Below, in pieces: positions 1 to 64,000 of a stretch of 64,000 nt of DNA. Both the position numbers and the translations under genes were made by a program. This DNA comes from an uncultured Clostridia bacterium (GTDB lineage: Bacteria; Bacillota; Clostridia; UBA1381), in contig CALXZP010000038.1 of assembly GCA_944393255.1 (NCBI GenBank), forward strand, positions 1-64,000, read 5' to 3'. The notes under the pieces were generated by a model. It saw nothing but the letters and a program-made list of their open reading frames with translations. It had not been told where the DNA came from and did not search any database. The stretch's first letter is position 1; every line of letters starts with the position of its first letter.

Positions 1-13
1 CTGGAACGGACAT

Positions 14-148
14 TTGCGAAGCAAAAGGCACTGAGCGACGAAGTCGCGAGGTGACCGCTTTCGTAGAGCCTGTAATAAACGCAGGTGACACGAAGCAAAA
101 GGCATCGAATGACGAGCGGAGCGAGTCATGAGATGACCGCTGACGCAG
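14..148. repeat. Two tandem structured repeat units
   Basis: Two related units share the block CGAAGCAAAAGGCA (17-30 and 91-104) and the block TGACCGCT (52-59 and 134-141). Between these blocks each unit has a small hairpin: GCGAC/GTCGC (35-39 with 43-47) in the first and ATGAC/GTCAT (109-113 with 125-129) in the second. Two stem positions change together, so the pairing is kept, which suggests a structured DNA or RNA element rather than coding sequence. No gene is visible in 1-231 and the left edge of the window may cut a longer array. Confidence 0.5.
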
Positions 149-231
149 CACCGCTTATCTACAACGCATGGTCAAAAGATTCATCATAAAATGTCAGCAT
201 GTGTGCAGTTTTGAAGGTACAACCTTCATGA

Positions 232-304
232 TCCTCCTTAGCTCAGTCGGTAGAGCATGCGGCTGTTAACCGCAGTGTCGTTGGTTCGAGTCCAACAGGG
301 GGAG
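232..304 (+). tRNA. tRNA-Asn (GTT)
   Basis: Cloverleaf with acceptor stem TCCTCCT/AGGGGGA, discriminator G304, D-arm, anticodon loop with GTT at 265-267 and T-arm with GGTTCGAGTCC. CCA is not encoded; the bases after G304 are TTA. First of three tRNAs in the same direction, separated by 30 and 5 bases. Confidence 0.95.
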
Positions 305-334
305 TTAGGGCATGAAGCCTGAACAAAAGAGATT

Positions 335-409
335 GGCTCCATGGTCAAGCGGTTAAGACACCGCCCTTTCACGGCGGTATCGCGGGTTCGATTCCCGCTG
401 GAGTCACCA
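335..409 (+). tRNA. tRNA-Glu (TTC)
   Basis: Acceptor GGCTCCA (335-341) pairs with TGGAGTC (399-405); discriminator A406 and an encoded CCA (407-409). The anticodon stem CCGCC/GGCGG (361-365, 373-377) closes a loop CTTTCAC with anticodon TTC at 368-370. The T-loop GGTTCGATTCC is canonical. Confidence 0.95.
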
Positions 410-414
410 TATAC

Positions 415-491
415 GGGCCATTAGCTCAGTTGGTTAGAGCATCCGGCTCATAACCGGACGGTCTGGGGTTCGAGTCCCTGATGGCCCACCA
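415..491 (+). tRNA. tRNA with CAT anticodon (Met or lysidine Ile2)
   Basis: Acceptor GGGCCAT/ATGGCCC with encoded ACCA end (488-491). The anticodon stem TCCGG/CCGGA (442-446, 454-458) closes a loop CTCATAA with CAT at 449-451. CAT-bearing tRNAs are elongator Met, initiator Met or Ile2 (lysidine-modified). The A-T closing pair of the acceptor and lack of a GGG/CCC anticodon stem argue against initiator. Elongator Met and Ile2 cannot be separated by eye. Confidence 0.9.
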
Positions 492-493
492 AC

Positions 494-552
494 TGTGCAC
501 TACTATGAATCCGAACCATTATGGATTGGACAAATAGGTAGTGCACTTTTTA
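494..552 (+). terminator. Terminator of the tRNA cluster
   Basis: Stem GTGCACTAC (495-503) with GTAGTGCAC (538-546), with an inner TCC/GGA-rich pairing in the loop, followed by TTTTTATT. It begins three bases after the last tRNA. Confidence 0.75.
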
Positions 553-566
553 TTATCAGATTTTAT

Positions 567-588
567 GCGCCTTTAAGGTGCTTTTTTA
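567..588 (+). terminator. Second short terminator-like hairpin
   Basis: GCGCCTT (567-573) pairs with AAGGTGC (575-581) around a single base, followed by six T. The one-base loop means the innermost pairs must open. It may back up the upstream tRNA terminator. Confidence 0.5.
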
Positions 589-638
589 TATTCTTGCAAA
601 ATTGGATAAAAATTGCCAAAATGAAAAAAATACTGATT

Positions 639-1166
639 TTATTCGTTCGTCGCGAACCGTGTGTGTCTATATTTATTGTGTGAGTAATTATAGTGTTTAA
701 GACAAAATTCAGCCTCGTATTTGTCTGGTGTCTTGTACTTTAATGTTGCATGCGGGCGTTCTTTGTTAAATCTGAACTGGGATTTGTCTCGTTTGTTGCG
801 GAAGATATGATTATAGTATGTGCCTTTAGCGACTTTTAGAGATTCACATAATGTGTTGACATTGTATTCGGAGGATAGTTTTTCAATTTCATGTAGTCTG
901 TCTTGCAGTGGTGAAGTTGCTGTACAATCTGCGGTTTGTAATATGGTAATAATACGGTTTAAGCGTCCAACTTTCCTTTTGAGTCCATTAAATTCACGTA
1001 CATTTATTGCGATGGGTTTATTGAGATTGTCCTTGTACGTTTTAACCCATGAGTAAAACGTACTGCGAGCTATACTGACATCATCGGTTATAGTGTTGAC
1101 TGATTCGCCTGATAAATAGCGATTGATTAACATTTGTTTTTCCTCTTGTGTGAGGTTTGTGTTCAT
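639..1166 (-). pseudogene. IS3-type transposase with the catalytic core deleted
   Basis: A 175-residue product with a good ribosome site (AAGGAGG) before its ATG. Residues 1-55 look like the helix-turn-helix of an IS3-family OrfA (EEKQMLINRYLSGESVNTI, then RSTFYSWVKTYK). Residues about 95-130 match the beginning of OrfB (YNVNTLCESLKVAKGTYYNH). Then, with no DDE integrase core, the sequence jumps to the OrfB C-terminal signature NKERPHATLKYKTPDKYE. About 150-200 residues with the catalytic acids are therefore missing, and OrfA and OrfB regions are in one frame. It should not transpose by itself but could still bind DNA. It is divergent from the nuclease-helicase gene. It could be a relic, or a retained DNA-binding regulator. 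Confidence 0.8.
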
Positions 1167-1190
1167 AATGAAGCCTCCTTGAAAAATTAT

Positions 1191-1236
1191 TGTTTAATAG
1201 TATCAATCTCGAATTAATACTATTGCCTAAAAGTAT
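1191..1236. promoter_or_regulatory. Palindrome and 13-base motifs between divergent genes
   Basis: AATAGTAT (1196-1203) and ATACTATT (1217-1224) form an inverted repeat. Overlapping it are two copies of a motif resembling CGGTTAAWWGTAT: at 1191-1203 and at 1224-1236, each 10 of 13. The same motif recurs downstream of the helicase gene at 4691-4763. The position between the HTH-protein gene and the helicase promoter suits an operator, or a transposon end. Confidence 0.45.
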
Positions 1237-1261
1237 ATACATGTTTTTTGACTTATGTCAA

Positions 1262-1290
1262 TTGATTTTTATGATAAATAATGATATAAT
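1262..1290 (+). promoter_or_regulatory. Promoter of the nuclease-helicase gene
   Basis: TTGATT (1262-1267), a 17-base spacer, TATAAT (1285-1290). Transcription would start near 1297, about 50 bases before the chosen start codon. Confidence 0.7.
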
Positions 1291-1346
1291 AATTAAAAAG
1301 TCATGAATTTATTAGTCCAATTAAACATTTAGAAATGGGTGATAAA

Positions 1347-4300
1347 ATGTCTAAGATAACAAAAGAACAGATGCAGCGACATGTAAAAACACATACAGAG
1401 CGTTCTAATGATGATAACAATGCTGTTAATGCGCTTAAAGCCTTTTTTAAATCTGGAAAAATATATAGCAATTTCTCAAGCGAAGATAAATGGCCTAATA
1501 CAGATGGTTCATTTGAAATAGTACCAAAGCCAGAAATGGCGAGACAACCTAAACAAAATTTTATTGTTCAAATAAAAGGAACAAAAACAGCCAATATTAC
1601 GAAAGATGGAGTTGTCAAATATTACTTACAAAATCTTGCATTTCCGGCATATATAGCAAGTGAAATTACGTTAGATCCAGGAATCTTGTTTGTTGTACTA
1701 AACCCAGGCATGAGAAATCAAGAGAGGATTTTTTGGAAGTATATGTCGTCTAATTTTATTGCTTCTATTGATTTTGACAAGGGTTCTAAGACTATTGATT
1801 TCACTTGTGATGATGAAATTGAAAATACAAATGAATCAGAAGATGAATTTGTAAAAAAACTTGAATATATCTCTGCTACTCACTCATATGTAAAACAACT
1901 TGAGTCGAATGAGTACACAAAAGAGGATGTTGTTAAAATAATAAATACACGCTGTGAGAATATATCAGAAATAATTAAAACAGGAATCGACTTTAGCTAT
2001 AAAAGAGATAAAATTTCTCGTAAAATTTTAACCGAATTAGAGGATTTATGTAAGGCTACATTATTAGCAAATGGATTACAATATTATAGTTTAATGAATC
2101 TTCGCATTGCGTGGGAACTAGCTGTGCTGAATATAGATACAAAATTTTTGTCTGTTTTTTTGCAGGGGTTGCGATATATAGGTTTGAAAGTGCCAGAAGA
2201 TGGACAATATGAAAGGTTGATGTTGAAATATTATAATTTTTTATGGAGAATAAGAGAATACTTAGATAATAAATTTCATTTAAAAGTACTGGAAAATTTA
2301 GAAGATTTTCCCTTGGAGAATAATGAAGAAGATAGAGAATATAATCAACTTTTGGCTGTGGCGATTGAGACTGTTGCCAATACATCTAATACAATACGCC
2401 CAAACAGATATTACATTCAAAAGAAAACTGCATTTTATGTTGGGAAGCAAAGATACTTTGAAGTTACTTTGCAGTTGGCGGATAAGTATGCCACAAAATA
2501 CAATAGATTGACCGTATACACTAAACTTGATATGTCTTCAGATTATTCTATAAAAGTGGGAAGCGCAAAAGCTAAAATCGACTTATGGGATAAACCAACG
2601 GAAATTAGAGTTATTACAGATTGGAAAGTGTCAATAGAGCCAGCTGCGTTGAACAAAATATCAAAAATCTTAATGTTTAATATAAAGCTATCATCTAATT
2701 ATAATGAGTATCATGATTTAATGAATTTTTTAACAACAACTGGTATGAATATACTTGATTTTATTGACTTAAGCGAGGAAAGATTTAATAAATATTTAGA
2801 TTATATTTACAAAAATGTAAATACGCGTTATTTTGGAGATGTTCTTATAGCATTACATGATAAATTTGGTAAAAAATACACTATTTTTGGAGGGCGTACG
2901 ATTCGATATGCATTGATTAAATTACAAGAAGATTTGATAGAAGATTTGATACCATATAATAATGCAGATGCTTTAAATATTGATGATGCATATTTGTCAA
3001 AAAAGTGTTACGCATTTGAAAAAAATCCTATACTATATAATCTTCCAAATAGAAAAACAAATGGGAAGACTATTTCTACAGATGTGTTGAGGGCAATAGG
3101 AGGCAGCAATATAGGTAGATATTTACCATATGTTAGAATGAAGTATTTAATTAATGCTACTGGTGAATTGTATCAACTAAAGAACGATATAGAGTATCTT
3201 GAAGATGAACAAACAGTGGCAGCCTATAATGATAAATTAACTCCATGGGATAGACAACAAGGACGTCAATTAATTGAGAAGGATGGCTTTGTATATTTAG
3301 ACGAATATGTGGAAAACACACTCTCCATTTTGCGAGAACTTGCAAAATTTTCTAGAGAGGGGAACGCTGGTCAAGAACAGCTGAATAAAATATTTGTTGA
3401 AAAGCTTAACACAATTTTGATTGATGAAACAAAGATAATGGTATTAAAAAACATTTTTGTTAATTCTAAAATTATGATGATTTATGGAGCTGCAGGCACA
3501 GGAAAAACTACTTTGATGAATAATATCTCAGACTTAATGAATGGCAGAAGGAAATTATTTTTAGCTAAAACACATACGGCTTTAGAAAATTTGAAAAGAA
3601 GAATAGAAGCACCTGGCTCTGATAGTGAGTTTATGAGCGTTGATAAATTTATAAAGTCAAGAGTGTCAAATAATTATGATGTGATTTTTGTAGATGAGTG
3701 CAGTACAATTGACAATAGAACGATGCTTCTTTTATTGAAAAATCTTAGCGGGGAATCACTTTTGATATGTGCTGGTGATATATATCAGATAGAATCAATA
3801 GACTTTGGGAATTGGTTTTTTTATGCAAAAGAGATTCTGCCTACAAAATCAGTAGTTGAGCTTGATAGTGTGTGGAGAACAGAAGACGAAAAAATTAAGA
3901 ATCTTTGGGATGAGGTAAGATTTTTGCGCCCTATTATTACAGAAAGATTAGCTATAGATGGCCCTTTTTCAGAAAATATTAGTGGAAAAATACTTGAAAG
4001 AGATGATGAAGACGAGGTTGTTTTGTGCTTAAATTATGATGGGAAATTCGGATTAAATAGCATTAATAATTATTTCCAAAATGCAAATCCATCCAGTGAA
4101 ACATTTGAATGGTATGATTGGAAATATAAAGTAGGGGATCCGATTTTATTTAATGAGAATAAAAGATTCCCGATGCTATATAATAATTTAAAAGGCACGA
4201 TTATAGATATACAAGAAGAGGAAACAAATATTACCTTCACAATTGATATATCGACAGTTTTAACGGCAGTCGACTTTCGTAATTCAGAAGTGGAATGGAT

Positions 4301-4673
4301 TTCGAATACTGATAAATTAACACGTATTCAATTTACTATATACGCAAAGGATGATAGCAAAATAGAAAGAGAATATGAAGAATCAAGGATGAGATCTATT
4401 GTACCTTTTCAATTAGCATATGCTGTATCAATCCATAAGGCGCAAGGTTTAGAATATAATTCGATAAAGATTGTAATTCCAAATAATAATTCTGAAAAAA
4501 TATCTCATGGTATTTTTTATACAGCCATAACTCGAACAAAGAAAAAGTTAAAAATATTTTGGAGCGCGGATACTATGCAAAAAGTCATTAGCGGATTTTG
4601 TACCGAAAAGGAAAAATCAATAAGCCTTGATATAATCAAGGAAGAGCTAAAAAATATGGAGAGTAAGGAATAA
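1347..4673 (+). CDS. Nuclease-like domain plus SF1 helicase, putative defence protein
   Basis: A 1108-residue protein. The N-terminal ~180 residues resemble DUF4365-type restriction-endonuclease-fold domains: D53 in WPNTDGSFEIV and Q75-x-K77 in NFIVQIKGT fit a PD-(D/E)xK active site. A middle ~500 residues is not recognised. The C-terminal ~400 residues carry superfamily 1 helicase motifs: Walker A GAAGTGKTT (K720), Walker B VIFVDECST (D783, E784), GDIYQ, an arginine in SVWRTED, YAVSIHKAQGLEYNS, and YTAITRTKK (R1063). Family knowledge: nuclease-helicase fusions of this shape act in anti-phage immunity (Nhi is one example); a function here is inferred. An in-frame ATG at 1335 is the alternative start; 1347 has GGTGA in front. 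The gene is far more AT-rich than its surroundings, which suggests transfer. No methylase or partner gene is adjacent. Confidence 0.75.
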   Translation: MSKITKEQMQRHVKTHTERSNDDNNAVNALKAFFKSGKIYSNFSSEDKWPNTDGSFEIVPKPEMARQPKQNFIVQIKGTKTANITKDGVVKYYLQNLAFPAYIASEITLDPGILFVVLNPGMRNQERIFWKYMSSNFIASIDFDKGSKTIDFTCDDEIENTNESEDEFVKKLEYISATHSYVKQLESNEYTKEDVVKIINTRCENISEIIKTGIDFSYKRDKISRKILTELEDLCKATLLANGLQYYSLMNLRIAWELAVLNIDTKFLSVFLQGLRYIGLKVPEDGQYERLMLKYYNFLWRIREYLDNKFHLKVLENLEDFPLENNEEDREYNQLLAVAIETVANTSNTIRPNRYYIQKKTAFYVGKQRYFEVTLQLADKYATKYNRLTVYTKLDMSSDYSIKVGSAKAKIDLWDKPTEIRVITDWKVSIEPAALNKISKILMFNIKLSSNYNEYHDLMNFLTTTGMNILDFIDLSEERFNKYLDYIYKNVNTRYFGDVLIALHDKFGKKYTIFGGRTIRYALIKLQEDLIEDLIPYNNADALNIDDAYLSKKCYAFEKNPILYNLPNRKTNGKTISTDVLRAIGGSNIGRYLPYVRMKYLINATGELYQLKNDIEYLEDEQTVAAYNDKLTPWDRQQGRQLIEKDGFVYLDEYVENTLSILRELAKFSREGNAGQEQLNKIFVEKLNTILIDETKIMVLKNIFVNSKIMMIYGAAGTGKTTLMNNISDLMNGRRKLFLAKTHTALENLKRRIEAPGSDSEFMSVDKFIKSRVSNNYDVIFVDECSTIDNRTMLLLLKNLSGESLLICAGDIYQIESIDFGNWFFYAKEILPTKSVVELDSVWRTEDEKIKNLWDEVRFLRPIITERLAIDGPFSENISGKILERDDEDEVVLCLNYDGKFGLNSINNYFQNANPSSETFEWYDWKYKVGDPILFNENKRFPMLYNNLKGTIIDIQEEETNITFTIDISTVLTAVDFRNSEVEWISNTDKLTRIQFTIYAKDDSKIEREYEESRMRSIVPFQLAYAVSIHKAQGLEYNSIKIVIPNNNSEKISHGIFYTAITRTKKKLKIFWSADTMQKVISGFCTEKEKSISLDIIKEELKNMESKE

Positions 4674-4690
4674 ACCGAAAAACAAATTAT

Positions 4691-4763
4691 CGGTTAATTG
4701 TATGAGTAATCGGTTAAAAGTATAAGCTATAGGCTAGAGGTACAACAAAACGGTTAATTGTAT
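4691..4763 (+). repeat. Four tandem 20-base repeats after the helicase gene
   Basis: CGGTTAATTGTAT (4691-4703), CGGTTAAAAGTAT (4711-4723), a degenerate AGGCTAGAGGTAC (4731-4743) and CGGTTAATTGTAT (4751-4763) recur at exactly 20-base steps. The last copy continues as CAATCT, as does the copy at 1191. Such iterated sites are typical of transposase-binding ends or of a DNA-binding regulator. There are too few, too short and contiguous units for a CRISPR array. Confidence 0.65.
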
Positions 4764-4795
4764 CAATCTTGTAGTGCAAACGCAACTATACACTG

Positions 4796-4845
4796 CCTAA
4801 GATATCCGATTTATTTTATCTCGGATACCTTAGGTATTTTTTTAT
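4796..4845 (+). terminator. Terminator after the helicase insert
   Basis: CCTAAG..ATCCGA (4796-4801, 4804-4809) pairs with TCGGAT..CTTAGG (4821-4826, 4829-4834), followed by a run of seven T from 4836. Confidence 0.8.
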
Positions 4846-4905
4846 TCTAATTACCTATGTTTTCTCATATGTGTTTCAGATTTTTATAAATTTACTAAAG
4901 ACTGC

Positions 4906-4934
4906 TTGAATTCTTTGCTTGTTTATGTTATAAT
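4906..4934 (+). promoter_or_regulatory. Promoter reading into the structured repeats
   Basis: TTGAAT (4906-4911), 17 bases, TATAAT (4929-4934). The -10 element is itself the first part of the repeat unit, so a transcript from here would begin inside the unit and continue toward the VOC gene at 5219. Confidence 0.55.
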
Positions 4935-5150
4935 AAACACAGTAGCAGAAGCAAAGCCGTTTTTCGGCTTTGCCTCGGGATGTGTTTATTGTAACGGAGT
5001 GAAGCAATGCTAAACACATTGCACTAATGTTATAATAAATACAGTTAATGAAGAAAAGCAGCGTTGCTGCTGTTTCTTCGGCATGTATTTATTGTAACGG
5101 AGTGAAGCAATGCTATACGCATTGCACTTATGTTATAAATAAATACAAGG
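4925..5150 (+). repeat. Tandem structured repeat, two units of about 102 bases
   Basis: Each unit starts TTATAATAAAYACA and has an outer stem (AATAAACACA 4932-4941 with TGTGTTTATT 4981-4990; AATAAATACA 5034-5043 with TGTATTTATT 5084-5093), an inner hairpin (GCAAAGCCG/CGGCTTTGC in unit 1; a different AAGAAA..GCAGC/GCTGC.. stem in unit 2), a constant block GGAGTGAAGCAATGC and a final GCAATG/CATTGC hairpin. The outer stem shows a C-G to T-A double change. A third copy lies at 39056-39165. The 545 bases between the helicase gene and the VOC gene hold this, the 20-base repeats and a terminator; no gene is supported. Confidence 0.75.
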
Positions 5151-5218
5151 AAAGACAGGAGAGGAAACAAAAATCAGCGGCTTTATATGCATGTTATTTA
5201 ACAAAAGGAGGAGAGAAT

Positions 5219-5611
5219 ATGGCTGTAAGCGGAATAGAACATATAGCGATCAGCTCGTACGATACGGCGGCGCTTAAGGATTGGTATATGGACATGTACG
5301 GCGGCAGAGTCGTGTATGATAACGGAAAGGGTACATATTTTGTGCAGTTCCCTGACGGAAGCATGATCGAATTTGTTAAGGCTGCCGAGGATAAACCGGC
5401 GGACACACAGAAAACTGCCGGAATAAGACATCTCGCATTCTCGGTAAGTCCCAAGGCTTTTGATGAGATAGTTGCAAAGCTTAAGGCGGATGACAGAGTT
5501 GAAGAGATCCAGGACGTATCGGAGAATGCTGCGGGGATAAAGACATATTGGTACAGAGATGTAGAGGGTAATTATTCGCATCTTATTTATCGGCCGGAGC
5601 CGCTTGCTTAA
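5219..5611 (+). CDS. VOC (glyoxalase/bleomycin-resistance fold) protein
   Basis: A 130-residue single-module vicinal-oxygen-chelate protein. It opens with MAVSGIEHIAISSYDTAALKD (the metal-ligand His of the family is in HIAI), with GTYFVQFPDGSMIEF and IRHLAFSV as later strands and ending in a DVEGNYSHLIYRPE strand with a further His. Family members are metal-dependent lyases, isomerases or dioxygenases; the substrate cannot be read. The ATG at 5219 is preferred because AAAGGAGGAG precedes it; a longer in-frame opening would run through the repeat. It is followed by a sugar-acid dehydrogenase 48 bases later, so a sugar-metabolite role is possible. Confidence 0.85.
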   Translation: MAVSGIEHIAISSYDTAALKDWYMDMYGGRVVYDNGKGTYFVQFPDGSMIEFVKAAEDKPADTQKTAGIRHLAFSVSPKAFDEIVAKLKADDRVEEIQDVSENAAGIKTYWYRDVEGNYSHLIYRPEPLA

Positions 5612-5659
5612 GTTAATATTTTATATTAAAATATACACATTTTTAAGGAGGAGAATCCA

Positions 5660-6460
5660 ATGAGTGATTTTTTGAATTTCAGCCTTGAAGGTAAGATAGC
5701 GCTCGTAACAGGCGCGTCATACGGGATCGGCTACGCAATCGCGTCTGCATATGCTAAGTGCGGAGCAAAGATCGTGTTCAACGACATTAATCAGGAGCTT
5801 GTTGACAAGGGTGTTGCTTCATACAAGGCTGACGGCATAGATGCAAAGGGCTATGTTTGCGACGTTACAAATGAACAGGCTGTTCAGGACATGGTAAAGG
5901 ATATAGAGGAGAATGTAGGCGTTATAGATATCCTTGTTAATAACGCGGGCATTATCAGAAGAATTCCTATGTGCGAAATGACAGCCGAGCAGTTCCGTCA
6001 GGTCATTGACGTAGACCTTAACGCTCCGTTTATCGTATCAAAGGCTGTTATTCCGTCAATGATCAAGAAGGGTCATGGTAAGATCATAAACATCTGTTCG
6101 ATGATGTCAGAGCTTGGCCGTGAAACCGTTTCGGCTTATGCCGCAGCTAAGGGCGGTCTTAAAATGCTCACGAGAAATATCTGCTCGGAGTACGGCGCTT
6201 ATAATATCCAGTGCAACGGTATCGGACCCGGATATATCGCTACTCCGCAGACTGCTCCGCTCCGCGAAAAGCAGGCTGACGGTTCAAGACATCCGTTTGA
6301 CCAGTTCATATGCGGAAGAACTCCGGCTGGCAGATGGCTGCAGGCTGAAGAGCTTACAGGCCCGGCAGTATTCCTTGCATCGGATGCTTCAAACGCAGTT
6401 AACGGACATGTTCTTTATGTTGACGGCGGCATTCTTGCTTATATCGGAAAGCAGCCGTGA
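5660..6460 (+). CDS. Gluconate 5-dehydrogenase-like SDR
   Basis: A 266-residue classical short-chain dehydrogenase. It has the nucleotide motif TGASYGIG (17-24), NNAG (94-97) and the catalytic set S147, Y160, K164 (SAYAAAKGG). The C-terminal part, with the conserved PGYIATPQTAPLRE stretch and the end GHVLYVDGGILAYIG, is characteristic of the gluconate 5-dehydrogenase / 2-deoxy-gluconate (KduD-type) branch, which interconverts keto-sugar acids with NAD(P)H in the cytoplasm. AAGGAGGAG lies before the ATG. It probably shares a transcript with the VOC gene upstream. Confidence 0.85.
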   Translation: MSDFLNFSLEGKIALVTGASYGIGYAIASAYAKCGAKIVFNDINQELVDKGVASYKADGIDAKGYVCDVTNEQAVQDMVKDIEENVGVIDILVNNAGIIRRIPMCEMTAEQFRQVIDVDLNAPFIVSKAVIPSMIKKGHGKIINICSMMSELGRETVSAYAAAKGGLKMLTRNICSEYGAYNIQCNGIGPGYIATPQTAPLREKQADGSRHPFDQFICGRTPAGRWLQAEELTGPAVFLASDASNAVNGHVLYVDGGILAYIGKQP

Positions 6461-6485
6461 TCGTACTTATAAATGGCCATCAACA

Positions 6486-6514
6486 AACGCGCGGTATTTT
6501 ACCGCGCGTTTTGT
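6486..6514 (+). terminator. Terminator after the SDR gene
   Basis: AACGCGCGGTA (6486-6496) pairs with TACCGCGCGTT (6500-6510), with TTTTG at the end. Confidence 0.75.
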
Positions 6515-6538
6515 CATAAAAGCGGGGGTGAACATGGT

Positions 6539-7741
6539 ATGATAAAAAGAAAATTGGCGCTTGCTTTGGTGCTTGCCGCAGCTGCGGCTGCACCGGTCTC
6601 GGCCGCAGAGGATATAGCGGTATTTGTGGACGGTGCGAGAGTAGAGTTTGACGTTGAGCCGGTCATAATAAATGACAGAACTATGGTACCCATGCGCAGG
6701 ATATTCGAGGCGCTGGGAGCCGAAGTGTCATGGGATGAGGATACGCATACGGCCGTAAGCGCGTTCGGCGGCATAAATATAAGCATAAGCGCCGGCGATC
6801 CTGTAATGTACAGAAACGGCGGGGCGATAGCTCTGGATTCACCGGCGGTGATCATAGACGGACGGACGCTCGTTCCTGTACGGGCTTTGTCGGAGGCTTT
6901 CGGCTGTGAAGTCAACTGGAACAGCTCGGCAAGGACTGTTTTTATCGTTTCCGAAGAGAATACCGGTCAATTCATACCGGAGCTCGTTCCCGAATACAGC
7001 GGCAGCGCATATACGGTGATGAATGATAATATACCGTATTTTAACAGTGATGAGATAACGCAGATATCATTTGAAAGCTATAGCGAGCTTGACAGCTTGG
7101 GCCGCTGCGGCACAGCCTTTGCAAGTCTTTCTTCCGATACGATGCCGTCGGAGAAACGGGGAGAGATAGGAATGATCAAGCCTTCGGGGTGGGTCACTGC
7201 CAAATATGATTTTGTGGACGGAAAGTATCTGTACAATAGATGTCATCTGATAGGCTACCAGCTATCGGCTGAAAATGCCAATGAAAGAAATCTGATAACG
7301 GGAACACGGTATATGAACGTGGAAGGGATGCTTCCTTTCGAAAATATGACGGCGGAATATATAGAGGAAACGGGAGGACATGTTATGTATCGGGTAACGC
7401 CGGACTTTCGCGGAAGCGAGCTTGTTGCCCGCGGAGTGCTGATGGAGGCCTTGTCAGCGGAGGACGGAGGCGAAGGACTGTGCTTTAATGTTTACTGCTA
7501 TAACGTTCAGCCGGGGGTTGCGATCAATTATATTGACGGCAGCAGCGAGGCAGTGACGGACGTAAACACGGATACCGTGATCGAAGCGGTATACGTGCTT
7601 AACACGAGATCAAAGAAATTTCATTACCCGGATTGTCCCGGGATATCAAATATGAGCGATAAGAACAGGCAGGAATACAGCGGAAGCAGAGCCGCTTTGA
7701 TTGCTCAGGGCTATTCCCCGTGCGGGATATGCGATCCCTGA
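6539..7741 (+). CDS. Secreted NucA/EndA-like nuclease with stalk domain
   Basis: A 400-residue protein. Residues 1-22 are an Ala-rich signal peptide ending VSAAED. About 25-135 is a copper-amine-oxidase-N type stalk domain with two repeats (VDGARVEF..VIINDRTMVPMR and ..PAVIIDGRTLVPVRAL), known from Clostridial surface proteins. About 150-335 is a DNA/RNA non-specific nuclease of the DNA-entry type: YNRCHLIGYQ with probable catalytic His236, then NANERNLITGTRYMN. The last ~45 residues (NTRSKKFHYPDCPGI..SPCGICDP) form a small Cys/His module. The start at 6539 follows GGGGGTG. Likely jobs are extracellular nucleic-acid breakdown or DNA uptake; no competence genes are adjacent. Confidence 0.85.
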   Translation: MIKRKLALALVLAAAAAAPVSAAEDIAVFVDGARVEFDVEPVIINDRTMVPMRRIFEALGAEVSWDEDTHTAVSAFGGINISISAGDPVMYRNGGAIALDSPAVIIDGRTLVPVRALSEAFGCEVNWNSSARTVFIVSEENTGQFIPELVPEYSGSAYTVMNDNIPYFNSDEITQISFESYSELDSLGRCGTAFASLSSDTMPSEKRGEIGMIKPSGWVTAKYDFVDGKYLYNRCHLIGYQLSAENANERNLITGTRYMNVEGMLPFENMTAEYIEETGGHVMYRVTPDFRGSELVARGVLMEALSAEDGGEGLCFNVYCYNVQPGVAINYIDGSSEAVTDVNTDTVIEAVYVLNTRSKKFHYPDCPGISNMSDKNRQEYSGSRAALIAQGYSPCGICDP

Positions 7742-7776
7742 ACATAATATCCTGAGCCGGACGGGAGATCAAAAAA

Positions 7777-7804
7777 GGGACTGCAGGCATATTTGCGCAG
7801 TCCC
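7777..7804. terminator. Bidirectional terminator between convergent genes
   Basis: GGGACTGC (7777-7784) pairs with GCAGTCCC (7797-7804). Six A on the left become a six-T tail for the minus-strand regulator gene; the nuclease gene ends 36 bases upstream. Confidence 0.75.
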
Positions 7805-7812
7805 GCGGCGTG

Positions 7813-8187
7813 TCAGTCTTTTAATGTATCGGGTATCAGTGATTTGATCTTTTCAAAGCTTTCCTCGCTTATAACATGTTCGATGCGGCAGGCGTCCTGC
7901 TGCGCAGTTTCTTCGCTCACGCCGAGCAGGATGAGATATTTTGTAAGAGTTTTGTGCCGGTCATATATCTTTTCGGCTATCTGCTGTCCCTTTTCGGTCA
8001 GCAGTATCATCCCGTGCGGATCGTTTTCGATATATCCGTCTGCTTTAAGGAGCGACACGGCTCTTGATACGCTTGGTTTTGAAAAGTTCATTTCATGAGC
8101 TATATCTATAGAACGTACATAGCCGTACTTATTTTTTAATATGAGTATCGTTTCAAGATACATTTCACCTGATTCAAGCAGCTTCAT
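7813..8187 (-). CDS. DtxR/MntR-family metal-dependent repressor
   Basis: A 124-residue protein with a winged helix (about 1-65) and a dimerisation/metal domain (about 66-124); the SH3-like third domain of DtxR is absent, as in MntR. The candidate metal ligands are M9 (in EMYLETI) and C100, E103, H104 (in DACRIEHVIS), matching the DtxR/IdeR iron site (Met-Cys-Glu-His) better than the MntR manganese site, which has Asp at the first place. This is an inference from alignment by eye. The gene stands alone. A TTAG-N6-CTAA palindrome lies upstream (8260), and a better match to a DtxR box lies next to feoB (46631), so iron control is the simplest idea. Confidence 0.85.
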   Translation of the reverse strand: MKLLESGEMYLETILILKNKYGYVRSIDIAHEMNFSKPSVSRAVSLLKADGYIENDPHGMILLTEKGQQIAEKIYDRHKTLTKYLILLGVSEETAQQDACRIEHVISEESFEKIKSLIPDTLKD

Positions 8188-8259
8188 AAAAAGCCTCCTC
8201 CCGTGTATGTACAGGTCTCGGTTAGCCTGTGAAACACTGATTAATTATTTAAATATATT

Positions 8260-8278
8260 TTAGCACAAACTAACGTGT
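8260..8278. promoter_or_regulatory. Weak DtxR-like box upstream of the regulator
   Basis: TTAGCACAAACTAA (8260-8273) keeps both halves of the TTAG-N6-CTAA core of the DtxR consensus, but only about 11 of 19 full positions match. It lies between the regulator and cysE. The 8188-8501 interval otherwise has a cysE promoter and two leader hairpins; no gene is seen. Confidence 0.35.
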
Positions 8279-8377
8279 TTTTCAAGAGGGAAGTTGAATT
8301 TCGTGCAAAAACATGCCCGAATATGTCATGCAGATAAATTTTATCAATTTATTATATAGATTATTTAAAATAAACAG

Positions 8378-8406
8378 TTGTTTTTTTACTCAGTTAATGG
8401 TATAAT
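8378..8406 (+). promoter_or_regulatory. Promoter of the cysE operon
   Basis: TTGTTT (8378-8383), 17 bases, TATAAT (8401-8406). The leader from about 8413 to 8501 can form two hairpins (GCGGCACA with TGTGCTGC near 8419-8444; TGACCG/CGGTCA near 8464-8481). It does not resemble a T-box or a known riboswitch. Confidence 0.7.
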
Positions 8407-8501
8407 TAAATTATATCAGCGGCACAGTTCCGTTTGTGCTGCGGCATATATTTATGATATGGGGTGACCGCCGCTGCGGTCATGCAGAAAGGTTTGATCA
8501 T

Positions 8502-9149
8502 TTGTTTAAAACATTCCGTGAGGATATAAGATCGGTAATGGAGCGGGATCCTGCGGCGCGCAGCGGTCTGGAAGTGTTTTTTCTGTATTCCGGAGTTCAT
8601 GCGGTCATGTGGCACAGGATAGCGCACTGGTTTTACAGACATAACAGAAAATTCTGTGCGAGACTCATTTCTCAGTTTTCCCGGTTTATGACCGGTGTTG
8701 AGATACATCCGGCGGCGAAAATAGGAAAGGGATTGTTTATTGACCATGGCATGGGGGTCGTGATAGGCGAGACTGCGGAGATCGGCGATAACTGTACCAT
8801 CTACCAGGGCGTCACTCTCGGAGGTACCGGAAAGGAATGCGGAAAGAGGCATCCTACCATAGGAGATAACGTTATGATAGGCTCGGGGGCTAAGGTGCTC
8901 GGTCCGTTCACCGTAGGCAGCAACTCGAAGATCGCCGCGGGAGCGGTGGTGCTCTCTGAAGTACCGTCCGATTCAACGGCGGTAGGCGTTCCGGCAAGGA
9001 TAGTAAGCATGGGAGGCGAACGGGTATACGACCTTGACCAGATAAAGATACCGGATCCGGTAGCGCAGCAGATAAACGCGCTTAATCTGCGTATCGACGA
9101 GCTGAGCGCCGAGCTTGAAGCTCTGCGCCGGGGACATGGGAATGAGTGA
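8502..9149 (+). CDS. cysE: Serine O-acetyltransferase
   Basis: A 215-residue enzyme that acetylates serine with acetyl-CoA, the first step of cysteine synthesis. A helical N-terminus (FKTFREDIRSVMERDPAARS, then YSGVHAVMWHRIAHWF) is followed by the left-handed beta-helix hexapeptide repeats, with FIDHGMGVVIGETAEIGDN carrying the catalytic His, and a C-terminal coiled segment. The family N-terminus fits a TTG start at 8502, nine bases after AGAAAGG. A longer ATG start at 8436 would add 22 atypical residues. cysS follows, making a cysteine synthesis/charging operon. Confidence 0.9.
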   Translation: MFKTFREDIRSVMERDPAARSGLEVFFLYSGVHAVMWHRIAHWFYRHNRKFCARLISQFSRFMTGVEIHPAAKIGKGLFIDHGMGVVIGETAEIGDNCTIYQGVTLGGTGKECGKRHPTIGDNVMIGSGAKVLGPFTVGSNSKIAAGAVVLSEVPSDSTAVGVPARIVSMGGERVYDLDQIKIPDPVAQQINALNLRIDELSAELEALRRGHGNE

Positions 9150-9218
9150 TGATAACGAAGCAGAGACCGGCGCTTAAGCGCGGTACGGCGTAAGCGGAAG
9201 GAGCTATTGATATATAAT

Positions 9219-10610
9219 ATGAAGATATATAATACGATGACAAGAAAGAAAGAGGAATTTATCCCTCTTGATAAAAATAATGTTAAAATGTATTCGTGCG
9301 GGCCTACTGTATACAATTATTTTCATATAGGCAACGCGAGACCGTTTATAATATTTGATACTATGAGGAGATACCTCGAGTATCTCGGCTACGGCGTTAC
9401 ATTTGTTCAGAATTTCACCGATATAGACGACAAGATGATAAAACGTGCAAACGAGGACGGAATAACGGTAAAGGAGCTCGGTGAGCGTTTTATCGATGAA
9501 TATTTCAAGGATGCAAAGGCCATAGGCATACGTCCGGCGACCGTTCATCCTAAGGCTACCGAGAACATCGATGCGATAATAGATATAATAAAAAAGCTTG
9601 TTGACAACGGATACGCGTATGCCATGGAAGGGAACGTATACTTTTCAACGAAGAAGTTCAAGGATTACGGCAAGCTGTCGAAGCAGCCGCTCGATGAGCT
9701 TGAGGCCGGAGCAAGGATAGATGTTAACGAGCACAAAAAAGATCCGATGGATTTTGCGCTGTGGAAGGCAAAGAAGGAAGGCGAGCCTTATTGGGAGAGC
9801 CCGTGGGGCGAAGGCAGACCGGGCTGGCATATAGAGTGCAGCGCTATGGCGAACAAGTATCTCGGCGAGACTATTGATCTCCACTCGGGCGGACAGGATC
9901 TCGTTTTCCCGCATCATGAGAATGAGATAGCGCAGAGCGAATGCGCGAACTGCAGAGAGTTTTCGAGATACTGGATGCATAACGGCTACATCAACGTCGA
10001 TAACCGCAAGATGAGCAAATCTCTCGGTAATTTCTTTACAGTACGTGATATACTTGAAAAATACGACGGAGAAGTCATACGGTTTTTCATGCTTTCCGCA
10101 CATTACAGAAACCCCATCAACTTTTCCGATACGCTTATGGAACAGGCAAGATCGGCAGTCGAAAGGGTGTATACATGCATAGAAAACCTTGAATTCCTGC
10201 GCGGCAGTGCGGAAGATAAGGCATGTGACGAAGAGCTTAAGACAAGGTTAAACGAGCTCAGAGACCGGTTCATTGCAGCCATGGACGACGACCTTAACAC
10301 GGCCGACGCGATCGCTGCGATATTCGATATCGTGTATACCGCCAATACCGAGATCACGAGCGGATCCGGAAAAGAGGCGATAGAGCTGGCGCTCGGACTT
10401 ATACGGGAGCTTGGCGGAGTTCTCGGGCTGTTCGGCAAAGAGACCGCGAAGGATCTTGACGCGGAGATAGAGGAGCTTATCAGAAAACGCGGAGAGGCCA
10501 GAAAAGCGAAGAACTGGGCGGAGGCCGACGCTATCCGCGACAAGCTGAAAGAAATGAACATAGTGCTTAAGGATACTCCGGACGGCGTAAAGTGGAGCTT
10601 TGCGAAGTGA
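9219..10610 (+). CDS. cysS: Cysteinyl-tRNA synthetase
   Basis: A 463-residue class I synthetase. The HIGH box is FHIGNARP (residues 35-42), the KMSKS box is in [10 protein letters not shown], and zinc ligands are visible as C27 (MYSCGP), Cys in IECSAM and His in FPHHENE. The C-terminal part has the usual DALR helices ([15 protein letters not shown]) and a helical tail. An ATG start at 9219 gives the family N-terminus [14 protein letters not shown], but AGGAG is 15 bases away; a TTG at 9207 lies only 3 bases from it, so the start is not certain. It overlaps mrnC at TGATG. Confidence 0.93.
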
Positions 10611-11029
10611 TGAAGTTTACAAGGCAGCCGAACGAATACAATGCGCTTGTGCTGGCGTATATCGGTGATTCGCTGTACGACGTGTACGTTCGTTCGCGGA
10701 TAATGGAGGAATACCCGAGCAGGTCGGCGCATCAAATGCATGTGGAAGCGATCAAATTTGTCAGCGCGCACGGTCAGTCCGAGGCGGTGAAAGCTATAGA
10801 GAGCTATCTTTCCGAGGCGGAGCTGGCGGCCTATAAGCGGGGCAGAAATACGAAATCATACACTGTGCCGAAGAATGCCGACGTCGGAGAATACCGCCGT
10901 GCGACAGGCTTTGAGGCCTTGCTGGGATGGCTTTTCACGGGAGGCCGCGAGCAGCGGCTCAAGGAGGTCATGGAGCTTGCGTACGACTCGGTAAAAACGC
11001 CGGCGGAGACCGGACATAAAAACGTATAG
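10610..11029 (+). CDS. mrnC: Mini-ribonuclease III
   Basis: A 139-residue RNase III catalytic domain without a dsRNA-binding domain, the enzyme that matures 23S rRNA ends in Firmicutes. The signature region is ALVLAYIGDSLYDVYVR, with acidic metal ligands at D and E, and the second acidic helix is GFEALLGWLFTGG. The ATG overlaps the cysS stop by one base (TGATG), so translation is probably coupled. The cysS-mrnC order is the usual one in Bacilli and Clostridia. Confidence 0.92.
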   Translation: MKFTRQPNEYNALVLAYIGDSLYDVYVRSRIMEEYPSRSAHQMHVEAIKFVSAHGQSEAVKAIESYLSEAELAAYKRGRNTKSYTVPKNADVGEYRRATGFEALLGWLFTGGREQRLKEVMELAYDSVKTPAETGHKNV

Positions 11030-11136
11030 ATTAGGGTCATCGGTTGCGGCGATCCGAATTTATATAAATAACAGGCGGATGAAGGCTTGCCCCGGATACC
11101 GCCCGTCAAAAATCATTACAGGAGGAATTAAGAATA

Positions 11137-11985
11137 ATGGATGCAAAAAGAGCTACAGAATTAGCCATTATCGCAAACAGAGTGCGGAAGAATGCACTTA
11201 CAGCGGTATTCAATGCGCAGTCGGGTCATCCCGGAGGCTCGCTGTCGATAGCGGACGTTTTAACGCTTCTTTATTTTGAGGTAATGAACGTCGATCCTAA
11301 GGATCCGAAGAACGAAAACAGAGACAGGTTTGTTTTGTCTAAGGGTCACACGGCTCCGGCGCTGTACGGTACGCTGGCGGAGCGCGGATTTTTCCCGGTC
11401 GAGGACGTTGCTGGTTTCAGACATGTAGACAGCTATCTGCAGGGACATCCTGATATGAACAAGGTTCCCGGCGTTGATATGTCCACAGGCTCTCTGGGAC
11501 AGGGCGTGTGCGTTGCGGGCGGTATGGCGCTTGCGGCGAAGCTGGACAATAAGGATTACAGAGTCTATTCTATCCTCGGCGACGGAGAGCTTGAGGAAGG
11601 TCAGGTTTGGGAGCAGGCGATGTTTGCTCCGCATTACAAACTGGACAACTTTACCATATTCGTTGATAACAACGGTCTCCAGATAGACGGCAACATTGCG
11701 GACGTTATGAACCCCAATCCCATAGACGCTAAGTTTGAGGCGTTCGGCTGGAACGTTATCCATGCGGACGCGCATGATTTCAATGCGCTGTATGACGCTG
11801 TTGAGGCTGCTAAGCAGTGCAAGGGCAAGCCGACGGCGGTCATAATGAAATCGGTAAAGGGCAAGAATGTTTCGTTTATGGAAAACCAGGCGGCATGGCA
11901 CGGGACGGCTCCCAATAAGGAGCAGTACGATCAGGCTATAGCTGAGCTTGACGCTAAAATTGCAGAATTGGAGGCGATGTTATAA
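11137..11985 (+). CDS. Transketolase, N-terminal subunit
   Basis: A 282-residue protein covering the thiamine-diphosphate PP domain: SGHPGGSLSIADVLT near the start, SKGHTAPALYG, STGSLGQG, and the thiamine/Mg signature GDGELEEGQVWEQAM followed by NNGLQIDG. It acts with the next gene product as a two-part transketolase of the pentose phosphate pathway, a layout common in Clostridia. CAGGAGGAATT precedes the ATG. The 107-base gap after mrnC has no strong terminator. Confidence 0.93.
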   Translation: MDAKRATELAIIANRVRKNALTAVFNAQSGHPGGSLSIADVLTLLYFEVMNVDPKDPKNENRDRFVLSKGHTAPALYGTLAERGFFPVEDVAGFRHVDSYLQGHPDMNKVPGVDMSTGSLGQGVCVAGGMALAAKLDNKDYRVYSILGDGELEEGQVWEQAMFAPHYKLDNFTIFVDNNGLQIDGNIADVMNPNPIDAKFEAFGWNVIHADAHDFNALYDAVEAAKQCKGKPTAVIMKSVKGKNVSFMENQAAWHGTAPNKEQYDQAIAELDAKIAELEAML

Positions 11986-12917
11986 TGGCAAAGAAGGCTA
12001 CAAGAGTATCATACGGTGAGGCGCTCGTCAAATACGGAGATAATGAAAACATCGTCGTTCTTGACGCGGATCTTTCAAAGTCCACAAAGACCGATACATT
12101 CAAAAAGACATATCCGGAGCGCTTTATAAACTGCGGTATTGCGGAAGCTGACATGATGTGCGTTGCCGCAGGACTGGCGGCGAGCGGCAAGACTGCGTTT
12201 GCATCGACATTTGCGATGTTTGCGGCAGGCCGTGCATTCGAGCAGGTAAGGAATTCGATCGGCTATACAAAGCTCAACGTTAAGATAGGCGCTACGCATG
12301 CGGGTATCTCGGTAGGCGAGGACGGAGCTTCGCATCAGTGCCTTGAAGACATCGCGCTCATGCGTACGATCCCGGGTATGGTCGTTATAAATCCGGCTGA
12401 CGATATAGAGGCGCAGCTTGCCGTGAAGGCAGCGATAGACCATGACGGTCCGGTATATATGCGTTTCGGCAGACTGGCGGTAGAGGACGTAAACGGTGAG
12501 GATTATAAGTTTGAGCTCGGCAAGGGCGTTCAGCTCAAGGACGGCAAGGACGTTACTATCATAGCTACAGGTCTTATGGTCCAGGAGGCGCTCAAGGCTG
12601 CGGACATGCTTAAGGCAGACGGCATAGACGCGCGGGTAATAAACATACATACTATCAAGCCTATTGACGAGGATATCATCACAAAGGCTGCAAAGGAGAC
12701 CGGCGCTATAGTAACGGCTGAAGAGCATTATATCATGGGCGGTCTCGGCAGTGCGGTGACCGAGGTGGTATGTGCGAATGCGCCGTGCCCGGTAAAGATC
12801 ATCGGCACAGACCGCTACGGAAAATCGGGAAAACCGAACGAGCTTTTTGAAGAATACGGTCTGACGGCTGAAAATATCGCTGAAAAGGCGAAGGAAGCGG
12901 CTGCAATGAAGAACTGA
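11985..12917 (+). CDS. Transketolase, C-terminal subunit
   Basis: A 310-residue protein with the pyrimidine-binding domain (VSYGEALVKYG, then VLDADLSKSTKT, the family glutamate in NCGIAEADM, and KIGATHAGISVGEDGASHQ) and the transketolase C-terminal domain (DARVINIHTIKPIDEDII). Start and upstream stop overlap in TAATG, so both halves are translationally coupled and made in equal amounts. Confidence 0.93.
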   Translation: MAKKATRVSYGEALVKYGDNENIVVLDADLSKSTKTDTFKKTYPERFINCGIAEADMMCVAAGLAASGKTAFASTFAMFAAGRAFEQVRNSIGYTKLNVKIGATHAGISVGEDGASHQCLEDIALMRTIPGMVVINPADDIEAQLAVKAAIDHDGPVYMRFGRLAVEDVNGEDYKFELGKGVQLKDGKDVTIIATGLMVQEALKAADMLKADGIDARVINIHTIKPIDEDIITKAAKETGAIVTAEEHYIMGGLGSAVTEVVCANAPCPVKIIGTDRYGKSGKPNELFEEYGLTAENIAEKAKEAAAMKN

Positions 12918-12961
12918 TCCGGCTGTCGCAGCGCGTCTGACCGGAGGAGATGGAGGAGTAT

Positions 12962-13513
12962 ATGAAGAAAATAATTACTGCTGTTGCCTGCGCGGCCATG
13001 ATTGCCGGACTTGCCGGCTGCGGCGGCGGAGACGACCGGAACACAGCGGTGCAGGAGATACCGCGCGTGAGCCCGGACATGCTTATTTCGGCGGAGACGG
13101 CGTCGGCAGCGGCCGGCAATACGCTCAGCCTTTCAGACACGGGCATAGTGAGCGAGGGCAATAAGCTTACCGCAGTGTATGAGACGGATCCGGTCGGTGC
13201 GGCCGACGGTGTAACGGTGTCGATCGAGCAGTTTTCTGACACGCTTTCCACAACGGAAATATGGAATGAGTATGAAAACACCAGGATACTCAGAAGCGAC
13301 AATGAAAAGATCGAGGGCATTGGCGCAGACTGCTATGTGGCTTATCCGTATATACACATATACGACAGAGGCTGCCATATAACCATAAGCGCCGGTTCGG
13401 GCAGCGATGAGGGACAAAAGGCGCTGCTTACCAACCTCGGAACTGCCGCTGCGGTAGCTCTTGAAGCTCTGATCCCGGCGGATGCTGTAGAAAGCGGCAA
13501 TGTGATCCAGTGA
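12962..13513 (+). CDS. Small lipoprotein of unknown function
   Basis: A 183-residue protein with a signal peptide and lipobox LAGC (Cys about residue 22), then a Gly-rich stretch. The mature part (VSIEQFSDTLSTTEIWNEYENTR, DCYVAYPYIHIYDRGCHITI) looks like a small globular domain with two cysteines; I do not recognise the family. It begins 44 bases after the transketolase genes and ends at a terminator, so it may be at the end of their operon. The ATG at 12962 follows GGAGG; the in-frame ATG at 12950 has no room for a ribosome site. Confidence 0.75.
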   Translation: MKKIITAVACAAMIAGLAGCGGGDDRNTAVQEIPRVSPDMLISAETASAAAGNTLSLSDTGIVSEGNKLTAVYETDPVGAADGVTVSIEQFSDTLSTTEIWNEYENTRILRSDNEKIEGIGADCYVAYPYIHIYDRGCHITISAGSGSDEGQKALLTNLGTAAAVALEALIPADAVESGNVIQ

Positions 13514-13519
13514 TAAAAA

Positions 13520-13573
13520 ACAGGCTGATGAAGCGGGAATGAATTCCCGGTCTCATCGGCCTGTATTTTTTTT
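13520..13573 (+). terminator. Terminator after the lipoprotein gene
   Basis: ACAGGC..GATGA..GGGAAT pairs with ATTCCC..TCATC..GCCTGT, followed by eight T after an A (13565-13573). Confidence 0.8.
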
Positions 13574-13593
13574 CGATCTGATATATTTTTGTT

Positions 13594-14451
13594 TTATTGA
13601 CCGGAGCGTTTGTTCTCGGTCGGTTTTTTGCTGTCCGTTATCGGCGGAAGCGGAACAAAGCAGCTTTTTTTCGATCTCGAAACATATACATATCCGGCTA
13701 TGGAAAGCAGGATAAACAGAGCGGCTGCAAATTGGGAGACGCCGAGTACGCCCGGGATCAGGTAGAGGATGTATGCGGTATCCCTCATCCCTTCAAGTAC
13801 GAGCCTGCCGCAGGAGTACCAGAAGAGATAGAACAGGAAAACCTGACCGTTTTTCTTTTTTCTGCCGCTAAGCAGCAGGATAAGTATAACCCCCGCGAAG
13901 TTCCATAGAGATTCATAAAGAAACAGAGGCTGTACGGGAGCCGCGCCGTTTATGCTCATGCCTAACACGGAGTCTGTCACGCCTCCGTAAACCTCACAGT
14001 TGACGAAATTGCCCCAGCGTCCTATCGCCTGCCCGAGCAGAAGGCCGGCACAGCATACGTCAAGAGTGCACGGAAGATTGATTTTTTTTACACGGCAGTA
14101 TATGCATGTGGATATGAATGAGCCGATTATACCGCCGTATATCGCAAGTCCGCCTTCCCATATTTTGAACACATCGAGAAAATCGTCCTTGAACTCATCA
14201 AGCGCGAACAGCACATAGTATATTCTTGCTCCGATTATGCCGGCAATTATGCCGATGAGCGCGATATCCCATATGTTATCCTTTCTTATACCGCTTTTCT
14301 CGCTCCTTGACGAGGCAAGAAGCAGACCGAGCAAAAACCCGGTGAGGATTATAAGTGCGTACCAATAGATATTTTTTGAACCTATCCTCACGGCTGCCGG
14401 GTCTATATCAAAGCTTATGCCGAGCCGGGGGAATGATATATTGTTTGTCAT
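13594..14451 (-). CDS. lgt: Prolipoprotein diacylglyceryl transferase
   Basis: A 285-residue membrane enzyme that puts diacylglycerol on the lipobox cysteine. About seven membrane helices are visible, with the signature GRWGNFVNCEVYGG (catalytic His/Arg network) and GLAIYGGIIG before it, and SCGRLVLEGMRD near the end. The ATG at 14451 follows AAGGAG with an 8-base gap. The C-terminal tail is short, basic and cytoplasmic. The substrates plausibly include the several lipoproteins in this window. Confidence 0.92.
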   Translation of the reverse strand: MTNNISFPRLGISFDIDPAAVRIGSKNIYWYALIILTGFLLGLLLASSRSEKSGIRKDNIWDIALIGIIAGIIGARIYYVLFALDEFKDDFLDVFKIWEGGLAIYGGIIGSFISTCIYCRVKKINLPCTLDVCCAGLLLGQAIGRWGNFVNCEVYGGVTDSVLGMSINGAAPVQPLFLYESLWNFAGVILILLLSGRKKKNGQVFLFYLFWYSCGRLVLEGMRDTAYILYLIPGVLGVSQFAAALFILLSIAGYVYVSRSKKSCFVPLPPITDSKKPTENKRSGQ

Positions 14452-14520
14452 GACCAATACTCCTTGATATTATTTTTAGGAAATTGAGCAGCGTTCAGGC
14501 TGCGTTTGTCTTAATTATGT

Positions 14521-16716
14521 TTATATGCCGCGCATAGAGAGAGATATCCTTTTCTTTTTAACGTCTATATCCAGTATGCGTACCTTGACGTTGTCGCCTA
14601 CTGAAAGAACGTCTGTAGGATGCTTTATGAATTTGCTGCATATCTGTGATATATGGACAAGCCCGTCCTGGTGGACGCCTATATCCACGAATGCGCCGAA
14701 ATCTATCACATTGCGTACCACTCCGTCGAGGACCATATCCGGTCTCAGATCGTCGATCGAGAGTATGTCGGAACGAAGCGCGGGCTTGGGAAGCTCGTCA
14801 CGCGGGTCTCTGCCGGGTTTGAGCATACTGTCCGTTATATCGGCAAGCGTCAGCCTGCCGATCCCGAGAAGCCCGCAGAGCTTTTCATGCCCGTATTTCT
14901 CCGCGCGCTCCTTTATATCGGATATGCTGCCGGATATAACATCGTCTCCGGTGTAGCCGAGCTCCGATAAGAGACGTTTTGCCGCCGTATAGCTTTCCGG
15001 ATGTACGGAGGTGCTGTCGAGGTACTCGGCGCCGCCCGGGATACGAAGAAAGCCTGCGCATTGTTCAAATGCTTTGGCGCCGAGCTTCGGGACCTTTAAA
15101 AGCTCACGGCGCGTTTTGAAGCCGCCGTTTTCGTTTCTGTATATCTCTATGTTCTTTGCCACGGTCTTATTGATACCGGCGATGTATGACAGCAGTGACG
15201 CGGAGGCGGTATTAAGATCCACGCCTACGCTGTTTACGCAGTCCTCCACAACATTGCCGAGAGCTTCACCGAGCTTCTTTTTATTCATATCGTGCTGGTA
15301 CTGTCCGACGCCCACAGACTGCGGGTCTATTTTCACCAGCTCCGCCAGCGGATCCTGCAGCCTGCGCGCGATGGAGACCGCGCTGCGCAGCGCTGCGTCA
15401 TATTCCGGAAATTCTTCGGCGGCGAGCTTGGACGCGCTGTAAACACTTGCCCCGGCTTCGTTCGTCATAACGTAATATACGGGCCTGTCGAGCGTTTTTA
15501 TGAGCTCAGAGATGAAGATCTCCGATTCTTTTGACGCCGTTCCGTTGCCTATCGATATGATCTCAACGCCGTTTCGTCCTATCATTGCCGTAAGCTGCTT
15601 TTGCGCCTTTTCCTTGTCGTGCTTTGGGAGGGTACAGTATACCACCCCTGTTTCCAGAACCTTGCCGGTCTCGTCAACCACGGCGGCTTTGCAGCCGGTC
15701 CTGTATCCGGGATCGAAGCCCATGACCGTACGTCCTTTTATCGGCGGCTGCATGAGCAGGCTTTTGAGGTTTTTGCTGAATATCTTTATCGAGCTTTCCT
15801 CCGCCGCCTCCGCTGCCGCAGCGCGCAGCTCTGATGCGAGCGACGGTGCGATGAGTCTTTTGTATGCGTCTTCGGCGGCTGACTTTATGTATTTTGCAGC
15901 GGCGGTTTCGCGTTTGGGCGTCGTCAGGCGTATAAGACGCCGTATCGCTCTTTCGTCATCGGCGCTGAGCTTTACGGACAGATATCCTTCCTTTTCGCCG
16001 CGGTTTATCGCGAGGATCCTGTGCGGAGGGATATTGGAAAGCGCCTCTGAAAAATCATAGTACATACTGTATACACTGTCCTCGCCGGTCGTGCTCCTGA
16101 CCGTGATGCTGCCGCTTTCGGCGGTGATGCGCCGGAGCTCCCGGCGGTAATCGGCGCTGTCGCTTATTTCCTCTGCGATGATGTCCATTGCGCCGCTCAG
16201 TGCATCGTTCACATCATATACCTCTTTTTCCTCGGATATGTACTTTTTGGCCTCTGCGGCGACGCCGTCATCGGTGTATAGCGATCCGTTCTGAGATAAA
16301 AGCATTTCCGCAAGCGGAGCAAGCCCCTTTTCCCGCGCTGCTGAGGCGCGTGTCCTGCGCTTCGGACGGAAAGGACGGTAAACGTCTTCGAGCTCTGCGA
16401 GCGCGGAGGCGGCAAGTATCGCTGCCTTTATATCCTCGGTCAGAGCTCCCTGCTCGTCTATAAGCCTCATTATCTCCGAGCGCTTTTCGTCCAGGGCCCT
16501 CAGATATTTCAGCCGTGTGTCAAATTCGCGCAGCTGAGTATCATCAAGAGCGCCGGTCATCTCCTTTCTGTATCGGGCTATGAACGGGATAGTGTTGCCG
16601 CCGTCGATAAGAGATATCGTATTTTCGGCCTGCCATCGGTGTATACCGAGTTCGGCAGAGAGCGCTGCGGCTATATTTTCCTCATTTGCAGATGAATTTT
16701 TTGTTGTTTTTGCCAT
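14521..16716 (-). CDS. tex: Tex-family RNA-binding transcription accessory protein
   Basis: A 731-residue protein with the full Tex order: N-terminal helical Tex_N region (TISLIDGGNTIPFIARYRKEM), a YqgF/RuvX-like domain beginning VMGFDPGYRTGCKAAVVDET, a helix-hairpin-helix region (LLKVPKLGAKAFEQCAGFLRI) and a C-terminal S1 domain (GVVRNVIDFGAFVDIGVHQDG). The family binds nucleic acids and associates with the transcription/translation apparatus. The ATG at 16716 follows GGAGGA; the longer reading is unlikely. It lies downstream of nothing obvious and divergent from the dcw operon. Confidence 0.93.
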   Translation of the reverse strand: MAKTTKNSSANEENIAAALSAELGIHRWQAENTISLIDGGNTIPFIARYRKEMTGALDDTQLREFDTRLKYLRALDEKRSEIMRLIDEQGALTEDIKAAILAASALAELEDVYRPFRPKRRTRASAAREKGLAPLAEMLLSQNGSLYTDDGVAAEAKKYISEEKEVYDVNDALSGAMDIIAEEISDSADYRRELRRITAESGSITVRSTTGEDSVYSMYYDFSEALSNIPPHRILAINRGEKEGYLSVKLSADDERAIRRLIRLTTPKRETAAAKYIKSAAEDAYKRLIAPSLASELRAAAAEAAEESSIKIFSKNLKSLLMQPPIKGRTVMGFDPGYRTGCKAAVVDETGKVLETGVVYCTLPKHDKEKAQKQLTAMIGRNGVEIISIGNGTASKESEIFISELIKTLDRPVYYVMTNEAGASVYSASKLAAEEFPEYDAALRSAVSIARRLQDPLAELVKIDPQSVGVGQYQHDMNKKKLGEALGNVVEDCVNSVGVDLNTASASLLSYIAGINKTVAKNIEIYRNENGGFKTRRELLKVPKLGAKAFEQCAGFLRIPGGAEYLDSTSVHPESYTAAKRLLSELGYTGDDVISGSISDIKERAEKYGHEKLCGLLGIGRLTLADITDSMLKPGRDPRDELPKPALRSDILSIDDLRPDMVLDGVVRNVIDFGAFVDIGVHQDGLVHISQICSKFIKHPTDVLSVGDNVKVRILDIDVKKKRISLSMRGI

Positions 16717-16992
16717 ATGTACAAATCCTCCAAAACTTATGTAACACAAATGATAATTTTGTAATCGTCCTGCAATATTTTTTCGAAAAAACTATATACA
16801 AAACGTAATATTTGTGATATAATTGTTACATACACAACATATAGTGTCAAATTCGTTCTTTGTTAACAAAATATGTGTGCTTGCCGTTATTATGGACACT
16901 TAATTAATTATAACCTATTTTAATTGATTTTACAAGAGTGTTCACAAAATCTTTATATAATGAAATAAAAGTCCTAAAAATAAAAAAAGGGC
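16717..16992. other. AT-rich intergenic stretch without a visible gene
   Basis: This lies between tex and the mraZ promoter. It is rich in A/T, with a TATAAT at 16818-16823 that lacks a fitting -35. The tex promoter must lie here on the minus strand, but no convincing pair of elements was found. No ORF with a ribosome site is seen. Confidence 0.5.
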
Positions 16993-17021
16993 TTGCGTTT
17001 TTATCGTTTTTGGTGTACAAT
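16993..17021 (+). promoter_or_regulatory. Promoter of the dcw operon
   Basis: TTGCGT (16993-16998), 17 bases, TACAAT (17016-17021). The start of transcription would be near 17028, immediately before the MraZ boxes. Confidence 0.7.
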
Positions 17022-17030
17022 AGTACATAT

Positions 17031-17055
17031 AGGGAGTGAATTGGAGTGAATGGGA
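17031..17055 (+). promoter_or_regulatory. MraZ operator
   Basis: AGGGA (17031), TTGGA (17041) and TGGGA (17051) sit at exact 10-base steps. This fits the known MraZ operator of three TGGGN repeats separated by five bases. It lies at +3 to +27 of the predicted transcript, so bound MraZ would block initiation or escape. Confidence 0.8.
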
Positions 17056-17171
17056 GCAAAAAGGCGTGAGAGCCGGTATGTGGGAGAGTATTTTCACATT
17101 GTTCCGATGCAGTCCGATTTTTTCTGTAAGGAATATTATTTCATTATTAAGAGGTTTAACGGAAGGCGGTG

Positions 17172-17621
17172 ATGTATATGGTAACGTTTGTAGATGAATA
17201 CGAGCGTCAGCTCGATGAGCGCGGGAGAATAATCCTTCCGTCGAAGCTGCGCGAAAGCGTTAATAATACTGTATATATCACACAGTCTACGTCAGAGAAG
17301 TGTCTTCATCTTTATACAGAGGAAGAATGGTGTAAGGTGGCTGAAAAGGTAAACCAGCTCCCGACCGCTACCGATTATAATGCGGCGGCGTTTGTGCGGC
17401 TGTTTTTCGGCAAAGCTACTGCCGTTACGGTGGATAAGCAGGGAAGGATACCGATCGCGAAAAGACTTATAGATTACGCAGGTCTTTCAAAGGAAGTCGT
17501 GCTCGTAGGCGCAAACACCCGTCTTGAGATATGGGACGCCGCGGCGTGGAACGAATACCAGAGCAAGCTTTCGGAAAGCATCATGATGGACGGTATTTTA
17601 AAGTACAATTTGAATATATGA
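17172..17621 (+). CDS. mraZ: Transcriptional regulator MraZ
   Basis: A 149-residue protein made of two SpoVT/AbrB-like swapped-hairpin repeats: residues about 5-55 (YERQLDERGRIILPSKLRE) and about 75-125 (AVTVDKQGRIPIAKRLIDYA). The D-x-x-G-R signature appears in both. MraZ forms a ring and represses its own dcw operon. A GTG at 17169 and an ATG at 17178 are other possible starts; AAGG is nearest to 17172. Confidence 0.93.
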   Translation: MYMVTFVDEYERQLDERGRIILPSKLRESVNNTVYITQSTSEKCLHLYTEEEWCKVAEKVNQLPTATDYNAAAFVRLFFGKATAVTVDKQGRIPIAKRLIDYAGLSKEVVLVGANTRLEIWDAAAWNEYQSKLSESIMMDGILKYNLNI

Positions 17622-17633
17622 CGGGGTGCGGCA

Positions 17634-18563
17634 ATGGGATTTGATCATTATTCGGTGCTCTTAAAGGAGAGCGTTGACGCGCTCCGCGTCAGACCCGGCG
17701 GCGTTTATGTGGACGGCACTTTGGGCGGCGGCGGACATTCGTATGAAATACTGAGCCGCGGCGCGGGAAAGCTTATCGGGATAGACCGTGATAAGGACGC
17801 TGTAGCGGCTGCGTGCGGGAGATTAAAGGAATTCGGAGACAGATTTATAAGCGTAAACCGTAATTTCAGCGAGATAAAGGATATATTGAAAGAGCTGGGC
17901 ATAAGCGGCATAGACGGAGCTGTGCTCGATCTCGGAGTGAGCTCTTATCAGCTCGATACCGCCGGACGCGGATTTTCGTATATGCATGATGCGCCGCTGG
18001 ATATGCGCATGGACCGCAGTCAGCGGCTGAGCGCGTTTGAGGTCGTCAATGAATATTCGGAAGAGGAGCTGACCGGGATCTTTTATGAATACGGCGAGGA
18101 GAAATGGTCAAAGCGCATAGCGCATTTTATTGCAGAGAAACGAAGGATAAAGCCGGTCGAAACGACCGGAGAGCTTGTAGAGATAATAAAGGCGGCGATA
18201 CCCGCGAAGGCGAGAGCCGAGGGCGGACATCCTGCCAAACGGATATTTCAGGCTGTTCGTATAGAAGTGAACGGCGAACTGAGGATACTTGAAAATGCGG
18301 TGCGCGATTTCGTCGAAGCGCTTGTACCGGGCGGTGTGCTGAGCATTATAACATTTCATTCGCTTGAGGACAGGATAGTAAAGCAGACGTTCGCTGAGCT
18401 TGCAAGAGGGTGTACATGCCCTAAGGAATTTCCCGTATGCGTGTGCGGGGGCAAGCCAAAAATACGACTGCTCGGCAGGAAGCCGGTGCTGCCTTCGGAG
18501 AAGGAGCTGAGTGAGAACTCACGTTCAAAGAGCGCCAAATTGAGAACGGCTGTAAAATTGTAG
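17634..18563 (+). CDS. rsmH: 16S rRNA (cytosine-1402-N4) methyltransferase
   Basis: A 309-residue SAM-dependent enzyme. It has the N-terminus [19 protein letters not shown], the SAM loop [43 protein letters not shown] and the C-terminal [18 protein letters not shown] cysteine cluster ([14 protein letters not shown]) before the end is a common feature of the family. It starts 12 bases after mraZ. Confidence 0.94.
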
Positions 18564-18590
18564 TTTTATATCGGGAATGAGGAGAGTAAA

Positions 18591-19079
18591 GTGACATACG
18601 GTAATTTGGCATATAAGTATGATTACAGAGAAGAAGAAAAGCCGCGTCAGCAGAGAAATACGGTGGAGAAAAACAGAGCAAAGAGCAGAAAAAAGAAAAG
18701 TGAGATAAGCTATCCGGGCAAGGTGATATCGGTATTGGTGCTTGCCGCTTCGGCTATATTTATGATAGCGCAGTTTGTTAATGTGAACGAAACTCAGTCG
18801 GCGCTTGAGGCAAAGCGTTCGGAATATGCGTTTGAAGAATCGGTGACCTCGCAGAAATCGTTTGAGCTTGAGCAAAGCGTGGATCTTTCAAAGATCGAGC
18901 AGGAGGCAACGACAAGACTTGGTATGCAAAGACCGGAGGCCCACCAGATAGTGTATGTTGACGTTAAACAGGATGATGTAACCGAAAAGACAGCAGGCGA
19001 AGTGGAAGGGCTCGGAAACAGGATAGCTGGATTTTTCAGTTCGGCGATCGGTAATATTATAGACTTTTTCAGCATATAA
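18591..19079 (+). CDS. ftsL: FtsL/DivIC-like cell-division protein
   Basis: A 162-residue bitopic membrane protein: a basic cytoplasmic N-terminus of about 45 residues, one membrane segment (VISVLVLAASAIFMIAQFV), then an outside segment predicted to be coiled-coil (ETQSALEAKRSEYAFEESVTSQKSFELEQS) and a short conserved DLSKIEQEATTRLGMQRP motif seen in FtsL. The FtsL-type protein would bridge to FtsW and the transpeptidase encoded next. A GTG start at 18591 follows GAGGAG. Confidence 0.85.
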   Translation: MTYGNLAYKYDYREEEKPRQQRNTVEKNRAKSRKKKSEISYPGKVISVLVLAASAIFMIAQFVNVNETQSALEAKRSEYAFEESVTSQKSFELEQSVDLSKIEQEATTRLGMQRPEAHQIVYVDVKQDDVTEKTAGEVEGLGNRIAGFFSSAIGNIIDFFSI

Positions 19080-19137
19080 CTAAAATAAGCGCAAAAATCG
19101 CAAAACGGCTTATATAGAATAAAGGAATGATCACAAA

Positions 19138-21462
19138 ATGGCATTGCCGTCATTGAACAGCATAAAAAAAAGAACACTTATCATAATAATATGTATTCTT
19201 GCCGGATTCGGTGCAGTTATAGTCAGGATGGCATGGTGGCAGATAATAAAGGGAGCGGAGCTTTCGGAAACTGCCAAGCAGATCCAGACCTCCGGGACGG
19301 TGGAGCAGGCGAACAGAGGCAAGATATTTGACAGGAACGGAAAGGTGCTGGCGGAATCGGCTTCGGTCAAGACGCTTGTATGCAATCCGCAGGACATAAG
19401 CAAAAACGGCGACCTGAACACCTGTATAAATGTGCTGTCGCCGATCCTGGGCATGAGCGAGAGTACGCTCAGGACATATCTGACCGAGGATTCGCAGTAC
19501 AGGATAATAAAAAGGCGGCTTTCCGCTGAGGAGAGCAACGCTATAGACGATATCATAAATCCCGATTATGAGGATGAGACCTCGGAATCAGCCAAAACGG
19601 CGAACAAGGAGAAAAGAGAACTGAAGGATAAGCTTTCGGGAATATATTTTGAAAATGACTCAAAGCGGTATTATCCGTATAATGTCGCATCGCATGTGCT
19701 GGGTTTCACGGGGTATGACAATAACGGACTTCAGGGCATAGAGCTGAGGTTCAATGATTATCTCACCGGTGTGAACGGTATGGTGATCCAGAACAGAAAT
19801 GCGGGCGGCACGACGCTGGAGGAGCAGCAGGAGGAATACCTGACGGCTGCGCAAAGCGGATGCGATATAACGCTTACGATAGATGAGACGATCCAGCACA
19901 TACTGGAAAAGTATCTTGAGGAAGCAGTTCAGAAGAACGAGCTGAAGGAGGGCGCGTCGGGTATCGTGATGAATCCGAAGACCGGAGAGATACTCGCTAT
20001 AGCTACCAAGCCGGATTTTGACTGCAATAATCCGTACGACCTCACGCAGTTCCTCGAATACGCGGTAGAATTTGAACCGGAATACGAGGAGGAGGACGAC
20101 GGGGATCCGGAAACTACGCCGACTCCGCGCCCGACGGAGGATCCCGATAATTTATCGGATGAATACGTTTCTCAGGCGCGTTCAAAGATGTGGCGAGACA
20201 AGGCTGTATCCGATACATACGAGCCGGGTTCCACGTTTAAGATACTCACCGCGGCAATGGCTCTGGAAGAGAATGTTGTAAATGAGGAATCGAATTTCTT
20301 CTGCCCGGGCTTTAAAAATGTTGCGGACAGAAAAATAGAATGCTCCAATACCAGCGGACACGGTGCGCAGACGTTTTTTGAGGGCGTTAAGAACTCGTGC
20401 AACCCTGTATTTATGGAAATAGGTCTTGCTATGGGCGCCACCACTTTCATGGAGTATTTCAGTGCGTTCGGACTTACCGAAAAGACAGGGGTGGAGCTTG
20501 GCGGAGAATCGACAAGTCTTTACTATGATACGATGAATGAGGTGGATCTTGCCGTTTCATCTTTCGGTCAGGGCTTCCAGATAACTCCTATACAGCTTAT
20601 AACGGCTGTTTCCGCCGTAGTGAACGGCGGCGAGCGGATGAAGCCGCTCATAGTCAGCGAGATAACGGATAAAAACGGCGTTGTAAAGGGCTACGAGCCG
20701 GAGACGGTGAACAGAGTTATCTCCGAAGACACGTCGGAGAGGATGAGAACGATACTGGAACAGGTCGTTGCCGATCCGAACGCTACGGGAAAGAACGCCT
20801 ACGTAAAGGGCTACAGGATAGGCGGAAAGACGGGTACGAGTGAAAAATATCCGCGAGGCAGCAACAAGCGTATCGCTTCGTTTATCGGCTTTGCTCCGGC
20901 TAACGATCCGGAGATAATCTGCCTTGTGATGTTTGATGAGCCGCAGGTGGACAACAAATACGGCGGCACTATAGCGGCGCCGGTTTGCGGAGATATCCTT
21001 GCGGAATCGCTTGAATATCTCGGCGTAAGCAAGCAGTACACCGGAGAAGAAACGCCGGATAATTATGTTGCAGTGCCTAATTTCAGGGGTATGACAAGGA
21101 GCGCCGCAAGAGAATCGGTTCTCAGCAATAATCTTGACTATATGATAAGAGGCGAAGGGGATACGGTCGTCGATCAGCTGCCGAGAGCGGATGAGATGAT
21201 GGCGGAGGATTCCGTGGTGATCCTGTATACCGAGGAGCGCAGCGAGGACGAGGACACAGTGACAGTTCCAAACCTTGAAGGCACTTCGGTATCTGATGCA
21301 AAGGATATACTGAACGCGCGCGGACTGAATTTTGAGGTCAGCGGCGCGGGACACAGCGAGGCGTACAATGCGTATGGCGTTGCGCAGACCATAGAGGCGG
21401 GAACGGAAGTACCGCCGGGCACGGTCGTAGGAGTGGAATTCAGACAGCAGACTATAGATTAA
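19138..21462 (+). CDS. Division/sporulation transpeptidase (SpoVD/FtsI type) with two PASTA domains
   Basis: A 774-residue class B penicillin-binding protein. One N-terminal membrane helix is followed by the dimerisation domain (EQANRGKIFDRNGKVLAES, DSKRYYPYNVASHVLGFTG) and the transpeptidase domain with S365-TFK (K368), S420-C-N and KTG at 564-566. Two PASTA modules follow (VAVPNFRGM.. and VTVPNLEGT..). It crosslinks septal or cortex peptidoglycan. An acidic Thr/Pro-rich insert of about 40 residues (EPEYEEEDDGDPETTPTPRP) comes before the SxxK motif and is unusual. Whether it serves division, sporulation or both cannot be told here. Confidence 0.92.
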   Translation: MALPSLNSIKKRTLIIIICILAGFGAVIVRMAWWQIIKGAELSETAKQIQTSGTVEQANRGKIFDRNGKVLAESASVKTLVCNPQDISKNGDLNTCINVLSPILGMSESTLRTYLTEDSQYRIIKRRLSAEESNAIDDIINPDYEDETSESAKTANKEKRELKDKLSGIYFENDSKRYYPYNVASHVLGFTGYDNNGLQGIELRFNDYLTGVNGMVIQNRNAGGTTLEEQQEEYLTAAQSGCDITLTIDETIQHILEKYLEEAVQKNELKEGASGIVMNPKTGEILAIATKPDFDCNNPYDLTQFLEYAVEFEPEYEEEDDGDPETTPTPRPTEDPDNLSDEYVSQARSKMWRDKAVSDTYEPGSTFKILTAAMALEENVVNEESNFFCPGFKNVADRKIECSNTSGHGAQTFFEGVKNSCNPVFMEIGLAMGATTFMEYFSAFGLTEKTGVELGGESTSLYYDTMNEVDLAVSSFGQGFQITPIQLITAVSAVVNGGERMKPLIVSEITDKNGVVKGYEPETVNRVISEDTSERMRTILEQVVADPNATGKNAYVKGYRIGGKTGTSEKYPRGSNKRIASFIGFAPANDPEIICLVMFDEPQVDNKYGGTIAAPVCGDILAESLEYLGVSKQYTGEETPDNYVAVPNFRGMTRSAARESVLSNNLDYMIRGEGDTVVDQLPRADEMMAEDSVVILYTEERSEDEDTVTVPNLEGTSVSDAKDILNARGLNFEVSGAGHSEAYNAYGVAQTIEAGTEVPPGTVVGVEFRQQTID

Positions 21463-21503
21463 TACGGATGCTCGGAGCAAAGAAGAATACAGGGGGTGTT
21501 TAT

Positions 21504-22949
21504 ATGCTGGCAAGCGAATTGTTCGGACAATTGTGGGACGCCGGTAATTCGGATATTGAGATAACCGGGATAGCGTACGATTCAAGGAAGGTAAGCGCCG
21601 GTAATGTTTTTGTATGTATAAAGGGCTATGAGACGGACGGACATATTTATGCAAAGTCCGCCGAAAAAAACGGAGCGGCCGTTATAGTGGCGGAGGATAA
21701 GATAGACGTTTCCGTACCGGTCATATACACGAAAAGCCCGCGCAGGACTATTGCGGAGCTGGCGTGCGCTTTTTACGGCTATCCGTCAAAAAAGCTTTCA
21801 CTTGTGGGTATAACGGGTACAAACGGAAAAACTACCGCTACGTATCTTATAAAGAGCATACTTGAGAGCGCGGGAAAGCGCGTGGGTATAATAGGAACAA
21901 ACCAGAACATAATCGGAGACAAGATACTTCTTACCAAGAGTACGACGCCGACGACTCCCAATGCGCTTGAGCTGCAGCAGCTGTTTACTGAAATGGTCTA
22001 CAACAGCGCCGAGTACGTAGTTATGGAGGTCTCGAGCCATGCTCTTGCTCTGGACAGGGTGTACGGCTGTGAATTTGACGTAGGAGTGTTTACAAATCTT
22101 ACACAGGATCACCTTGATTTCCATGAGACTATGGAGAATTATTTTGAGGCGAAGGCAAAGCTTTTTGATATCTCAAAAAAAGGCGTTGTAAATTATGATG
22201 ATGAATACGGCAGACGCATATGTGATAACAGCGGCTGCGATATTCTGACAGTCGGTCTTGGCGGCGGCTGCGAGCTTCGTGCGGAGAATGTAAAGGTGAC
22301 CTCGCGCGGTTCAAGCTTTGATATGGTATACCGCGGCGAACGGTATGCGGCAAATATACAGATACCGGGCAGATTCAGCGTATACAACGCAGTCTGTGCG
22401 GCCGGCGCTGCTTTGCAGCTTGGTATAGATATAAACACGGTCATAGACGGGCTGGCAAAGGCGGCCGGTGTCGTGGGACGTGTCGAGGTCGTTCCGACGG
22501 ATACGGATTATACGGTAATAATCGACTATGCGCATACTCCGGACGGACTTGAGAATATAATCAAATGTGTGAAGGGCTTTGCCGAGGGCAGAACAATAAC
22601 CCTGTTTGGCTGCGGCGGCGACCGCGACAGCGCTAAGCGGCCTGTCATGGGCGAGATAGCCGGGCGGCTTTCGGATTACAGTATAATAACCTCGGATAAT
22701 CCGAGGACGGAGGATCCTGAAAAGATAGTGCGCGAGATCGAGAACGGCATGAAGAAAACCGGCGGCAAGTATACCGTCATAACCGACAGGCGCGAGGCGA
22801 TAGGCTATGCGCTCGACTGCGCAGAGGCGGGCGATGTTATAATCCTCGCCGGCAAGGGACAGGAGACTTATCAGATAATAGGCAGGGAAAAGCACGATTT
22901 TGATGAAAGAATAGAAGTGTACCGTCATCTTAAGGAAAAGGGATGCTGA
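21504..22949 (+). CDS. murE: UDP-MurNAc-tripeptide synthetase (meso-DAP adding)
   Basis: A 481-residue Mur ligase. The ATP loop GTNGKTT is at 105-111, the carbamoylated-lysine region follows in the central domain, and the diaminopimelate signature DNPR is at 398-401 (SDNPRTEDP), which predicts meso-diaminopimelate instead of lysine in the peptide stem. The ATG at 21504 follows GGGGGTG; the longer reading adds 12 atypical residues. Confidence 0.94.
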   Translation: MLASELFGQLWDAGNSDIEITGIAYDSRKVSAGNVFVCIKGYETDGHIYAKSAEKNGAAVIVAEDKIDVSVPVIYTKSPRRTIAELACAFYGYPSKKLSLVGITGTNGKTTATYLIKSILESAGKRVGIIGTNQNIIGDKILLTKSTTPTTPNALELQQLFTEMVYNSAEYVVMEVSSHALALDRVYGCEFDVGVFTNLTQDHLDFHETMENYFEAKAKLFDISKKGVVNYDDEYGRRICDNSGCDILTVGLGGGCELRAENVKVTSRGSSFDMVYRGERYAANIQIPGRFSVYNAVCAAGAALQLGIDINTVIDGLAKAAGVVGRVEVVPTDTDYTVIIDYAHTPDGLENIIKCVKGFAEGRTITLFGCGGDRDSAKRPVMGEIAGRLSDYSIITSDNPRTEDPEKIVREIENGMKKTGGKYTVITDRREAIGYALDCAEAGDVIILAGKGQETYQIIGREKHDFDERIEVYRHLKEKGC

Positions 22950-22958
22950 TCTCTTCAT

Positions 22959-23033
22959 AAGGGGCGCTGCGGCAAAAGAAATATTTATGCACGTGTTGTT
23001 TGTATAATTATGCGTTTTGCTGCGGCTCCCCTT
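22959..23033 (+). promoter_or_regulatory. Long inverted repeat between murE and murF
   Basis: Arms of 19 bases (22959-22977 and 23015-23033) pair with one mismatch and two G-T pairs around a 37-base loop. There is no T tract, so it is not a standard terminator. A TATAAT (23003-23008) lies in the loop without a good -35. It could slow or process the transcript inside the dcw operon. Confidence 0.55.
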
Positions 23034-23076
23034 GTTTGCGGTACGGCGCATAATAAATGACAGAAGGAGCAGAAAA

Positions 23077-24453
23077 ATGCAGGTGCTTACTATAGAGGAT
23101 ATACTGCGGGCTGTTAACGGCGAAACAGCCGCAGGCCCGGGCGGTGCAGACGGGCTTGAGTTCACGGGCATAACTACAGATTCAAGAAAGGCGGCGGCGG
23201 GAACGCTGTTTGTGCCGCTTGAGGGAGAAAGGTTTGACGGTCACGATTTCATAAGCTCGGCGTTTGAAAACGGCGCGGACGCGGCGCTGACTCATAAGGA
23301 TATATCGGATATACCGGATGGAAAGACGGTAATACGCGTCAGAGACACGAAAAAAGCTCTCGGAGCTATAGCGGGATATTATAAACGGAAATACCATGTG
23401 CCGTCCGTTGCAGTTACCGGAAGCGTCGGAAAGACGACAACGAAGGATCTCATATATTCGGTGCTCGCACAGCGCTATAATACATTGAAAACGCCGAATA
23501 ACTTCAATAACGACATAGGCGTTCCGCTCACTCTTTTCGGTCTGGAAAAGGAGCATGAAATGGCGGTGATAGAAATGGGTATGAACCATTTCGGAGAGAT
23601 AGGATACCTCGCGTCTGTCGCAGAGCCGGACGCGGCGGTAATAACGAATATAGGTATGTCGCATATAGAAAATCTCGGCTCGAGAGAGGGAATCTTCAAA
23701 GCGAAGATGGAGATAGCAAGCGGATTTACCGATAAAAACACGCTGTTTGTAAACGGCGACGACGAATTTCTGAAAAAAGTATCCTCCGATACATACAGGG
23801 TCGTTAAATTTGGTATGGACAAGAGTAACGACGTGTATGCCGAGGATATAGTGAACAACGGTCTCGGCGGCATCGAATTCACCGCAGTGGGCGGGGGACG
23901 CAGCTTCAGGGCAAAGGTTTTGCAGCCGGGAGTTCATAACGTATATAACGCGCTTGCGGCGGTATGTGCGGGACTGCATTTCGGTCTGGAGGACGAAGAG
24001 ATAGCGCGGGGGCTTGGATCCTGCGTTTACACGTCGTCAAGACTTGAGATCATTGACCATAACGGCATAGAGATAATAAACGACTGCTATAATTCATCAC
24101 CGGATTCGGTGCGGGCGGCGCTCAGCGTGCAGAAGCTGTCAGTGAAGCCAAGGAGAGTTGCCGTGCTTGGCGATGTGCTCGAGATGGGCGGCTTTGCGGA
24201 AAAGGCGCACTACGATATGGGCGTTTACGCTGCGGAGCTTGGCGTGGATATGCTCATCACTGCCGGTGAGAATGCTAAAATGATCGCTGCGGGAGCAAGA
24301 GACTGCGGAATGGAGAACGTTGTTTCTTTTGAAAGCTCCGAGGACGCTGCGGCAGGGATAAAAAAGCTTATAAAGTCCGGTGACAGCGTCCTCGTGAAGG
24401 CGTCGCACGGTATGGAGTTCGGAAAGATAACCGACGCGATAAAGGAAATATGA
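23077..24453 (+). CDS. murF: UDP-MurNAc-tripeptide-D-Ala-D-Ala ligase
   Basis: A 458-residue Mur ligase which adds D-Ala-D-Ala to complete the pentapeptide. N-terminal MurF domain (TDSRKAAAGTLFVPLEGERFDGHDF), ATP loop VTGSVGKTTTK (K119), NFNNDIGVPLTLF, and the C-terminal VLGDVLEMGGFAEKAH. The ATG at 23077 follows AAGGAG; the opening extends further upstream through the inverted repeat but is not coding-like there. Confidence 0.94.
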   Translation: MQVLTIEDILRAVNGETAAGPGGADGLEFTGITTDSRKAAAGTLFVPLEGERFDGHDFISSAFENGADAALTHKDISDIPDGKTVIRVRDTKKALGAIAGYYKRKYHVPSVAVTGSVGKTTTKDLIYSVLAQRYNTLKTPNNFNNDIGVPLTLFGLEKEHEMAVIEMGMNHFGEIGYLASVAEPDAAVITNIGMSHIENLGSREGIFKAKMEIASGFTDKNTLFVNGDDEFLKKVSSDTYRVVKFGMDKSNDVYAEDIVNNGLGGIEFTAVGGGRSFRAKVLQPGVHNVYNALAAVCAGLHFGLEDEEIARGLGSCVYTSSRLEIIDHNGIEIINDCYNSSPDSVRAALSVQKLSVKPRRVAVLGDVLEMGGFAEKAHYDMGVYAAELGVDMLITAGENAKMIAAGARDCGMENVVSFESSEDAAAGIKKLIKSGDSVLVKASHGMEFGKITDAIKEI

Positions 24454-24466
24454 GAGGGGAAGAAAA

Positions 24467-25495
24467 ATGGAGAGTATAGTTGAGTTCGTAAAAGCAACGC
24501 TGCTGGCGCTGGCGCTGGCGTTTGCGGTAACGGCGGTGCTGGGGCCTGCGTTTATAAAATGGCTGCACAGACTGAAATACGGTCAGGAGATACGCGAGGA
24601 GGGCCCGGCATGGCATCAGAAGAAATCCGGTACTCCCACTATGGGCGGTATAATGTTCATCGCAGGAGCCGGTGCGGCAGTGGCTGCGGTAACGGCGGTC
24701 TCGGCGGTAACGGGTTCGCTTACGCCAACGCTCATGAAAGCGGCAGTGCTGTTTTTGGTGTCTCTCGGCTTTGGGGCGATCGGATTTGTTGACGATTACA
24801 TAAAGGTCGTGAAAAAAAGAAATCTCGGTCTGACGGCAATACAGAAATTTGTACTCCAGCTGCTTTTTGCTGCGGTATATACAGTCGTTATGTATTTTAT
24901 GGGACTGCTTGAAACGGATATAGTAATACCGTTCGTTAAATATACGGTGACTATACCGATATGGCTGTATATCCCGTTTGTGATGTTTGTAGTAGTGGGA
25001 ACTGTGAACGCGGTAAATCTGACCGACGGTCTTGACGGGCTTGCCTCAAGCGTTACGGTCGTGGTCGGTCTGTTCTTTGCCGTATATTCGTTTTTCAGAT
25101 TTGAACCTGCCGAAACGGGCGTAAGCGTATACGCGATGGCGCTTGTCGGAGGGCTTCTGGCGTTTTTGATATTCAATAAGTATCCGGCAAAGGTCTTTAT
25201 GGGAGATACGGGCTCGCTTTTCCTCGGCGGCGCCGTATCGCTTATGGCGGCGGATCTAAATATGCATATATATCTGATCCTTGTCGGTTTCGTATATTTT
25301 GCGGAAACGCTTTCGGTCATACTGCAGACGACCTACTTCAAATATACAAAGAAAAAATACGGCGAGGGCAGAAGGATATTCAAAATGACCCCGATACATC
25401 ACCATTTCGAGATGATGAAATGGAAGGAAACGAAGATCGTAGCGGTATTTACGCTTGTGACCCTGTGCCTTTGTGTAATATCATATTTTGCATAA
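24467..25495 (+). CDS. mraY: Phospho-MurNAc-pentapeptide transferase
   Basis: A 342-residue membrane enzyme with about ten helices; it moves phospho-MurNAc-pentapeptide to undecaprenyl phosphate (lipid I). Signature regions are FVDDYIKVVKKRNLGLT (paired aspartates), NLTDGLDGLASS, FMGDTGSLFLGG and the C-terminal MTPIHHHFEM. It is 13 bases after murF. murD, which usually follows mraY, is not here. Confidence 0.95.
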   Translation: MESIVEFVKATLLALALAFAVTAVLGPAFIKWLHRLKYGQEIREEGPAWHQKKSGTPTMGGIMFIAGAGAAVAAVTAVSAVTGSLTPTLMKAAVLFLVSLGFGAIGFVDDYIKVVKKRNLGLTAIQKFVLQLLFAAVYTVVMYFMGLLETDIVIPFVKYTVTIPIWLYIPFVMFVVVGTVNAVNLTDGLDGLASSVTVVVGLFFAVYSFFRFEPAETGVSVYAMALVGGLLAFLIFNKYPAKVFMGDTGSLFLGGAVSLMAADLNMHIYLILVGFVYFAETLSVILQTTYFKYTKKKYGEGRRIFKMTPIHHHFEMMKWKETKIVAVFTLVTLCLCVISYFA

Positions 25496-25556
25496 AACGG
25501 ACGGTCGGACATGATCTGCATTTGTCCGCAGTTTTCATGAATGAAGGGAGTATTTT

Positions 25557-27002
25557 ATGGCACGAAAAGCAAACAGCGGCGGCGCGCGGCGCGTGAGCGC
25601 TGTTAATAACGGCGGCAGCGGCGGCGCACGGCGGACAGCTGCCGCCGGGCGGAACGGTTCCGCTGCGCGTATCCGCCGCAGCGCCGGAAACCGCAGTGCG
25701 GCAGAGCGCAGGGAAAACACGCCCATATCAGCCGGAGCTGCTCGGAGCGGAGCGGCAAAGCGGAATACCCGTGCCGCGGCCGAGGCGGAGCGGCGCAGGG
25801 AGGAAAGGGAAAGACTGAGAGATAAACGCGCTCAGCGCAGGAATGAGCGCAGCGGTGAGGGGCAGAGCGCCGGAGGCGGTATCGTAAGCGCTGTTAAGAA
25901 GAGGATAATAAAGGAGGGAGAGCTGGACTATACCATGCTCTTTCTTATCATACTCATAGTTGCCGTGGGGCTGATAGTCATGCTTTCGGCGTCCGCTCCG
26001 ACGGGAAGCCGCTTGTATGACGACTCCTATTACTTTTTCAAAAGGCAGCTCATATTTATAATCGTTGGCTTTGCCGGCATGCTCATCATATCGGGAATAA
26101 ATCTTGACAGACTGCTCCACTGGATACCGAAGGCGTTCATCATATGCGTTATCCTGCTGGTGCTTGTGCTGATACCGGGAATAGGCGCGGAATTCAACGG
26201 CGCACGGCGCTGGCTGAATATCCCGTTTATCCAGCTTCAGCCGTCTGAGCTTATGAAGCCGGTAATAGCTATGTATATAGCATACCTTGTAAAAATGAAG
26301 GTCATAGACCTGAAAACGCTCCGCAGCAACCTGTTCTGCCTCGGTATAATAGGTATAGTTGCGCTGCTGCTTATGCTTGAAACTCATCTGAGCGGTACGA
26401 TCGTTATAGTCGGGATAGCCTGCTGCGTTATGATAGCGGGCGGCACGCCTATAAAGCCTATCATTGTAGGCGTTATATCGATCGCGGTGCTGATGTTCAT
26501 ATACCTGCAGTTCGACCAGACCCGAATGGCACGTATAACCTCGCTGCTCGATCCGTTTGCCGATGCTCAGGGAACAGGGTACCAGATATCACAGAGTATA
26601 TATGCGATAGGCTCCGGACGGCTGTTCGGACTGGGTCTCGGTCAGAGCGTTCAGAAATATTCAAATCTGCCCGAGGCATATAACGATTTCATTTTCGCGG
26701 TCATATGCGAGGAGCTCGGCTTTTTCGGAGCAGCTGTAATAATACTGCTTTTTGCGGCGCTGTTCCTGCGCGCTATAAGGATAGCTGTAAACGCTCCGGA
26801 CGTATGGTCAACGCTGACCTGTATAGGCATAGCGTCTCAGCTGGGTATACAGACCTTTTTGAATATGGGCGTTGCGGTGTCCATAATCCCTAATACCGGT
26901 ATATCGCTCCCGTTTTTCAGCTACGGCGGAACGGCTATACTTACGCTGCTGCTGGAAATGGGGATACTTCTGAATGTATCGAGAAAGACTATAAAGAAAT
27001 GA
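25557..27002 (+). CDS. ftsW: SEDS glycosyltransferase FtsW with long basic N-terminus
   Basis: A 481-residue protein. Residues about 125-478 form a SEDS-family membrane domain with about ten helices, including NGARRWLNIPFIQLQPSEL and NTGISLPFFSYGGTA, typical of FtsW/RodA lipid-II polymerases. Residues 1 to ~120 are a low-complexity, Ala/Arg/Gly-rich cytoplasmic tail ending in a charged helix (AEAERRREERERLRDKR). This is much longer than the usual FtsW N-terminus. The position in the dcw cluster and the partner PBP argue for FtsW over RodA. No other start is better placed; the GAAGGGAG before the ATG is good. Confidence 0.9.
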   Translation: MARKANSGGARRVSAVNNGGSGGARRTAAAGRNGSAARIRRSAGNRSAAERRENTPISAGAARSGAAKRNTRAAAEAERRREERERLRDKRAQRRNERSGEGQSAGGGIVSAVKKRIIKEGELDYTMLFLIILIVAVGLIVMLSASAPTGSRLYDDSYYFFKRQLIFIIVGFAGMLIISGINLDRLLHWIPKAFIICVILLVLVLIPGIGAEFNGARRWLNIPFIQLQPSELMKPVIAMYIAYLVKMKVIDLKTLRSNLFCLGIIGIVALLLMLETHLSGTIVIVGIACCVMIAGGTPIKPIIVGVISIAVLMFIYLQFDQTRMARITSLLDPFADAQGTGYQISQSIYAIGSGRLFGLGLGQSVQKYSNLPEAYNDFIFAVICEELGFFGAAVIILLFAALFLRAIRIAVNAPDVWSTLTCIGIASQLGIQTFLNMGVAVSIIPNTGISLPFFSYGGTAILTLLLEMGILLNVSRKTIKK

Positions 27003-27012
27003 GGTGCTTGAC

Positions 27013-28119
27013 GTGAGAGTTATATTTGCAGGAGGCGGAACAGGCGGGCATATAAATCCGGCTATATCGATAGCCGATCACGCTGCGTTGAAGGACGAAG
27101 GCTTTGAGGCGCTTTTTATAGGTACAAGGAAAGGGCTTGAAAAGAAGCTCGTGCCTAACGCCGGATACAGGATAGAATATATCGATATAGAAGGCTTTGA
27201 CAGAAAACATCTGCTCCGCAATGTCAGGGTGATAAAAAAGCTTGCCGAGGCAAGAAAACGCTGCCGTGAAATAATACGTGAATTCAAGCCGGATTGTATA
27301 GTCTGCACGGGCGGATATGTGAGCGGCCCTGTGGCGATGGCAGCTCATAAGGAGGGCGTGAGCGCGCTCATACATGAACAGAACGTTTATCCGGGACTTA
27401 CCGTAAAGGGTTCCGAAAAATATGTAGATCATGTTGCGGTCAGCTTCGACGAAACGGAGCAGTTTCTTAAGGATAAGAAAAAGTGCGTAGTTACAGGAAA
27501 TCCTATCAGAACAGAGATCCTTAACGCAGATAGATCCGCAGCACGTAAAAAGCTGGGAATAAAGGGGAAGATGGTGCTTATATTCGGAGGAAGTCTCGGC
27601 GCTGACAGGATAAATGAGACCGTTATAGATATGCTCCCCAAATTCCGCGGGAACGGCGATATTCATATCGTGTTCGGTACGGGAGAGCGTAATTTTGAGA
27701 AGGTGACGGCCGCAGCTGCTGAGAAGGGCATAACGTCCGCTGACAAGAATATAAAAATAATGCCTTATATAAATAACATGGCGGATGTAATGGCGGCTGC
27801 CGACGTGGTGATCTCAAGATCGGGCGCAATAACCGTGTCGGAGATAGCGGCGCTTGCAAAGCCGTCGATACTCATCCCGTCGCCGAATGTAGTGCGCAAC
27901 CATCAGGAGCAGAACGCGCGTGAATTTGAAAAATGCGGCGCGGCTGAGGTGATAACCGAGGCGGAGCTGACGCCGGAGCTGCTGTATGAGAAGCTTGCAG
28001 CTATGCTCAATGATCCCGAAAGGCTTGCCGGTATGGAGGCAAATCTGAGGAAGATCGCAAAGACGGACGCGCTTGAAAAAATATATGGGCTAATGCTCAA
28101 TATGGCTCAAAAGAACTGA
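27013..28119 (+). CDS. murG: UDP-GlcNAc transferase making lipid II
   Basis: A 368-residue GT28 enzyme which adds GlcNAc to lipid I on the inner membrane face. N-terminal VIFAGGGTGGHINPAISIA, central HEQNVYPGLTVK, GGSLGADRIN, and the donor-binding region SRSGAITVSEIAALAKPSIL with NHQEQNA. A GTG at 27013 follows GAGGTG by six bases; a GTG nine bases earlier is the alternative. It ends the dcw transcript before a strong terminator. Confidence 0.94.
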   Translation: MRVIFAGGGTGGHINPAISIADHAALKDEGFEALFIGTRKGLEKKLVPNAGYRIEYIDIEGFDRKHLLRNVRVIKKLAEARKRCREIIREFKPDCIVCTGGYVSGPVAMAAHKEGVSALIHEQNVYPGLTVKGSEKYVDHVAVSFDETEQFLKDKKKCVVTGNPIRTEILNADRSAARKKLGIKGKMVLIFGGSLGADRINETVIDMLPKFRGNGDIHIVFGTGERNFEKVTAAAAEKGITSADKNIKIMPYINNMADVMAAADVVISRSGAITVSEIAALAKPSILIPSPNVVRNHQEQNAREFEKCGAAEVITEAELTPELLYEKLAAMLNDPERLAGMEANLRKIAKTDALEKIYGLMLNMAQKN

Positions 28120-28124
28120 AAACA

Positions 28125-28172
28125 CGGCGGCGGATGAAGCGCTTTGAAAGCTTATCCGCCGCCGTATTTATT
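28125..28172 (+). terminator. Terminator of the dcw operon
   Basis: CGGCGGCGGAT..AAGC (28125-28135 and on) pairs with GCTT.ATCCGCCGCCG (to 28164), followed by TATTTATTT. Very stable stem. Confidence 0.8.
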
Positions 28173-28233
28173 TGCCGCGCCAGTCCGGTATCATACATCC
28201 GCCGGCTTGAGCAGGAATAAAAACTATAAGTGC

Positions 28234-28545
28234 TCAGGCCTTGTCCTCATGCTTTTTGCGCTCTACAAATCTTCCCATGAAAAAAGCTATTATGCCGACG
28301 CCTATACCTGTCTGAACACAGAAGAACAGGCTTTCGATCTCACCGGGCAGCTCGCCGCCGATAGCCGTTTCAAATACGGGATCGAACCAAGGCTCGCTTT
28401 CCGTTCCGGTTATCTCGGAGATCATCTCGCTTCCGGCATCGTCCGATCCGCCGAACTCCGAGCCCTTTTGAGTAAACAGCGGTACGAGAGCTATCAGCAC
28501 CGCAAGGATAATGAGAACTATTGCTGTTATTGTCTTTTTCTTCAT
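28234..28545 (-). CDS. cbiN: Cobalt transport protein CbiN
   Basis: A 103-residue protein with an N-terminal membrane segment (TITAIVLIILAVLIALVPL), an outside loop containing EFGGSDDAGSEMI and a second membrane segment near the C-terminus with a basic tail. The GSD-A loop between two helices is characteristic of CbiN, the auxiliary subunit of cobalt ECF transporters. It is immediately downstream of cbiM. Confidence 0.9.
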   Translation of the reverse strand: MKKKTITAIVLIILAVLIALVPLFTQKGSEFGGSDDAGSEMISEITGTESEPWFDPVFETAIGGELPGEIESLFFCVQTGIGVGIIAFFMGRFVERKKHEDKA

Positions 28546-29295
28546 TTATTTTGCCTCCCTAAAATATCCTAAAACGGCGATCTCGCGTTTTGCATAGTTC
28601 TCAAGAGCCATTATGATCAATACTGTAAGTATCCCTTCAAGAACTGCGAGCGGAAGCTGCGTAGGCGCAAACACACCGAGGAATTTCAGGACGGACGCTA
28701 TATACCCGCCTGTTTCCGAGGGATATGCCATAGCAAGCTGTACGCTTGTAACGCAATATGTAAAAAGATCGCCTATAAAAGCTGCAATAAAAACGCTTAC
28801 AAGCCTGTTCACCTTCAATTTTGGCAAAAGCTTATACAGTCCGTAGGATACGAGCGGCCCGGCTATCGCCATAGAGAACGTGTTTGCTCCAAGCGTTGTG
28901 AGACCGCCGTGCGCCAAAAGGATCGCCTGAAATATCAATACTATGATACCGAGAATGCTCGTAGCGCACGGACCGAACAGGATAGCTCCGAGGCCTGTAC
29001 CCGTCATATGCGAGCAGCTTCCTGTGACCGAAGGGATCTTCAATGATGAAAGAACAAAAACGAAAGCGCCCGCCATAGACAGAATGGTCAGCGTTCTTCT
29101 GTTTTGGGATATGGTTTTTTTGATGGAGAAAAAACCTGCTGCAAGGAAGGGCAGACATAAAACTCCCCAGCCTATGCAGTATCCTGCCGGAAGGTAGCCC
29201 TCCATGATATGCATTGCACCTGTATTAAGGGAAAATCCCATTATTACTGTGAATACAATGCTCAGTAATACTGTTGTTTTTTGTTTGTGAGTCAT
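28546..29295 (-). CDS. cbiM: Cobalt ECF transporter substrate subunit CbiM
   Basis: A 249-residue membrane protein. After an N-terminal hydrophobic segment comes MHIMEGYLPAGYC; in CbiM proteins the processed Met-His end chelates Co(II). The conserved VTGSCSHMTGTGLGAILFGP and LLAHGGLTTLGANTFSM follow. The ATG at 29295 follows AAGGAGGAG. It lies 129 bases after cbiO; that gap holds no terminator with a T tract and no convincing extra gene. Confidence 0.92.
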   Translation of the reverse strand: MTHKQKTTVLLSIVFTVIMGFSLNTGAMHIMEGYLPAGYCIGWGVLCLPFLAAGFFSIKKTISQNRRTLTILSMAGAFVFVLSSLKIPSVTGSCSHMTGTGLGAILFGPCATSILGIIVLIFQAILLAHGGLTTLGANTFSMAIAGPLVSYGLYKLLPKLKVNRLVSVFIAAFIGDLFTYCVTSVQLAMAYPSETGGYIASVLKFLGVFAPTQLPLAVLEGILTVLIIMALENYAKREIAVLGYFREAK

Positions 29296-29424
29296 TAATA
29301 CTCCTCCTTGTATTTTTTTTGATAACTGCAAAACGCATCGGCACTTTGCAATTATTGGCACATATATTGTTCGGAAGCCGTTTTGTAAAACGGAAGCGGA
29401 AATCCTGTTGTTTCATATGTCTGT

Positions 29425-30264
29425 TCATATCGCGTCGATAAGCTTTTTTAATTCGCCGACGGATCTCGGACATTTTTTTGACCGAATAATCCCCTTTTCG
29501 CGGAGCGCACCGTATATTTCGTATACGCTTGGACGGCAAAGTCTCGCCTTTTTCAAAACGTTATCATCTGCGAATACATTTTCAGGCGTATCGTCGGCGA
29601 TCACCTCTCCCTCGTTAAAAACTACCGTTCTGTCTGCCCATCTGTATGCAAGGTCAACGTCATGCGTGGAAAGCAGTATGGTCTTGCCTTCATTGTAAAG
29701 CCTGTCAAGAACGTCCTCGAGCATACACGCGTTTACCGGATCCAGTCCGACGGTCGGCTCGTCAAATATGAATACCTGCGGGGTCATGGCGATTATATCT
29801 GCAATGCTGACGCATTTCTTTTCCCCTCCGCTCAGATAATGGGGCGGTCGGGAGCTGAGATGGGTGATGTTCATATATTCCATTGCTTTCAGTGTTCTCG
29901 ATATCACTTCATCATGCGGCAGCCTCATATTCATCGGACCGAAGGATATTTCAGCCATAACGGTGGAAGCGATGATCTGACTGTCAGGATCCTGAAAGAC
30001 TATGCCTACATTTTTTCTCAGCTCAAGAAGATTTTTTTTGGTTATCGCATTGCCCTCAAAAACGATCTCACCGTGCTCCGGCGTCAAGACCCCGTTTAAA
30101 TTCAGAAAAAAAGTTGATTTCCCGGCGCCGTTGGAGCCGACCACGGCGATACGCTCGCCGCGGCGTATATCAAGACTGATATTTTTTAGAGCCTGCCTGT
30201 CTTCGCTGTAGCTGTAGCTCAAATTTTTCACGCTCAATATTATATTCGTATCTGTATGTTTCAT
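29425..30264 (-). CDS. cbiO: Cobalt ECF transporter ATPase
   Basis: A 279-residue ABC ATPase. Walker A GSNGAGKST, Q-loop FQDPDSQII, signature YLSGGEKK, Walker B VFIFDEPTVGLDP and the switch His in LLSTHD. The FQDPDxQ form and the sequence around it are typical of ECF energising subunits. It begins two bases after cbiQ, so the two are co-translated. Confidence 0.92.
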   Translation of the reverse strand: MKHTDTNIILSVKNLSYSYSEDRQALKNISLDIRRGERIAVVGSNGAGKSTFFLNLNGVLTPEHGEIVFEGNAITKKNLLELRKNVGIVFQDPDSQIIASTVMAEISFGPMNMRLPHDEVISRTLKAMEYMNITHLSSRPPHYLSGGEKKCVSIADIIAMTPQVFIFDEPTVGLDPVNACMLEDVLDRLYNEGKTILLSTHDVDLAYRWADRTVVFNEGEVIADDTPENVFADDNVLKKARLCRPSVYEIYGALREKGIIRSKKCPRSVGELKKLIDAI

Positions 30265-30265
30265 T

Positions 30266-31057
30266 TTAATTTACCGCCTGTAAATACATTATCGTGATCA
30301 CGGATATGAAGTATATAACAGCAAAAGCGACATGTCTGCTCCGCAGAGGCTTTTTCTCTCTTAAAAACAGAAGCTCGCCGGTATAGCAGCGCGATTCAAG
30401 CGCGTCATAGTACATTCCCGCTTTTTTTAAGGAAATTATGAACAGGTTGGCCGCTATGGTACCGAACGTACGAAATGACGTTTTCAGTCCGTTATAGCCC
30501 AGCCGCGAGCCGGCGGAGGTATTAAGCGTGTGATACACCTGTGCAAGAATAAATATAAATCTGTATATCAGCTCCATCAGCTCGATAATGAGCTTCGGGA
30601 TATGTATCCGCCGCATTGCCGATGTTATTTCATGCACGGGCGTGGAAAGAGTGAGCATATAAAGCGCGCTCACAGCTCCGAGCGCTTTAAGCGCGGTTTG
30701 TACTGCTTTGAATACAGCTCCGTTCGTTGTATGAATGAAGAAAGCATTCAGATCAAGTATGTAATCCCCCGTCGGTTCGGCGGAAATGTCAACCGCTGTC
30801 GCGATAGCGCCGCAAATGATAAAGGCCAGGGGAACAGTCATAAGCTTAAAATAGCTGCGTTGATCCGTTTTGCCCAGTATTATGCTGATCGCTGCCATAG
30901 AGATGATCACAAAGACCGGTACGAATATATCCGCTGATAATACGCAGGCGAAAAGCGAGAGCAGGGAAAATATTATTTTAAACTCCGGGTTCCAGCTGTT
31001 TAATTTTGAATTATATGCTATACTGTCTATTGAATATATGTTGTGATTATGCTTCAT
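30266..31057 (-). CDS. cbiQ: Cobalt ECF transporter membrane subunit CbiQ
   Basis: A 263-residue integral membrane protein with about five or six helices, which couples CbiM to the ATPase. The family regions are an N-terminal DSIAYNSKLNSWNPEFKI, the cytoplasmic coupling helix TSAMRRIHIPKLIIELMEL and the second ESRCYTGELL near the end. The ATG at 31057 follows ACGGAG; longer readings run into the riboswitch side. First gene of the riboswitch-controlled transcript. Confidence 0.9.
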   Translation of the reverse strand: MKHNHNIYSIDSIAYNSKLNSWNPEFKIIFSLLSLFACVLSADIFVPVFVIISMAAISIILGKTDQRSYFKLMTVPLAFIICGAIATAVDISAEPTGDYILDLNAFFIHTTNGAVFKAVQTALKALGAVSALYMLTLSTPVHEITSAMRRIHIPKLIIELMELIYRFIFILAQVYHTLNTSAGSRLGYNGLKTSFRTFGTIAANLFIISLKKAGMYYDALESRCYTGELLFLREKKPLRSRHVAFAVIYFISVITIMYLQAVN

Positions 31058-31179
31058 GTTTCTCCGTAAAAAAAATACCGTGTTCGGAAACGTCCAAACC
31101 GGCATAGCAAAACAAGCCTCAAAAAATGAGATTTTGAGACTTAAAATGCGCCGGTCATCGTTCGTAACCTGTGCATCAG

Positions 31180-31356
31180 CTTACGTAAAGGCAGGTCTCC
31201 TGGCTGAGGTTCATCGGCGCAGCTTGTCTTCCCGGTTTCCCAGTGACGTTAAACATAAGCTTGCCTCACCAACACAGTGGCGTGACCGCAAGGGATTTTG
31301 ACCCTTTTCCCTATTATCCTGTACCGGACGATATCCGCCCTACAGGCACCTTTTCG
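31180..31356 (-). promoter_or_regulatory. Cobalamin riboswitch
   Basis: Read on the minus strand it has the start AAAAGGTGCC, TAATAGGGAA, ATCCCTTGCGGTC, CGCCACTGTG and the B12 box AGCCAGGAGACCTGCC (31190-31205). These are the conserved blocks of AdoCbl/Cbl riboswitches in the right order. The aptamer precedes cbiQOMN and should shut the cobalt transporter off when cobalamin is plentiful. The ~125 bases between aptamer and cbiQ would hold the expression platform. Confidence 0.95.
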
Positions 31357-31385
31357 TACTTGATTTTCAATGTTCAGCTTTTTAT

Positions 31386-31414
31386 ATTATATACTTGTTC
31401 AATTAATATGTCAA
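31386..31414 (-). promoter_or_regulatory. Promoter of the cobalamin riboswitch/cbi operon
   Basis: On the minus strand TTGACA (31414-31409), exactly 17 bases, TATAAT (31391-31386): a full consensus. Transcription starts near 31379, about 23 bases before the aptamer. Confidence 0.9.
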
Positions 31415-31422
31415 CAGTTTTT

Positions 31423-32085
31423 TTACTCGTTCTCAGACAGAGAGCTGAACAGCGCCGTATAGCTGCCGTCGTCGGTCAGATACCCCTGTCCGTTTATGTT
31501 TTTCAGAGTGAGAGTTTCGGCGCAGCGCTCCGCATATGCTTCGCGGCTGAGCTCCTGTTCAAGTCCTATCCTTTCTCTGCTGTTATATGCCGCTGTGATC
31601 TCATCATCGGTGTAGATCTCACTGAGCTTCGGTCCGTACCATGTACCGTTATTATCGGGTTCTCCGAGCTCGGCCGTGAGATAGGAATAGATGCCGTCAT
31701 AGTCGTCAAAGGCATAGCTTATTGAGGTAAGCACGGCTTCGCCGGTCTCTGCGTTCAATTGCTCAAAGCGCAGGAGCTTTTGTACGCTCATCCCATGATA
31801 TTCTTTGCTGCTTGTGATGCTTAACGTGCTCATATCCTTACCGTCTGAACTGTCATTGACGATCTCATATTCATATTGTCCGTCAAGCGCGGCGCAGACG
31901 TCCTCAAGGCTGTCGTTCCAGTCAAGCCCGCTGTATTCGTCTATCAAGGAGATCATTTCTGAAGAGCTTTCCGGCGTGTCAGCCGGCGGCTGCTCCGTAT
32001 TCTGCGTCCGGTATTGCTCTGTGCATCCCGCCAGAAAAAGTGCGGAAAGTGCAAGCGACGCTGTCATGTATAGTTTTGTATTCAT
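31423..32085 (-). CDS. Lipoprotein of unknown function
   Basis: A 220-residue protein with signal peptide and lipobox LAGC (Cys21), then a Gln/Pro/Ser-rich linker and a globular domain from about 50: LIDEYSGLDWNDSLEDVCAA is an opening also seen in several Clostridial lipoproteins with short repeat-like modules, but I cannot name the family. It ends close to the cbi promoter (9 bases), so it is not part of the cobalt operon. An extended -10 (TGTTATAAT, 32202-32197) is upstream. Confidence 0.7.
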   Translation of the reverse strand: MNTKLYMTASLALSALFLAGCTEQYRTQNTEQPPADTPESSSEMISLIDEYSGLDWNDSLEDVCAALDGQYEYEIVNDSSDGKDMSTLSITSSKEYHGMSVQKLLRFEQLNAETGEAVLTSISYAFDDYDGIYSYLTAELGEPDNNGTWYGPKLSEIYTDDEITAAYNSRERIGLEQELSREAYAERCAETLTLKNINGQGYLTDDGSYTALFSSLSENE

Positions 32086-32196
32086 AATTACCTCCCTTTA
32101 ACTGTGAAGATATCGCCCGGCATGATTTTTACAGCGGGCTGTCAGAAATATATGTTAAAAAGATTATATTATAAAATCATATACAAATCAATAGGC

Positions 32197-32202
32197 ATTA
32201 TA
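32197..32202 (-). promoter_or_regulatory. Extended -10 for the lipoprotein gene
   Basis: TATAAT on the minus strand preceded by TGT, with a poor -35. It is about 110 bases upstream of the lipoprotein ATG. Confidence 0.4.
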
Positions 32203-32271
32203 ACAGAAAATCGTTTTTACAATTGTATATTATGACGTACGGACAGCGCAGCCTGTATGAGCGCACCGGTT

Positions 32272-33357
32272 TTACGGATCAAGAGTGCGCGTCACCTTGC
32301 CTCCGCCTATAACGGTATCGCCGTCGTAGAGTACAACGCTCTGACCGGGTGTTACCGCGCGCTGAGGCTCGTCAAATTCGACGACGAGCTTGTCGTCATC
32401 GGTCTGTACGGCTGTTGCGGACGCGGTCTTATGGCTGTACCGTATTTTTGCGGAGACCCTGACAGGCGCGTCTATCCTATCGGCGGCGATGAGGTTGATC
32501 TCGTCAGCCTCGAGCCTGCGTTTGAAAAGATCTTCATTTTCACCGAGAGTTACCGTGTTTGCGGCGGTATCGACAGAAAGCACGTAAGCGGGTCTGCCCA
32601 GGGCAATGCCCAGTCCTTTCCTCTGACCAACGGTAAACATATACGCTCCCTCATGACTGCCCAATACGTTTCCGTCCTTATCAATGAAATTGCCGGGATC
32701 GGGAGCAAGCTTTTTATACTGTCTGATAAATCCGGCATGATCACCGTTCGGGATAAAGCATATGTCCTGGCTGTCCTTTTTGCGCGCGTTTATAAGCCCG
32801 CACGCTTCCGCTGTTGCCCGTACTTCCGCTTTTGTAAGCGCGCCGAGCGGGAACAGTACCTTTGAGAGCTGTTCCTGGGAAAGAGAATAGAGAAAATAGC
32901 TCTGATCCTTTGAAAGATCCGCCGCCTTTTTTAAAAGGTATCGTCCCGAGCCTGTTTTTTCTATCCGTGCATAGTGTCCGGTGGCAAATGCGCCGCAGTT
33001 CATGCTGCTTACGCATTCAAGCATTTTCTCGAATTTTATATATTTATTGCATTCAACACAGGGGTTGGGCGTGAGACCGTTAAGGTAATCGCCGCAGAAA
33101 CGGTCGATAACGTTTCTGCTGAACGCGTCTGTAAAATCTATTGTGAAGTGCTCTATGCCGAGGCGTTCGCACACGGCCTTTGCGTCTCTTGCCTCTGCCG
33201 CAGCTCCGCAGGCGGCTTCCGGCGCGCCGCTGCTGTTTATCAGGCGCAGCGTTACGCCTGTGACCGAATGTCCCTGCTGCTGCAAAAGATATGCGGCCAC
33301 GGAGCTGTCCACTCCGCCGCTCATAGCCGCTATTGTCTTTAAATTCTTATCTGTCAT
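32272..33357 (-). CDS. mnmA: tRNA-specific 2-thiouridylase
   Basis: A 361-residue enzyme which thiolates U34 of Lys, Glu and Gln tRNAs. PP-loop MSGGVDSSVAAYLL, the first catalytic Cys in PNPCVECNKYIKF, ATGHYARI, DQSYFLYSL and the second catalytic Cys in DSQDICFIP. The C-terminal half contains GQRKGLGIA and the beta-barrel domain. Single gene with its own promoter. Confidence 0.95.
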   Translation of the reverse strand: MTDKNLKTIAAMSGGVDSSVAAYLLQQQGHSVTGVTLRLINSSGAPEAACGAAAEARDAKAVCERLGIEHFTIDFTDAFSRNVIDRFCGDYLNGLTPNPCVECNKYIKFEKMLECVSSMNCGAFATGHYARIEKTGSGRYLLKKAADLSKDQSYFLYSLSQEQLSKVLFPLGALTKAEVRATAEACGLINARKKDSQDICFIPNGDHAGFIRQYKKLAPDPGNFIDKDGNVLGSHEGAYMFTVGQRKGLGIALGRPAYVLSVDTAANTVTLGENEDLFKRRLEADEINLIAADRIDAPVRVSAKIRYSHKTASATAVQTDDDKLVVEFDEPQRAVTPGQSVVLYDGDTVIGGGKVTRTLDP

Positions 33358-33394
33358 TATAATACAGCTCCTAAGCTAATTGATATCAGAATAT

Positions 33395-33423
33395 ATTCTA
33401 TCATAACCGGCGTATAAAAGCAA
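33395..33423 (-). promoter_or_regulatory. Promoter of mnmA
   Basis: On the minus strand TTGCTT (33423-33418), 17 bases, TAGAAT (33400-33395), 38 bases before the start codon. Confidence 0.65.
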
Positions 33424-33491
33424 GTGTTTGATAAGACTCGGGCGGACGCTTGAGCCGGCAGCGGTCAAATGCTTGTATTTATTATAGGGTC

Positions 33492-34454
33492 TCAAAGGAT
33501 GCTTTCGAATATATCCCTGTCCTCCTGACTGAATTCTTCATATGAATCAAGCACGCGCCATTCTCTGTTCTGCGTCATCGAACCGCCGCACAGTACCGGG
33601 AGCGGCGGCCCGCTTACGCTGTCGGCAAAGTATAATAGAAAATTATCGGTAGTATACAGCACACAAAACACCCTGCTTTCACCGCTGACGCCGGTCAGAT
33701 ATACTTTGCCGTTCTGTTCGGTGAAGCTTGTAAGCTCCGGTATAACAGCCTCGCGGTATTTGCAGTTGCCCAGTATCATTTTGCCGCAGTCTCCTGCGAT
33801 CTGGAAGCGCCCGTTGCCGAAAGAGCGGTGTGTATCCTTTCCCTCGCTGTATTGCAGCTCGAACGTGTATTTTTCGGTATATCCTCCTTCGTCCGTATAG
33901 GAGCATTCAAGTCTGTTTTCATCCCATTTGACGGAATATGTGCCGAACGGACGCCCGAGAGCGCCTATTTTCCTTACAAACAGAGGGTTTCTCCGCTCGT
34001 AAAGAACGGCAGTATCGGTCGTAAGAAAGCTTTCGTCACGGACGATAACGCAGTATCTGCCGTCGGGAGAGCAGCAGCGCGAATATATGACCGATCCGTC
34101 CAAAAACAGAAAGGAAAAGACTGAGATAAGCGTCAGGCATAGTGAGACCGGCACGGAAGCCGCAAGTATTGCCGCTTTGTTTCGTCCGCTTCGAAAACGT
34201 ATTGCCGCTGCCGCCGTAAGACATACAGCTGCGGAAATGCAGCATATCAGGATGACCCTGCCGCGGTCAAGATAAAACAGAAGAAATTCATTATGCGTTA
34301 TATGCGGGATGAGCAGCATAAAAAACAGCACGGCGGCGGTAAAGCCCGTCAGAATGATTGGTACGCGTTTGAACCTTAAGATGATATGTACAGGCGCAAG
34401 GCATACGGCAGCCGCTGCGGCAGCCGCGAAAAGTAATACCCAAATTATAAACAT
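33492..34454 (-). CDS. Membrane protein of unknown function
   Basis: A 320-residue protein. Four hydrophobic segments occupy about residues 1-20, 30-55, 70-90 and 95-120; the rest (about 125-320) is an outside or cytoplasmic domain with beta-rich stretches (SPDGRYCVIVRDESFLTTDTAVLYERR, TYSVKWDENRLECSYTD). The first of these resembles short SPDG-type segments in WD/TolB-like proteins, but one copy does not show a propeller. Two adjacent ATGs (34457, 34454) are both possible after GGGGGATC. I do not recognise the family. Confidence 0.65.
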   Translation of the reverse strand: MFIIWVLLFAAAAAAAVCLAPVHIILRFKRVPIILTGFTAAVLFFMLLIPHITHNEFLLFYLDRGRVILICCISAAVCLTAAAAIRFRSGRNKAAILAASVPVSLCLTLISVFSFLFLDGSVIYSRCCSPDGRYCVIVRDESFLTTDTAVLYERRNPLFVRKIGALGRPFGTYSVKWDENRLECSYTDEGGYTEKYTFELQYSEGKDTHRSFGNGRFQIAGDCGKMILGNCKYREAVIPELTSFTEQNGKVYLTGVSGESRVFCVLYTTDNFLLYFADSVSGPPLPVLCGGSMTQNREWRVLDSYEEFSQEDRDIFESIL

Positions 34455-34605
34455 CATTTCCGGATCCCCCTTTATTATGATAGAATACAGGATGTTGATT
34501 TAATTTTATCATACTTTTTGGAAAAACACAATAGAAAGCGCGGCAGACATATAAGAATTGGCATAGCACACAAATATGAATTGTATATATTGTATATTGT
34601 GTATC

Positions 34606-34634
34606 TTGTCATCGGTATGCTTTGGTGATATAAT
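34606..34634 (+). promoter_or_regulatory. Promoter of the sirohaem gene
   Basis: TTGTCA (34606-34611), 17 bases, TATAAT (34629-34634), about 70 bases before the ATG. Confidence 0.75.
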
Positions 34635-34704
34635 TAATATTAAGAGCGCATACAAATGAAGCGCGGATAAAGGCGCTTCTGCGTGTCTTAGGGAGGTATG
34701 GCTT

Positions 34705-35292
34705 ATGGAGAAAAACGGGTGTCCTGCTATACTCGATCTGACCGGCAGGCTCTGCGTTATTGTCGGCGGGGGCAGGGGCGCGGCGGTAAAGGCCCGTGCG
34801 CTGTCTGGCGCGGGGGCAAGGCTGCGCATCGTAGCGGAAAACATTTCGGAGGAGCTGCACGGGTATGAAGCCGAGCTCATACGGCGGAGGTACAGAACGG
34901 GCGATACGGAAGGCGCTTTCCTTGTGTTCGCTCTTACCGGCGATGCGGAAACGGACAGGCGAGTCTGTACGGACGCTAAGTCTCACGGCGTGCTTGTCGG
35001 GGGAAAGGACATCGTTCTTCCGGCTGTGGCTGCCGGGGAAAATATAACGGCTTTTGTAAGCACCGGCTATCCGAAGCTCAGCGCAAAGCTTACTCGCGGG
35101 CTTTTGAGCTATGACGGGATATGCGGAATGCTGCGCGGCTTCCGCGATAAGGTCAACGGAAGCTCTGCTGACGCCGAAGCCCGGACGGCGGCGCTTGAAG
35201 CCGCTGTTTCGGACGAAGCCCTCGATACGGCGCTGCGAAGCAGTGAGGAATATAAGGAATATCTTGCCGGACTTGAAGCGAAGCTGCAATAA
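34705..35292 (+). CDS. Precorrin-2 dehydrogenase / sirohaem synthase-type protein
   Basis: A 195-residue protein matching the N-terminal half of CysG (Met8/SirC type): PAILDLTGRLCVIVGGGRGAAVKARAL is the NAD-binding opening and AFVSTGYPKLSAKLTRGLL the conserved dimerisation region. It oxidises precorrin-2 to sirohydrochlorin and may also insert iron. That would provide sirohaem or an early corrin intermediate; the cobalt transporter nearby makes the corrin route worth considering, but no other corrin gene is in this window. AGGGAGG precedes the ATG. Confidence 0.85.
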   Translation: MEKNGCPAILDLTGRLCVIVGGGRGAAVKARALSGAGARLRIVAENISEELHGYEAELIRRRYRTGDTEGAFLVFALTGDAETDRRVCTDAKSHGVLVGGKDIVLPAVAAGENITAFVSTGYPKLSAKLTRGLLSYDGICGMLRGFRDKVNGSSADAEARTAALEAAVSDEALDTALRSSEEYKEYLAGLEAKLQ

Positions 35293-35319
35293 AAAAGCCC
35301 CGGAAACACATTCCGGGGA
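35291..35319 (-). terminator. Terminator of tRNA-Leu (minus strand)
   Basis: CCCCGGAA (35298-35305) and TTCCGGGG (35311-35318) form the stem; read on the minus strand it is followed by six T (35296-35291). It overlaps the very end of the sirohaem gene region and can also slow plus-strand transcripts. Confidence 0.8.
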
Positions 35320-35320
35320 C

Positions 35321-35409
35321 TGGTGCCGATGACCGGGATCGAACCGGTACGGGAATCTCTTCCCACGGGATTTTAAGTCCCGGGCGTCTGCCAGTTCCGC
35401 CACATCGGC
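35321..35409 (-). tRNA. tRNA-Leu (TAA)
   Basis: On the minus strand the acceptor GCCGATG pairs with CATCGGC, followed by A and encoded CCA. The anticodon loop CTTAAAA has TAA at 35375-35373. A long variable arm (GTGGGAAGAGATTCCC region) marks a class II tRNA, as expected for Leu. T-arm GGTTCGATCCC. Confidence 0.95.
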
Positions 35410-35520
35410 ATTATTTACAACAGGTATATTATACATTATTTATTCTGTTTTGTCAATATTTTTTTATTATTTTATTATAAATAGCGGAGAACATGCTCTG
35501 CGGATAGATCGGAGGAGTTT

Positions 35521-36768
35521 ATGAAGGGTATAAGATCGGCGCTTGCGGCAGCGGCGGTATGCATGATACCGGCACAGGTATGTGCTATGGAGATAGGAGA
35601 CAGGACAGGTATAGTATATTATTCAGGGATAGATACATATATAAACAATTATCCTATCCGCGCTTACCATTCTGACGGGAGGCAGCTCATTTGCGCGGAG
35701 GATCTCAGGGGATACGGGTTCACGGTCGATTGGTCGCCGGAGGATAAGGCTCTGTATATATCCCGGGATGATTCGGCTGCGGATATACAGCGCGATGACG
35801 GTATAAAGCGAAGCGTATATCTTGCAGGCAAACGGGCGCATGATATCGTGTATACGGATATTTCCGTATATCTGAACGGCGAGCCTGTAGAGGCCTATTC
35901 TATAGACGGACAGATGATGATAAAGCTCCGCAGTCTGGAGGCGGTCGGGACGGTAGAATATTCAGCCGAAGAAAACCGCGCATCGGTGTTTATCGACGGG
36001 CTGCCTGCAGCGGAGTACGCTCCGCTCGAGGAAGATCTCGGCTCAAAAATAACGGTGGTACTCGACCCGGGGCACGGAAAGAGTTCTTGGAGCATGAGCG
36101 ACGAGGAAAAGCGCAGCGCCGGTTATGACTGCGGCAGCGGAGGCTGGGGTGAATGGCGGCACTGGAAAGAGGGCAGCGCATCGGAGGACTGCGGCGGCTG
36201 CCGGAACGAGGGACAATGCTGGTATCCTATCGGGAACGGAGACCGTGATACGGAGCCGGAAATAAATCTGCGAAACGCGCTTGCGGCTAAGGCGCAGCTT
36301 GAAAACATGGGCTACAGCGTACGGCTGACGCGGACTGCGAACGATGAAAATCCGTCGTTCAAGGCGCGGGTGTCGTACTGCTATCCCGGCAATGACCTTA
36401 CAGCTGAGCCGGACGCGGCGTGTTATGTATGCATACATTCCAACGCCGGCGGAGGAAGGGGCTCGGCGTATATCGGAGCCGGGGGCAATTATACTCAAAA
36501 GTGGATAAACAGCTCTTATCAAGAGGACTGCGATCTGCTCGGAGAGAGCATAAACCGCCGTATCACTGCCGAGACGTCTCTTTCGGAATATTCGGGAGGC
36601 AGGATAGGCGGACAGGGCTACATGATACTGTTTCATAAAAGTCCGGTCCCTGCCGGGTATATGGAAATAGGATTTTTTGATTCCGCCGACCGCCGTATCA
36701 TAGACGAGGAATACGAAAGGATAGGGCTTGCGATAGCGGAAGGGATAAACGATTATATGACTGAATAA
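35521..36768 (+). CDS. Secreted N-acetylmuramoyl-L-alanine amidase with Cys/Trp-rich insert
   Basis: A 415-residue exported cell-wall hydrolase. The signal peptide ends near VCAMEIG. About 30-175 is a stalk-like region with two beta repeats (VYYSGIDTYINNYPIRAYHSDG and DISVYLNGEPVEAYSIDGQMM). About 178-413 is an Amidase_3 catalytic domain: zinc ligands H185 (LDPGHG), E247 (DTEPEINL), H306 (CIHSNAGG) and the catalytic E382 (YMEIGFF). Between the first two ligands is an insert of about 60 residues with four Cys and several Trp (DCGSGGWGEW, DCGGCRNEGQCW), longer than usual. The ATG follows AGGAG. Confidence 0.88.
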   Translation: MKGIRSALAAAAVCMIPAQVCAMEIGDRTGIVYYSGIDTYINNYPIRAYHSDGRQLICAEDLRGYGFTVDWSPEDKALYISRDDSAADIQRDDGIKRSVYLAGKRAHDIVYTDISVYLNGEPVEAYSIDGQMMIKLRSLEAVGTVEYSAEENRASVFIDGLPAAEYAPLEEDLGSKITVVLDPGHGKSSWSMSDEEKRSAGYDCGSGGWGEWRHWKEGSASEDCGGCRNEGQCWYPIGNGDRDTEPEINLRNALAAKAQLENMGYSVRLTRTANDENPSFKARVSYCYPGNDLTAEPDAACYVCIHSNAGGGRGSAYIGAGGNYTQKWINSSYQEDCDLLGESINRRITAETSLSEYSGGRIGGQGYMILFHKSPVPAGYMEIGFFDSADRRIIDEEYERIGLAIAEGINDYMTE

Positions 36769-36772
36769 AAGA

Positions 36773-36815
36773 TAACAGGCGCGGCTGCCTTGCATCAGCC
36801 GCGCCTGTTATTTAT
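36773..36815. terminator. Bidirectional terminator between amidase and HAD gene
   Basis: TAACAGGCGCGGCTG (36773-36787) pairs with CAGCCGCGCCTGTTA (36796-36810), followed by TTTAT. It overlaps the end of the convergent HAD gene closely. Confidence 0.75.
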
Positions 36816-37453
36816 ATGTTGCTCAGCAGCTCGTTCCACCCCGTAATATAATGATCCGAGTGCCGTATGAGCCTATCCTTATCGTGCGCGTTCGAGCGGT
36901 CCGCCACCGCGATAACGGTAAAGCCCGCCGAATGTGCGCTCATAACGCCTGTTATGAGATCCTCGTATACACAGCAGTCCCGCGGCTCCAGCCCCAGCCT
37001 TTCGGCGGCGAGCAGATATATGTCCGGGCGGGATTTGCTGCATCCGACCTCTGAAGAAAACGCGTAGGCGCTGAAACATTGTTCTATTCCGATACGCCGC
37101 AGAGCCGCGCGGCAAAGTCCGCTGAAGCCTGAGGTCGCGGCGGCTATTTTAACTCCGCAGCCGCAGAGCTTCAGTATGTATTCGCACACTCCCTCCTTAG
37201 CGGGAATGGTGCGTTCATATGCAAAGGAGAGCTTCCTTTGGAGATCCTCAAGGATCTGTCCGGCTCCGAGCTGCGGCAAGTATTTGCTTTGTATATAAGG
37301 AATACTTTCCTCAAGCGTCATTTTTTCTATCCTTGCGGCGGCGTCCTTTGAAAGTGTCACGCCATGCTCGCGGAAATATTCATCCGTGATGCCGTACCAT
37401 ACGGACATGGAGTCCAGTATAGTTCCGTCTATATCAAAGATCGCGCCCTTCAA
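36812..37453 (-). CDS. HAD-family phosphatase (beta-phosphoglucomutase-like)
   Basis: A 213-residue HAD subfamily I hydrolase with a helical cap. Motif I FDIDGTILDS (nucleophile and acid aspartates), motif II IAAATSG, motif III lysine in CSKSRPD and motif IV EDLITGV. Substrates of such enzymes are small sugar phosphates; none can be assigned. A TTG start at 37453 follows AGGTGG by five bases; a GTG at 37462 is the alternative. Confidence 0.85.
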   Translation of the reverse strand: MKGAIFDIDGTILDSMSVWYGITDEYFREHGVTLSKDAAARIEKMTLEESIPYIQSKYLPQLGAGQILEDLQRKLSFAYERTIPAKEGVCEYILKLCGCGVKIAAATSGFSGLCRAALRRIGIEQCFSAYAFSSEVGCSKSRPDIYLLAAERLGLEPRDCCVYEDLITGVMSAHSAGFTVIAVADRSNAHDKDRLIRHSDHYITGWNELLSNI

Positions 37454-37494
37454 AAACACCACCTGCCATTCATCCTTTAAGGCGTTGCCATATA

Positions 37495-37523
37495 ATTATA
37501 CTATATTTTTTGCCGTTTTGCAA
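37495..37523 (-). promoter_or_regulatory. Promoter of the HAD gene
   Basis: On the minus strand TTGCAA (37523-37518), 17 bases, TATAAT (37500-37495), about 40 bases before the start. Confidence 0.75.
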
Positions 37524-37568
37524 GTGTTTTGCCGCCTTTTTTATTTTTAAGACAAATAAGATGAAAGC

Positions 37569-39035
37569 TTAATCAGTTGAAGCAGTGTTGCTTATAGGTT
37601 TCATGGACTCAAAGCTGTCCCATACGAAAGCTTTGAGTGCGGCGCCGGGCGATGCGGTAAGTGTGCCGCCGAGCGTATAGTTTTTTCCGGTATCAAAATC
37701 TCCGTCAATAAAGATGTAATCGGAAAGCGAGCCTGCGCTGTCGTAAAGGGCGATAATAATAACACCATCTGATGTGTCTGTGTTTTTTGTTATATTTACT
37801 TCCGCGCGGAATTTACCGTTTGATGGGATATTGGCGGTCACGTAATTCACGGTATAATCAAGCGGTACCGGTTCGGTTACTGTAACTGTGCAGCTCGCTT
37901 CAAATTTGCCGTCCTCGGATACTGCAGTAATAACCGCGGTGCCGGCTGAAACTCCTGTGACTACCCCATTGTCAACAGTTGCAACATATCTGTTAGATGT
38001 TGACCAGCTGACATTTTTATTGGAAGCATTTGCAGGGGTGAACACCGGAGTTAGAGTCAGCTGCCCATCCTCAGAAACAGAAGCCTCCGTTTTGTTGAGC
38101 GACAGCCCTGTAACGCTTATAGTGATCGATTTTTCGTTTTGCAGATACGGATAACCGTCGTTGATGCTGTTATTGATCGCCCATATGCTGTCAAAGTCCC
38201 AGCCGGAATAGCTCACGCTCCATTTCATCGCATCAGTTGCAATAGGATTTACGTTATAAGCGGCGCTTTCCTGGGTTATCCCTGTCAGATCGTTATCGTA
38301 ATAGCAGCTGGTATAAGTCCCGGAGCTTGCTCTGAATCCTCGGAATGAAATAGTCGATGCGACAGCATACGACGCTGCATAACAGTTTTCTATACTGCCG
38401 CTGTTTGTATTTACAAATCCGGATGTGCTGCCAAGATATGATTTGTTTCCTCCGCTTACGGTGAAACTCATCTTTACTCGCGCATAGCAGTTTTTAATGA
38501 GCCCATTTTCCTGATTGAACGTAACGAAAGCGGCTGCCTCTGAAGAGTTCTGGGTGTGGGTGTTCTTTAAAGTGAGGTTCATAACTCCCTGAACGGAGCA
38601 TTCTTCTATTGTTCCGCTGTTCTTCCAAACAAATATTGCGCCGCCGGGGTGGCATGAATTATAGTTTACAGTGCCATCTACGTGCAGATTTTTTATCGTT
38701 CCGCTGTTTTCAATAATAAAGGCGGTTTCGTTAGGCCAATAATTTTCACTGTTAGTTATTGAGATACCGCTGATCTTGTAGCCGTTGCCGTCAAGCGTGC
38801 CGCTGAAGGTATCTATCGGAGTCCATTTCTGAGTAAGCGTGACATCGTTTTCAAGCCGCCAATATGCGTCCGAAGCGGCGCTCACCATGCGCAGCTGGCT
38901 TTCGTCTGTGATAAGAAAAGGATCACGCTCTGTTCCGCTGCCCTCCGGACCCGCAGCTTTGACAGGGGATATACTTATGCAGCAGGACAACAGCATGAAT
39001 GAGGTGATTGCAGCTGTAAGAAATCTTTTTTTCAT
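37569..39035 (-). CDS. Secreted surface protein with beta-helix region and Big2 domain
   Basis: A 488-residue exported protein. Signal peptide of about 28 residues; about 40-270 a repetitive region (LDGNGYKISGISITN, NSGTIKNLHVDGTV, NSGTIEECSVQG, GLIKNCYARVKM, NSGSIENCYAASY) reminiscent of GLUG/right-handed beta-helix repeats; about 305-390 a bacterial Ig-like Big2 domain (VTGLSLNKTEASV to TAVITAVSEDG); then a beta-sandwich-like tail. No LPXTG or S-layer motif is visible, so how it is retained is unclear. Adhesive or carbohydrate-associated roles are only guesses. A structured repeat lies just upstream. Confidence 0.8.
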   Translation of the reverse strand: MKKRFLTAAITSFMLLSCCISISPVKAAGPEGSGTERDPFLITDESQLRMVSAASDAYWRLENDVTLTQKWTPIDTFSGTLDGNGYKISGISITNSENYWPNETAFIIENSGTIKNLHVDGTVNYNSCHPGGAIFVWKNSGTIEECSVQGVMNLTLKNTHTQNSSEAAAFVTFNQENGLIKNCYARVKMSFTVSGGNKSYLGSTSGFVNTNSGSIENCYAASYAVASTISFRGFRASSGTYTSCYYDNDLTGITQESAAYNVNPIATDAMKWSVSYSGWDFDSIWAINNSINDGYPYLQNEKSITISVTGLSLNKTEASVSEDGQLTLTPVFTPANASNKNVSWSTSNRYVATVDNGVVTGVSAGTAVITAVSEDGKFEASCTVTVTEPVPLDYTVNYVTANIPSNGKFRAEVNITKNTDTSDGVIIIALYDSAGSLSDYIFIDGDFDTGKNYTLGGTLTASPGAALKAFVWDSFESMKPISNTASTD

Positions 39036-39055
39036 ATAGTAAAAACCTCTTTTCT

Positions 39056-39165
39056 GTTAGAATAAATACAACAGCAGAAGCAAAGCCTCATTGCGGCTTT
39101 GCCTCGGGGTGTGTTTATTGAAACTGAGTGAAGCAATGCTGTATGCATTATATTTATGTTAGAAT
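39056..39165 (+). repeat. Third copy of the 102-base structured repeat
   Basis: AATAAATACA (39061-39070) pairs with TGTGTTTATT (39110-39119, one T-G pair); inner hairpin GCAAAGCC/GGCTTTGC; then GAGTGAAGCAATGC and the end TTATGTTAGAATAAAAG. It is about 75-80% like the first unit at 4925 by eye. It lies upstream of the Big2 surface gene and ends at the aldolase terminator, reading opposite to both genes. Confidence 0.75.
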
Positions 39166-39206
39166 AAAAGGCATACGGAAACAGAGCCGTTTCCGTGTGC
39201 CTTTTA
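39162..39206 (-). terminator. Terminator of the transaldolase-like gene
   Basis: AAAAGGCATACGGAAAC (39166-39182) pairs with GTTTCCGTGTGCCTTTT (39189-39205) with one wobble. The T-rich end serves the minus-strand gene. Confidence 0.8.
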
Positions 39207-39230
39207 AGATATAGTCAGTGATCTGAACGA

Positions 39231-39878
39231 TCAGTTTTTCGGAACTGTTTCCCAATCCTTCAAAAATCTCTCTATACCCGAATCGGTGAGCGGGTGATTG
39301 AGCATCTGCATGAGGACTTTGAACGGAACAGTGGCTATATGCGAGCCTGCCATAGCCGCGTCGATAACATGGATCGGATGTCTTGTTGACGCTGCGATTA
39401 TTTCTGTATCGATACCGTGAGTATCAAAGATGGTAACGATCTCTTCGATCAAATTCATGCCGTTCATGCCGATGTCGTCAAGTCTGCCGAGGAACGGGCT
39501 TACATATGTAGCGCCTGCGCGTGCCGCGAGTAGAGCCTGAGCCGATGAGAAGATGAGGGTAACGTTTGTCTTGATGCCCATTTCGGTAAGCTTCTTGCAT
39601 GCCTTAAGACCTTCCGCACACATCGGGATCTTGATAACGATATTCGGATGGATCTTTGAAAGCGGGATAGCCTGCTCAACCATGGTCGGAGCGTCCATTG
39701 CCGTGACCTCGGCGCTTATCGGGCCGTCAACGATCTCGGTTATTTCCTTTACTACGTCCTCAAAAACTCTGCCTTCCCTGGCGATGAGCGACGGATTTGT
39801 GGTAACGCCGCAGATGATCCCCATATCGTTGGCTTTTCTGATCTCGTCAACGTTAGCGGTATCTATGAATAGTTTCAT
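39231..39878 (-). CDS. Transaldolase / fructose-6-phosphate aldolase family
   Basis: A 215-residue class I aldolase of the short FSA/TalC subgroup. [20 protein letters not shown] is the family start, GVTTNPSL follows, the Schiff-base lysine is K83 in IVIKIPM, and [10 protein letters not shown]-like [12 protein letters not shown] closes the barrel. In Clostridia such proteins are usually annotated as transaldolase and fit with the split transketolase elsewhere in the window to complete the non-oxidative pentose phosphate steps. AGGAGG precedes the ATG. Confidence 0.93.
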
Positions 39879-39913
39879 GATAAAATCCTCCTAAAGATTT
39901 AATTTGTATATAT

Positions 39914-39942
39914 ATTATATAATTATTTCCTCAGTTAGTCAA
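39914..39942 (-). promoter_or_regulatory. Promoter of the transaldolase-like gene
   Basis: On the minus strand TTGACT (39942-39937), 17 bases, TATAAT (39919-39914). Confidence 0.8.
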
Positions 39943-40005
39943 GGGGTGTTATGCTTTTTTATCAAAAACTATGTAGTTTTTAATGTATTTTATGTAGTTT
40001 TGTTA

Positions 40006-40034
40006 TTGCAAAAAGGCGCGGTTCGTTGTATAAT
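40006..40034 (+). promoter_or_regulatory. Promoter of the TSCPD gene
   Basis: TTGCAA (40006-40011), 17 bases, TATAAT (40029-40034), about 50 bases before the start. Confidence 0.8.
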
Positions 40035-40083
40035 ATAGCTGTGCCGGAGACGGAGGCGGCGGAAGGGATAATACAAAGGAGAA

Positions 40084-40350
40084 ATGAACATGAGATATGC
40101 ATTTACGCCGAAGGGCGTCTGCTCGGTGAGGATCGAGTTTGATCTTGACAACGGCATAATAAACAATGTGGAGTTCACGCGCGGATGCAGCGGAAATACG
40201 CAGGGCGTGGGCGCGCTCTGCGAAGGGATGAGGGCCGAGGATGTGGTGAAAAGGCTCGAGGGTATAAACTGCGGCGGAAAGGGCACCTCGTGTCCCGACC
40301 AGCTGGCGAAGGCTGTGAGAGCCGCGATGGAACAGGAAAAACAGCAGTAA
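40084..40350 (+). CDS. TSCPD-domain protein (TIGR03905 type)
   Basis: An 88-residue protein: YAFTPKGVCSVRIEFDLDNG, FTRGCSGNTQGVG, LCEGM and NCGGKGTSCPDQLAKAV. The TSCPD domain occurs as a free protein in Clostridia and at the end of cobalamin-dependent ribonucleotide reductases, where it may bind metal through its cysteines. Four or five Cys are conserved here. Its own role is unknown. An in-frame ATG at 40090 could also serve; AAAGGAGAA favours 40084. Confidence 0.85.
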   Translation: MNMRYAFTPKGVCSVRIEFDLDNGIINNVEFTRGCSGNTQGVGALCEGMRAEDVVKRLEGINCGGKGTSCPDQLAKAVRAAMEQEKQQ

Positions 40351-40458
40351 TTTTTTGCGTACAAGCCTCATATACATATAATAGGGCGCACTGCGCCCGA
40401 AGAACATCCGAACGCGGAGCGGCGCTTCGCGGCCGGATACGGTATATGGAGGAGACAT

Positions 40459-40953
40459 GTGAAACGCGCTGTGTTCTTATTTATCATTATCACAGGTATC
40501 GTATGCTTTGCGATAGCGTGCGCGCGCTCGGACGAGGTAAAAAAAACGGAAGCAACCATCTATTTTGTAGATGCGGAAATAAACAGGCTGCTGCCGTATA
40601 CCTGCGAGATAATCGACGCGGATCCCCAGCATATGGCTGAGGCGGCGGTCGGGGAGCTCATAGAGGGCAGGGATGATAATGATAAGATACGGAGACTTAT
40701 CCCGAAGGACAAGGATTGTATTTCGATACGGGTGGACAGCGGTACGGCATATGTGGATCTCAGCTCCGGGATCGCGGAAACTCTGCCGTACAGCAGGGAT
40801 ATTGAAAAGCTCCTTTTATACCAGATCGTGGATACGGTCACGGGCATAAAAGGGATACGGTTCGTCAAATTCACGGTTGACGGCGCGGTGAAAAAGGATC
40901 TGATGGGTTATTACGATATGCGCGAAACGTATAAATTCGTATACCCGGAATGA
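40459..40953 (+). CDS. GerMN-domain lipoprotein
   Basis: A 164-residue exported protein with a likely lipobox AIAC (Cys about 21). Residues about 30-160 fit the GerMN (sporulation/germination) domain: ATIYFVDAEINRLLPYTCEI, MAEAAVGELIEGRDDN, VDSGTAYVDLSSGIAE and KGIRFVKFTVDGA. GerMN domains occur in GerM and in other lipoproteins of endospore formers, so presence is a hint of sporulation rather than proof. GTG start after GGAGGAG. Confidence 0.82.
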   Translation: MKRAVFLFIIITGIVCFAIACARSDEVKKTEATIYFVDAEINRLLPYTCEIIDADPQHMAEAAVGELIEGRDDNDKIRRLIPKDKDCISIRVDSGTAYVDLSSGIAETLPYSRDIEKLLLYQIVDTVTGIKGIRFVKFTVDGAVKKDLMGYYDMRETYKFVYPE

Positions 40954-40979
40954 TCTGCGGCAAAAACGGCAGGGGATGA

Positions 40980-41753
40980 ATGACAATGAAAAAACTTATA
41001 GAGCTTGTTAAAGAAACGAGGAAGATAGCGCTTGACAGCGGCTCAGCCCACGATATAGAGATAAAGGGCACGGCGGATTTTGTAACAAAGGTGGATTACG
41101 GCGTTCAGGAATTTCTCAGACCGAGGCTCAGAGAAATGTATCCGGATATACAGTTTATGAGCGAGGAAATGGATAATTCGGGCGTCGATATGAGCGGCAG
41201 GGTGTGGATACTTGACCCTATCGACGGAACGACCAATCTTATACACGATTACAGGATGAGCGCCGTATCGCTGGGGCTTGCGGAGAACGGCGTGCCTGTC
41301 GCGGGGGTGGTATATAACCCGTTTTCGGACGAGCTGTTCTCGGCGGAAAGAGGAGGCGGCGCGTTCCTGAACGGAAAGCCTATACGCGTATCCGGTGCGG
41401 AAACGCTTGCACAGTCGCTCGTTAGCGTAGGCACATCGCCGTACTATAAGGAGCTTGCGGACGAAAATTTTGAGGTCATAAAGCGGCTGTTCATATGCGC
41501 GGAGGATATACGCCGCTGCGGCAGCGCGGCCATGGATCTTTGCTATACGGCCTGCGGGCGAATAGACGCTTATTTTGAGCGCAGGCTAAAGCCCTGGGAC
41601 TACGCGGCGGGGATCGCGATACTGCGCGAGGCGGGCGGCTGCGTCACGGATATCAGCGGCGCCGAGCCGAGCTATACCGAGCCCTCGGATATAGCCGCAT
41701 CAAACGGCAGGGTGCACAGCGAGCTTATAGAGCGTATAGCCGGTAAAGCGTGA
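40980..41753 (+). CDS. Inositol-monophosphatase family enzyme
   Basis: A 257-residue Mg-dependent phosphatase of the IMPase/SuhB fold. Metal sites: E in FMSEEMDN, then WILDPIDGTTNLIH (Asp-Pro-Ile-Asp-Gly) and the C-terminal WDYAAGIAILREAGG. It may act on inositol monophosphate, on 3'-phosphoadenosine phosphate or on sugar phosphates. The ATG at 40980 follows GGGG; 40986 is in frame. A terminator follows. Confidence 0.9.
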   Translation: MTMKKLIELVKETRKIALDSGSAHDIEIKGTADFVTKVDYGVQEFLRPRLREMYPDIQFMSEEMDNSGVDMSGRVWILDPIDGTTNLIHDYRMSAVSLGLAENGVPVAGVVYNPFSDELFSAERGGGAFLNGKPIRVSGAETLAQSLVSVGTSPYYKELADENFEVIKRLFICAEDIRRCGSAAMDLCYTACGRIDAYFERRLKPWDYAAGIAILREAGGCVTDISGAEPSYTEPSDIAASNGRVHSELIERIAGKA

Positions 41754-41759
41754 TAAAGC

Positions 41760-41785
41760 GGAACGGGAGACCGTTCCCTTTTTAT
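41760..41785 (+). terminator. Terminator after the IMPase-family gene
   Basis: GGAACGG (41760-41766) pairs with CCGTTCC (41771-41777) around GAGA, followed by TTTTTATTT. Confidence 0.8.
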
Positions 41786-41873
41786 TTGTCAAAAATTTCG
41801 CCGCAGTATTTACAATACACCGTTAAAAAAATAAAGGCATTTTGTGAAAATCTCTGTTTTTTTTCATAAATAC

Positions 41874-41902
41874 TTTTCAAAAAAACGATTTAGGTATATA
41901 AT
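41874..41902 (+). promoter_or_regulatory. Promoter of typA
   Basis: TTTTCA (41874-41879), 17 bases, TATAAT (41897-41902). The end of the -10 is the start of the structured repeat, so the typA transcript should begin inside it (near 41909). Confidence 0.6.
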
Positions 41903-42073
41903 CTATGCAAGGATGACACCCGTCTCTACAGGCGGCGGGTGTCATTCATCATTTCAGCGGGATATCATAACTCCCCGCTGAAACGATGAGGAGCTAATGC
42001 TCCCGCCGCAGATCATAATCGTTTGCAGGCTCCGCTCTTTGCAGGCAAATCGGAGCGTTGCTCAGATTTAAAT
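41899..42073 (+). repeat. Structured repeat family, copy 1 (typA leader)
   Basis: A 175-base element also present at 53721-53894. Stem 1: ATGACACCCG with CGGGTGTCAT (41913-41945). Stem 2: CATC.TTTCAGCGGG with CCCGCTGAAA.GATG (41947-41988). Stem 3: GGAGC/GCTCC (41990-42003). Stem 4 region: GCTCCG with CGGAGC (42029-42056). Between the copies, stem 1 changes A-T to G-C and stem 2 changes T-A to G-C and repairs a mismatch, so pairing is under selection or was kept at copying. In this copy it forms nearly the whole typA 5' leader. Confidence 0.8.
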
Positions 42074-42109
42074 ATTCCGGAATATGCGAAAGATCGAAAG
42101 GACAGAATG

Positions 42110-43939
42110 ATGATAAAGAGAGAAAACATAAGAAATATCGCTATTATTGCGCATGTAGACCACGGAAAGACGACTCTCGTGGACGCTATGCTGGCACAGA
42201 GCGGGACATTCAGAGAAAATGAGGTCGTGGACGAGCGCGTTATGGACTCCAACGACCTGGAGCGCGAGCGCGGTATAACGATACTGGCAAAGAACACGTC
42301 GCTTTACTATAACGGCGTTAAGATAAACATAATAGACACTCCGGGACACGCGGATTTCGGAGGCGAGGTCGAGCGCGGTCTTGAGATGGTGGACGGAGTA
42401 CTGCTGCTCGTAGACGCGTTTGAGGGATGTATGCCTCAGACCCGCTTTGTGCTTTCAAAGGCGCTTGCTCTCGACCTGCGTCCCATAATAGTGGTAAATA
42501 AGGCGGACAGACCGAATGCGCGCCCCTATGAGGTGGTGGACGAGGTGCTGGAGCTCTTTATCGATCTCGGCGCGAGCGAGGAGCAGCTTGACACGCCTGT
42601 GATATTTGCATCGGGGCGCGACGGCTGGGCAGCTGCGGAATACAGTCCGGAATGTCCGGCAAACGACCTCAGAGAGCTGTTTGAGCTTATAGTCAGGGAA
42701 ATACCATGCCCCGACTGCGAGGAGGAAGCTCCGTTCCAAATGCTCGTTTCAAATATAGACTATGACGATTATACCGGCAGGATAGCGGTGGGCAAGATCC
42801 AGCGCGGAACGGTAAAGACAGGGATGCCGCTTGCAATATGCCGTGCCGACGGAAAGACCGGTCATGCAAAGGCTACCAAGCTCTATACCTTCGAGGGTCT
42901 TGTTAAAGCTCCCGCCGACGAGGTCGGCGCAGGCGACGTTGTGGCTATCTCCGGTATAGCGGATATCAATATAGGCGAGACCGTGTGCGACAGCGCGTCT
43001 CCCGAACCGCTGCCGTTTGTAAAGATAGACGACCCCGTGCTTTCGATGACGTTCAGTGTCAACGACAGCCCGTTTGCCGGTCAGGACGGGAAATTTGTGA
43101 CGTCGCGCCATCTGCGCGACAGGCTTTATCGTGAGCTGGATTCCAATGTCAGCCTGCGCGTTGACGATACGGACACGACGGAAGCGTTTACGGTGTCGGG
43201 CCGCGGCGAGCTGCATCTTTCCGTACTTATCGAAAATATGCGCCGCGAGGGATACGAGTTCCAGGTGTCGAACCCGGTGGTCATCTATAAGGAAATAGAC
43301 GGAGTCAAGTGCGAGCCTGTAGAGCGGCTCACGGTCGATATACCCGAGGAATATACGGGCGCGGTGATGGATCAGGTAATAAACAGGATGGGCGGAATGA
43401 CGAACATGACGCCCACGGCCCAGAATTATGTGCGGCTTGAATTTCTTATACCGTCAAGAGGGCTTATAGGCTTCAGGAGCGAGATACTGACCGCCACGAA
43501 GGGAACGGCTATAGTAAACAGCATACTTGAGGACTACGAGCCGTACAAGGGCGATTTTGTATCGAGAAACAGAGGCGCTATAGTTGCGTGGGAGGACGGC
43601 GAGACCATCACCTACGGACTTTACAATGCGCAGGACAGAGGCACTCTGTTTGTCGGTCCGGGCGTTAAGGTATACGAAGGCATGATAGTCGGGGAAAACT
43701 CACGCGGAGAAGATATAACGGTAAACGTATGCAAGAAAAAGCATGCAACGAACACGAGGGCGTCCGGCTCGGATGAAGCGCTGAAGCTCGTTCCGCCCAA
43801 GGAGATGAGCCTTGAGCAGTGCCTTGACTTTCTTGCGGACGATGAGCTTCTCGAGGTGACTCCGCAGCATCTGAGAATGAGAAAGAGGATACTCAAGACC
43901 GACCTCAGAGCAAAGGAAGCCTCAAGAAAGAAAAAATAA
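42110..43939 (+). CDS. typA: GTPase TypA/BipA
   Basis: A 609-residue ribosome-associated translational GTPase. G1 [16 protein letters not shown], switch [19 protein letters not shown]4 NKADRP, then EF-G-like domains II, III and V and the TypA-specific C-terminal domain ([24 protein letters not shown]). It acts in 50S assembly and stress growth. Two adjacent ATGs (42107, 42110) follow AAAGGAC; the second has the better gap. Preceded by the structured leader repeat. Confidence 0.95.
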
Positions 43940-43990
43940 AAGGCGGTCGCTGTGCGTCAAAGCCGTACAGCACGGTAAAAAAACGGAGAC

Positions 43991-44046
43991 AAGACGGCGG
44001 CATGACACCGAAGCGGTATCATGCCGCCGTTTATCGTCTTTTTTTG
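43991..44046 (+). terminator. Terminator of typA
   Basis: AAGACG..GGCGGCATGA pairs with TCATGCCGCC..CGTCTT (outer arms 43991-43996 and 44035-44040), followed by five more T before G. Confidence 0.8.
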
Positions 44047-44078
44047 TTTGTATCCGGCTGAAAAGGTATCATCGGAGG

Positions 44079-46427
44079 TCACAGGATAAGGCTGCCTGCG
44101 GCGTGAACGGCGAATGCCGCCGCCCATGCAAGAACGCATTGGAACAGTATCACGCCCGCCATCCATTTGGTGCCGAGCTCGCGCCTGATAGAGGCTACGG
44201 CTGCAACGCACGGGGTATAGAGCAGACAGAAAACGAGCAGAGACAGCGCGCTGAGCGGCGTAAGTATATCCGTTATCGCCGACCCGGAGGGGATAAGCAC
44301 GGATATGGTCGAAACAACGCTCTCCTTAGCCATAAATCCGCTGATAAGAGCGGTGGAAATGCGCCAGTCGCCGAAGCCGAGCGGTCTGAACAATGGAGCT
44401 ATAAGCCCGGCTATGGATGCGAGTATGCTGTCGTGCGAATTTTCCACCATATTCAGCCCGAAATCGAAGGTCTGCAGGAACCAAATGATTATCGTTGCGA
44501 TAAAGATGACCGTAAAGGCTCTCTGCAAAAAGTCCTTTGCTTTTTCCCACAGAAGCTGCATAACGTTTTTCAGCCCCGGCATACGGTAGTTCGGCAGCTC
44601 CATAACGAACGGCACCGGCTCGCCGCGGAACAGGCTGCCCTTGAGCAGCAGCGCGGTGAGTATACCCATCAGTATTCCGAAGAAGTAAAGACCTATCATA
44701 ACGGCGGCTCCGTATTTGGGGAAAAATGCGGCTGTAAAGAACGCATATATGGGCAGCTTTGCGGAACAGCTCATAAACGGAGTGAGCAGGACGGTCATGT
44801 ACCTGTCTCGCTCGGAAGAGAGCGTCCGGCTCGCCATTACCCCGGGTACCGTGCATCCAAATCCAATGAGCATGGGTACGATGCTCCTGCCGGAAAGCCC
44901 TATCTTGCGCAGCAGCTTATCCATAACGAACGCTACTCTTGCCATGTAGCCGCTGTCCTCAAGGAGCGACAGGAAAAAGAACAGCGTTACGATTATAGGC
45001 AGAAAGCTCAGAACGCTGCCTACGCCTGTAAATATACCGTCTATCACGAGCGAATGCAGCGCGCTGCTCACACCCGCCGCCGACAGCGCCGCGTCCGTAA
45101 GCTCGGTGAGCGCGGTGATGCCGAGCTCGAGCAGATACGCAAGCCCCGACCCTATCACGCTGAATGTGAGCCAGAATACCAGCGCCATTATGATCACAAA
45201 AGCCGGAAGCGCTGTATATTTGCCGGTAAGTATTTTGTCTATCCTTCTGCTGCGCGCATGCTCGCGGCTCTCGCGCGGCTTGACAACGGTCTCCGCGCAT
45301 ATCTTATGTATAAATCTGAACCGCATATCCGCGATCGCCGCGGCTCTGTCAAGTCCGCGCTCCGCTTCCATCTGCGATATTATGTGTTCGAGCATTTCCT
45401 TTTCGTTCTGCTGCAGACCGAGGCTTTCGAGTATCATGCCGTCTCCCTCGGCAAGCTTTGATGCGGCAAACCGCACGGGGATGCCCGCTTTTTCGGCATG
45501 GTCTTCAATAAGGTGCATTATGCCGTGGATACAGCGGTGCACCGCGCTGCCGTCTCCGTCGTCGCTGCAGAAATCCACTCTGCCGGGACGTTCCTGATAT
45601 TTTGCGATATGCAGGGCGTGGCTCAGAAGCTCGTCTATGCCCTCGTTTTTTGCCGCGGAAATAGGCACGACTGGAACGCCGAGCAGCTGCTCCATCTCGT
45701 TTATGCGTATAGAACCGCCGTTTTCTCGCACCTCGTCCATCATGTTGAGCGCTACGACCATGGGTATGTTAAGCTCCATGAGCTGCATGGTTAGATACAA
45801 ATTCCGCTCTATGTTTGAAGCGTCAACGATATTTATTATACATTTCGGCTTCTCGTTCAGTATGAACGCGCGCGTCACAAGCTCCTCGCTGCTGTAGGGC
45901 GACATGGAATAAATGCCGGGCAGATCGGTTATGAGCGTGTTCGAATCGCCTCTTATTATACCGTCCTTGCGGTCTACCGTTACCCCGGGGAAATTTCCCA
46001 CATGCTGAGACGCTCCGGTTATCCTGTTGAAAAGCGTAGTTTTTCCGCAGTTCTGGTTCCCCGCCAGCGCGAACGTCAGCTTAACGCTGTCCGGCAGCGG
46101 GTCTTCATCGGCTTTGACATGATATTTTCCGCCCTCGCCGAGACCCGGGTGCGGGATGCGTCTCGTTCTGCGCACTGCCGTAACTGCGGGAGCGCCGGAG
46201 GTCTCCGCCTCTTTCACTTCTATTTTTTCTGCGTCGGCAATACGCAGCGTCAGCTCGTAGCCGTGCAGTTTCAGTTCGAGCGGATCGCCCATGGGCGCGA
46301 ATTTTACAGGCGTTACTTCCGCGCCGGGTATCAGTCCCATATCCAGAAAGTGCTGTCTCAGCGCACCTTCGCCGCCTACCGAAACGATGATCCCTGTGCT
46401 GCCGATCCCAAGTTCCTTTAAATTCAT
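44079..46427 (-). CDS. feoB: Ferrous iron transporter, FeoA-FeoB fusion
   Basis: A 782-residue protein. Residues 1-75 are a FeoA (SH3-like) domain (GSTGIIVSVGGEG, HFLDMGLIPGAEV). After a linker of about 40 residues comes the FeoB G-domain: GNQNCGKT (123-130), DLPGIYSM, NMMD and SAAKNEGIDEL, then a guanine-dissociation-inhibitor-like helical domain and about ten membrane helices with FeoB gate regions (GFGCTVPGVMASRT, PFMSCSAKLPIYAFF, TPCVAAVAS). It imports Fe(II) across the membrane. No feoC follows. ATG at the end of a leader; regulation by the DtxR-like repressor at 7813 is plausible. Confidence 0.95.
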   Translation of the reverse strand: MNLKELGIGSTGIIVSVGGEGALRQHFLDMGLIPGAEVTPVKFAPMGDPLELKLHGYELTLRIADAEKIEVKEAETSGAPAVTAVRRTRRIPHPGLGEGGKYHVKADEDPLPDSVKLTFALAGNQNCGKTTLFNRITGASQHVGNFPGVTVDRKDGIIRGDSNTLITDLPGIYSMSPYSSEELVTRAFILNEKPKCIINIVDASNIERNLYLTMQLMELNIPMVVALNMMDEVRENGGSIRINEMEQLLGVPVVPISAAKNEGIDELLSHALHIAKYQERPGRVDFCSDDGDGSAVHRCIHGIMHLIEDHAEKAGIPVRFAASKLAEGDGMILESLGLQQNEKEMLEHIISQMEAERGLDRAAAIADMRFRFIHKICAETVVKPRESREHARSRRIDKILTGKYTALPAFVIIMALVFWLTFSVIGSGLAYLLELGITALTELTDAALSAAGVSSALHSLVIDGIFTGVGSVLSFLPIIVTLFFFLSLLEDSGYMARVAFVMDKLLRKIGLSGRSIVPMLIGFGCTVPGVMASRTLSSERDRYMTVLLTPFMSCSAKLPIYAFFTAAFFPKYGAAVMIGLYFFGILMGILTALLLKGSLFRGEPVPFVMELPNYRMPGLKNVMQLLWEKAKDFLQRAFTVIFIATIIIWFLQTFDFGLNMVENSHDSILASIAGLIAPLFRPLGFGDWRISTALISGFMAKESVVSTISVLIPSGSAITDILTPLSALSLLVFCLLYTPCVAAVASIRRELGTKWMAGVILFQCVLAWAAAFAVHAAGSLIL

Positions 46428-46521
46428 TGTTATGACCTTCAGACCCTTTCATAAAACCGTATAGTTCCCTTTGGCATGAGACTGCCGAAAAACATGCGGC
46501 AGCCATGCATAATATATATTT

Positions 46522-46550
46522 AGTTTACTATACCGATGTACATTTGTCAA
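46522..46550 (-). promoter_or_regulatory. Putative feoB promoter
   Basis: On the minus strand TTGACA (46550-46545), 17 bases, TAAACT (46527-46522), giving a leader of about 88 bases. Confidence 0.6.
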
Positions 46551-46618
46551 TATCGCGTCTGAAAAACATTGTATTCTTAAACAAAAACACTGCCGGAAAA
46601 ATTTTTTTGAAAAAACTC

Positions 46619-46647
46619 TTGACAAATGGGTTAGTATATGCTAATAT
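46619..46647 (+). promoter_or_regulatory. Strong plus-strand promoter with no gene after it
   Basis: TTGACA (46619-46624), 17 bases, TAATAT (46642-46647). It reads away from feoB. The next coding gene, pdxS, has its own promoter at 47061 and lies beyond a strong terminator. Confidence 0.75.
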
Positions 46648-46649
46648 AA
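46631..46649. promoter_or_regulatory. DtxR-like box
   Basis: TTAGTATATGCTAATATAA matches the DtxR consensus at about 14 of 19 positions, including both TTAG and CTAA core halves and the last TAA. It overlaps the -10 of the plus-strand promoter. The minus-strand feoB promoter is some 80 bases away, so a direct effect on feoB is less clear. Confidence 0.5.
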
Positions 46650-46653
46650 GTTA

Positions 46654-46977
46654 TGTAAGAGCTACAAAAATAAGAGATACTCGCATACATACGGAGAAGC
46701 CGGTCATATACAGGCGTTTCCGGTCATCTTATTTTGTCAGTAACGCGGTATGAAAGGCGTAAAGTATTTCTCCTTTCAGTATAGCAGATCAAAAATATAT
46801 TTTGAGATCGCTCAATAAGATCCATATTGCTATCAGGTTGATAAAACCCCATTATAGTTCCCATCGGGCCGCAGGCCCGGCGCCGGAAGTGCCGCAGAGG
46901 TCTTATCAAAGTTAATATTGAAAGCACGGAGGGACGTTTTTTTGCAGGCTGAACGAAACGTTCCTCCGTGTTTTTTT
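46654..46977 (+). ncRNA. Candidate small RNA next to feoB
   Basis: A transcript defined by the promoter at 46619 and the terminator at 46925-46977 would be about 324 bases. It can form a hairpin CGGAGAAGCC/GGCGTTTCCG (46692-46722) and a GC-rich GGGCC/GGCCC stem near 46868. The best small ORF (22 codons from 46750) has no ribosome site. The position beside feoB and the DtxR-like box suggest iron-controlled expression. It is not a known family to me. The 830-base gap between feoB and pdxS otherwise holds only promoters. Confidence 0.5.
46925..46977 (+). terminator. Strong terminator on the plus strand
   Basis: CACGGAGG.ACGTTT (46925-46939) pairs with AAACGT.CCTCCGTG (46956-46970), 14 pairs plus one wobble, followed by seven T. 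On the other strand there is no T tract. Confidence 0.85.
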
Positions 46978-47060
46978 GCAAAAAGCCGGTTTTGCAGCCG
47001 CATATTTGCAGCAGCGTCTATGAAATATGATCCGAATTTGATAAAATCCGCATAAACAGG

Positions 47061-47089
47061 TTGAAATCAATAAGATTTTGTGATAAAAT
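47061..47089 (+). promoter_or_regulatory. Promoter of pdxST
   Basis: TTGAAA (47061-47066), 17 bases, TAAAAT (47084-47089). The leader is about 160 bases; no known riboswitch is seen. No PdxR-type regulator gene is adjacent. Confidence 0.75.
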
Positions 47090-47257
47090 AGGTTAGCGCG
47101 GTACGGAGAAAATGTGTTTTCCGGCCGCTGCCAATGGTGTTTCGGATAATATAGTGAAACATACAGGGCAAAGCGCCAAGCCGGATACGGCGGGCGCAGA
47201 AAAGACAAGATACTGTGCCGGCGCGCGGCGTCCGGTGCGGAAAGGAAGGGATTATAA

Positions 47258-48133
47258 ATGAACGATCGAAGGAGCGAACTGAACAGAAACCTTGCTCAGA
47301 TGCTCAAGGGCGGAGTTATCATGGACGTTACTACGCCCGAGCAGGCGCGTATTGCCGAAGAGGCGGGTGCGTGCGCGGTAATGGCGCTTGAGCGTATACC
47401 GGCCGACATAAGAGCGGCGGGCGGCGTTTCAAGAATGAGCGATCCGAAGATGATAAAGGGTATACAGGAGGCGGTCTCAATACCGGTCATGGCGAAATGC
47501 CGTATCGGACATTTTGCCGAGGCGAGGATATTGCAGGCGATCGAGATAGATTATATAGACGAGAGCGAGGTGCTTTCGCCGGCGGACGATAAGTATCATA
47601 TAGACAAAACGAAATTTGACGTTCCGTTTGTGTGCGGAGCAAAGGATCTGGGCGAAGCGCTGCGGAGAATAAACGAGGGCGCTTCGATGATAAGAACGAA
47701 GGGCGAGCCGGGCACCGGAGACGTAGTGCAGGCTGTCAGACATATGCGCATGATGCAGGCGGAGATAAGAAGGCTCGTAAGCATGAGCAGTGATGAGCTT
47801 TTCGACGCAGCCAAGGAGCTTCGAGTGCCCTTTGAGCTTGTTATGTACGTTCATGAGAACGGAAAGCTTCCGGTCGTGAATTTTGCGGCGGGCGGCGTAG
47901 CAACTCCCGCAGACGCCGCGCTCATGATGCATCTGGGCGCCGAAGGCGTTTTCGTGGGCTCGGGTATATTCAAGTCGGGCGAACCGGCAAAACGCGCGGC
48001 CGCTATAGTAAAGGCGGTAACGAACTATCAGGACGACAAGATGCTTGCGGAGCTTTCGGAGGATCTGGGCGAAGCGATGGTAGGCATAAACGAGGACGAG
48101 ATAGAGCTGCTCATGGCGGAGCGTGGTAAGTAA
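47258..48133 (+). CDS. pdxS: Pyridoxal 5'-phosphate synthase subunit PdxS
   Basis: A 291-residue barrel enzyme that makes PLP from ribose 5-phosphate, glyceraldehyde 3-phosphate and ammonia. The family signatures are [21 protein letters not shown] (D23), [20 protein letters not shown], the imine-forming K80 in [10 protein letters not shown] and the second active lysine in [18 protein letters not shown]-type ribosome site before the ATG. Coupled to pdxT through TAATG. Confidence 0.96.
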
Positions 48134-48717
48134 TGAATATAGGCATACTTGCTTTGCAGGGCGCGTTTATCGAGCACAGGCAAATGCTTGAAAAGCTCGG
48201 GATACAGTCGTTTGAGATACGTCAGAAAAGGGATATCGAGCGCGGCCCGGACGCTCTCATCATACCGGGCGGAGAGAGTACGGTCATGGGCAAGCTGCTG
48301 CGGCAGCTGGAGCTGTATGAGCCGCTCAAGGCGCGTATAGAGGGAGGCATGCCCGTGATGGGCACCTGCGCCGGTCTGATACTGCTTGCAAAAAAGCTGT
48401 CCAACGACAGCAGCGTATATTTCGGGACGATGGATATGACCGTAAGACGAAATGCGTACGGACGGCAGCTCGGGAGCTTTTATACCGAGGATGAGTTTAA
48501 GGGTATCGGAAAAATACCTATGACGTTCATACGCGCTCCGTATATAGAGGAGGTTTACGGCGACGCGGAGGCGCTGGCGGTGACAGGCGGGCATATCGTC
48601 GCGGCAAGGCAGGGAAACCAGCTTGTTACGGCTTTTCATCCAGAGCTGAACGGCGATACGTCCGTTCACAGATATTTTGCGGATATGATAGAAGAAAGCC
48701 TCGCTTCGGGAAAATAA
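48133..48717 (+). CDS. pdxT: PLP synthase glutaminase subunit PdxT
   Basis: A 194-residue class I glutaminase which supplies ammonia to PdxS. It has IGILALQGAFIEHRQML, the oxyanion region IIPGGESTVMGKLL, the nucleophile Cys in MGTCAGLILLA and the His-Glu pair in FHPELNGD. Its ATG shares one base with the pdxS stop. Confidence 0.96.
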   Translation: MNIGILALQGAFIEHRQMLEKLGIQSFEIRQKRDIERGPDALIIPGGESTVMGKLLRQLELYEPLKARIEGGMPVMGTCAGLILLAKKLSNDSSVYFGTMDMTVRRNAYGRQLGSFYTEDEFKGIGKIPMTFIRAPYIEEVYGDAEALAVTGGHIVAARQGNQLVTAFHPELNGDTSVHRYFADMIEESLASGK

Positions 48718-48739
48718 ACGCGTGTTTATTGAAGCGGTG

Positions 48740-48822
48740 TTGACATATTCGGGAAATAATGATAAAATAGGTACAGAATAGAACATTTAAGATAAAAAAC
48801 AGCCGCCGTTATTTAGGGCGGC
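48740..48822 (+). promoter_or_regulatory. tyrS promoter and short leader hairpin
   Basis: TTGACA (48740-48745), 17 bases, TAAAAT (48763-48768). The leader has one hairpin GCCGCC/GGGCGGC (48803-48822). There is no T-box sequence, so tyrS does not seem to be tRNA-sensed here. Confidence 0.7.
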
Positions 48823-48843
48823 AGTAAAAAGAGGAGGAGATCG

Positions 48844-50064
48844 ATGTCTGAAAATGTGTTTGACGTGCTAAAGGAGCGCGGGCTTATAGCCCAGTGCACG
48901 CATGAGGAGGAAATACGCGAGCTGCTGGGAAAGGAGAAGGTGACCTTTTATATAGGCTTTGACCCCACTGCCGATTCGCTGCACGTAGGTCATTTCCTGC
49001 AGATGGTCGTTATGCGGCACATGCAGCTGCACGGACACCGCCCGATAGCGCTTGTCGGCGGCGGAACGGGACACGTGGGCGATCCGTCCGGCAGGACCGA
49101 TATGCGGCAGATGATGACCGAGGAGGTCATAAACCATAACTGCGAGTGCTTTAAGGAGCAGCTCTCAAAGGTGGTTGATTTTTCCGGCGGCAAGGCGCTG
49201 ATGGTGAATAATGCCGACTGGCTTCTGAAGCTCAATTATATAGAGTTTCTTCGCGATATAGGCGCGTGTTTCTCGGTAAATAAGATGCTTACCGCAGAGT
49301 GCTTCAAGCAGAGGCTCGAAAAGGGGCTTTCGTTCCTTGAATTCAATTATATGCTCATGCAGTCCTATGATTTTCTTATGCTCAGCCGCGAATACGGCTG
49401 TAAGCTCGAGCTGGGCGGCGACGACCAGTGGAGCAACATTTTGGGCGGTCTGGAGCTGTGCAGAAAGAAGGACGGCAAGCAGGTATACGGCATGACGTTC
49501 ACGCTGCTTACCAACAGCGAGGGAAAGAAGATGGGCAAAACGCAGTCCGGAGCGGTATGGCTGGATCCGGAAAAGACCACGCCGTACGATTTCTATCAGT
49601 ACTGGGTAAACGTTCAGGACGCGGACGTTATAAAATGCCTGAAGCTGCTCACATTCATACCTATGGACGAGATAAGGGAAATGGAAAAGTGGGAGGGCGC
49701 GGAGCTGAATAAGGCAAAGCGCATCCTTGCATACGAGGTCACAAAGCTCGTTCACGGCGAAGCCGAGGCGGAAAAGGCAAAGGCTACCGCAGAGGCCGTA
49801 TTCGGGGGCGGCGGAGTTTCCGAGGACATGCCGACTACCGTTATCCCTGACGCGGTCGGGATGGGCGTTCTTGATATGCTTGTCAAGACCGGGCTTGTGA
49901 AATCGAAGGGCGAAGCGAGAAGGATAGTCCAGCAGAACGGACTTTCCATAAACGACGTTAAATATACGGATGTGAACGGAACGGTCACGGAAGATATGAT
50001 CACCGATGACGGATTGGTGATAAAAAAGGGAAAGAAGATATATCACAGAGTAGTGACGGGATAA
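48844..50064 (+). CDS. tyrS: Tyrosyl-tRNA synthetase
   Basis: A 406-residue class I synthetase of the TyrRZ-like, KMGKT form. HIGH box is SLHVGHF, tyrosine pocket MLMQSYDFL and [16 protein letters not shown] box [11 protein letters not shown]. The C-terminal ~70 residues are an S4 RNA-binding domain ([21 protein letters not shown]). GAGGAGGAG before the ATG; a terminator follows. Confidence 0.95.
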
Positions 50065-50068
50065 ACTC

Positions 50069-50107
50069 AAGACGGCGCGGCGTATGACGCGCCGTCTTGA
50101 CTTTTTT
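50069..50107 (+). terminator. Terminator of tyrS
   Basis: AAGACGGCGC (50069-50078) pairs with GCGCCGTCTT (50089-50098), followed by GACTTTTTT. Confidence 0.8.
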
Positions 50108-50216
50108 CGGAGGAACGGCGTAATGTCTATAAAATAACGCTCTCTCCGAGGCGTGTGTTTGGTTGGAATAGACAAAAAAACAAGTGCAGGTCAATATCTT
50201 TAGTTAAAAAATTCGA

Positions 50217-50245
50217 TTGACACGAGTTCTTTGATATGGTATAAT
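50217..50245 (+). promoter_or_regulatory. Promoter of the hom-thrB-lysC operon
   Basis: TTGACA (50217-50222), 17 bases, TATAAT (50240-50245): a perfect consensus, so control probably acts after initiation (see leader). Confidence 0.9.
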
Positions 50246-50267
50246 TTTAAGTTGAGTAATAGTATTT

Positions 50268-50338
50268 AAGCGCCTTCCGGGCTTTTGGGAAACATTGCTT
50301 TGCGGGTGCGGACGCGGTTTCCGGGCATGATAGCGCTT
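50268..50338 (+). promoter_or_regulatory. Structured leader of hom, possible attenuator
   Basis: AAGCGC (50268-50273) pairs with GCGCTT (50333-50338), with an inner GGAAAC/GTTTCC stem (50288-50293, 50317-50322) and a TTTTATT end. It is terminator-like but with a weak T tract. No run of Thr or Lys codons was found. Confidence 0.4.
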
Positions 50339-50362
50339 TTATTGTGGAATGGAGGAGAATTG

Positions 50363-51571
50363 ATGGCAAAGGCTGCAATAATGGGTTACGGTACTGTCGG
50401 GAGCGGCGTTTATGACATAATGAAAATGAACGCGGCAAGGCTTGAGGCGGCGGCCGGCGAAAAAATTGAGCTGAAGTATATCCTGGATATTCGTGATTTT
50501 GATGACCATCCCGAAAAGCATTTGTTTACAAAGGACGTTAAGGATATTATAAACGACAGCGAGGTAAGCGTTGTAGCGGAGGTCATGGGCGGACTTCATC
50601 CGGCATATGAATTTACAAAGGAGCTTTTATCCGCCGGAAAGAGCGTCGTGACTTCAAACAAAGAGCTTGTGGCGACCTACGGCTCGGAGCTTCTGAAGCT
50701 TGCGGAGGAAAACAACGTAAACTATATGTTCGAAGCGAGCGTGGGCGGAGGCATCCCGATAATAAGACCGCTCAACCGGTGTCTTGCGGCGAATAACATA
50801 ATAAGGATAGCGGGGATACTGAACGGTACGACAAATTATATCCTGTACCAGATGATAACGAACGACAAGTCGTTTGATACTGCGCTCAAGGATGCCCAGG
50901 CAAACGGATATGCCGAGCGCAATCCCGCGGCTGATATAGAGGGACACGATGCTTGCAGGAAGATCGCTATACTCTCGTCTCTTGCATGGGGCAGGGAGGT
51001 CGATTACAGCGGTATAAGCACCGAGGGGATAGTGGATATCACCCTTGAGGACGTACGTTATGCGGCGGCGGCGGGCGCGGTGATAAAGCTGATAGGCTAT
51101 GCGGAGCGGCTTGAGAACGGCAGGATATACGCTCATGTGGCGCCGATGATGATCGGGAAAGACTGTCTGCTTTCGGATATAGACGACGTATACAACGGAA
51201 TACTTGTAAAAGGCGACGCGGTCGGCGACGTTATGTTCTACGGCGCGGGCGCGGGAAAGCTGCCTACTGCCTCGGCAGTGGTAGCCGATATGATAGATTC
51301 GGTCATCCATAAGGACCGTCGTGCGCTCATCGGCTGGGAAAAGACCGGCGAAGCTGTATGCGCGGATGCGGACGATAAGAAGTTCAGATACTTTATGAGA
51401 ACGAAGGACACTGCCGAAGCGGTTAAGAATACATTCGGCGGCGCGGAGATACTCAAAAGCCTTGCAGACGGCGAGACGGCGTTCATAACGGAGGAGCTTA
51501 CCGCTTCGGAGGCGGCGGAGAAGTCGGCCGGTCTGAAGGATATGATATCTTCGATAAGGGTCTTTGCATAA
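50363..51571 (+). CDS. hom: Homoserine dehydrogenase
   Basis: A 402-residue NAD(P)-dependent enzyme that reduces aspartate semialdehyde to homoserine. It has MGYGTVGSGVYDIM, VAEVMGGLHPAYEF, the catalytic-domain opening VTSNKELVATYG, GILNGTTNYILYQM and YAERNPAADIEGHDACRK. The region after ~320 is the C-terminal regulatory domain, short and ACT-like. ATG after GGAGGAG. Directly abuts thrB. Confidence 0.95.
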   Translation: MAKAAIMGYGTVGSGVYDIMKMNAARLEAAAGEKIELKYILDIRDFDDHPEKHLFTKDVKDIINDSEVSVVAEVMGGLHPAYEFTKELLSAGKSVVTSNKELVATYGSELLKLAEENNVNYMFEASVGGGIPIIRPLNRCLAANNIIRIAGILNGTTNYILYQMITNDKSFDTALKDAQANGYAERNPAADIEGHDACRKIAILSSLAWGREVDYSGISTEGIVDITLEDVRYAAAAGAVIKLIGYAERLENGRIYAHVAPMMIGKDCLLSDIDDVYNGILVKGDAVGDVMFYGAGAGKLPTASAVVADMIDSVIHKDRRALIGWEKTGEAVCADADDKKFRYFMRTKDTAEAVKNTFGGAEILKSLADGETAFITEELTASEAAEKSAGLKDMISSIRVFA

Positions 51572-52468
51572 ATGATAAGAGTAAGAGTTCCCGCAACAAG
51601 CGCGAATATGGGCGCAGGCTTCGATACTCTCGGCATAGCGTTCAACCTTTATTCAAGGCTGGAGATCGAGGAGACTGAAAGCGGGCTTGAGATAATTACC
51701 GTAAACAACAGCGGCAATGTCCAAAGCGACAGGTCTAATCTTGTATACAGGGCTATGGACGCCGTGTTCGGCGAAGCAGGGTATAAGCAGCGCGGGCTTA
51801 GGATAAAGCAGGACAGCGCAGTACCCATGACGCGCGGACTGGGTTCGTCAAGCGCGTGCATTATAGGCGGCATGCTTGCGGCAAACGCCATAAGCGGAAG
51901 AAAGCTCAGCTATCCGGAGATACTGGAGCTTGCCGCAGCCATGGAGGGACATCCGGATAACGTCGCTCCGGCTCTTTACGGCGGCTTTTGCGTGAGCGCG
52001 TCGGAGAACGGAAAAATATTTGTCAAGAGCATGAAGCTCAGGAGCGGTTTAAGGTTTGCCGTTATGATACCGGACTTTTTTGTAGCTACAAAAAAATCGC
52101 GCGGCGCGCTTCCGGAAACGGTGAGCCTGCGCGACGCTGCATTCAATATTTCGCGCGCGTCCCTGTTTCAGGCCGCGCTTGTGACGGGCGACTGGGAGCT
52201 GCTGAGATACGGCGTTGAAGACAAGCTTCACCAGCCCTACCGCAGAAGCTATATAGAAGGGTTTGACGGGATATTTGAGGAGACCTACCGTCTCGGTTCA
52301 AAGGCTACGTACCTGAGCGGTTCAGGCCCTACTATAGTTTCGGTCCTGAGCGGAAGGGGAGACCGGTTCAGAAGAGGTATGGAGAGCTTTTTCTCCGAGA
52401 ACTCGCACAAGTGGCGGTGTATGATACTTGAGTGCGACAATGTAGGCTCGGTATTGTCAGAGATTTGA
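51572..52468 (+). CDS. thrB: Homoserine kinase
   Basis: A 298-residue GHMP kinase. It starts VRVPATSANMGAGFDTLGIA, has the phosphate loop TRGLGSSSACIIGGMLAAN and the C-terminal GSGPTIVSVLS. It turns homoserine into phosphohomoserine for threonine synthesis. It starts directly after the hom stop codon; thrC is not in the operon. Confidence 0.95.
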   Translation: MIRVRVPATSANMGAGFDTLGIAFNLYSRLEIEETESGLEIITVNNSGNVQSDRSNLVYRAMDAVFGEAGYKQRGLRIKQDSAVPMTRGLGSSSACIIGGMLAANAISGRKLSYPEILELAAAMEGHPDNVAPALYGGFCVSASENGKIFVKSMKLRSGLRFAVMIPDFFVATKKSRGALPETVSLRDAAFNISRASLFQAALVTGDWELLRYGVEDKLHQPYRRSYIEGFDGIFEETYRLGSKATYLSGSGPTIVSVLSGRGDRFRRGMESFFSENSHKWRCMILECDNVGSVLSEI

Positions 52469-52514
52469 TAAAGCGGGCATTAAGTATATTTCAACAGAAA
52501 GGAACAGATATAAG

Positions 52515-53723
52515 ATGGGACTTATAGTTCAGAAGTACGGCGGTACGTCGGTAAAGGACGCTGAAAGAGTCATGAATGTCGCAAGACGCATAACCGAAAC
52601 ATATCAGGCCGGCAACAACGTTGTCGTTGCCGTTTCGGCGCAGGGCGACACTACCGATGATTTGATAGAAAAGGCTAAGGAGATAAATCCGCGCGCGTCA
52701 AAGCGCGAGATGGATATGCTGCTTGCGACGGGTGAGCAGATATCTATCGCGCTGCTTGCTATGGCGATCGAGAAGCTGGGATATCCGGTGATCTCGCTCA
52801 CGGGCTGGCAGGCAGGTATGCAGACAAATTCCAACTACGGAAGCGCGCGCATAAAGACTATAGATACAGAGCGCATAAGGATGGAGCTTGACAGAAGAAG
52901 GATAGTTATCGTTGCGGGCTTTCAGGGAATAAACAAATACGACGATATAACAACGCTCGGAAGAGGCGGTTCGGATACGTCGGCGGTTGCGCTCGCGGCG
53001 GCTCTGCATGCGGATCTCTGTGAAATATACACAGACGTAGACGGCGTTTATACTACCGATCCGAGGATATGCAGCAAGGCGTATAAGCTCAATGACATCT
53101 CATATGATGAAATGCTCGAGCTGGCGTCGCTCGGCGCCAACGTGCTTCACAACAGAAGTGTTGAAATGGCAAAGAAATACAATGTTAGATTATCGGTCCG
53201 CTCAAGCTTGAACAATAATGAGGGAACGTATGTTAAGGAGGTTTCTACAGTGGAAAAAATGCTCGTAAGAGGTGTAACAAGAGATAACGACTGCGCAAGG
53301 ATAGCGCTCTGCGGTGTTGAGGACGCTCCCGGCAAGGCGTTCCAGGTGTTCGAGATGATAGCTAAGGCAGGCATAAGCGTTGACCTTATCATCCAGTCCA
53401 TAGGCGACGGCAAAACAAAGGATATAAGCTTTACCGTAACGGAGGCGGATCTTGAACCGGCGCTCAAGCTGCTTGAGGAAAACAATGATTTCATAAAGGC
53501 GCGTGAGATAAAGTCGTCAAAGGACGTTTCAAAGGTATCGATAGTCGGCGCCGGAATGGTCAACAATTCAGGCGTTGCGGCTAAGATGTTCGAGGCTCTC
53601 TATGACGCTCACATCAATATAAAGATGATCGCCACATCCGAGATAAAGATATCTGTGCTCGTTGCGCAGAAGGATGCGGAAACGGCGGTAAACGCTATAC
53701 ACGATAAGTTCTTATCGAAGTAA
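52515..53723 (+). CDS. lysC: Aspartokinase with likely internal beta-subunit start
   Basis: A 402-residue aspartate kinase: KYGGTSVKDAERV at the start, the kinase domain to about residue 240 (LGRGGSDTSAVALAAALHAD, YTDVDGVYTTDPR), and two ACT domains at the C-terminus (about 260-400). It makes aspartyl phosphate for lysine, threonine and methionine. Codon 246 is a GTG at 53250 preceded by a perfect AAGGAGGT, so a separate ~157-residue regulatory subunit is likely, as in the lysC of Bacillus subtilis. The stop overlaps the start of structured repeat copy 2. Confidence 0.95.
   Translation: MGLIVQKYGGTSVKDAERVMNVARRITETYQAGNNVVVAVSAQGDTTDDLIEKAKEINPRASKREMDMLLATGEQISIALLAMAIEKLGYPVISLTGWQAGMQTNSNYGSARIKTIDTERIRMELDRRRIVIVAGFQGINKYDDITTLGRGGSDTSAVALAAALHADLCEIYTDVDGVYTTDPRICSKAYKLNDISYDEMLELASLGANVLHNRSVEMAKKYNVRLSVRSSLNNNEGTYVKEVSTVEKMLVRGVTRDNDCARIALCGVEDAPGKAFQVFEMIAKAGISVDLIIQSIGDGKTKDISFTVTEADLEPALKLLEENNDFIKAREIKSSKDVSKVSIVGAGMVNNSGVAAKMFEALYDAHINIKMIATSEIKISVLVAQKDAETAVNAIHDKFLSK
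53235..53252 (+). promoter_or_regulatory. Internal ribosome site and start inside lysC
   Basis: AAGGAGGT (53235-53242), seven bases, then GTG (53250-53252), in the same frame as lysC (735 bases after its ATG). Translation gives a product of 157 residues beginning MEKMLVRGVTRDND and holding the ACT domains. Confidence 0.75.
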
Positions 53724-53894
53724 TCTATGCAAAGATGGCGCCCTCCTCCGTAGGCGGCGGGCGTCATGCAGCATTTCAGCGGGAGTTATGCTATCCCTCT
53801 GAAATGCTAAGGAGCTAACGCTCCCTTTGCAGGCTGCAATCGTTCGCAAGCTCTGCTCCTTGCAAGCAAAGCGAAGTGTTGCTCCGATCTAAAT
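53721..53894 (+). repeat. Structured repeat family, copy 2 (rlmB upstream region)
   Basis: Same layout as 41899-42073: opening TAATCTATGCAA, stem 1 ATGGCGCCC/GGGCGTCAT, stem 2 AGCATTTCAGCGGG with CCCTCTGAAATGCT (one C-T mismatch), stem 3 GGAGC/GCTCC and a terminal GCAA-rich hairpin, ending GATCTAAAT. About 70-75% identical to copy 1 by eye, with compensating stem changes. It fills the gap between lysC and rlmB. Confidence 0.8.
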
Positions 53895-53901
53895 GAAGCC
53901 A

Positions 53902-53933
53902 AGGGCGGGATCTTTTCCGCCCTGTTAATGTTT
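53902..53933 (+). terminator. Possible terminator of the threonine/lysine operon
   Basis: AGGGCGG (53902-53908) pairs with CCGCCCT (53917-53923), followed by GTTAATGTTT, a poor T tract. Confidence 0.45.
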
Positions 53934-54005
53934 GTGCGGATACACGTTTTTGTATCAGGATATTAATATTGAAGGGATCTGGTCACTATCGGTACGGAGG
54001 ATATT

Positions 54006-54731
54006 ATTTTCGGCAGAGGCCCCGTTATGGAGGCGCTCCGTTCGGGACATGAGATAGAAAAAATAATCGTAAAAAACGGGCCTTATTCGGGCTCGCTTAT
54101 ACCGATAATAGATAAGGCAAAAAGCAGGGGGATAATCGTTCAGCAGGCTGCGGCCGCTAAGCTCGACAAGCTGACGGACGGACAGAACCATCAGGGGATA
54201 GCGGCGTTTGTCAGCGCATACGGATACGTTTCGGTGAAGGATATACTTAAAAGAGCGGAGGAGGCGGGGCATCCGCCGTTTGTGGTTATATGCGACAAGA
54301 TAACCGATCCGCATAATCTCGGCGCTATCCTGCGTACCGCAAACTGCGTCGGTGCGGACGGGGTGGTGATCCCGAAGCGGCAGAGTGCGGGAGTGAATTC
54401 GGTGGTGATGAAAACCTCCGCCGGAGCGGCGGAATACACGCCGGTCGCTAAGGTGACCAACCTCGCGAATACTATAGACGAGCTTAAAGAGGCGGGACTT
54501 TGGATAACTGCGGCGGATATGGACGGACAGCCTATGTACGATATAGACCTGAAAGGCGCGGTGGGGCTCGTTATAGGCAGCGAGGGCAGCGGCGTCAGCA
54601 GACTGGTGCGGGAGAAGTGCGATTTTATCGCTTCTATCCCGATGATGGGAGAGATAAATTCGCTGAACGCGTCTGTTGCAGCAGGCGTGCTCATGTACGA
54701 GGCGCTAAGGCAGCGCGGAAACGCGCAGTAG
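54006..54731 (+). CDS. rlmB: 23S rRNA 2'-O-methyltransferase RlmB-like, probable ATT start
   Basis: A SPOUT methyltransferase of about 241 residues. N-terminal substrate domain IFGRGPVMEALRSGHEIEKI, linker, then DKITDPHNLGAILRTANCVG, VIGSEGSGVSRLV and the knot region INSLNASVAAGVLMYEALR. It would methylate G2251 of 23S rRNA (or is a close TrmH-group relative). The ATG at 54027 would cut off the conserved FGRxPV motif. Upstream in frame there is no ATG, GTG or TTG back to the stop at 53970; an ATT at 54006 lies five bases after GGAGG (53996-54000). I use that; CTG at 53979 is another possibility. Confidence 0.8.
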   Translation: MFGRGPVMEALRSGHEIEKIIVKNGPYSGSLIPIIDKAKSRGIIVQQAAAAKLDKLTDGQNHQGIAAFVSAYGYVSVKDILKRAEEAGHPPFVVICDKITDPHNLGAILRTANCVGADGVVIPKRQSAGVNSVVMKTSAGAAEYTPVAKVTNLANTIDELKEAGLWITAADMDGQPMYDIDLKGAVGLVIGSEGSGVSRLVREKCDFIASIPMMGEINSLNASVAAGVLMYEALRQRGNAQ

Positions 54732-54787
54732 GTTTTACCGGGAAATTTGGGCTTAACTGATATCAGGCGGAAGGAGATTTTATTTAA

Positions 54788-55057
54788 ATGAAAGCGATAG
54801 TAACGGTTGTTGGACAGGACAGAAAAGGGATAATCGCAAGAGTGAGCGGCGCACTGTTTGAAAGCGGCGTGAATATCATAGACATATCCCAGACAATAAT
54901 GGGCGATATGTTCACGATGATAATGATGGTCGAATTTGACAGTGCGGATATAACGGTGCAGGGGCTCACGGAAAAGCTCGGAGCGATAGAAAAGGAAATG
55001 GGGCTGAATATCCACGTTCAGCGCGAGGAGATCTTTTCGTCAATGCACAGAATATGA
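54788..55057 (+). CDS. ACT-domain protein (UPF0237 type)
   Basis: An 89-residue protein, one ACT-like domain: AIVTVVGQDRKGIIARVSGALFE with a second half ITVQGLTEKLGAIEKEMGLNIHVQREEIF. The family, found beside the UPF0210 gene in many Firmicutes, is presumed to bind amino acids or other small ligands; its target is unknown. GGAAGGAGA before the ATG. The next gene begins 15 bases later. Confidence 0.9.
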   Translation: MKAIVTVVGQDRKGIIARVSGALFESGVNIIDISQTIMGDMFTMIMMVEFDSADITVQGLTEKLGAIEKEMGLNIHVQREEIFSSMHRI

Positions 55058-55072
55058 TTACCGGAGGCAGCT

Positions 55073-56440
55073 ATGATAAATCCTTTTGAAATAATTGAAA
55101 CTATCAATATGATAGATAAGGAAAACCTTGATATAAGGACCATAACGATGGGGATATCCCTGAGATCCTGCGCCGGGCCGGATATAGATACCGTTTGCGG
55201 GAAGGTATATGATAAAATAACGTCGTATGCAAAGGATCTTGTAAAAACGGGCGAGGATATAGAAAAACAGTTCGGTATCCCGATAATAAACAAGCGCATA
55301 TCGGTAACGCCGATATCGGCATTGGCGGACGCGCTTGAGGAGCCGACGAAGGAAAAGTGTATAAAGCTTGCAAAAACGCTTGACCGTGCGGCAAAAGCGG
55401 TCGGAGTGGATTTCATAGGCGGATATTCCGCGCTCGTGCATAAGGGTTATACAAACGGCGAGCGCGTGCTTATAGAATCGATACCGGAGGCGCTTGCCTC
55501 AACGGATATCGTATGCTCAAGCGTTAACGTAGGCTCGACGAGAGCCGGTATAAATATGGACGCGGTCAGACAGATGGGCGGGATAGTAAAGAAGGCGGCG
55601 GAGCTTACCGCCGATACGCAGGGCTTTGCCTGTGCAAAGCTTGTTGTGTTCTGCAATGCCGTAGAGGATAACCCGTTCATGGCGGGAGCGTTCCTCGGCG
55701 AGGGCGAGGGAGAATGCGTTATAAACGTAGGCGTGTCGGGTCCGGGCGTTGTCAAATGCGCTCTCGAAAAGACTGCCGGAGAGGATTTCGGCGTTGTTGC
55801 CGAGACCATAAAGAAAACGGCGTTCAAGATAACAAGGATGGGACAGCTTGTGGCGCAGGAGGCTTCAAAGCGTCTCGGGGTGCCGTTCGGCATAGTCGAT
55901 CTGTCGCTTGCGCCCACTCCGGCAGTAGGCGACAGCGTTGCATATATACTTGAGGAGATGGGGCTTGAGAAATGCGGAACGCACGGTACGACCGCCGCTT
56001 TGGCGCTGCTCAACGACGCTGTAAAGAAAGGCGGAGTTATGGCTTCCGGCTATGTCGGCGGGCTTTCGGGTGCGTTTATACCGGTCAGCGAGGACGCGGG
56101 CATGATAGCGGCCGCGGAGTGCGGCGCACTCTCTCTGGAAAAGCTGGAGGCTATGACGTGCGTATGCTCCGTAGGTCTTGACATGATAGTGGTTCCGGGA
56201 GCGACGCCGGCGTCCACCATATCGGCTATCATAGCGGATGAAGCGGCCATCGGCATGATAAACACGAAAACAACGGCTGTAAGAGTGATCCCGGCTCCGG
56301 GGACGAAGGAAGGCGACGTGGTGGAATTCGGCGGACTGCTGGGGACCGGCCCGGTCATGAGCGTAAGCGGATATTCGAGCGAAAAGTTCATCGAGCGCGG
56401 CGGAAGGATACCGGCGCCGATAAACAGCCTGAAAAACTGA
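55073..56440 (+). CDS. UPF0210 (DUF711) family protein
   Basis: A 455-residue protein of the UPF0210 family: [83 protein letters not shown] and [23 protein letters not shown]. The fold is related to glycyl-radical/PFL-like barrels; no reaction is established. It is paired with the ACT protein here, suggesting that the two work together. A terminator follows. Confidence 0.92.
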
Positions 56441-56534
56441 TACGGCGGCAGAAAAGGATCGGCCTTAGATGAATGCCGATAAGGAAGTTTTGAAAACAAA
56501 CTAACTTAACGGCTGACAAACAGGATCGCAAACG

Positions 56535-56583
56535 AAAACAGAGAGTTCATCACTTTCAAAAGCGGTCGGCTCTCTGTTTTTCT
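56535..56583 (+). terminator. Terminator after the UPF0210 gene
   Basis: AAAACAGAGAG (56535-56545) pairs with CTCTCTGTTTT (56570-56580) across a 24-base loop, followed by TC. Confidence 0.6.
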
Positions 56584-56645
56584 GTCTCAATCTTGTTTTA
56601 TTTCCGCAAACAGAACAGTATATCCATTCTCACTGCTTTGATTGC

Positions 56646-57188
56646 CTATTTGAAAAATTGTCCGACAAAATCCATATCTTTTAATTTGTTCTGTACTTCC
56701 TCGCTCCAATTTTCCTGTTTCAGCAGATTTGACAACGGAGTGCCAAAGACATTTTCGATCTGCTTTCTGGTGAAAGAATAGCTATTGCCGGAAAAGTTAT
56801 AGGTGATCCCCGTCAGGTTATCGATCGCCGCCATAGCCGCAACAGAGTTATAAACCAAATCGCGCTGCACCTTTTCTTCCCCGATATTCCAAACGGTATC
56901 AAGATAGTTAACAGTTAAGGTACAGTTGTCAGAATTGATTTCAAACTTTTTTGAAATATGATTCAGCGGCAAAACCTCAAACAAACCGCCGGTGTTAGAC
57001 GCATTTCCGATATAAGGTGTTCTGTAAGTCTCAATTACAGAAATGTCATGTGTTAATGCGTCAGTCCGGCTGCGGGCGTATTCGGTTTCCTTTGCCCGGT
57101 TGGCTGGGATGATCCAAAATTGAATTGCACAAAACAGCACAACAGCGATTGCCAAAAGGCCGATGATGACTTTGCTCTTTTTATTCAT
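56646..57188 (-). CDS. Membrane-anchored DUF4825-like protein
   Basis: A 180-residue protein with one N-terminal membrane segment (VIIGLLAIAVVLFCAIQFWI) and an outside domain: TPYIGNASNTGGLFEVLPL, then LTVNYLDTVW, AAIDNLTGITYNFSG and FTRKQIENVFGTPLSNLLKQ. The first part is characteristic of DUF4825, found with PadR-controlled membrane genes and BlaR-like sensors. No enzyme motif. The start overlaps the preceding gene by eight bases (ATG at 57188 after GGAGC). Confidence 0.75.
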   Translation of the reverse strand: MNKKSKVIIGLLAIAVVLFCAIQFWIIPANRAKETEYARSRTDALTHDISVIETYRTPYIGNASNTGGLFEVLPLNHISKKFEINSDNCTLTVNYLDTVWNIGEEKVQRDLVYNSVAAMAAIDNLTGITYNFSGNSYSFTRKQIENVFGTPLSNLLKQENWSEEVQNKLKDMDFVGQFFK

Positions 57189-57846
57189 TTTCCTGCTCCT
57201 TTCCGCATTTTTGCAAAATTTTTGAAAAGTTACTGAACGTGATCGGGATAATAATTGTGAGCAGCGGCAAATAGAACCGTACAGCAATATTCGCCAGTTG
57301 ATACGGGCCGCTGATAGTTAACGGTCTGCCGAACCAAATATCACTTCCGAATGTCAGCGCCGCCATTGTTCCGGCAGCAACAAGGAAAAAGAGCGTCCAA
57401 ACAAGCCATGCAATTTTTTTGCGCCGTTTGCCGGCTGTAACGGAGAGAAAAACAAAGCCGCCTGTGTTTCTGTTTTTTCTCCAAAGGCAGGTACAGCCGG
57501 AAAGGGCAACAAGCGCTAATGCCATGTAGCTAAATAGTGCATACCCGGTAAAAAGGAGCGGCATCGAAAATATCCAAAACAGAATACTGTTGAGAAGCAG
57601 GGTTTGTGCGCACTCCATATGATACTTTCCGATATCGGTCAATTGATTTCCGTCTATCAGATAATCGATCGCAGGCAAACTTTCCTTTGCTTTTTCCGTT
57701 GCGCTGTCCGCGTCAAGCCCCTGTGCGATCAAATCGTCCCGTTTGGCAAGCATATTGCTCAATATTTCTTCCTTTAAGTCTTTTACTTCCGGCGTTAAGC
57801 GCTGGTGACGAAATAATCCGTCAACATATTCTTTTATCTCAATCAT
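57181..57846 (-). CDS. Permease-prefix-domain membrane protein
   Basis: A 221-residue protein. Residues 1-75 are a helical cytoplasmic prefix (IKEYVDGLFRHQRLTPEVKDLKEEILSNM) seen in proteins associated with PadR regulators; then about five membrane helices. Function unknown; related proteins accompany envelope-stress PadR modules. The ATG at 57846 overlaps the PadR stop (ATGA), so the three genes are one translational unit. Confidence 0.75.
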   Translation of the reverse strand: MIEIKEYVDGLFRHQRLTPEVKDLKEEILSNMLAKRDDLIAQGLDADSATEKAKESLPAIDYLIDGNQLTDIGKYHMECAQTLLLNSILFWIFSMPLLFTGYALFSYMALALVALSGCTCLWRKNRNTGGFVFLSVTAGKRRKKIAWLVWTLFFLVAAGTMAALTFGSDIWFGRPLTISGPYQLANIAVRFYLPLLTIIIPITFSNFSKILQKCGKEQENE

Positions 57847-58190
57847 TCGTTTCTGCCTCCTTGAAGTAACATTGTAATTATCCTTTGAGCGTGTAACCAT
57901 TCTGCAAGGGCTTTTTCATAAGCGGCGGCACCGCTGTCTGTGATATGATAGTATTTTCGCCGCCCCCCCTGCGATTGATCGCCCCAATAACTCACGATGC
58001 AGCCTTGTTTTTCAAGACGCTTTAGGCTTGTATATAATGACGGCTCTTTTAGCTCGTATTCGTTGTTGCTGTTTACAGATACAGCTTTCATGATCTCGTA
58101 GCCATAATTGTCGCCAGCTTCCAGTATTTTAAGAATAATGGCGTCAATATGGCCGCGAATCAGGTCGCTGTTGATATTCTGCTCCGTCAT
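57843..58190 (-). CDS. PadR-family transcriptional regulator
   Basis: A 115-residue winged-helix protein: LIRGHIDAIILKILEAGDNYGYEI, the recognition region YELKEPSLYTSLKRLEKQG and the wing GGRRKYYHITDSGAAAYEKAL, with a short dimerisation helix. It heads an operon with two membrane proteins. Direct repeats overlapping its own promoter suggest self-repression. An ATG at 58190 follows GGAGGTG. Confidence 0.92.
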   Translation of the reverse strand: MTEQNINSDLIRGHIDAIILKILEAGDNYGYEIMKAVSVNSNNEYELKEPSLYTSLKRLEKQGCIVSYWGDQSQGGRRKYYHITDSGAAAYEKALAEWLHAQRIITMLLQGGRNE

Positions 58191-58209
58191 CTGCTTCACC
58201 TCCACATCT

Positions 58210-58248
58210 ATTATAACTCAAATTACTATGTGTGTCAAGGTACTATGT
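58210..58248 (-). promoter_or_regulatory. PadR operon promoter with operator-like repeats
   Basis: On the minus strand TTGACA (58238-58233), 17 bases, TATAAT (58215-58210), a full consensus. TACTATGT occurs twice in direct orientation (plus strand 58224-58231 and 58241-58248), inside the spacer and just upstream of the -35. Likely PadR sites. Confidence 0.75.
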
Positions 58249-58311
58249 CATAAAAAATATATTATTACATTATGGGTATGCGCGTTCGGGCGGACTCCTT
58301 TTTTATTCCCG

Positions 58312-58339
58312 TAAAATCCCGCGTAAGGCGGATTTTACA
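58312..58339. repeat. Inverted repeat of unknown role
   Basis: GTAAAATCC and GGATTTTAC form a 9-base stem with a 10-base loop, without a T tract on either strand. The 58191-58531 gap also holds two promoters and no gene. Confidence 0.4.
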
Positions 58340-58432
58340 GCTTGAAAAATCGTTTGGGTTATGGTAGAGTGGTAGTATACTGAATTATCGTACCGTTTTA
58401 CGTACAATATTGCCGAAAAATATTGAAAAAGG

Positions 58433-58461
58433 TTGCAACACAGCGAAATATGTGGTATACT
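58433..58461 (+). promoter_or_regulatory. Promoter of the M16 peptidase gene
   Basis: TTGCAA (58433-58438), 17 bases, TATACT (58456-58461), 70 bases before the ATG. Confidence 0.8.
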
Positions 58462-58531
58462 ATAATCAGGTTGGGGCGCTTGCCTTTGGCGGCGGACGCC
58501 CGTTAAACTATTCAAACAGAAGGATCGAAAG

Positions 58532-59773
58532 ATGTATATACAGAAGGTTTTATCTAACGGAATAAAGGTAGCTGCGGAGCATGTTCCGTACGTGCAGTCC
58601 GTGTCGCTCGGGGTATGGGTGGCAAACGGCTCCCGTTTTGAAAAAGAGGAGGAAAGCGGAATATCTCATTTTATTGAGCATATGCTGTTTAAGGGAACGG
58701 AAAAGCGGACAGCGGAGCAGATAGCTCTTGAGATGGACTCGGTGGGCGGTCAGCTCAACGCCTTTACAACGCGTGAATATACATGCTTTTATGCAAAAAC
58801 GCTTAACGACCAGACAGAGACCGCTATGGATATACTCTCGGATATGGTGTTCTGCCCGGAGCTTTCAAAGGAGAATATGGATCTGGAGCGCAGGGTGGTG
58901 CTTGAAGAAATAGCTATGTATGAGGACAGTCCGGAGGACGTAGTGTACGACCTGTTCGCGGAAACTGTATGGAAGGATACCGCAATGGGCAGGACGATCC
59001 TGGGCACGCCGGAGGCGCTTGCTGCCGTAACTCCCGATTCTATGCGCAGTTATATGAAAGAGCATTATACGAGCGGGAGCATCGTCCTTGCCGCTGCCGG
59101 AAATTTCGGCGACGATTTTTTTGACAAGCTCGATGAATATTTCGGACATCGCGGTATAGGAAGCGGTGTTCCGGAGGCGGCGGAAGCCGGCTATAAAGCG
59201 GCGAACGCGGTGTGCAAACGTGATTTCGAGCAGGTACAGCTCATTGCCGGATTTGAGGGCATAGATGTTTTTGACGACTCCGTTTACGCTCTGCTGGTTT
59301 TCAACAATGTGTTCGGGAGCGGGATGTCGTCGCGGCTGTTTCAGAACATACGCGAAAAATACGGACTTACATATTCGATAGGCGCGGGACACAGCGCTTA
59401 TATCGGCACCGGCACGTTTGACATATCCGCCGCGGCATCTCCGGAAAACACTCCCAGGGTAGCGGAGCTTATATCTGCGGAGATAAAGAGAGTGAAGAGC
59501 GAAGGGCTTACTGAGGACGAGATAGCCCGTGCAAAGATCCAGCTTCGCGGGAACTACCTGCTCGCCAATGAAAACGTCGGAGCGCGTATGCAGACGATAG
59601 GAAGAACGGCGCTGCTGGGCAGACCGCTCAGGACGCAGGCTGAGGTCATCAAATATGTTATGTCGGTGGACAGGGACGACGTTATGCGCATAATAGAAAG
59701 AGTGCTGAACGAAAAAACGCTGAGCGTGATAGCGGCAGGTCCTATAGACAGCACGGACGGGCTTTTTGCTTAA
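58532..59773 (+). CDS. M16-family zinc peptidase
   Basis: A 413-residue processing-peptidase-like protein. Inverted zinc motif HFIEH at 46-50 (GISHFIEHMLFKGTEKR) with the downstream glutamate in LERRVVLEEIAMYEDSPED; the C-terminal half has the glycine-rich GMSSRLFQNIREKYGLTYSIGA. Family members cut small peptides or leader peptides; many Firmicutes have one such gene (YmxG/MlpA type) near genes for sporulation or cell envelope. No signal peptide, so cytoplasmic. Confidence 0.9.
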   Translation: MYIQKVLSNGIKVAAEHVPYVQSVSLGVWVANGSRFEKEEESGISHFIEHMLFKGTEKRTAEQIALEMDSVGGQLNAFTTREYTCFYAKTLNDQTETAMDILSDMVFCPELSKENMDLERRVVLEEIAMYEDSPEDVVYDLFAETVWKDTAMGRTILGTPEALAAVTPDSMRSYMKEHYTSGSIVLAAAGNFGDDFFDKLDEYFGHRGIGSGVPEAAEAGYKAANAVCKRDFEQVQLIAGFEGIDVFDDSVYALLVFNNVFGSGMSSRLFQNIREKYGLTYSIGAGHSAYIGTGTFDISAAASPENTPRVAELISAEIKRVKSEGLTEDEIARAKIQLRGNYLLANENVGARMQTIGRTALLGRPLRTQAEVIKYVMSVDRDDVMRIIERVLNEKTLSVIAAGPIDSTDGLFA

Positions 59774-59839
59774 AACGGTTTAAAAAGTATTAAAATATTA
59801 AAATATATATTAAAAAAAGCGAAAAATTTCTAAAAAGAC

Positions 59840-59868
59840 TTGAAATTTTTTAGGATTTGTAATATCAT
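59840..59868 (+). promoter_or_regulatory. Promoter of ireB
   Basis: TTGAAA (59840-59845), 17 bases, TATCAT (59863-59868); a very short leader, as the ribosome site starts at about 59876. Confidence 0.65.
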
Positions 59869-59888
59869 AGTATAGAGGAGGGGTTAGT

Positions 59889-60140
59889 ATGGAATTTAAC
59901 GAAACAATGAAGATCAATCTCGAATTTGACAAGTCAAAAGAGGTAAAAGAGATCGTGTCCCAGGTGTATGAGGCTCTCAAGCTTAAGGGCTATGACCCCA
60001 TCAGCCAGATAGTGGGCTATATCCTTTCGGACGATCCGACATACATAACCAGCTATAACGGTGCGCGCGGGCTTATAGTCAAGCTTGAGCGCGATGAACT
60101 GCTTGAGGAGTTTGTAAAAACATACATAAAAAACATCTGA
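59889..60140 (+). CDS. ireB: IreB-family regulatory phosphoprotein (UPF0297)
   Basis: An 83-residue protein: an N-terminal acidic stretch with Thr6 ([11 protein letters not shown]), [33 protein letters not shown] and [17 protein letters not shown]. IreB in Enterococcus is phosphorylated on threonines by the PASTA kinase IreK and dampens cephalosporin resistance. The kinase gene is not in this window. GAGGAGGGG precedes the ATG. The usual neighbours ruvX/yqgF are absent here. Confidence 0.93.
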
Positions 60141-60230
60141 GAGTTTTCAGGCTTCCGGCTGCTCCGCGGCTTCGTATCTGTGTGCGGGATGTTTTTTGGA
60201 TGCGGGCTTCACGGAACAGTCTGAGGCCGC

Positions 60231-60262
60231 AGCTCCGTTCGGCTGAGCGGAGCTCTTTTCTT
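60231..60262 (+). terminator. Terminator after ireB
   Basis: AGCTCCG (60231-60237) pairs with CGGAGCT (60248-60254), followed by CTTTTCTTT. Confidence 0.6.
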
Positions 60263-60304
60263 TATGCGGTATTTGAAATGTGCGGAAAGGGGACATACTT
60301 GTAA

Positions 60305-61255
60305 TTGGACGGTATTTTTTTATATTCCGACGATAATAAAAGGTATAATACATGGAACTGCCATTTAAGGCGCAAGTTTGGCTGCAAGGTCATGAAGATC
60401 GCGCTCAATGCCGGGTTTACCTGTCCGAATATAGACGGAACGAAGGGCAGGGGAGGATGCACTTACTGTTCGTCTGCGGGCAGCGGTGATTTTGCGGGTG
60501 ATCCGGAGGATTCGGTCATACGCCAGTTTGAGGAGATAAAGGAACGTATGCACCGTAAATGGAGCTCCGGCAAGTATATGCCGTATTTTCAGGCGCATAC
60601 AAATACTTATGCTCCGGCGGAGGTGCTGCGCGCCAGGTTTGAACGGGTGCTCATGCAGCCGGGCGTTGTAGGCATAAGCATAGCCACCCGCGCCGATTGT
60701 TTGGGCGCGGATGTGCTTGAGTATCTTTCCGAGCTTAATGAAAGGACATATCTGATAGTGGAGCTTGGGCTTCAGTCGGTATTTGATAAAACGGGCGAGA
60801 GGATAAACCGCTGCCATACGTACGCCGAGTTTCTTGAAGGCTACAATGCGCTGAAGGAGCGCGGGATAAACGTATGCGTGCATCTTATAAACGGTCTGCC
60901 GGGCGAGGATAAGGAAATGATGCTGTACTCCGCAAAAACGGTGGGAGAGCTTGAGCCGCACTGCGTGAAGCTGCACCTGCTGCATGTACTGCGCGGAACG
61001 GCAATGGAGGCGGAGCTGAGAAAAGGCGGGCTGCGTCTGCTCGATAAGGACGAGTATGTCGATATCATAGTAAGCCAGCTTGAGCTGCTGCCTCCGGAAA
61101 CGGTCATACAGAGGCTTACCGGCGACGGCGGGCGCGACAGCCTCATAGGGCCGCTTTGGAGTCTTAAAAAGTTTGAAGTCCTTAATTCTATAGATAAGGA
61201 GCTGGAGCTCCGCAGAACGTGCCAGGGCGCGAAATACAGGAAAGGGATACGATGA
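60305..61255 (+). CDS. Radical SAM protein of the TIGR01212 (YhcC) family
   Basis: A 316-residue enzyme. The cluster motif has the unusual spacing C40-x11-C52-x2-C55 (FTCPNIDGTKGRGGCTYC), which is typical of this subfamily, with the family opening RYNTWNCHLRRKFGCKVMKI. SAM-binding and barrel parts: ISIATRADCL, LVELGLQSVFD and HLINGLPGEDKEMM. The reaction is not known. A TTG start at 60305 is used; the ribosome site GGAAAGGGG is a little far away. Its end overlaps the next start. Confidence 0.9.
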   Translation: MDGIFLYSDDNKRYNTWNCHLRRKFGCKVMKIALNAGFTCPNIDGTKGRGGCTYCSSAGSGDFAGDPEDSVIRQFEEIKERMHRKWSSGKYMPYFQAHTNTYAPAEVLRARFERVLMQPGVVGISIATRADCLGADVLEYLSELNERTYLIVELGLQSVFDKTGERINRCHTYAEFLEGYNALKERGINVCVHLINGLPGEDKEMMLYSAKTVGELEPHCVKLHLLHVLRGTAMEAELRKGGLRLLDKDEYVDIIVSQLELLPPETVIQRLTGDGGRDSLIGPLWSLKKFEVLNSIDKELELRRTCQGAKYRKGIR

Positions 61256-61905
61256 TGAGATATACAACGGTTATTTTTGATCTTGACGGAACACTGCTGA
61301 ACACGCTTGACGATCTTGCGGCAAGCGTCAATTATGCGATGGAAAGGGCGGGCTTCCCGAAGCGCACGCTTGAGGAGGTACGCAGGTTTGTCGGGAACGG
61401 CGTGCGTGTGCTCATAAGGCGCAGCGTACCGGAGGGTACGAGTGATAAGGATTATACAGCGGCGTATAATTATTTCACGGCGCACTATGCCGAAAACTGC
61501 AGAAATATGACCGGCCCGTATGACGGCATAGATGAGATGCTCAGGGAGCTTAAGCGGCTCGGTATAAAGACGGCGATAGTTTCAAACAAGATAGATTTTG
61601 CGGTAAAGGCGCTCAGGGATGAGTTTTTTGCCGATACCGTGCAGGCAGCTGTAGGCGACAGCGAGGATACCCCAAATAAGCCGGCGCCGGATATGGTGTA
61701 TAAGGCGCTGGACGAGCTTGGCTCAAAGGCCGGCGAGTGCGTTTATGTGGGAGACACGGACGTTGATCTCGAAACGGCTGCCAATGCCGGGATGGACTGC
61801 ATAAGCGTGAGCTGGGGCTTTCGTTCCAGGGCGGAGCTTGAGGGTTATGGCGCCGGGATGATAGCCGATACGGCTGAGGATGTTTTGAGATATATAGAGG
61901 GATAA
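61255..61905 (+). CDS. HAD phosphatase, phosphoglycolate phosphatase-like
   Basis: A 216-residue HAD enzyme with motif I VIFDLDGTLLNTLDDLA, cap residues (VRRFVGNGVRVLIRRSV), motif II TAIVSNK, motif III lysine in PNKPAPDMV and motif IV YVGDTDVDLETAANAGM, the pattern of Gph/PgP. It probably removes damaged or side-product phosphates. The ATG at 61255 overlaps the upstream stop (TGATG); ATG at 61252 is also possible. Confidence 0.9.
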   Translation: MRYTTVIFDLDGTLLNTLDDLAASVNYAMERAGFPKRTLEEVRRFVGNGVRVLIRRSVPEGTSDKDYTAAYNYFTAHYAENCRNMTGPYDGIDEMLRELKRLGIKTAIVSNKIDFAVKALRDEFFADTVQAAVGDSEDTPNKPAPDMVYKALDELGSKAGECVYVGDTDVDLETAANAGMDCISVSWGFRSRAELEGYGAGMIADTAEDVLRYIEG

Positions 61906-61924
61906 TGAAAGACGTGGTCATATC

Positions 61925-61955
61925 AAAAGGACTGAGCCGGCGGCTCAGTCCTTTT
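61925..61955. terminator. Bidirectional terminator
   Basis: AAAAGGACTGAGCCG (61925-61939) and CGGCTCAGTCCTTTT (61941-61955) are almost perfectly complementary around a single base, giving T tails on both strands for the convergent genes. The next gene ends at 61960. Confidence 0.8.
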
Positions 61956-61959
61956 GCGG

Positions 61960-63867
61960 TCAAAGCGGATCGTGTTCCGTTACCGGTACGGCTCCGCCGC
62001 TTGAATATTTATATATTGTTCTGTCGATACAGAAAGAGGATATATACGGCCTCATATTATCGTCCCATACGTATATTACCGGCGGGTCATCCACGGAGCT
62101 GTTTTGCAGCGGGATGGTGAACCAGCTGCTTTGATGGTCGCTGTGGCTGTCCACCGTCCTGCGTTCGACTATATATTTGTCGCCGTCCTTTACCGTAAGC
62201 CAAATATTTTTGGGATCCGGTGAAGCCGAGTAGGTGGATATTTTTAAAACGAGATTATTGTTATATATCTTGGCGTCCGAAACGGCAACGTCGGCCAATT
62301 TATGCGTACCGCCGAACTGGACTTCCTGGTTTGTGGGGTTGTCATCGGGACTGATCCCGTAGTACAGTGTGTTTCCGTATATAAAGCTTGAGAATACAGA
62401 GTATCCGTCAGCCAGAGGCAGCGTTATCTCCGTGCCTATCTCTCCCGTCAGTATATTGTATGAATGTATCTTTTTCGGGCTGTTAAAATACAGTATGCCG
62501 TTTACGATACCAAGTCCCGTATATGAATGGTCAAGTACGTTATCTCCGTTTTGCCACTCTTCACTGAACCTGAAAAGCTCCGTGTATAATCCGTCGTCAT
62601 CGGCGGCGGGATCATACCTCATGATGTATGAGTCTTCTTCATTTGCATAAGGATCGAACCGCATAAGCACGGAAGGATTGTCTTTTCCGGACTGGTGCAG
62701 TATGAAGTACCATTTTTCGGCATAAGGCACGAGTACGGTGGCGGAATCGTGCCAGAGAGCATCGTCAAAGGCGGTGCCGGTAGGCTCTCCAGTATATTTC
62801 ATTATCTCCTCTTCGCTCGGTGAAAAAACGATCTGAACGCCGTCTTCGTCATAGAGATTGTGCGATTCGTTGGTCTTTTCGGTGCTTAAGAAGAAATACG
62901 CCATGCTCGTGCAGCCGTAGCCATCGTTTATGGTATTGTCCCAGGTAACGTCGATATGATACCAATGCGGAACGCTGTCGGTATACGGAGTTGAGGCTTT
63001 TACTATATTCCAGGTGTGATAATCGTTTCCGTAAGCGTCCTTGCTCGATACAAAACCGGTTTCGGTTATGCCGTTCTCCATGGCGATGTAATTGAAAAGC
63101 GTAGCGAACGCTAAGCACATTCCTTTTTTGTTTTCAACGAGCTGCAAGGCGGTGTTGTTCCTGCGCTCGGCAAGCGGCTTCTGAAAGTCTTCGTACGAGT
63201 ATGTGTAGCGGAGATTGAGCGCGTATTGTATAGCAACGAGCTTTTCGGTATCGGTCATGCCGTCGTTGAGAAAAAACCAGACATATTTGACCTCGTTGTC
63301 GAGCGTTTCCTGCCTTTGTGCTATTTCGCTGCGCAGCTGTTCGGTTATGCTGCTTTGGTCAAAGTTCCACGAGGAGTCATAGGAGCCTATGAAGTAATAA
63401 GGCTTTATCCATGTGAGATAAACGCCGTCCTCGCGCTCCTCATAACCGGAATTGAAATACAGGTATGTGCCGTTGTCTGCCAGCAGATAGTATGAGCGCG
63501 GCGAGCAGTAAGCGAGCAGTTCATATATCGCCTGCGCCTGTGCCTGTATTGCCTGAACGTCTGTTCCGAGATCAGCCAGCCTTATATCGTATGAGGAAAC
63601 GTCTATTTTATTGGTGAAGTTTTCTGTCTCCTCACGGAAATATCTGATAAGCTCCATCCTGTCCGCCGGATCGCTTTGCAGCTCCGGACTGCCTGTGCCC
63701 GTAAGCTCGGTAACGAGCCGTACCTGTCTCGGCGAGCTGCTTTGCTCGGGCGCCTCCGAGACGGAGTACTGCGGCGAAGGCTGAACGTCTTCGGCGAGCG
63801 ACGGCAGTGCGGTGAAAATGCATACGGCCGCAAGGGCGGCGGATATGAGCTGTTTTATTTTAAGCAT
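61960..63867 (-). CDS. Secreted transglutaminase-fold protein
   Basis: A 635-residue exported protein. Signal peptide about 1-25; a Pro/Ser-rich linker; about 65-330 a transglutaminase-like domain with Cys251 (KKGMCLAFATLFNYIA), His284 (YHTWNIVK) and Asp306 (WYHIDVTWDN), i.e. an intact triad. About 340-560 resembles a repetitive beta region with SPSEEEIMKYTGEPTG, LVPYAEKWYFILHQSGK and GIVNGILYFNSPKKIHSY segments, perhaps a partial propeller. Such proteins may cut or crosslink peptides at the surface. No anchor motif is seen. Promoter at 63963. Confidence 0.85.
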   Translation of the reverse strand: MLKIKQLISAALAAVCIFTALPSLAEDVQPSPQYSVSEAPEQSSSPRQVRLVTELTGTGSPELQSDPADRMELIRYFREETENFTNKIDVSSYDIRLADLGTDVQAIQAQAQAIYELLAYCSPRSYYLLADNGTYLYFNSGYEEREDGVYLTWIKPYYFIGSYDSSWNFDQSSITEQLRSEIAQRQETLDNEVKYVWFFLNDGMTDTEKLVAIQYALNLRYTYSYEDFQKPLAERRNNTALQLVENKKGMCLAFATLFNYIAMENGITETGFVSSKDAYGNDYHTWNIVKASTPYTDSVPHWYHIDVTWDNTINDGYGCTSMAYFFLSTEKTNESHNLYDEDGVQIVFSPSEEEIMKYTGEPTGTAFDDALWHDSATVLVPYAEKWYFILHQSGKDNPSVLMRFDPYANEEDSYIMRYDPAADDDGLYTELFRFSEEWQNGDNVLDHSYTGLGIVNGILYFNSPKKIHSYNILTGEIGTEITLPLADGYSVFSSFIYGNTLYYGISPDDNPTNQEVQFGGTHKLADVAVSDAKIYNNNLVLKISTYSASPDPKNIWLTVKDGDKYIVERRTVDSHSDHQSSWFTIPLQNSSVDDPPVIYVWDDNMRPYISSFCIDRTIYKYSSGGAVPVTEHDPL

Positions 63868-63962
63868 ATGTAACCTCCTGGGATGCGGCCGGCAGCATAT
63901 GGTCGGCGGCTTTCCTTTATATCCGGTGAGCGGCTGAACCGCTTCATTTGTTCTATATTATC

Positions 63963-63991
63963 ATTATAATAAAGATGATGCGGCTTGTCAA
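63963..63991 (-). promoter_or_regulatory. Promoter of the transglutaminase-fold gene
   Basis: On the minus strand TTGACA (63991-63986), 17 bases, TATAAT (63968-63963), a full consensus about 96 bases before the ATG. Confidence 0.85.
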
Positions 63992-64000
63992 TATAATTCG

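What the first reader, a model, noticed from the sequence alone, without database searches (positions are those of the whole stretch)
1347..4673. Stand-alone nuclease-helicase gene in an AT-rich insert beside a tRNA cluster
One gene combines a PD-(D/E)xK-like N-terminal domain (D53, Q75, K77) with a complete set of SF1 helicase motifs (K720, D783/E784, R1063) and a ~500-residue middle part I do not recognise. It is strongly AT-rich, has its own promoter and terminator, and is placed just after three tRNAs beside a transposase remnant. Known nuclease-helicase fusions such as Nhi confer phage immunity; this one is larger, and its middle region may define a new type. The defence role is inference.
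Basis: partly seen in the sequence, partly recalled or inferred. Interest (0 to 1): 0.72.

Follow-up and report, generated by a model that had tools for sequence, protein, structure and literature searches.

The report
DREN nuclease fused to defence-type helicase
A gut-type clostridial genome carries one large gene that joins a DNA-cutting domain, best known from a bacterial suicide-immunity system (SPARDA), to a DNA-unwinding motor from a catalogued but untested candidate phage-defence family; relatives sit in restriction-modification operons, so it is probably an anti-virus enzyme of an undescribed combination.

Summary
One intact gene (1347-4673, 1108 aa, ~30% GC in a ~50% GC genome) joins an N-terminal PD-(D/E)xK nuclease to an SF1 helicase with all core motifs. 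The nuclease is a DUF4365/DREN domain: AlphaFold models it confidently, the nine best solved-structure matches are all the DREN-APAZ subunit of SPARDA, and D53, Q75 and K77 match the SPARDA catalytic D41/Q60/K62 and are invariant in 46 homologues. Residues 198-1102, including the 'unrecognised' middle, are PADLOC's unvalidated defence candidate PDC-S53 (E=1e-268), so the middle is not a new type. PDC-S53 normally stands alone (~900 aa, in plasmids, phages and R-M loci). The DREN-fused form is a separate, well-supported clade of mostly gut bacteria, which I did not find described. At least five fused relatives, including a 64%-identical one, follow hsd genes in type I restriction-modification operons. 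Neighbouring recombinases and patchy, sometimes broken copies indicate a mobile accessory gene. It is not RecD2 or SPARDA, and no link to Nhi was found. Most likely mechanism: a helicase-tethered nuclease that engages invading DNA and destroys it, perhaps collaterally. Antiviral activity is inferred, not shown. Novelty: new variant of a known kind.

The parts
1347..4673 (+). DREN (DUF4365) nuclease - PDC-S53 helicase fusion gene, 1108 aa
   Evidence: 46 full-length proteins of the same architecture
1347..1940 (+). N-terminal DREN/DUF4365 PD-(D/E)xK nuclease domain (residues 1-198); catalytic D53, Q75, K77
   Evidence: Pfam PF14280 4.6e-5 (homologue 3.3e-8); AF2 pLDDT 87; Foldseek top nine hits SPARDA DREN-APAZ, E 8e-5 to 9e-4; residues as in PMC12205087
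1938..4652 (+). PADLOC PDC-S53 region (residues 198-1102)
   Evidence: PDLC05035 E=1.3e-268, 892 bits, profile 7-895 of 900
1932..3416 (+). Middle region (residues 196-690): helical bundle, five-stranded barrel at ~354-428 (OB-like, weak), helical part
   Evidence: AF2 pLDDT 90; no significant PDB match, OB/SSB proteins recur among weak hits (E 0.15-0.6)
3450..4600 (+). RecD-like SF1B helicase motor (residues ~702-1085): Walker A GAAGTGKT 714-721, DECS 783-786, GDIYQI 810-815, SIHKAQGLEY 1028-1037, TAITR 1059-1063
   Evidence: AAA_30 2.9e-17, UvrD_C_2 4e-9; TIGR01447/01448 ~1e-33; motif residues invariant in 98 proteins apart from conservative T/S and K/R changes
4794..4836 (+). Rho-independent terminator-like hairpin followed by a T run
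   Evidence: -19.1 kcal/mol, z -5.7
1262..1290 (+). Possible promoter TTGATT-17-TATAAT with TG before -10 (not above chance)
639..1166 (-). Truncated IS3-family transposase remnant
   Evidence: NF033516 positions 1-125 of 369, E 1.4e-16
232..491 (+). tRNA-Asn, tRNA-Glu, tRNA-Met cluster bordering the AT-rich stretch

Best explanation
This is a single-gene accessory immunity enzyme: the PDC-S53 defence-candidate helicase with a DREN nuclease fused in front. Shown: domain identity, predicted fold, intact active sites, an exclusive fused clade, and R-M operon and mobile-element context of relatives. Inferred: the RecD-like SF1B motor (probably 5'-3' by family), helped by an OB-like middle that may hold single strands, loads on invading DNA at ends, gaps or replication forks (in some hosts alongside type I restriction) and moves along it. 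Motor engagement brings DREN domains together on the substrate, and DREN, which in SPARDA is inactive as a monomer, then cuts nucleic acid without sequence specificity. I think direct destruction of the engaged invader DNA is somewhat more likely than collateral cell-wide cleavage, since each nuclease is tethered to a motor on its target; I put this at about 55:30, with something else taking the rest.
For: PDC-S53 match over residues 198-1102. DUF4365 by Pfam; confident PD-(D/E)xK model whose nine best PDB hits are all SPARDA DREN chains. Catalytic D41/Q60/K62 of NbaSPARDA, on beta2/beta3/beta3, match D53/Q75/K77 on the same strands; TmuRE Q62/K64 likewise. The triad is invariant in 46 of 46. 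The fused clade is monophyletic (support 0.998, long stem). Homologues end or extend type I R-M operons: L026, L029, L041, L053 with hsdM, hsdS and hsdR; L040 with hsdM and hsdS; unfused L076, L079, L085, L086, L092. Background hsdS occurs in only 25 of 95 genomes of the order, so chance adjacency at 5 of ~41 loci is very unlikely (my rough expectation is ~0.03). Serine recombinases nearby. Patchy: 3 of 95 genomes in the order, 5 of 398 in the phylum. Nearest relative lacks the insert at this site.
Against: No antiviral test exists for PDC-S53 in the papers I could search. This copy has no defence gene beside it. PDC candidates were themselves picked by embedding in defence operons, so the R-M context is partly circular for the family, though less so for the DREN-fused clade. 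The unfused core works without the nuclease elsewhere, so the helicase may have another role. DREN in SPARDA needs filament-driven tetramers; nothing here shows that this protein oligomerises. The OB assignment is weak.
Confidence: 0.72

Rival explanations
1. Collateral (abortive) effector: the helicase part is only a sensor, and once it meets foreign or damaged DNA the DREN domain is released or oligomerised and degrades nucleic acids throughout the cell, stopping the infection by dormancy or death, as SPARDA and (with other folds) Hachiman do.
For: DREN is a collateral nuclease in SPARDA. A sensor helicase controlling a nuclease is the Hachiman logic (PMC12278908 abstract). The nuclease is conserved but separable from the core.
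Against: Here the nuclease is covalently tied to the motor, with no known trigger or oligomerisation element. No direct evidence either way.
Confidence: 0.3
2. A replication, transfer or maintenance helicase of mobile elements (phage Dda-like or plasmid helicase) that has picked up a nuclease, rather than a host immunity enzyme.
For: Unfused relatives sit in phages (phi1605, TPDSL_ph1, IMG/VR contigs) and plasmids and are annotated Dda-like or RecD-like. Serine recombinases lie nearby.
Against: In the two annotated phages it runs opposite to most neighbouring genes including primase or polymerase, near R-M or methyltransferase genes. No conserved relaxase or Rep partner recurs in the fused clade. 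Recurrent position at the end of hsdMSR operons.
Confidence: 0.15
3. A housekeeping recombination/repair helicase (RecD2 orthologue) with an extra domain.
For: RecD/RecD2 models match at about 1e-33.
Against: Scores 114-117 bits against curated cut-offs of 310-500. Present in 3 of 95 genomes of its order. Own genome has a separate weakly similar helicase on contig C9.
Confidence: 0.03

Closest known systems
PDC-S53 (PADLOC phage-defence candidate, single gene)
   Same: Whole 900-residue profile matched; helicase motifs and middle region conserved; type I R-M context of relatives
   Different: Adds a ~190-residue DREN nuclease; scores ~900 bits against 1158-1355 for unfused members; separate clade
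DREN-APAZ effector of SPARDA (short Argonaute system)
   Same: Same nuclease fold and catalytic D-QxK residues at the N-terminus
   Different: No APAZ or PIWI domain and no Argonaute found; the sensor part is a helicase
Nhi (single-gene nuclease-helicase, Staphylococcus epidermidis)
   Same: One protein combining nuclease and helicase; works-like comparison
   Different: No Nhi-named model matched; different nuclease family and RecD-like motor; larger (comparison from review PMC12904381 and general knowledge)
RecD2 / exonuclease V alpha
   Same: SF1B motor domain homologous
   Different: Far below family cut-offs; different N-terminal two thirds; accessory distribution
Hachiman HamAB
   Same: Nuclease effector governed by a DNA-engaging helicase
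   Different: Two genes, SF2 helicase and different nuclease (from general knowledge; nuclease-helicase complex per PMC12278908)

Membership tests
PDC-S53 (PADLOC) | Full-length match to profile PDLC05035 | tested here: met
   E 1.3e-268, profile 7-895/900
PDC-S53 (PADLOC) | Protein is the ~900-aa core only (usual architecture, not a stated rule of the family) | tested here: not met
   Extra N-terminal DREN domain; fused clade scores lower than unfused
PDC-S53 (PADLOC) | Linked to or embedded in defence operons | tested here: met
   For homologues in type I R-M operons; not for the window copy itself
PDC-S53 (PADLOC) | Antiviral activity | not testable with these tools
   No paper names PDC-S53; most PDCs unvalidated per PMC12988326
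DREN / DUF4365 nuclease | PD-(D/E)xK fold with D and QxK active site | tested here: met
   Pfam score 23.9 is just under the 24.3 cut-off for the window protein, but 34.1 for homologue L004
DREN / DUF4365 nuclease | Activation by tetramerisation, collateral cleavage | not testable with these tools
   Known for NbaSPARDA only
SPARDA | APAZ domain and partner short Argonaute | tested here: not met
   No APAZ or PIWI among Pfam matches of the protein or the most frequent neighbour families
Nhi | Sequence membership | tested here: inconclusive
   No Nhi-named PADLOC model at E up to 1; I did not confirm that the library holds one
RecD2 (TIGR01448) | Score above equivalog cut-off | tested here: not met
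   113.7 bits against 500

The most novel reading that the evidence does not exclude
A new single-protein immune system in which a RecD-like helicase replaces Argonaute as the sensor that switches on the DREN nuclease, often installed as the last gene of type I restriction-modification operons as a second line behind restriction.
Probability: 0.45. Interest if true: 0.7.

Novelty: new variant of a known kind. Interest (0 to 1): 0.5.

Why it matters
It links two things so far separate: a catalogued but untested defence candidate (PDC-S53) and an effector nuclease whose activation has only been explained in Argonaute systems. The fusion gives PDC-S53 a testable biochemical output. If DREN can be switched on by a helicase, it is a module that different sensors can drive, and its recurrent place behind hsdMSR would make a layered R-M plus nuclease-helicase defence directly testable.

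Tried and rejected
Single-sequence scan of viral contigs with the window protein found nothing; the alignment query worked. Sequence-profile search of PDB with the N-terminal and middle alignments found no relative; only the fold comparison did. A separate DREN gene beside unfused members was looked for and not found, so the fused form is not simply a joined two-gene system in this sample. A housekeeping RecD2 reading was rejected on scores and distribution. The 278-aa phage partner gene has no Pfam family and does not match the DREN profile. The exact insertion junction at the window locus could not be fixed: the contig starts 231 bases before the tRNAs, and relatives keep only the downstream side. 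The founding preprint of the PDC candidates (10.1101/2024.01.29.577857) is not held. One fold search was left unused.

Full report
What is there. The gene at 1347-4673 is intact and encodes 1108 aa. It lies in a ~30% GC stretch between a tRNA-Asn/Glu/Met cluster with a truncated IS3 transposase on one side and ordinary metabolic genes at ~45-54% GC on the other. A strong terminator-like hairpin follows it; the promoter match is at chance level. The nearest relative in the genus matches the window from ~4875 onwards, but has a MatE-like transporter gene (my reading of the translation) where the insert lies. Only 3 of 95 genomes of the order and 5 of 398 sampled in the phylum carry the family, some copies broken, so it is an accessory gene.

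The nuclease. Pfam finds DUF4365 (PF14280) at 4.6e-5 in the window protein and 3.3e-8 in homologue L004. AlphaFold on an alignment of 43 proteins gives pLDDT 87 and pTM 0.85, with a helix-strand-strand-strand-helix-strand core. The nine best matches in solved structures are all DREN-APAZ chains of SPARDA complexes (E 8e-5 to 9e-4), followed by a Holliday-junction resolvase and EcoRV. In NbaSPARDA the catalytic residues are D41 on beta2 and Q60, K62 on beta3 (PMC12205087), and in TmuRE Q62 and K64 (PMC10810196). Here D53 lies on the second strand (52-58) and Q75 and K77 on the third (70-79). All three are invariant in 46 of 46 fused proteins. That correspondence is by strand position and motif, not by a residue-level structure alignment, which the tool did not print.

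The helicase and middle. PADLOC model PDC-S53 covers residues 198-1102 at 1.3e-268. The motor is RecD-like but falls far short of the RecD and RecD2 cut-offs. The core motif residues are invariant in 98 proteins, apart from conservative T/S at 721 and one K/R at 1031. The middle, residues 196-690, is modelled with pLDDT 90. No PDB entry matches it significantly, but among the weak hits single-strand-binding OB-fold proteins recur (Rim1, SSB, LEF-3, editosome OB proteins), which fits the five-stranded barrel at about residues 354-428. I treat this as a hint only.

Relatives. A scan of 85,000 genomes gave about 550 relatives, and I examined the best 77 loci plus viral, plasmid and phage hits. 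They fall cleanly into ~1100-aa fused proteins and ~900-aa unfused ones. The fused ones form one clade with support 0.998 and a long stem. By record title they come mostly from Clostridia, with Erysipelotrichales, Phascolarctobacterium and Gastranaerophilales members, which suggests transfer between distant hosts. Unfused proteins fit the PDC-S53 profile better (1158-1355 bits against ~900), so the profile represents the unfused form. No separate DREN gene accompanies the unfused members in the sampled loci.

Context. In L053, whose protein is ~64% identical to the window protein, the order on one strand is hsdM, hsdS, a TIR/SEFIR gene, hsdR, then the fusion gene, with gaps of 2-55 bases. L026, L041 and L029 show hsdM, hsdS, hsdR and then the fusion gene, with one or two extra genes between in L041 and L029; L040 has hsdM and hsdS and two further genes before it. 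Unfused L076, L079, L085, L086 and L092 have the same kind of arrangement. Specificity genes occur in only 25 of 95 genomes of the order, so finding them closely upstream in at least five of about 41 fused loci is far above a rough chance expectation of about 0.03. Serine recombinases and other restriction genes are also common within three genes. This agrees with how PDC families were found, by embedding in defence operons (PMC12988326); for PDC-S53 itself the context is therefore partly circular evidence, but the DREN-fused clade adds further loci.

Mechanism. The best-supported reading is a nuclease tethered to a translocating helicase that attacks invading DNA. Shown: domains, intact active sites, context. 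Inferred: the substrate, the polarity (5'-3' by family), the trigger, and whether cutting is confined to the engaged molecule or collateral. DREN in SPARDA is inert as a monomer and is activated by tetramers on a filament, so some form of clustering on DNA is expected here too; this is inference.

Verdict. It works like other nuclease-helicase defences, but is filed as a DREN-fused variant of PDC-S53, not as Nhi, RecD2 or SPARDA. I found no paper naming PDC-S53 or describing a DUF4365-helicase fusion in the library searched, which misses most subscription journals and preprints.

Noticed in passing
window 4923-5148: An intergenic repeat of about 225 bases (with 'gttataataaacacag' and 'tgtttattgtaacggagtgaagcaatgc') has over 40 matches elsewhere in the same genome; it looks like a dispersed MITE/REP-like element, and another repeat match (4875-4935) occurs in relative L150.
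   Followed up: partly
L011 5125-8988, L012 5131-8998, L098-L115: In 16 phage/viral loci the unfused PDC-S53 helicase is preceded by a conserved co-directional gene of ~280-460 aa without a Pfam family (weakly phrog_6948, unknown), and often followed by a small Cro/CI-type HTH gene: a possible prophage-borne two- or three-gene system.
   Followed up: partly
L053 2929-13321; L029 1128-13309: TIR/SEFIR-domain genes are embedded in the same type I R-M operons as the DREN-helicase gene, in two loci with different gene orders.
   Followed up: partly
L041 9216-9938, L029 8101-8787: A YgjP-like metallopeptidase gene sits between hsdR and the DREN-helicase gene in L041, and a similar gene follows hsdR in L029.
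   Followed up: no
L022, L052, L058, L064, L065: Several fused homologues are split by frameshifts or stops, suggesting frequent loss, as for other accessory immunity genes (assembly errors not excluded).
   Followed up: no
window 1-180: Short imperfect repeats ('gaagcaaaaggca...gacga') upstream of the tRNA cluster.
   Followed up: no
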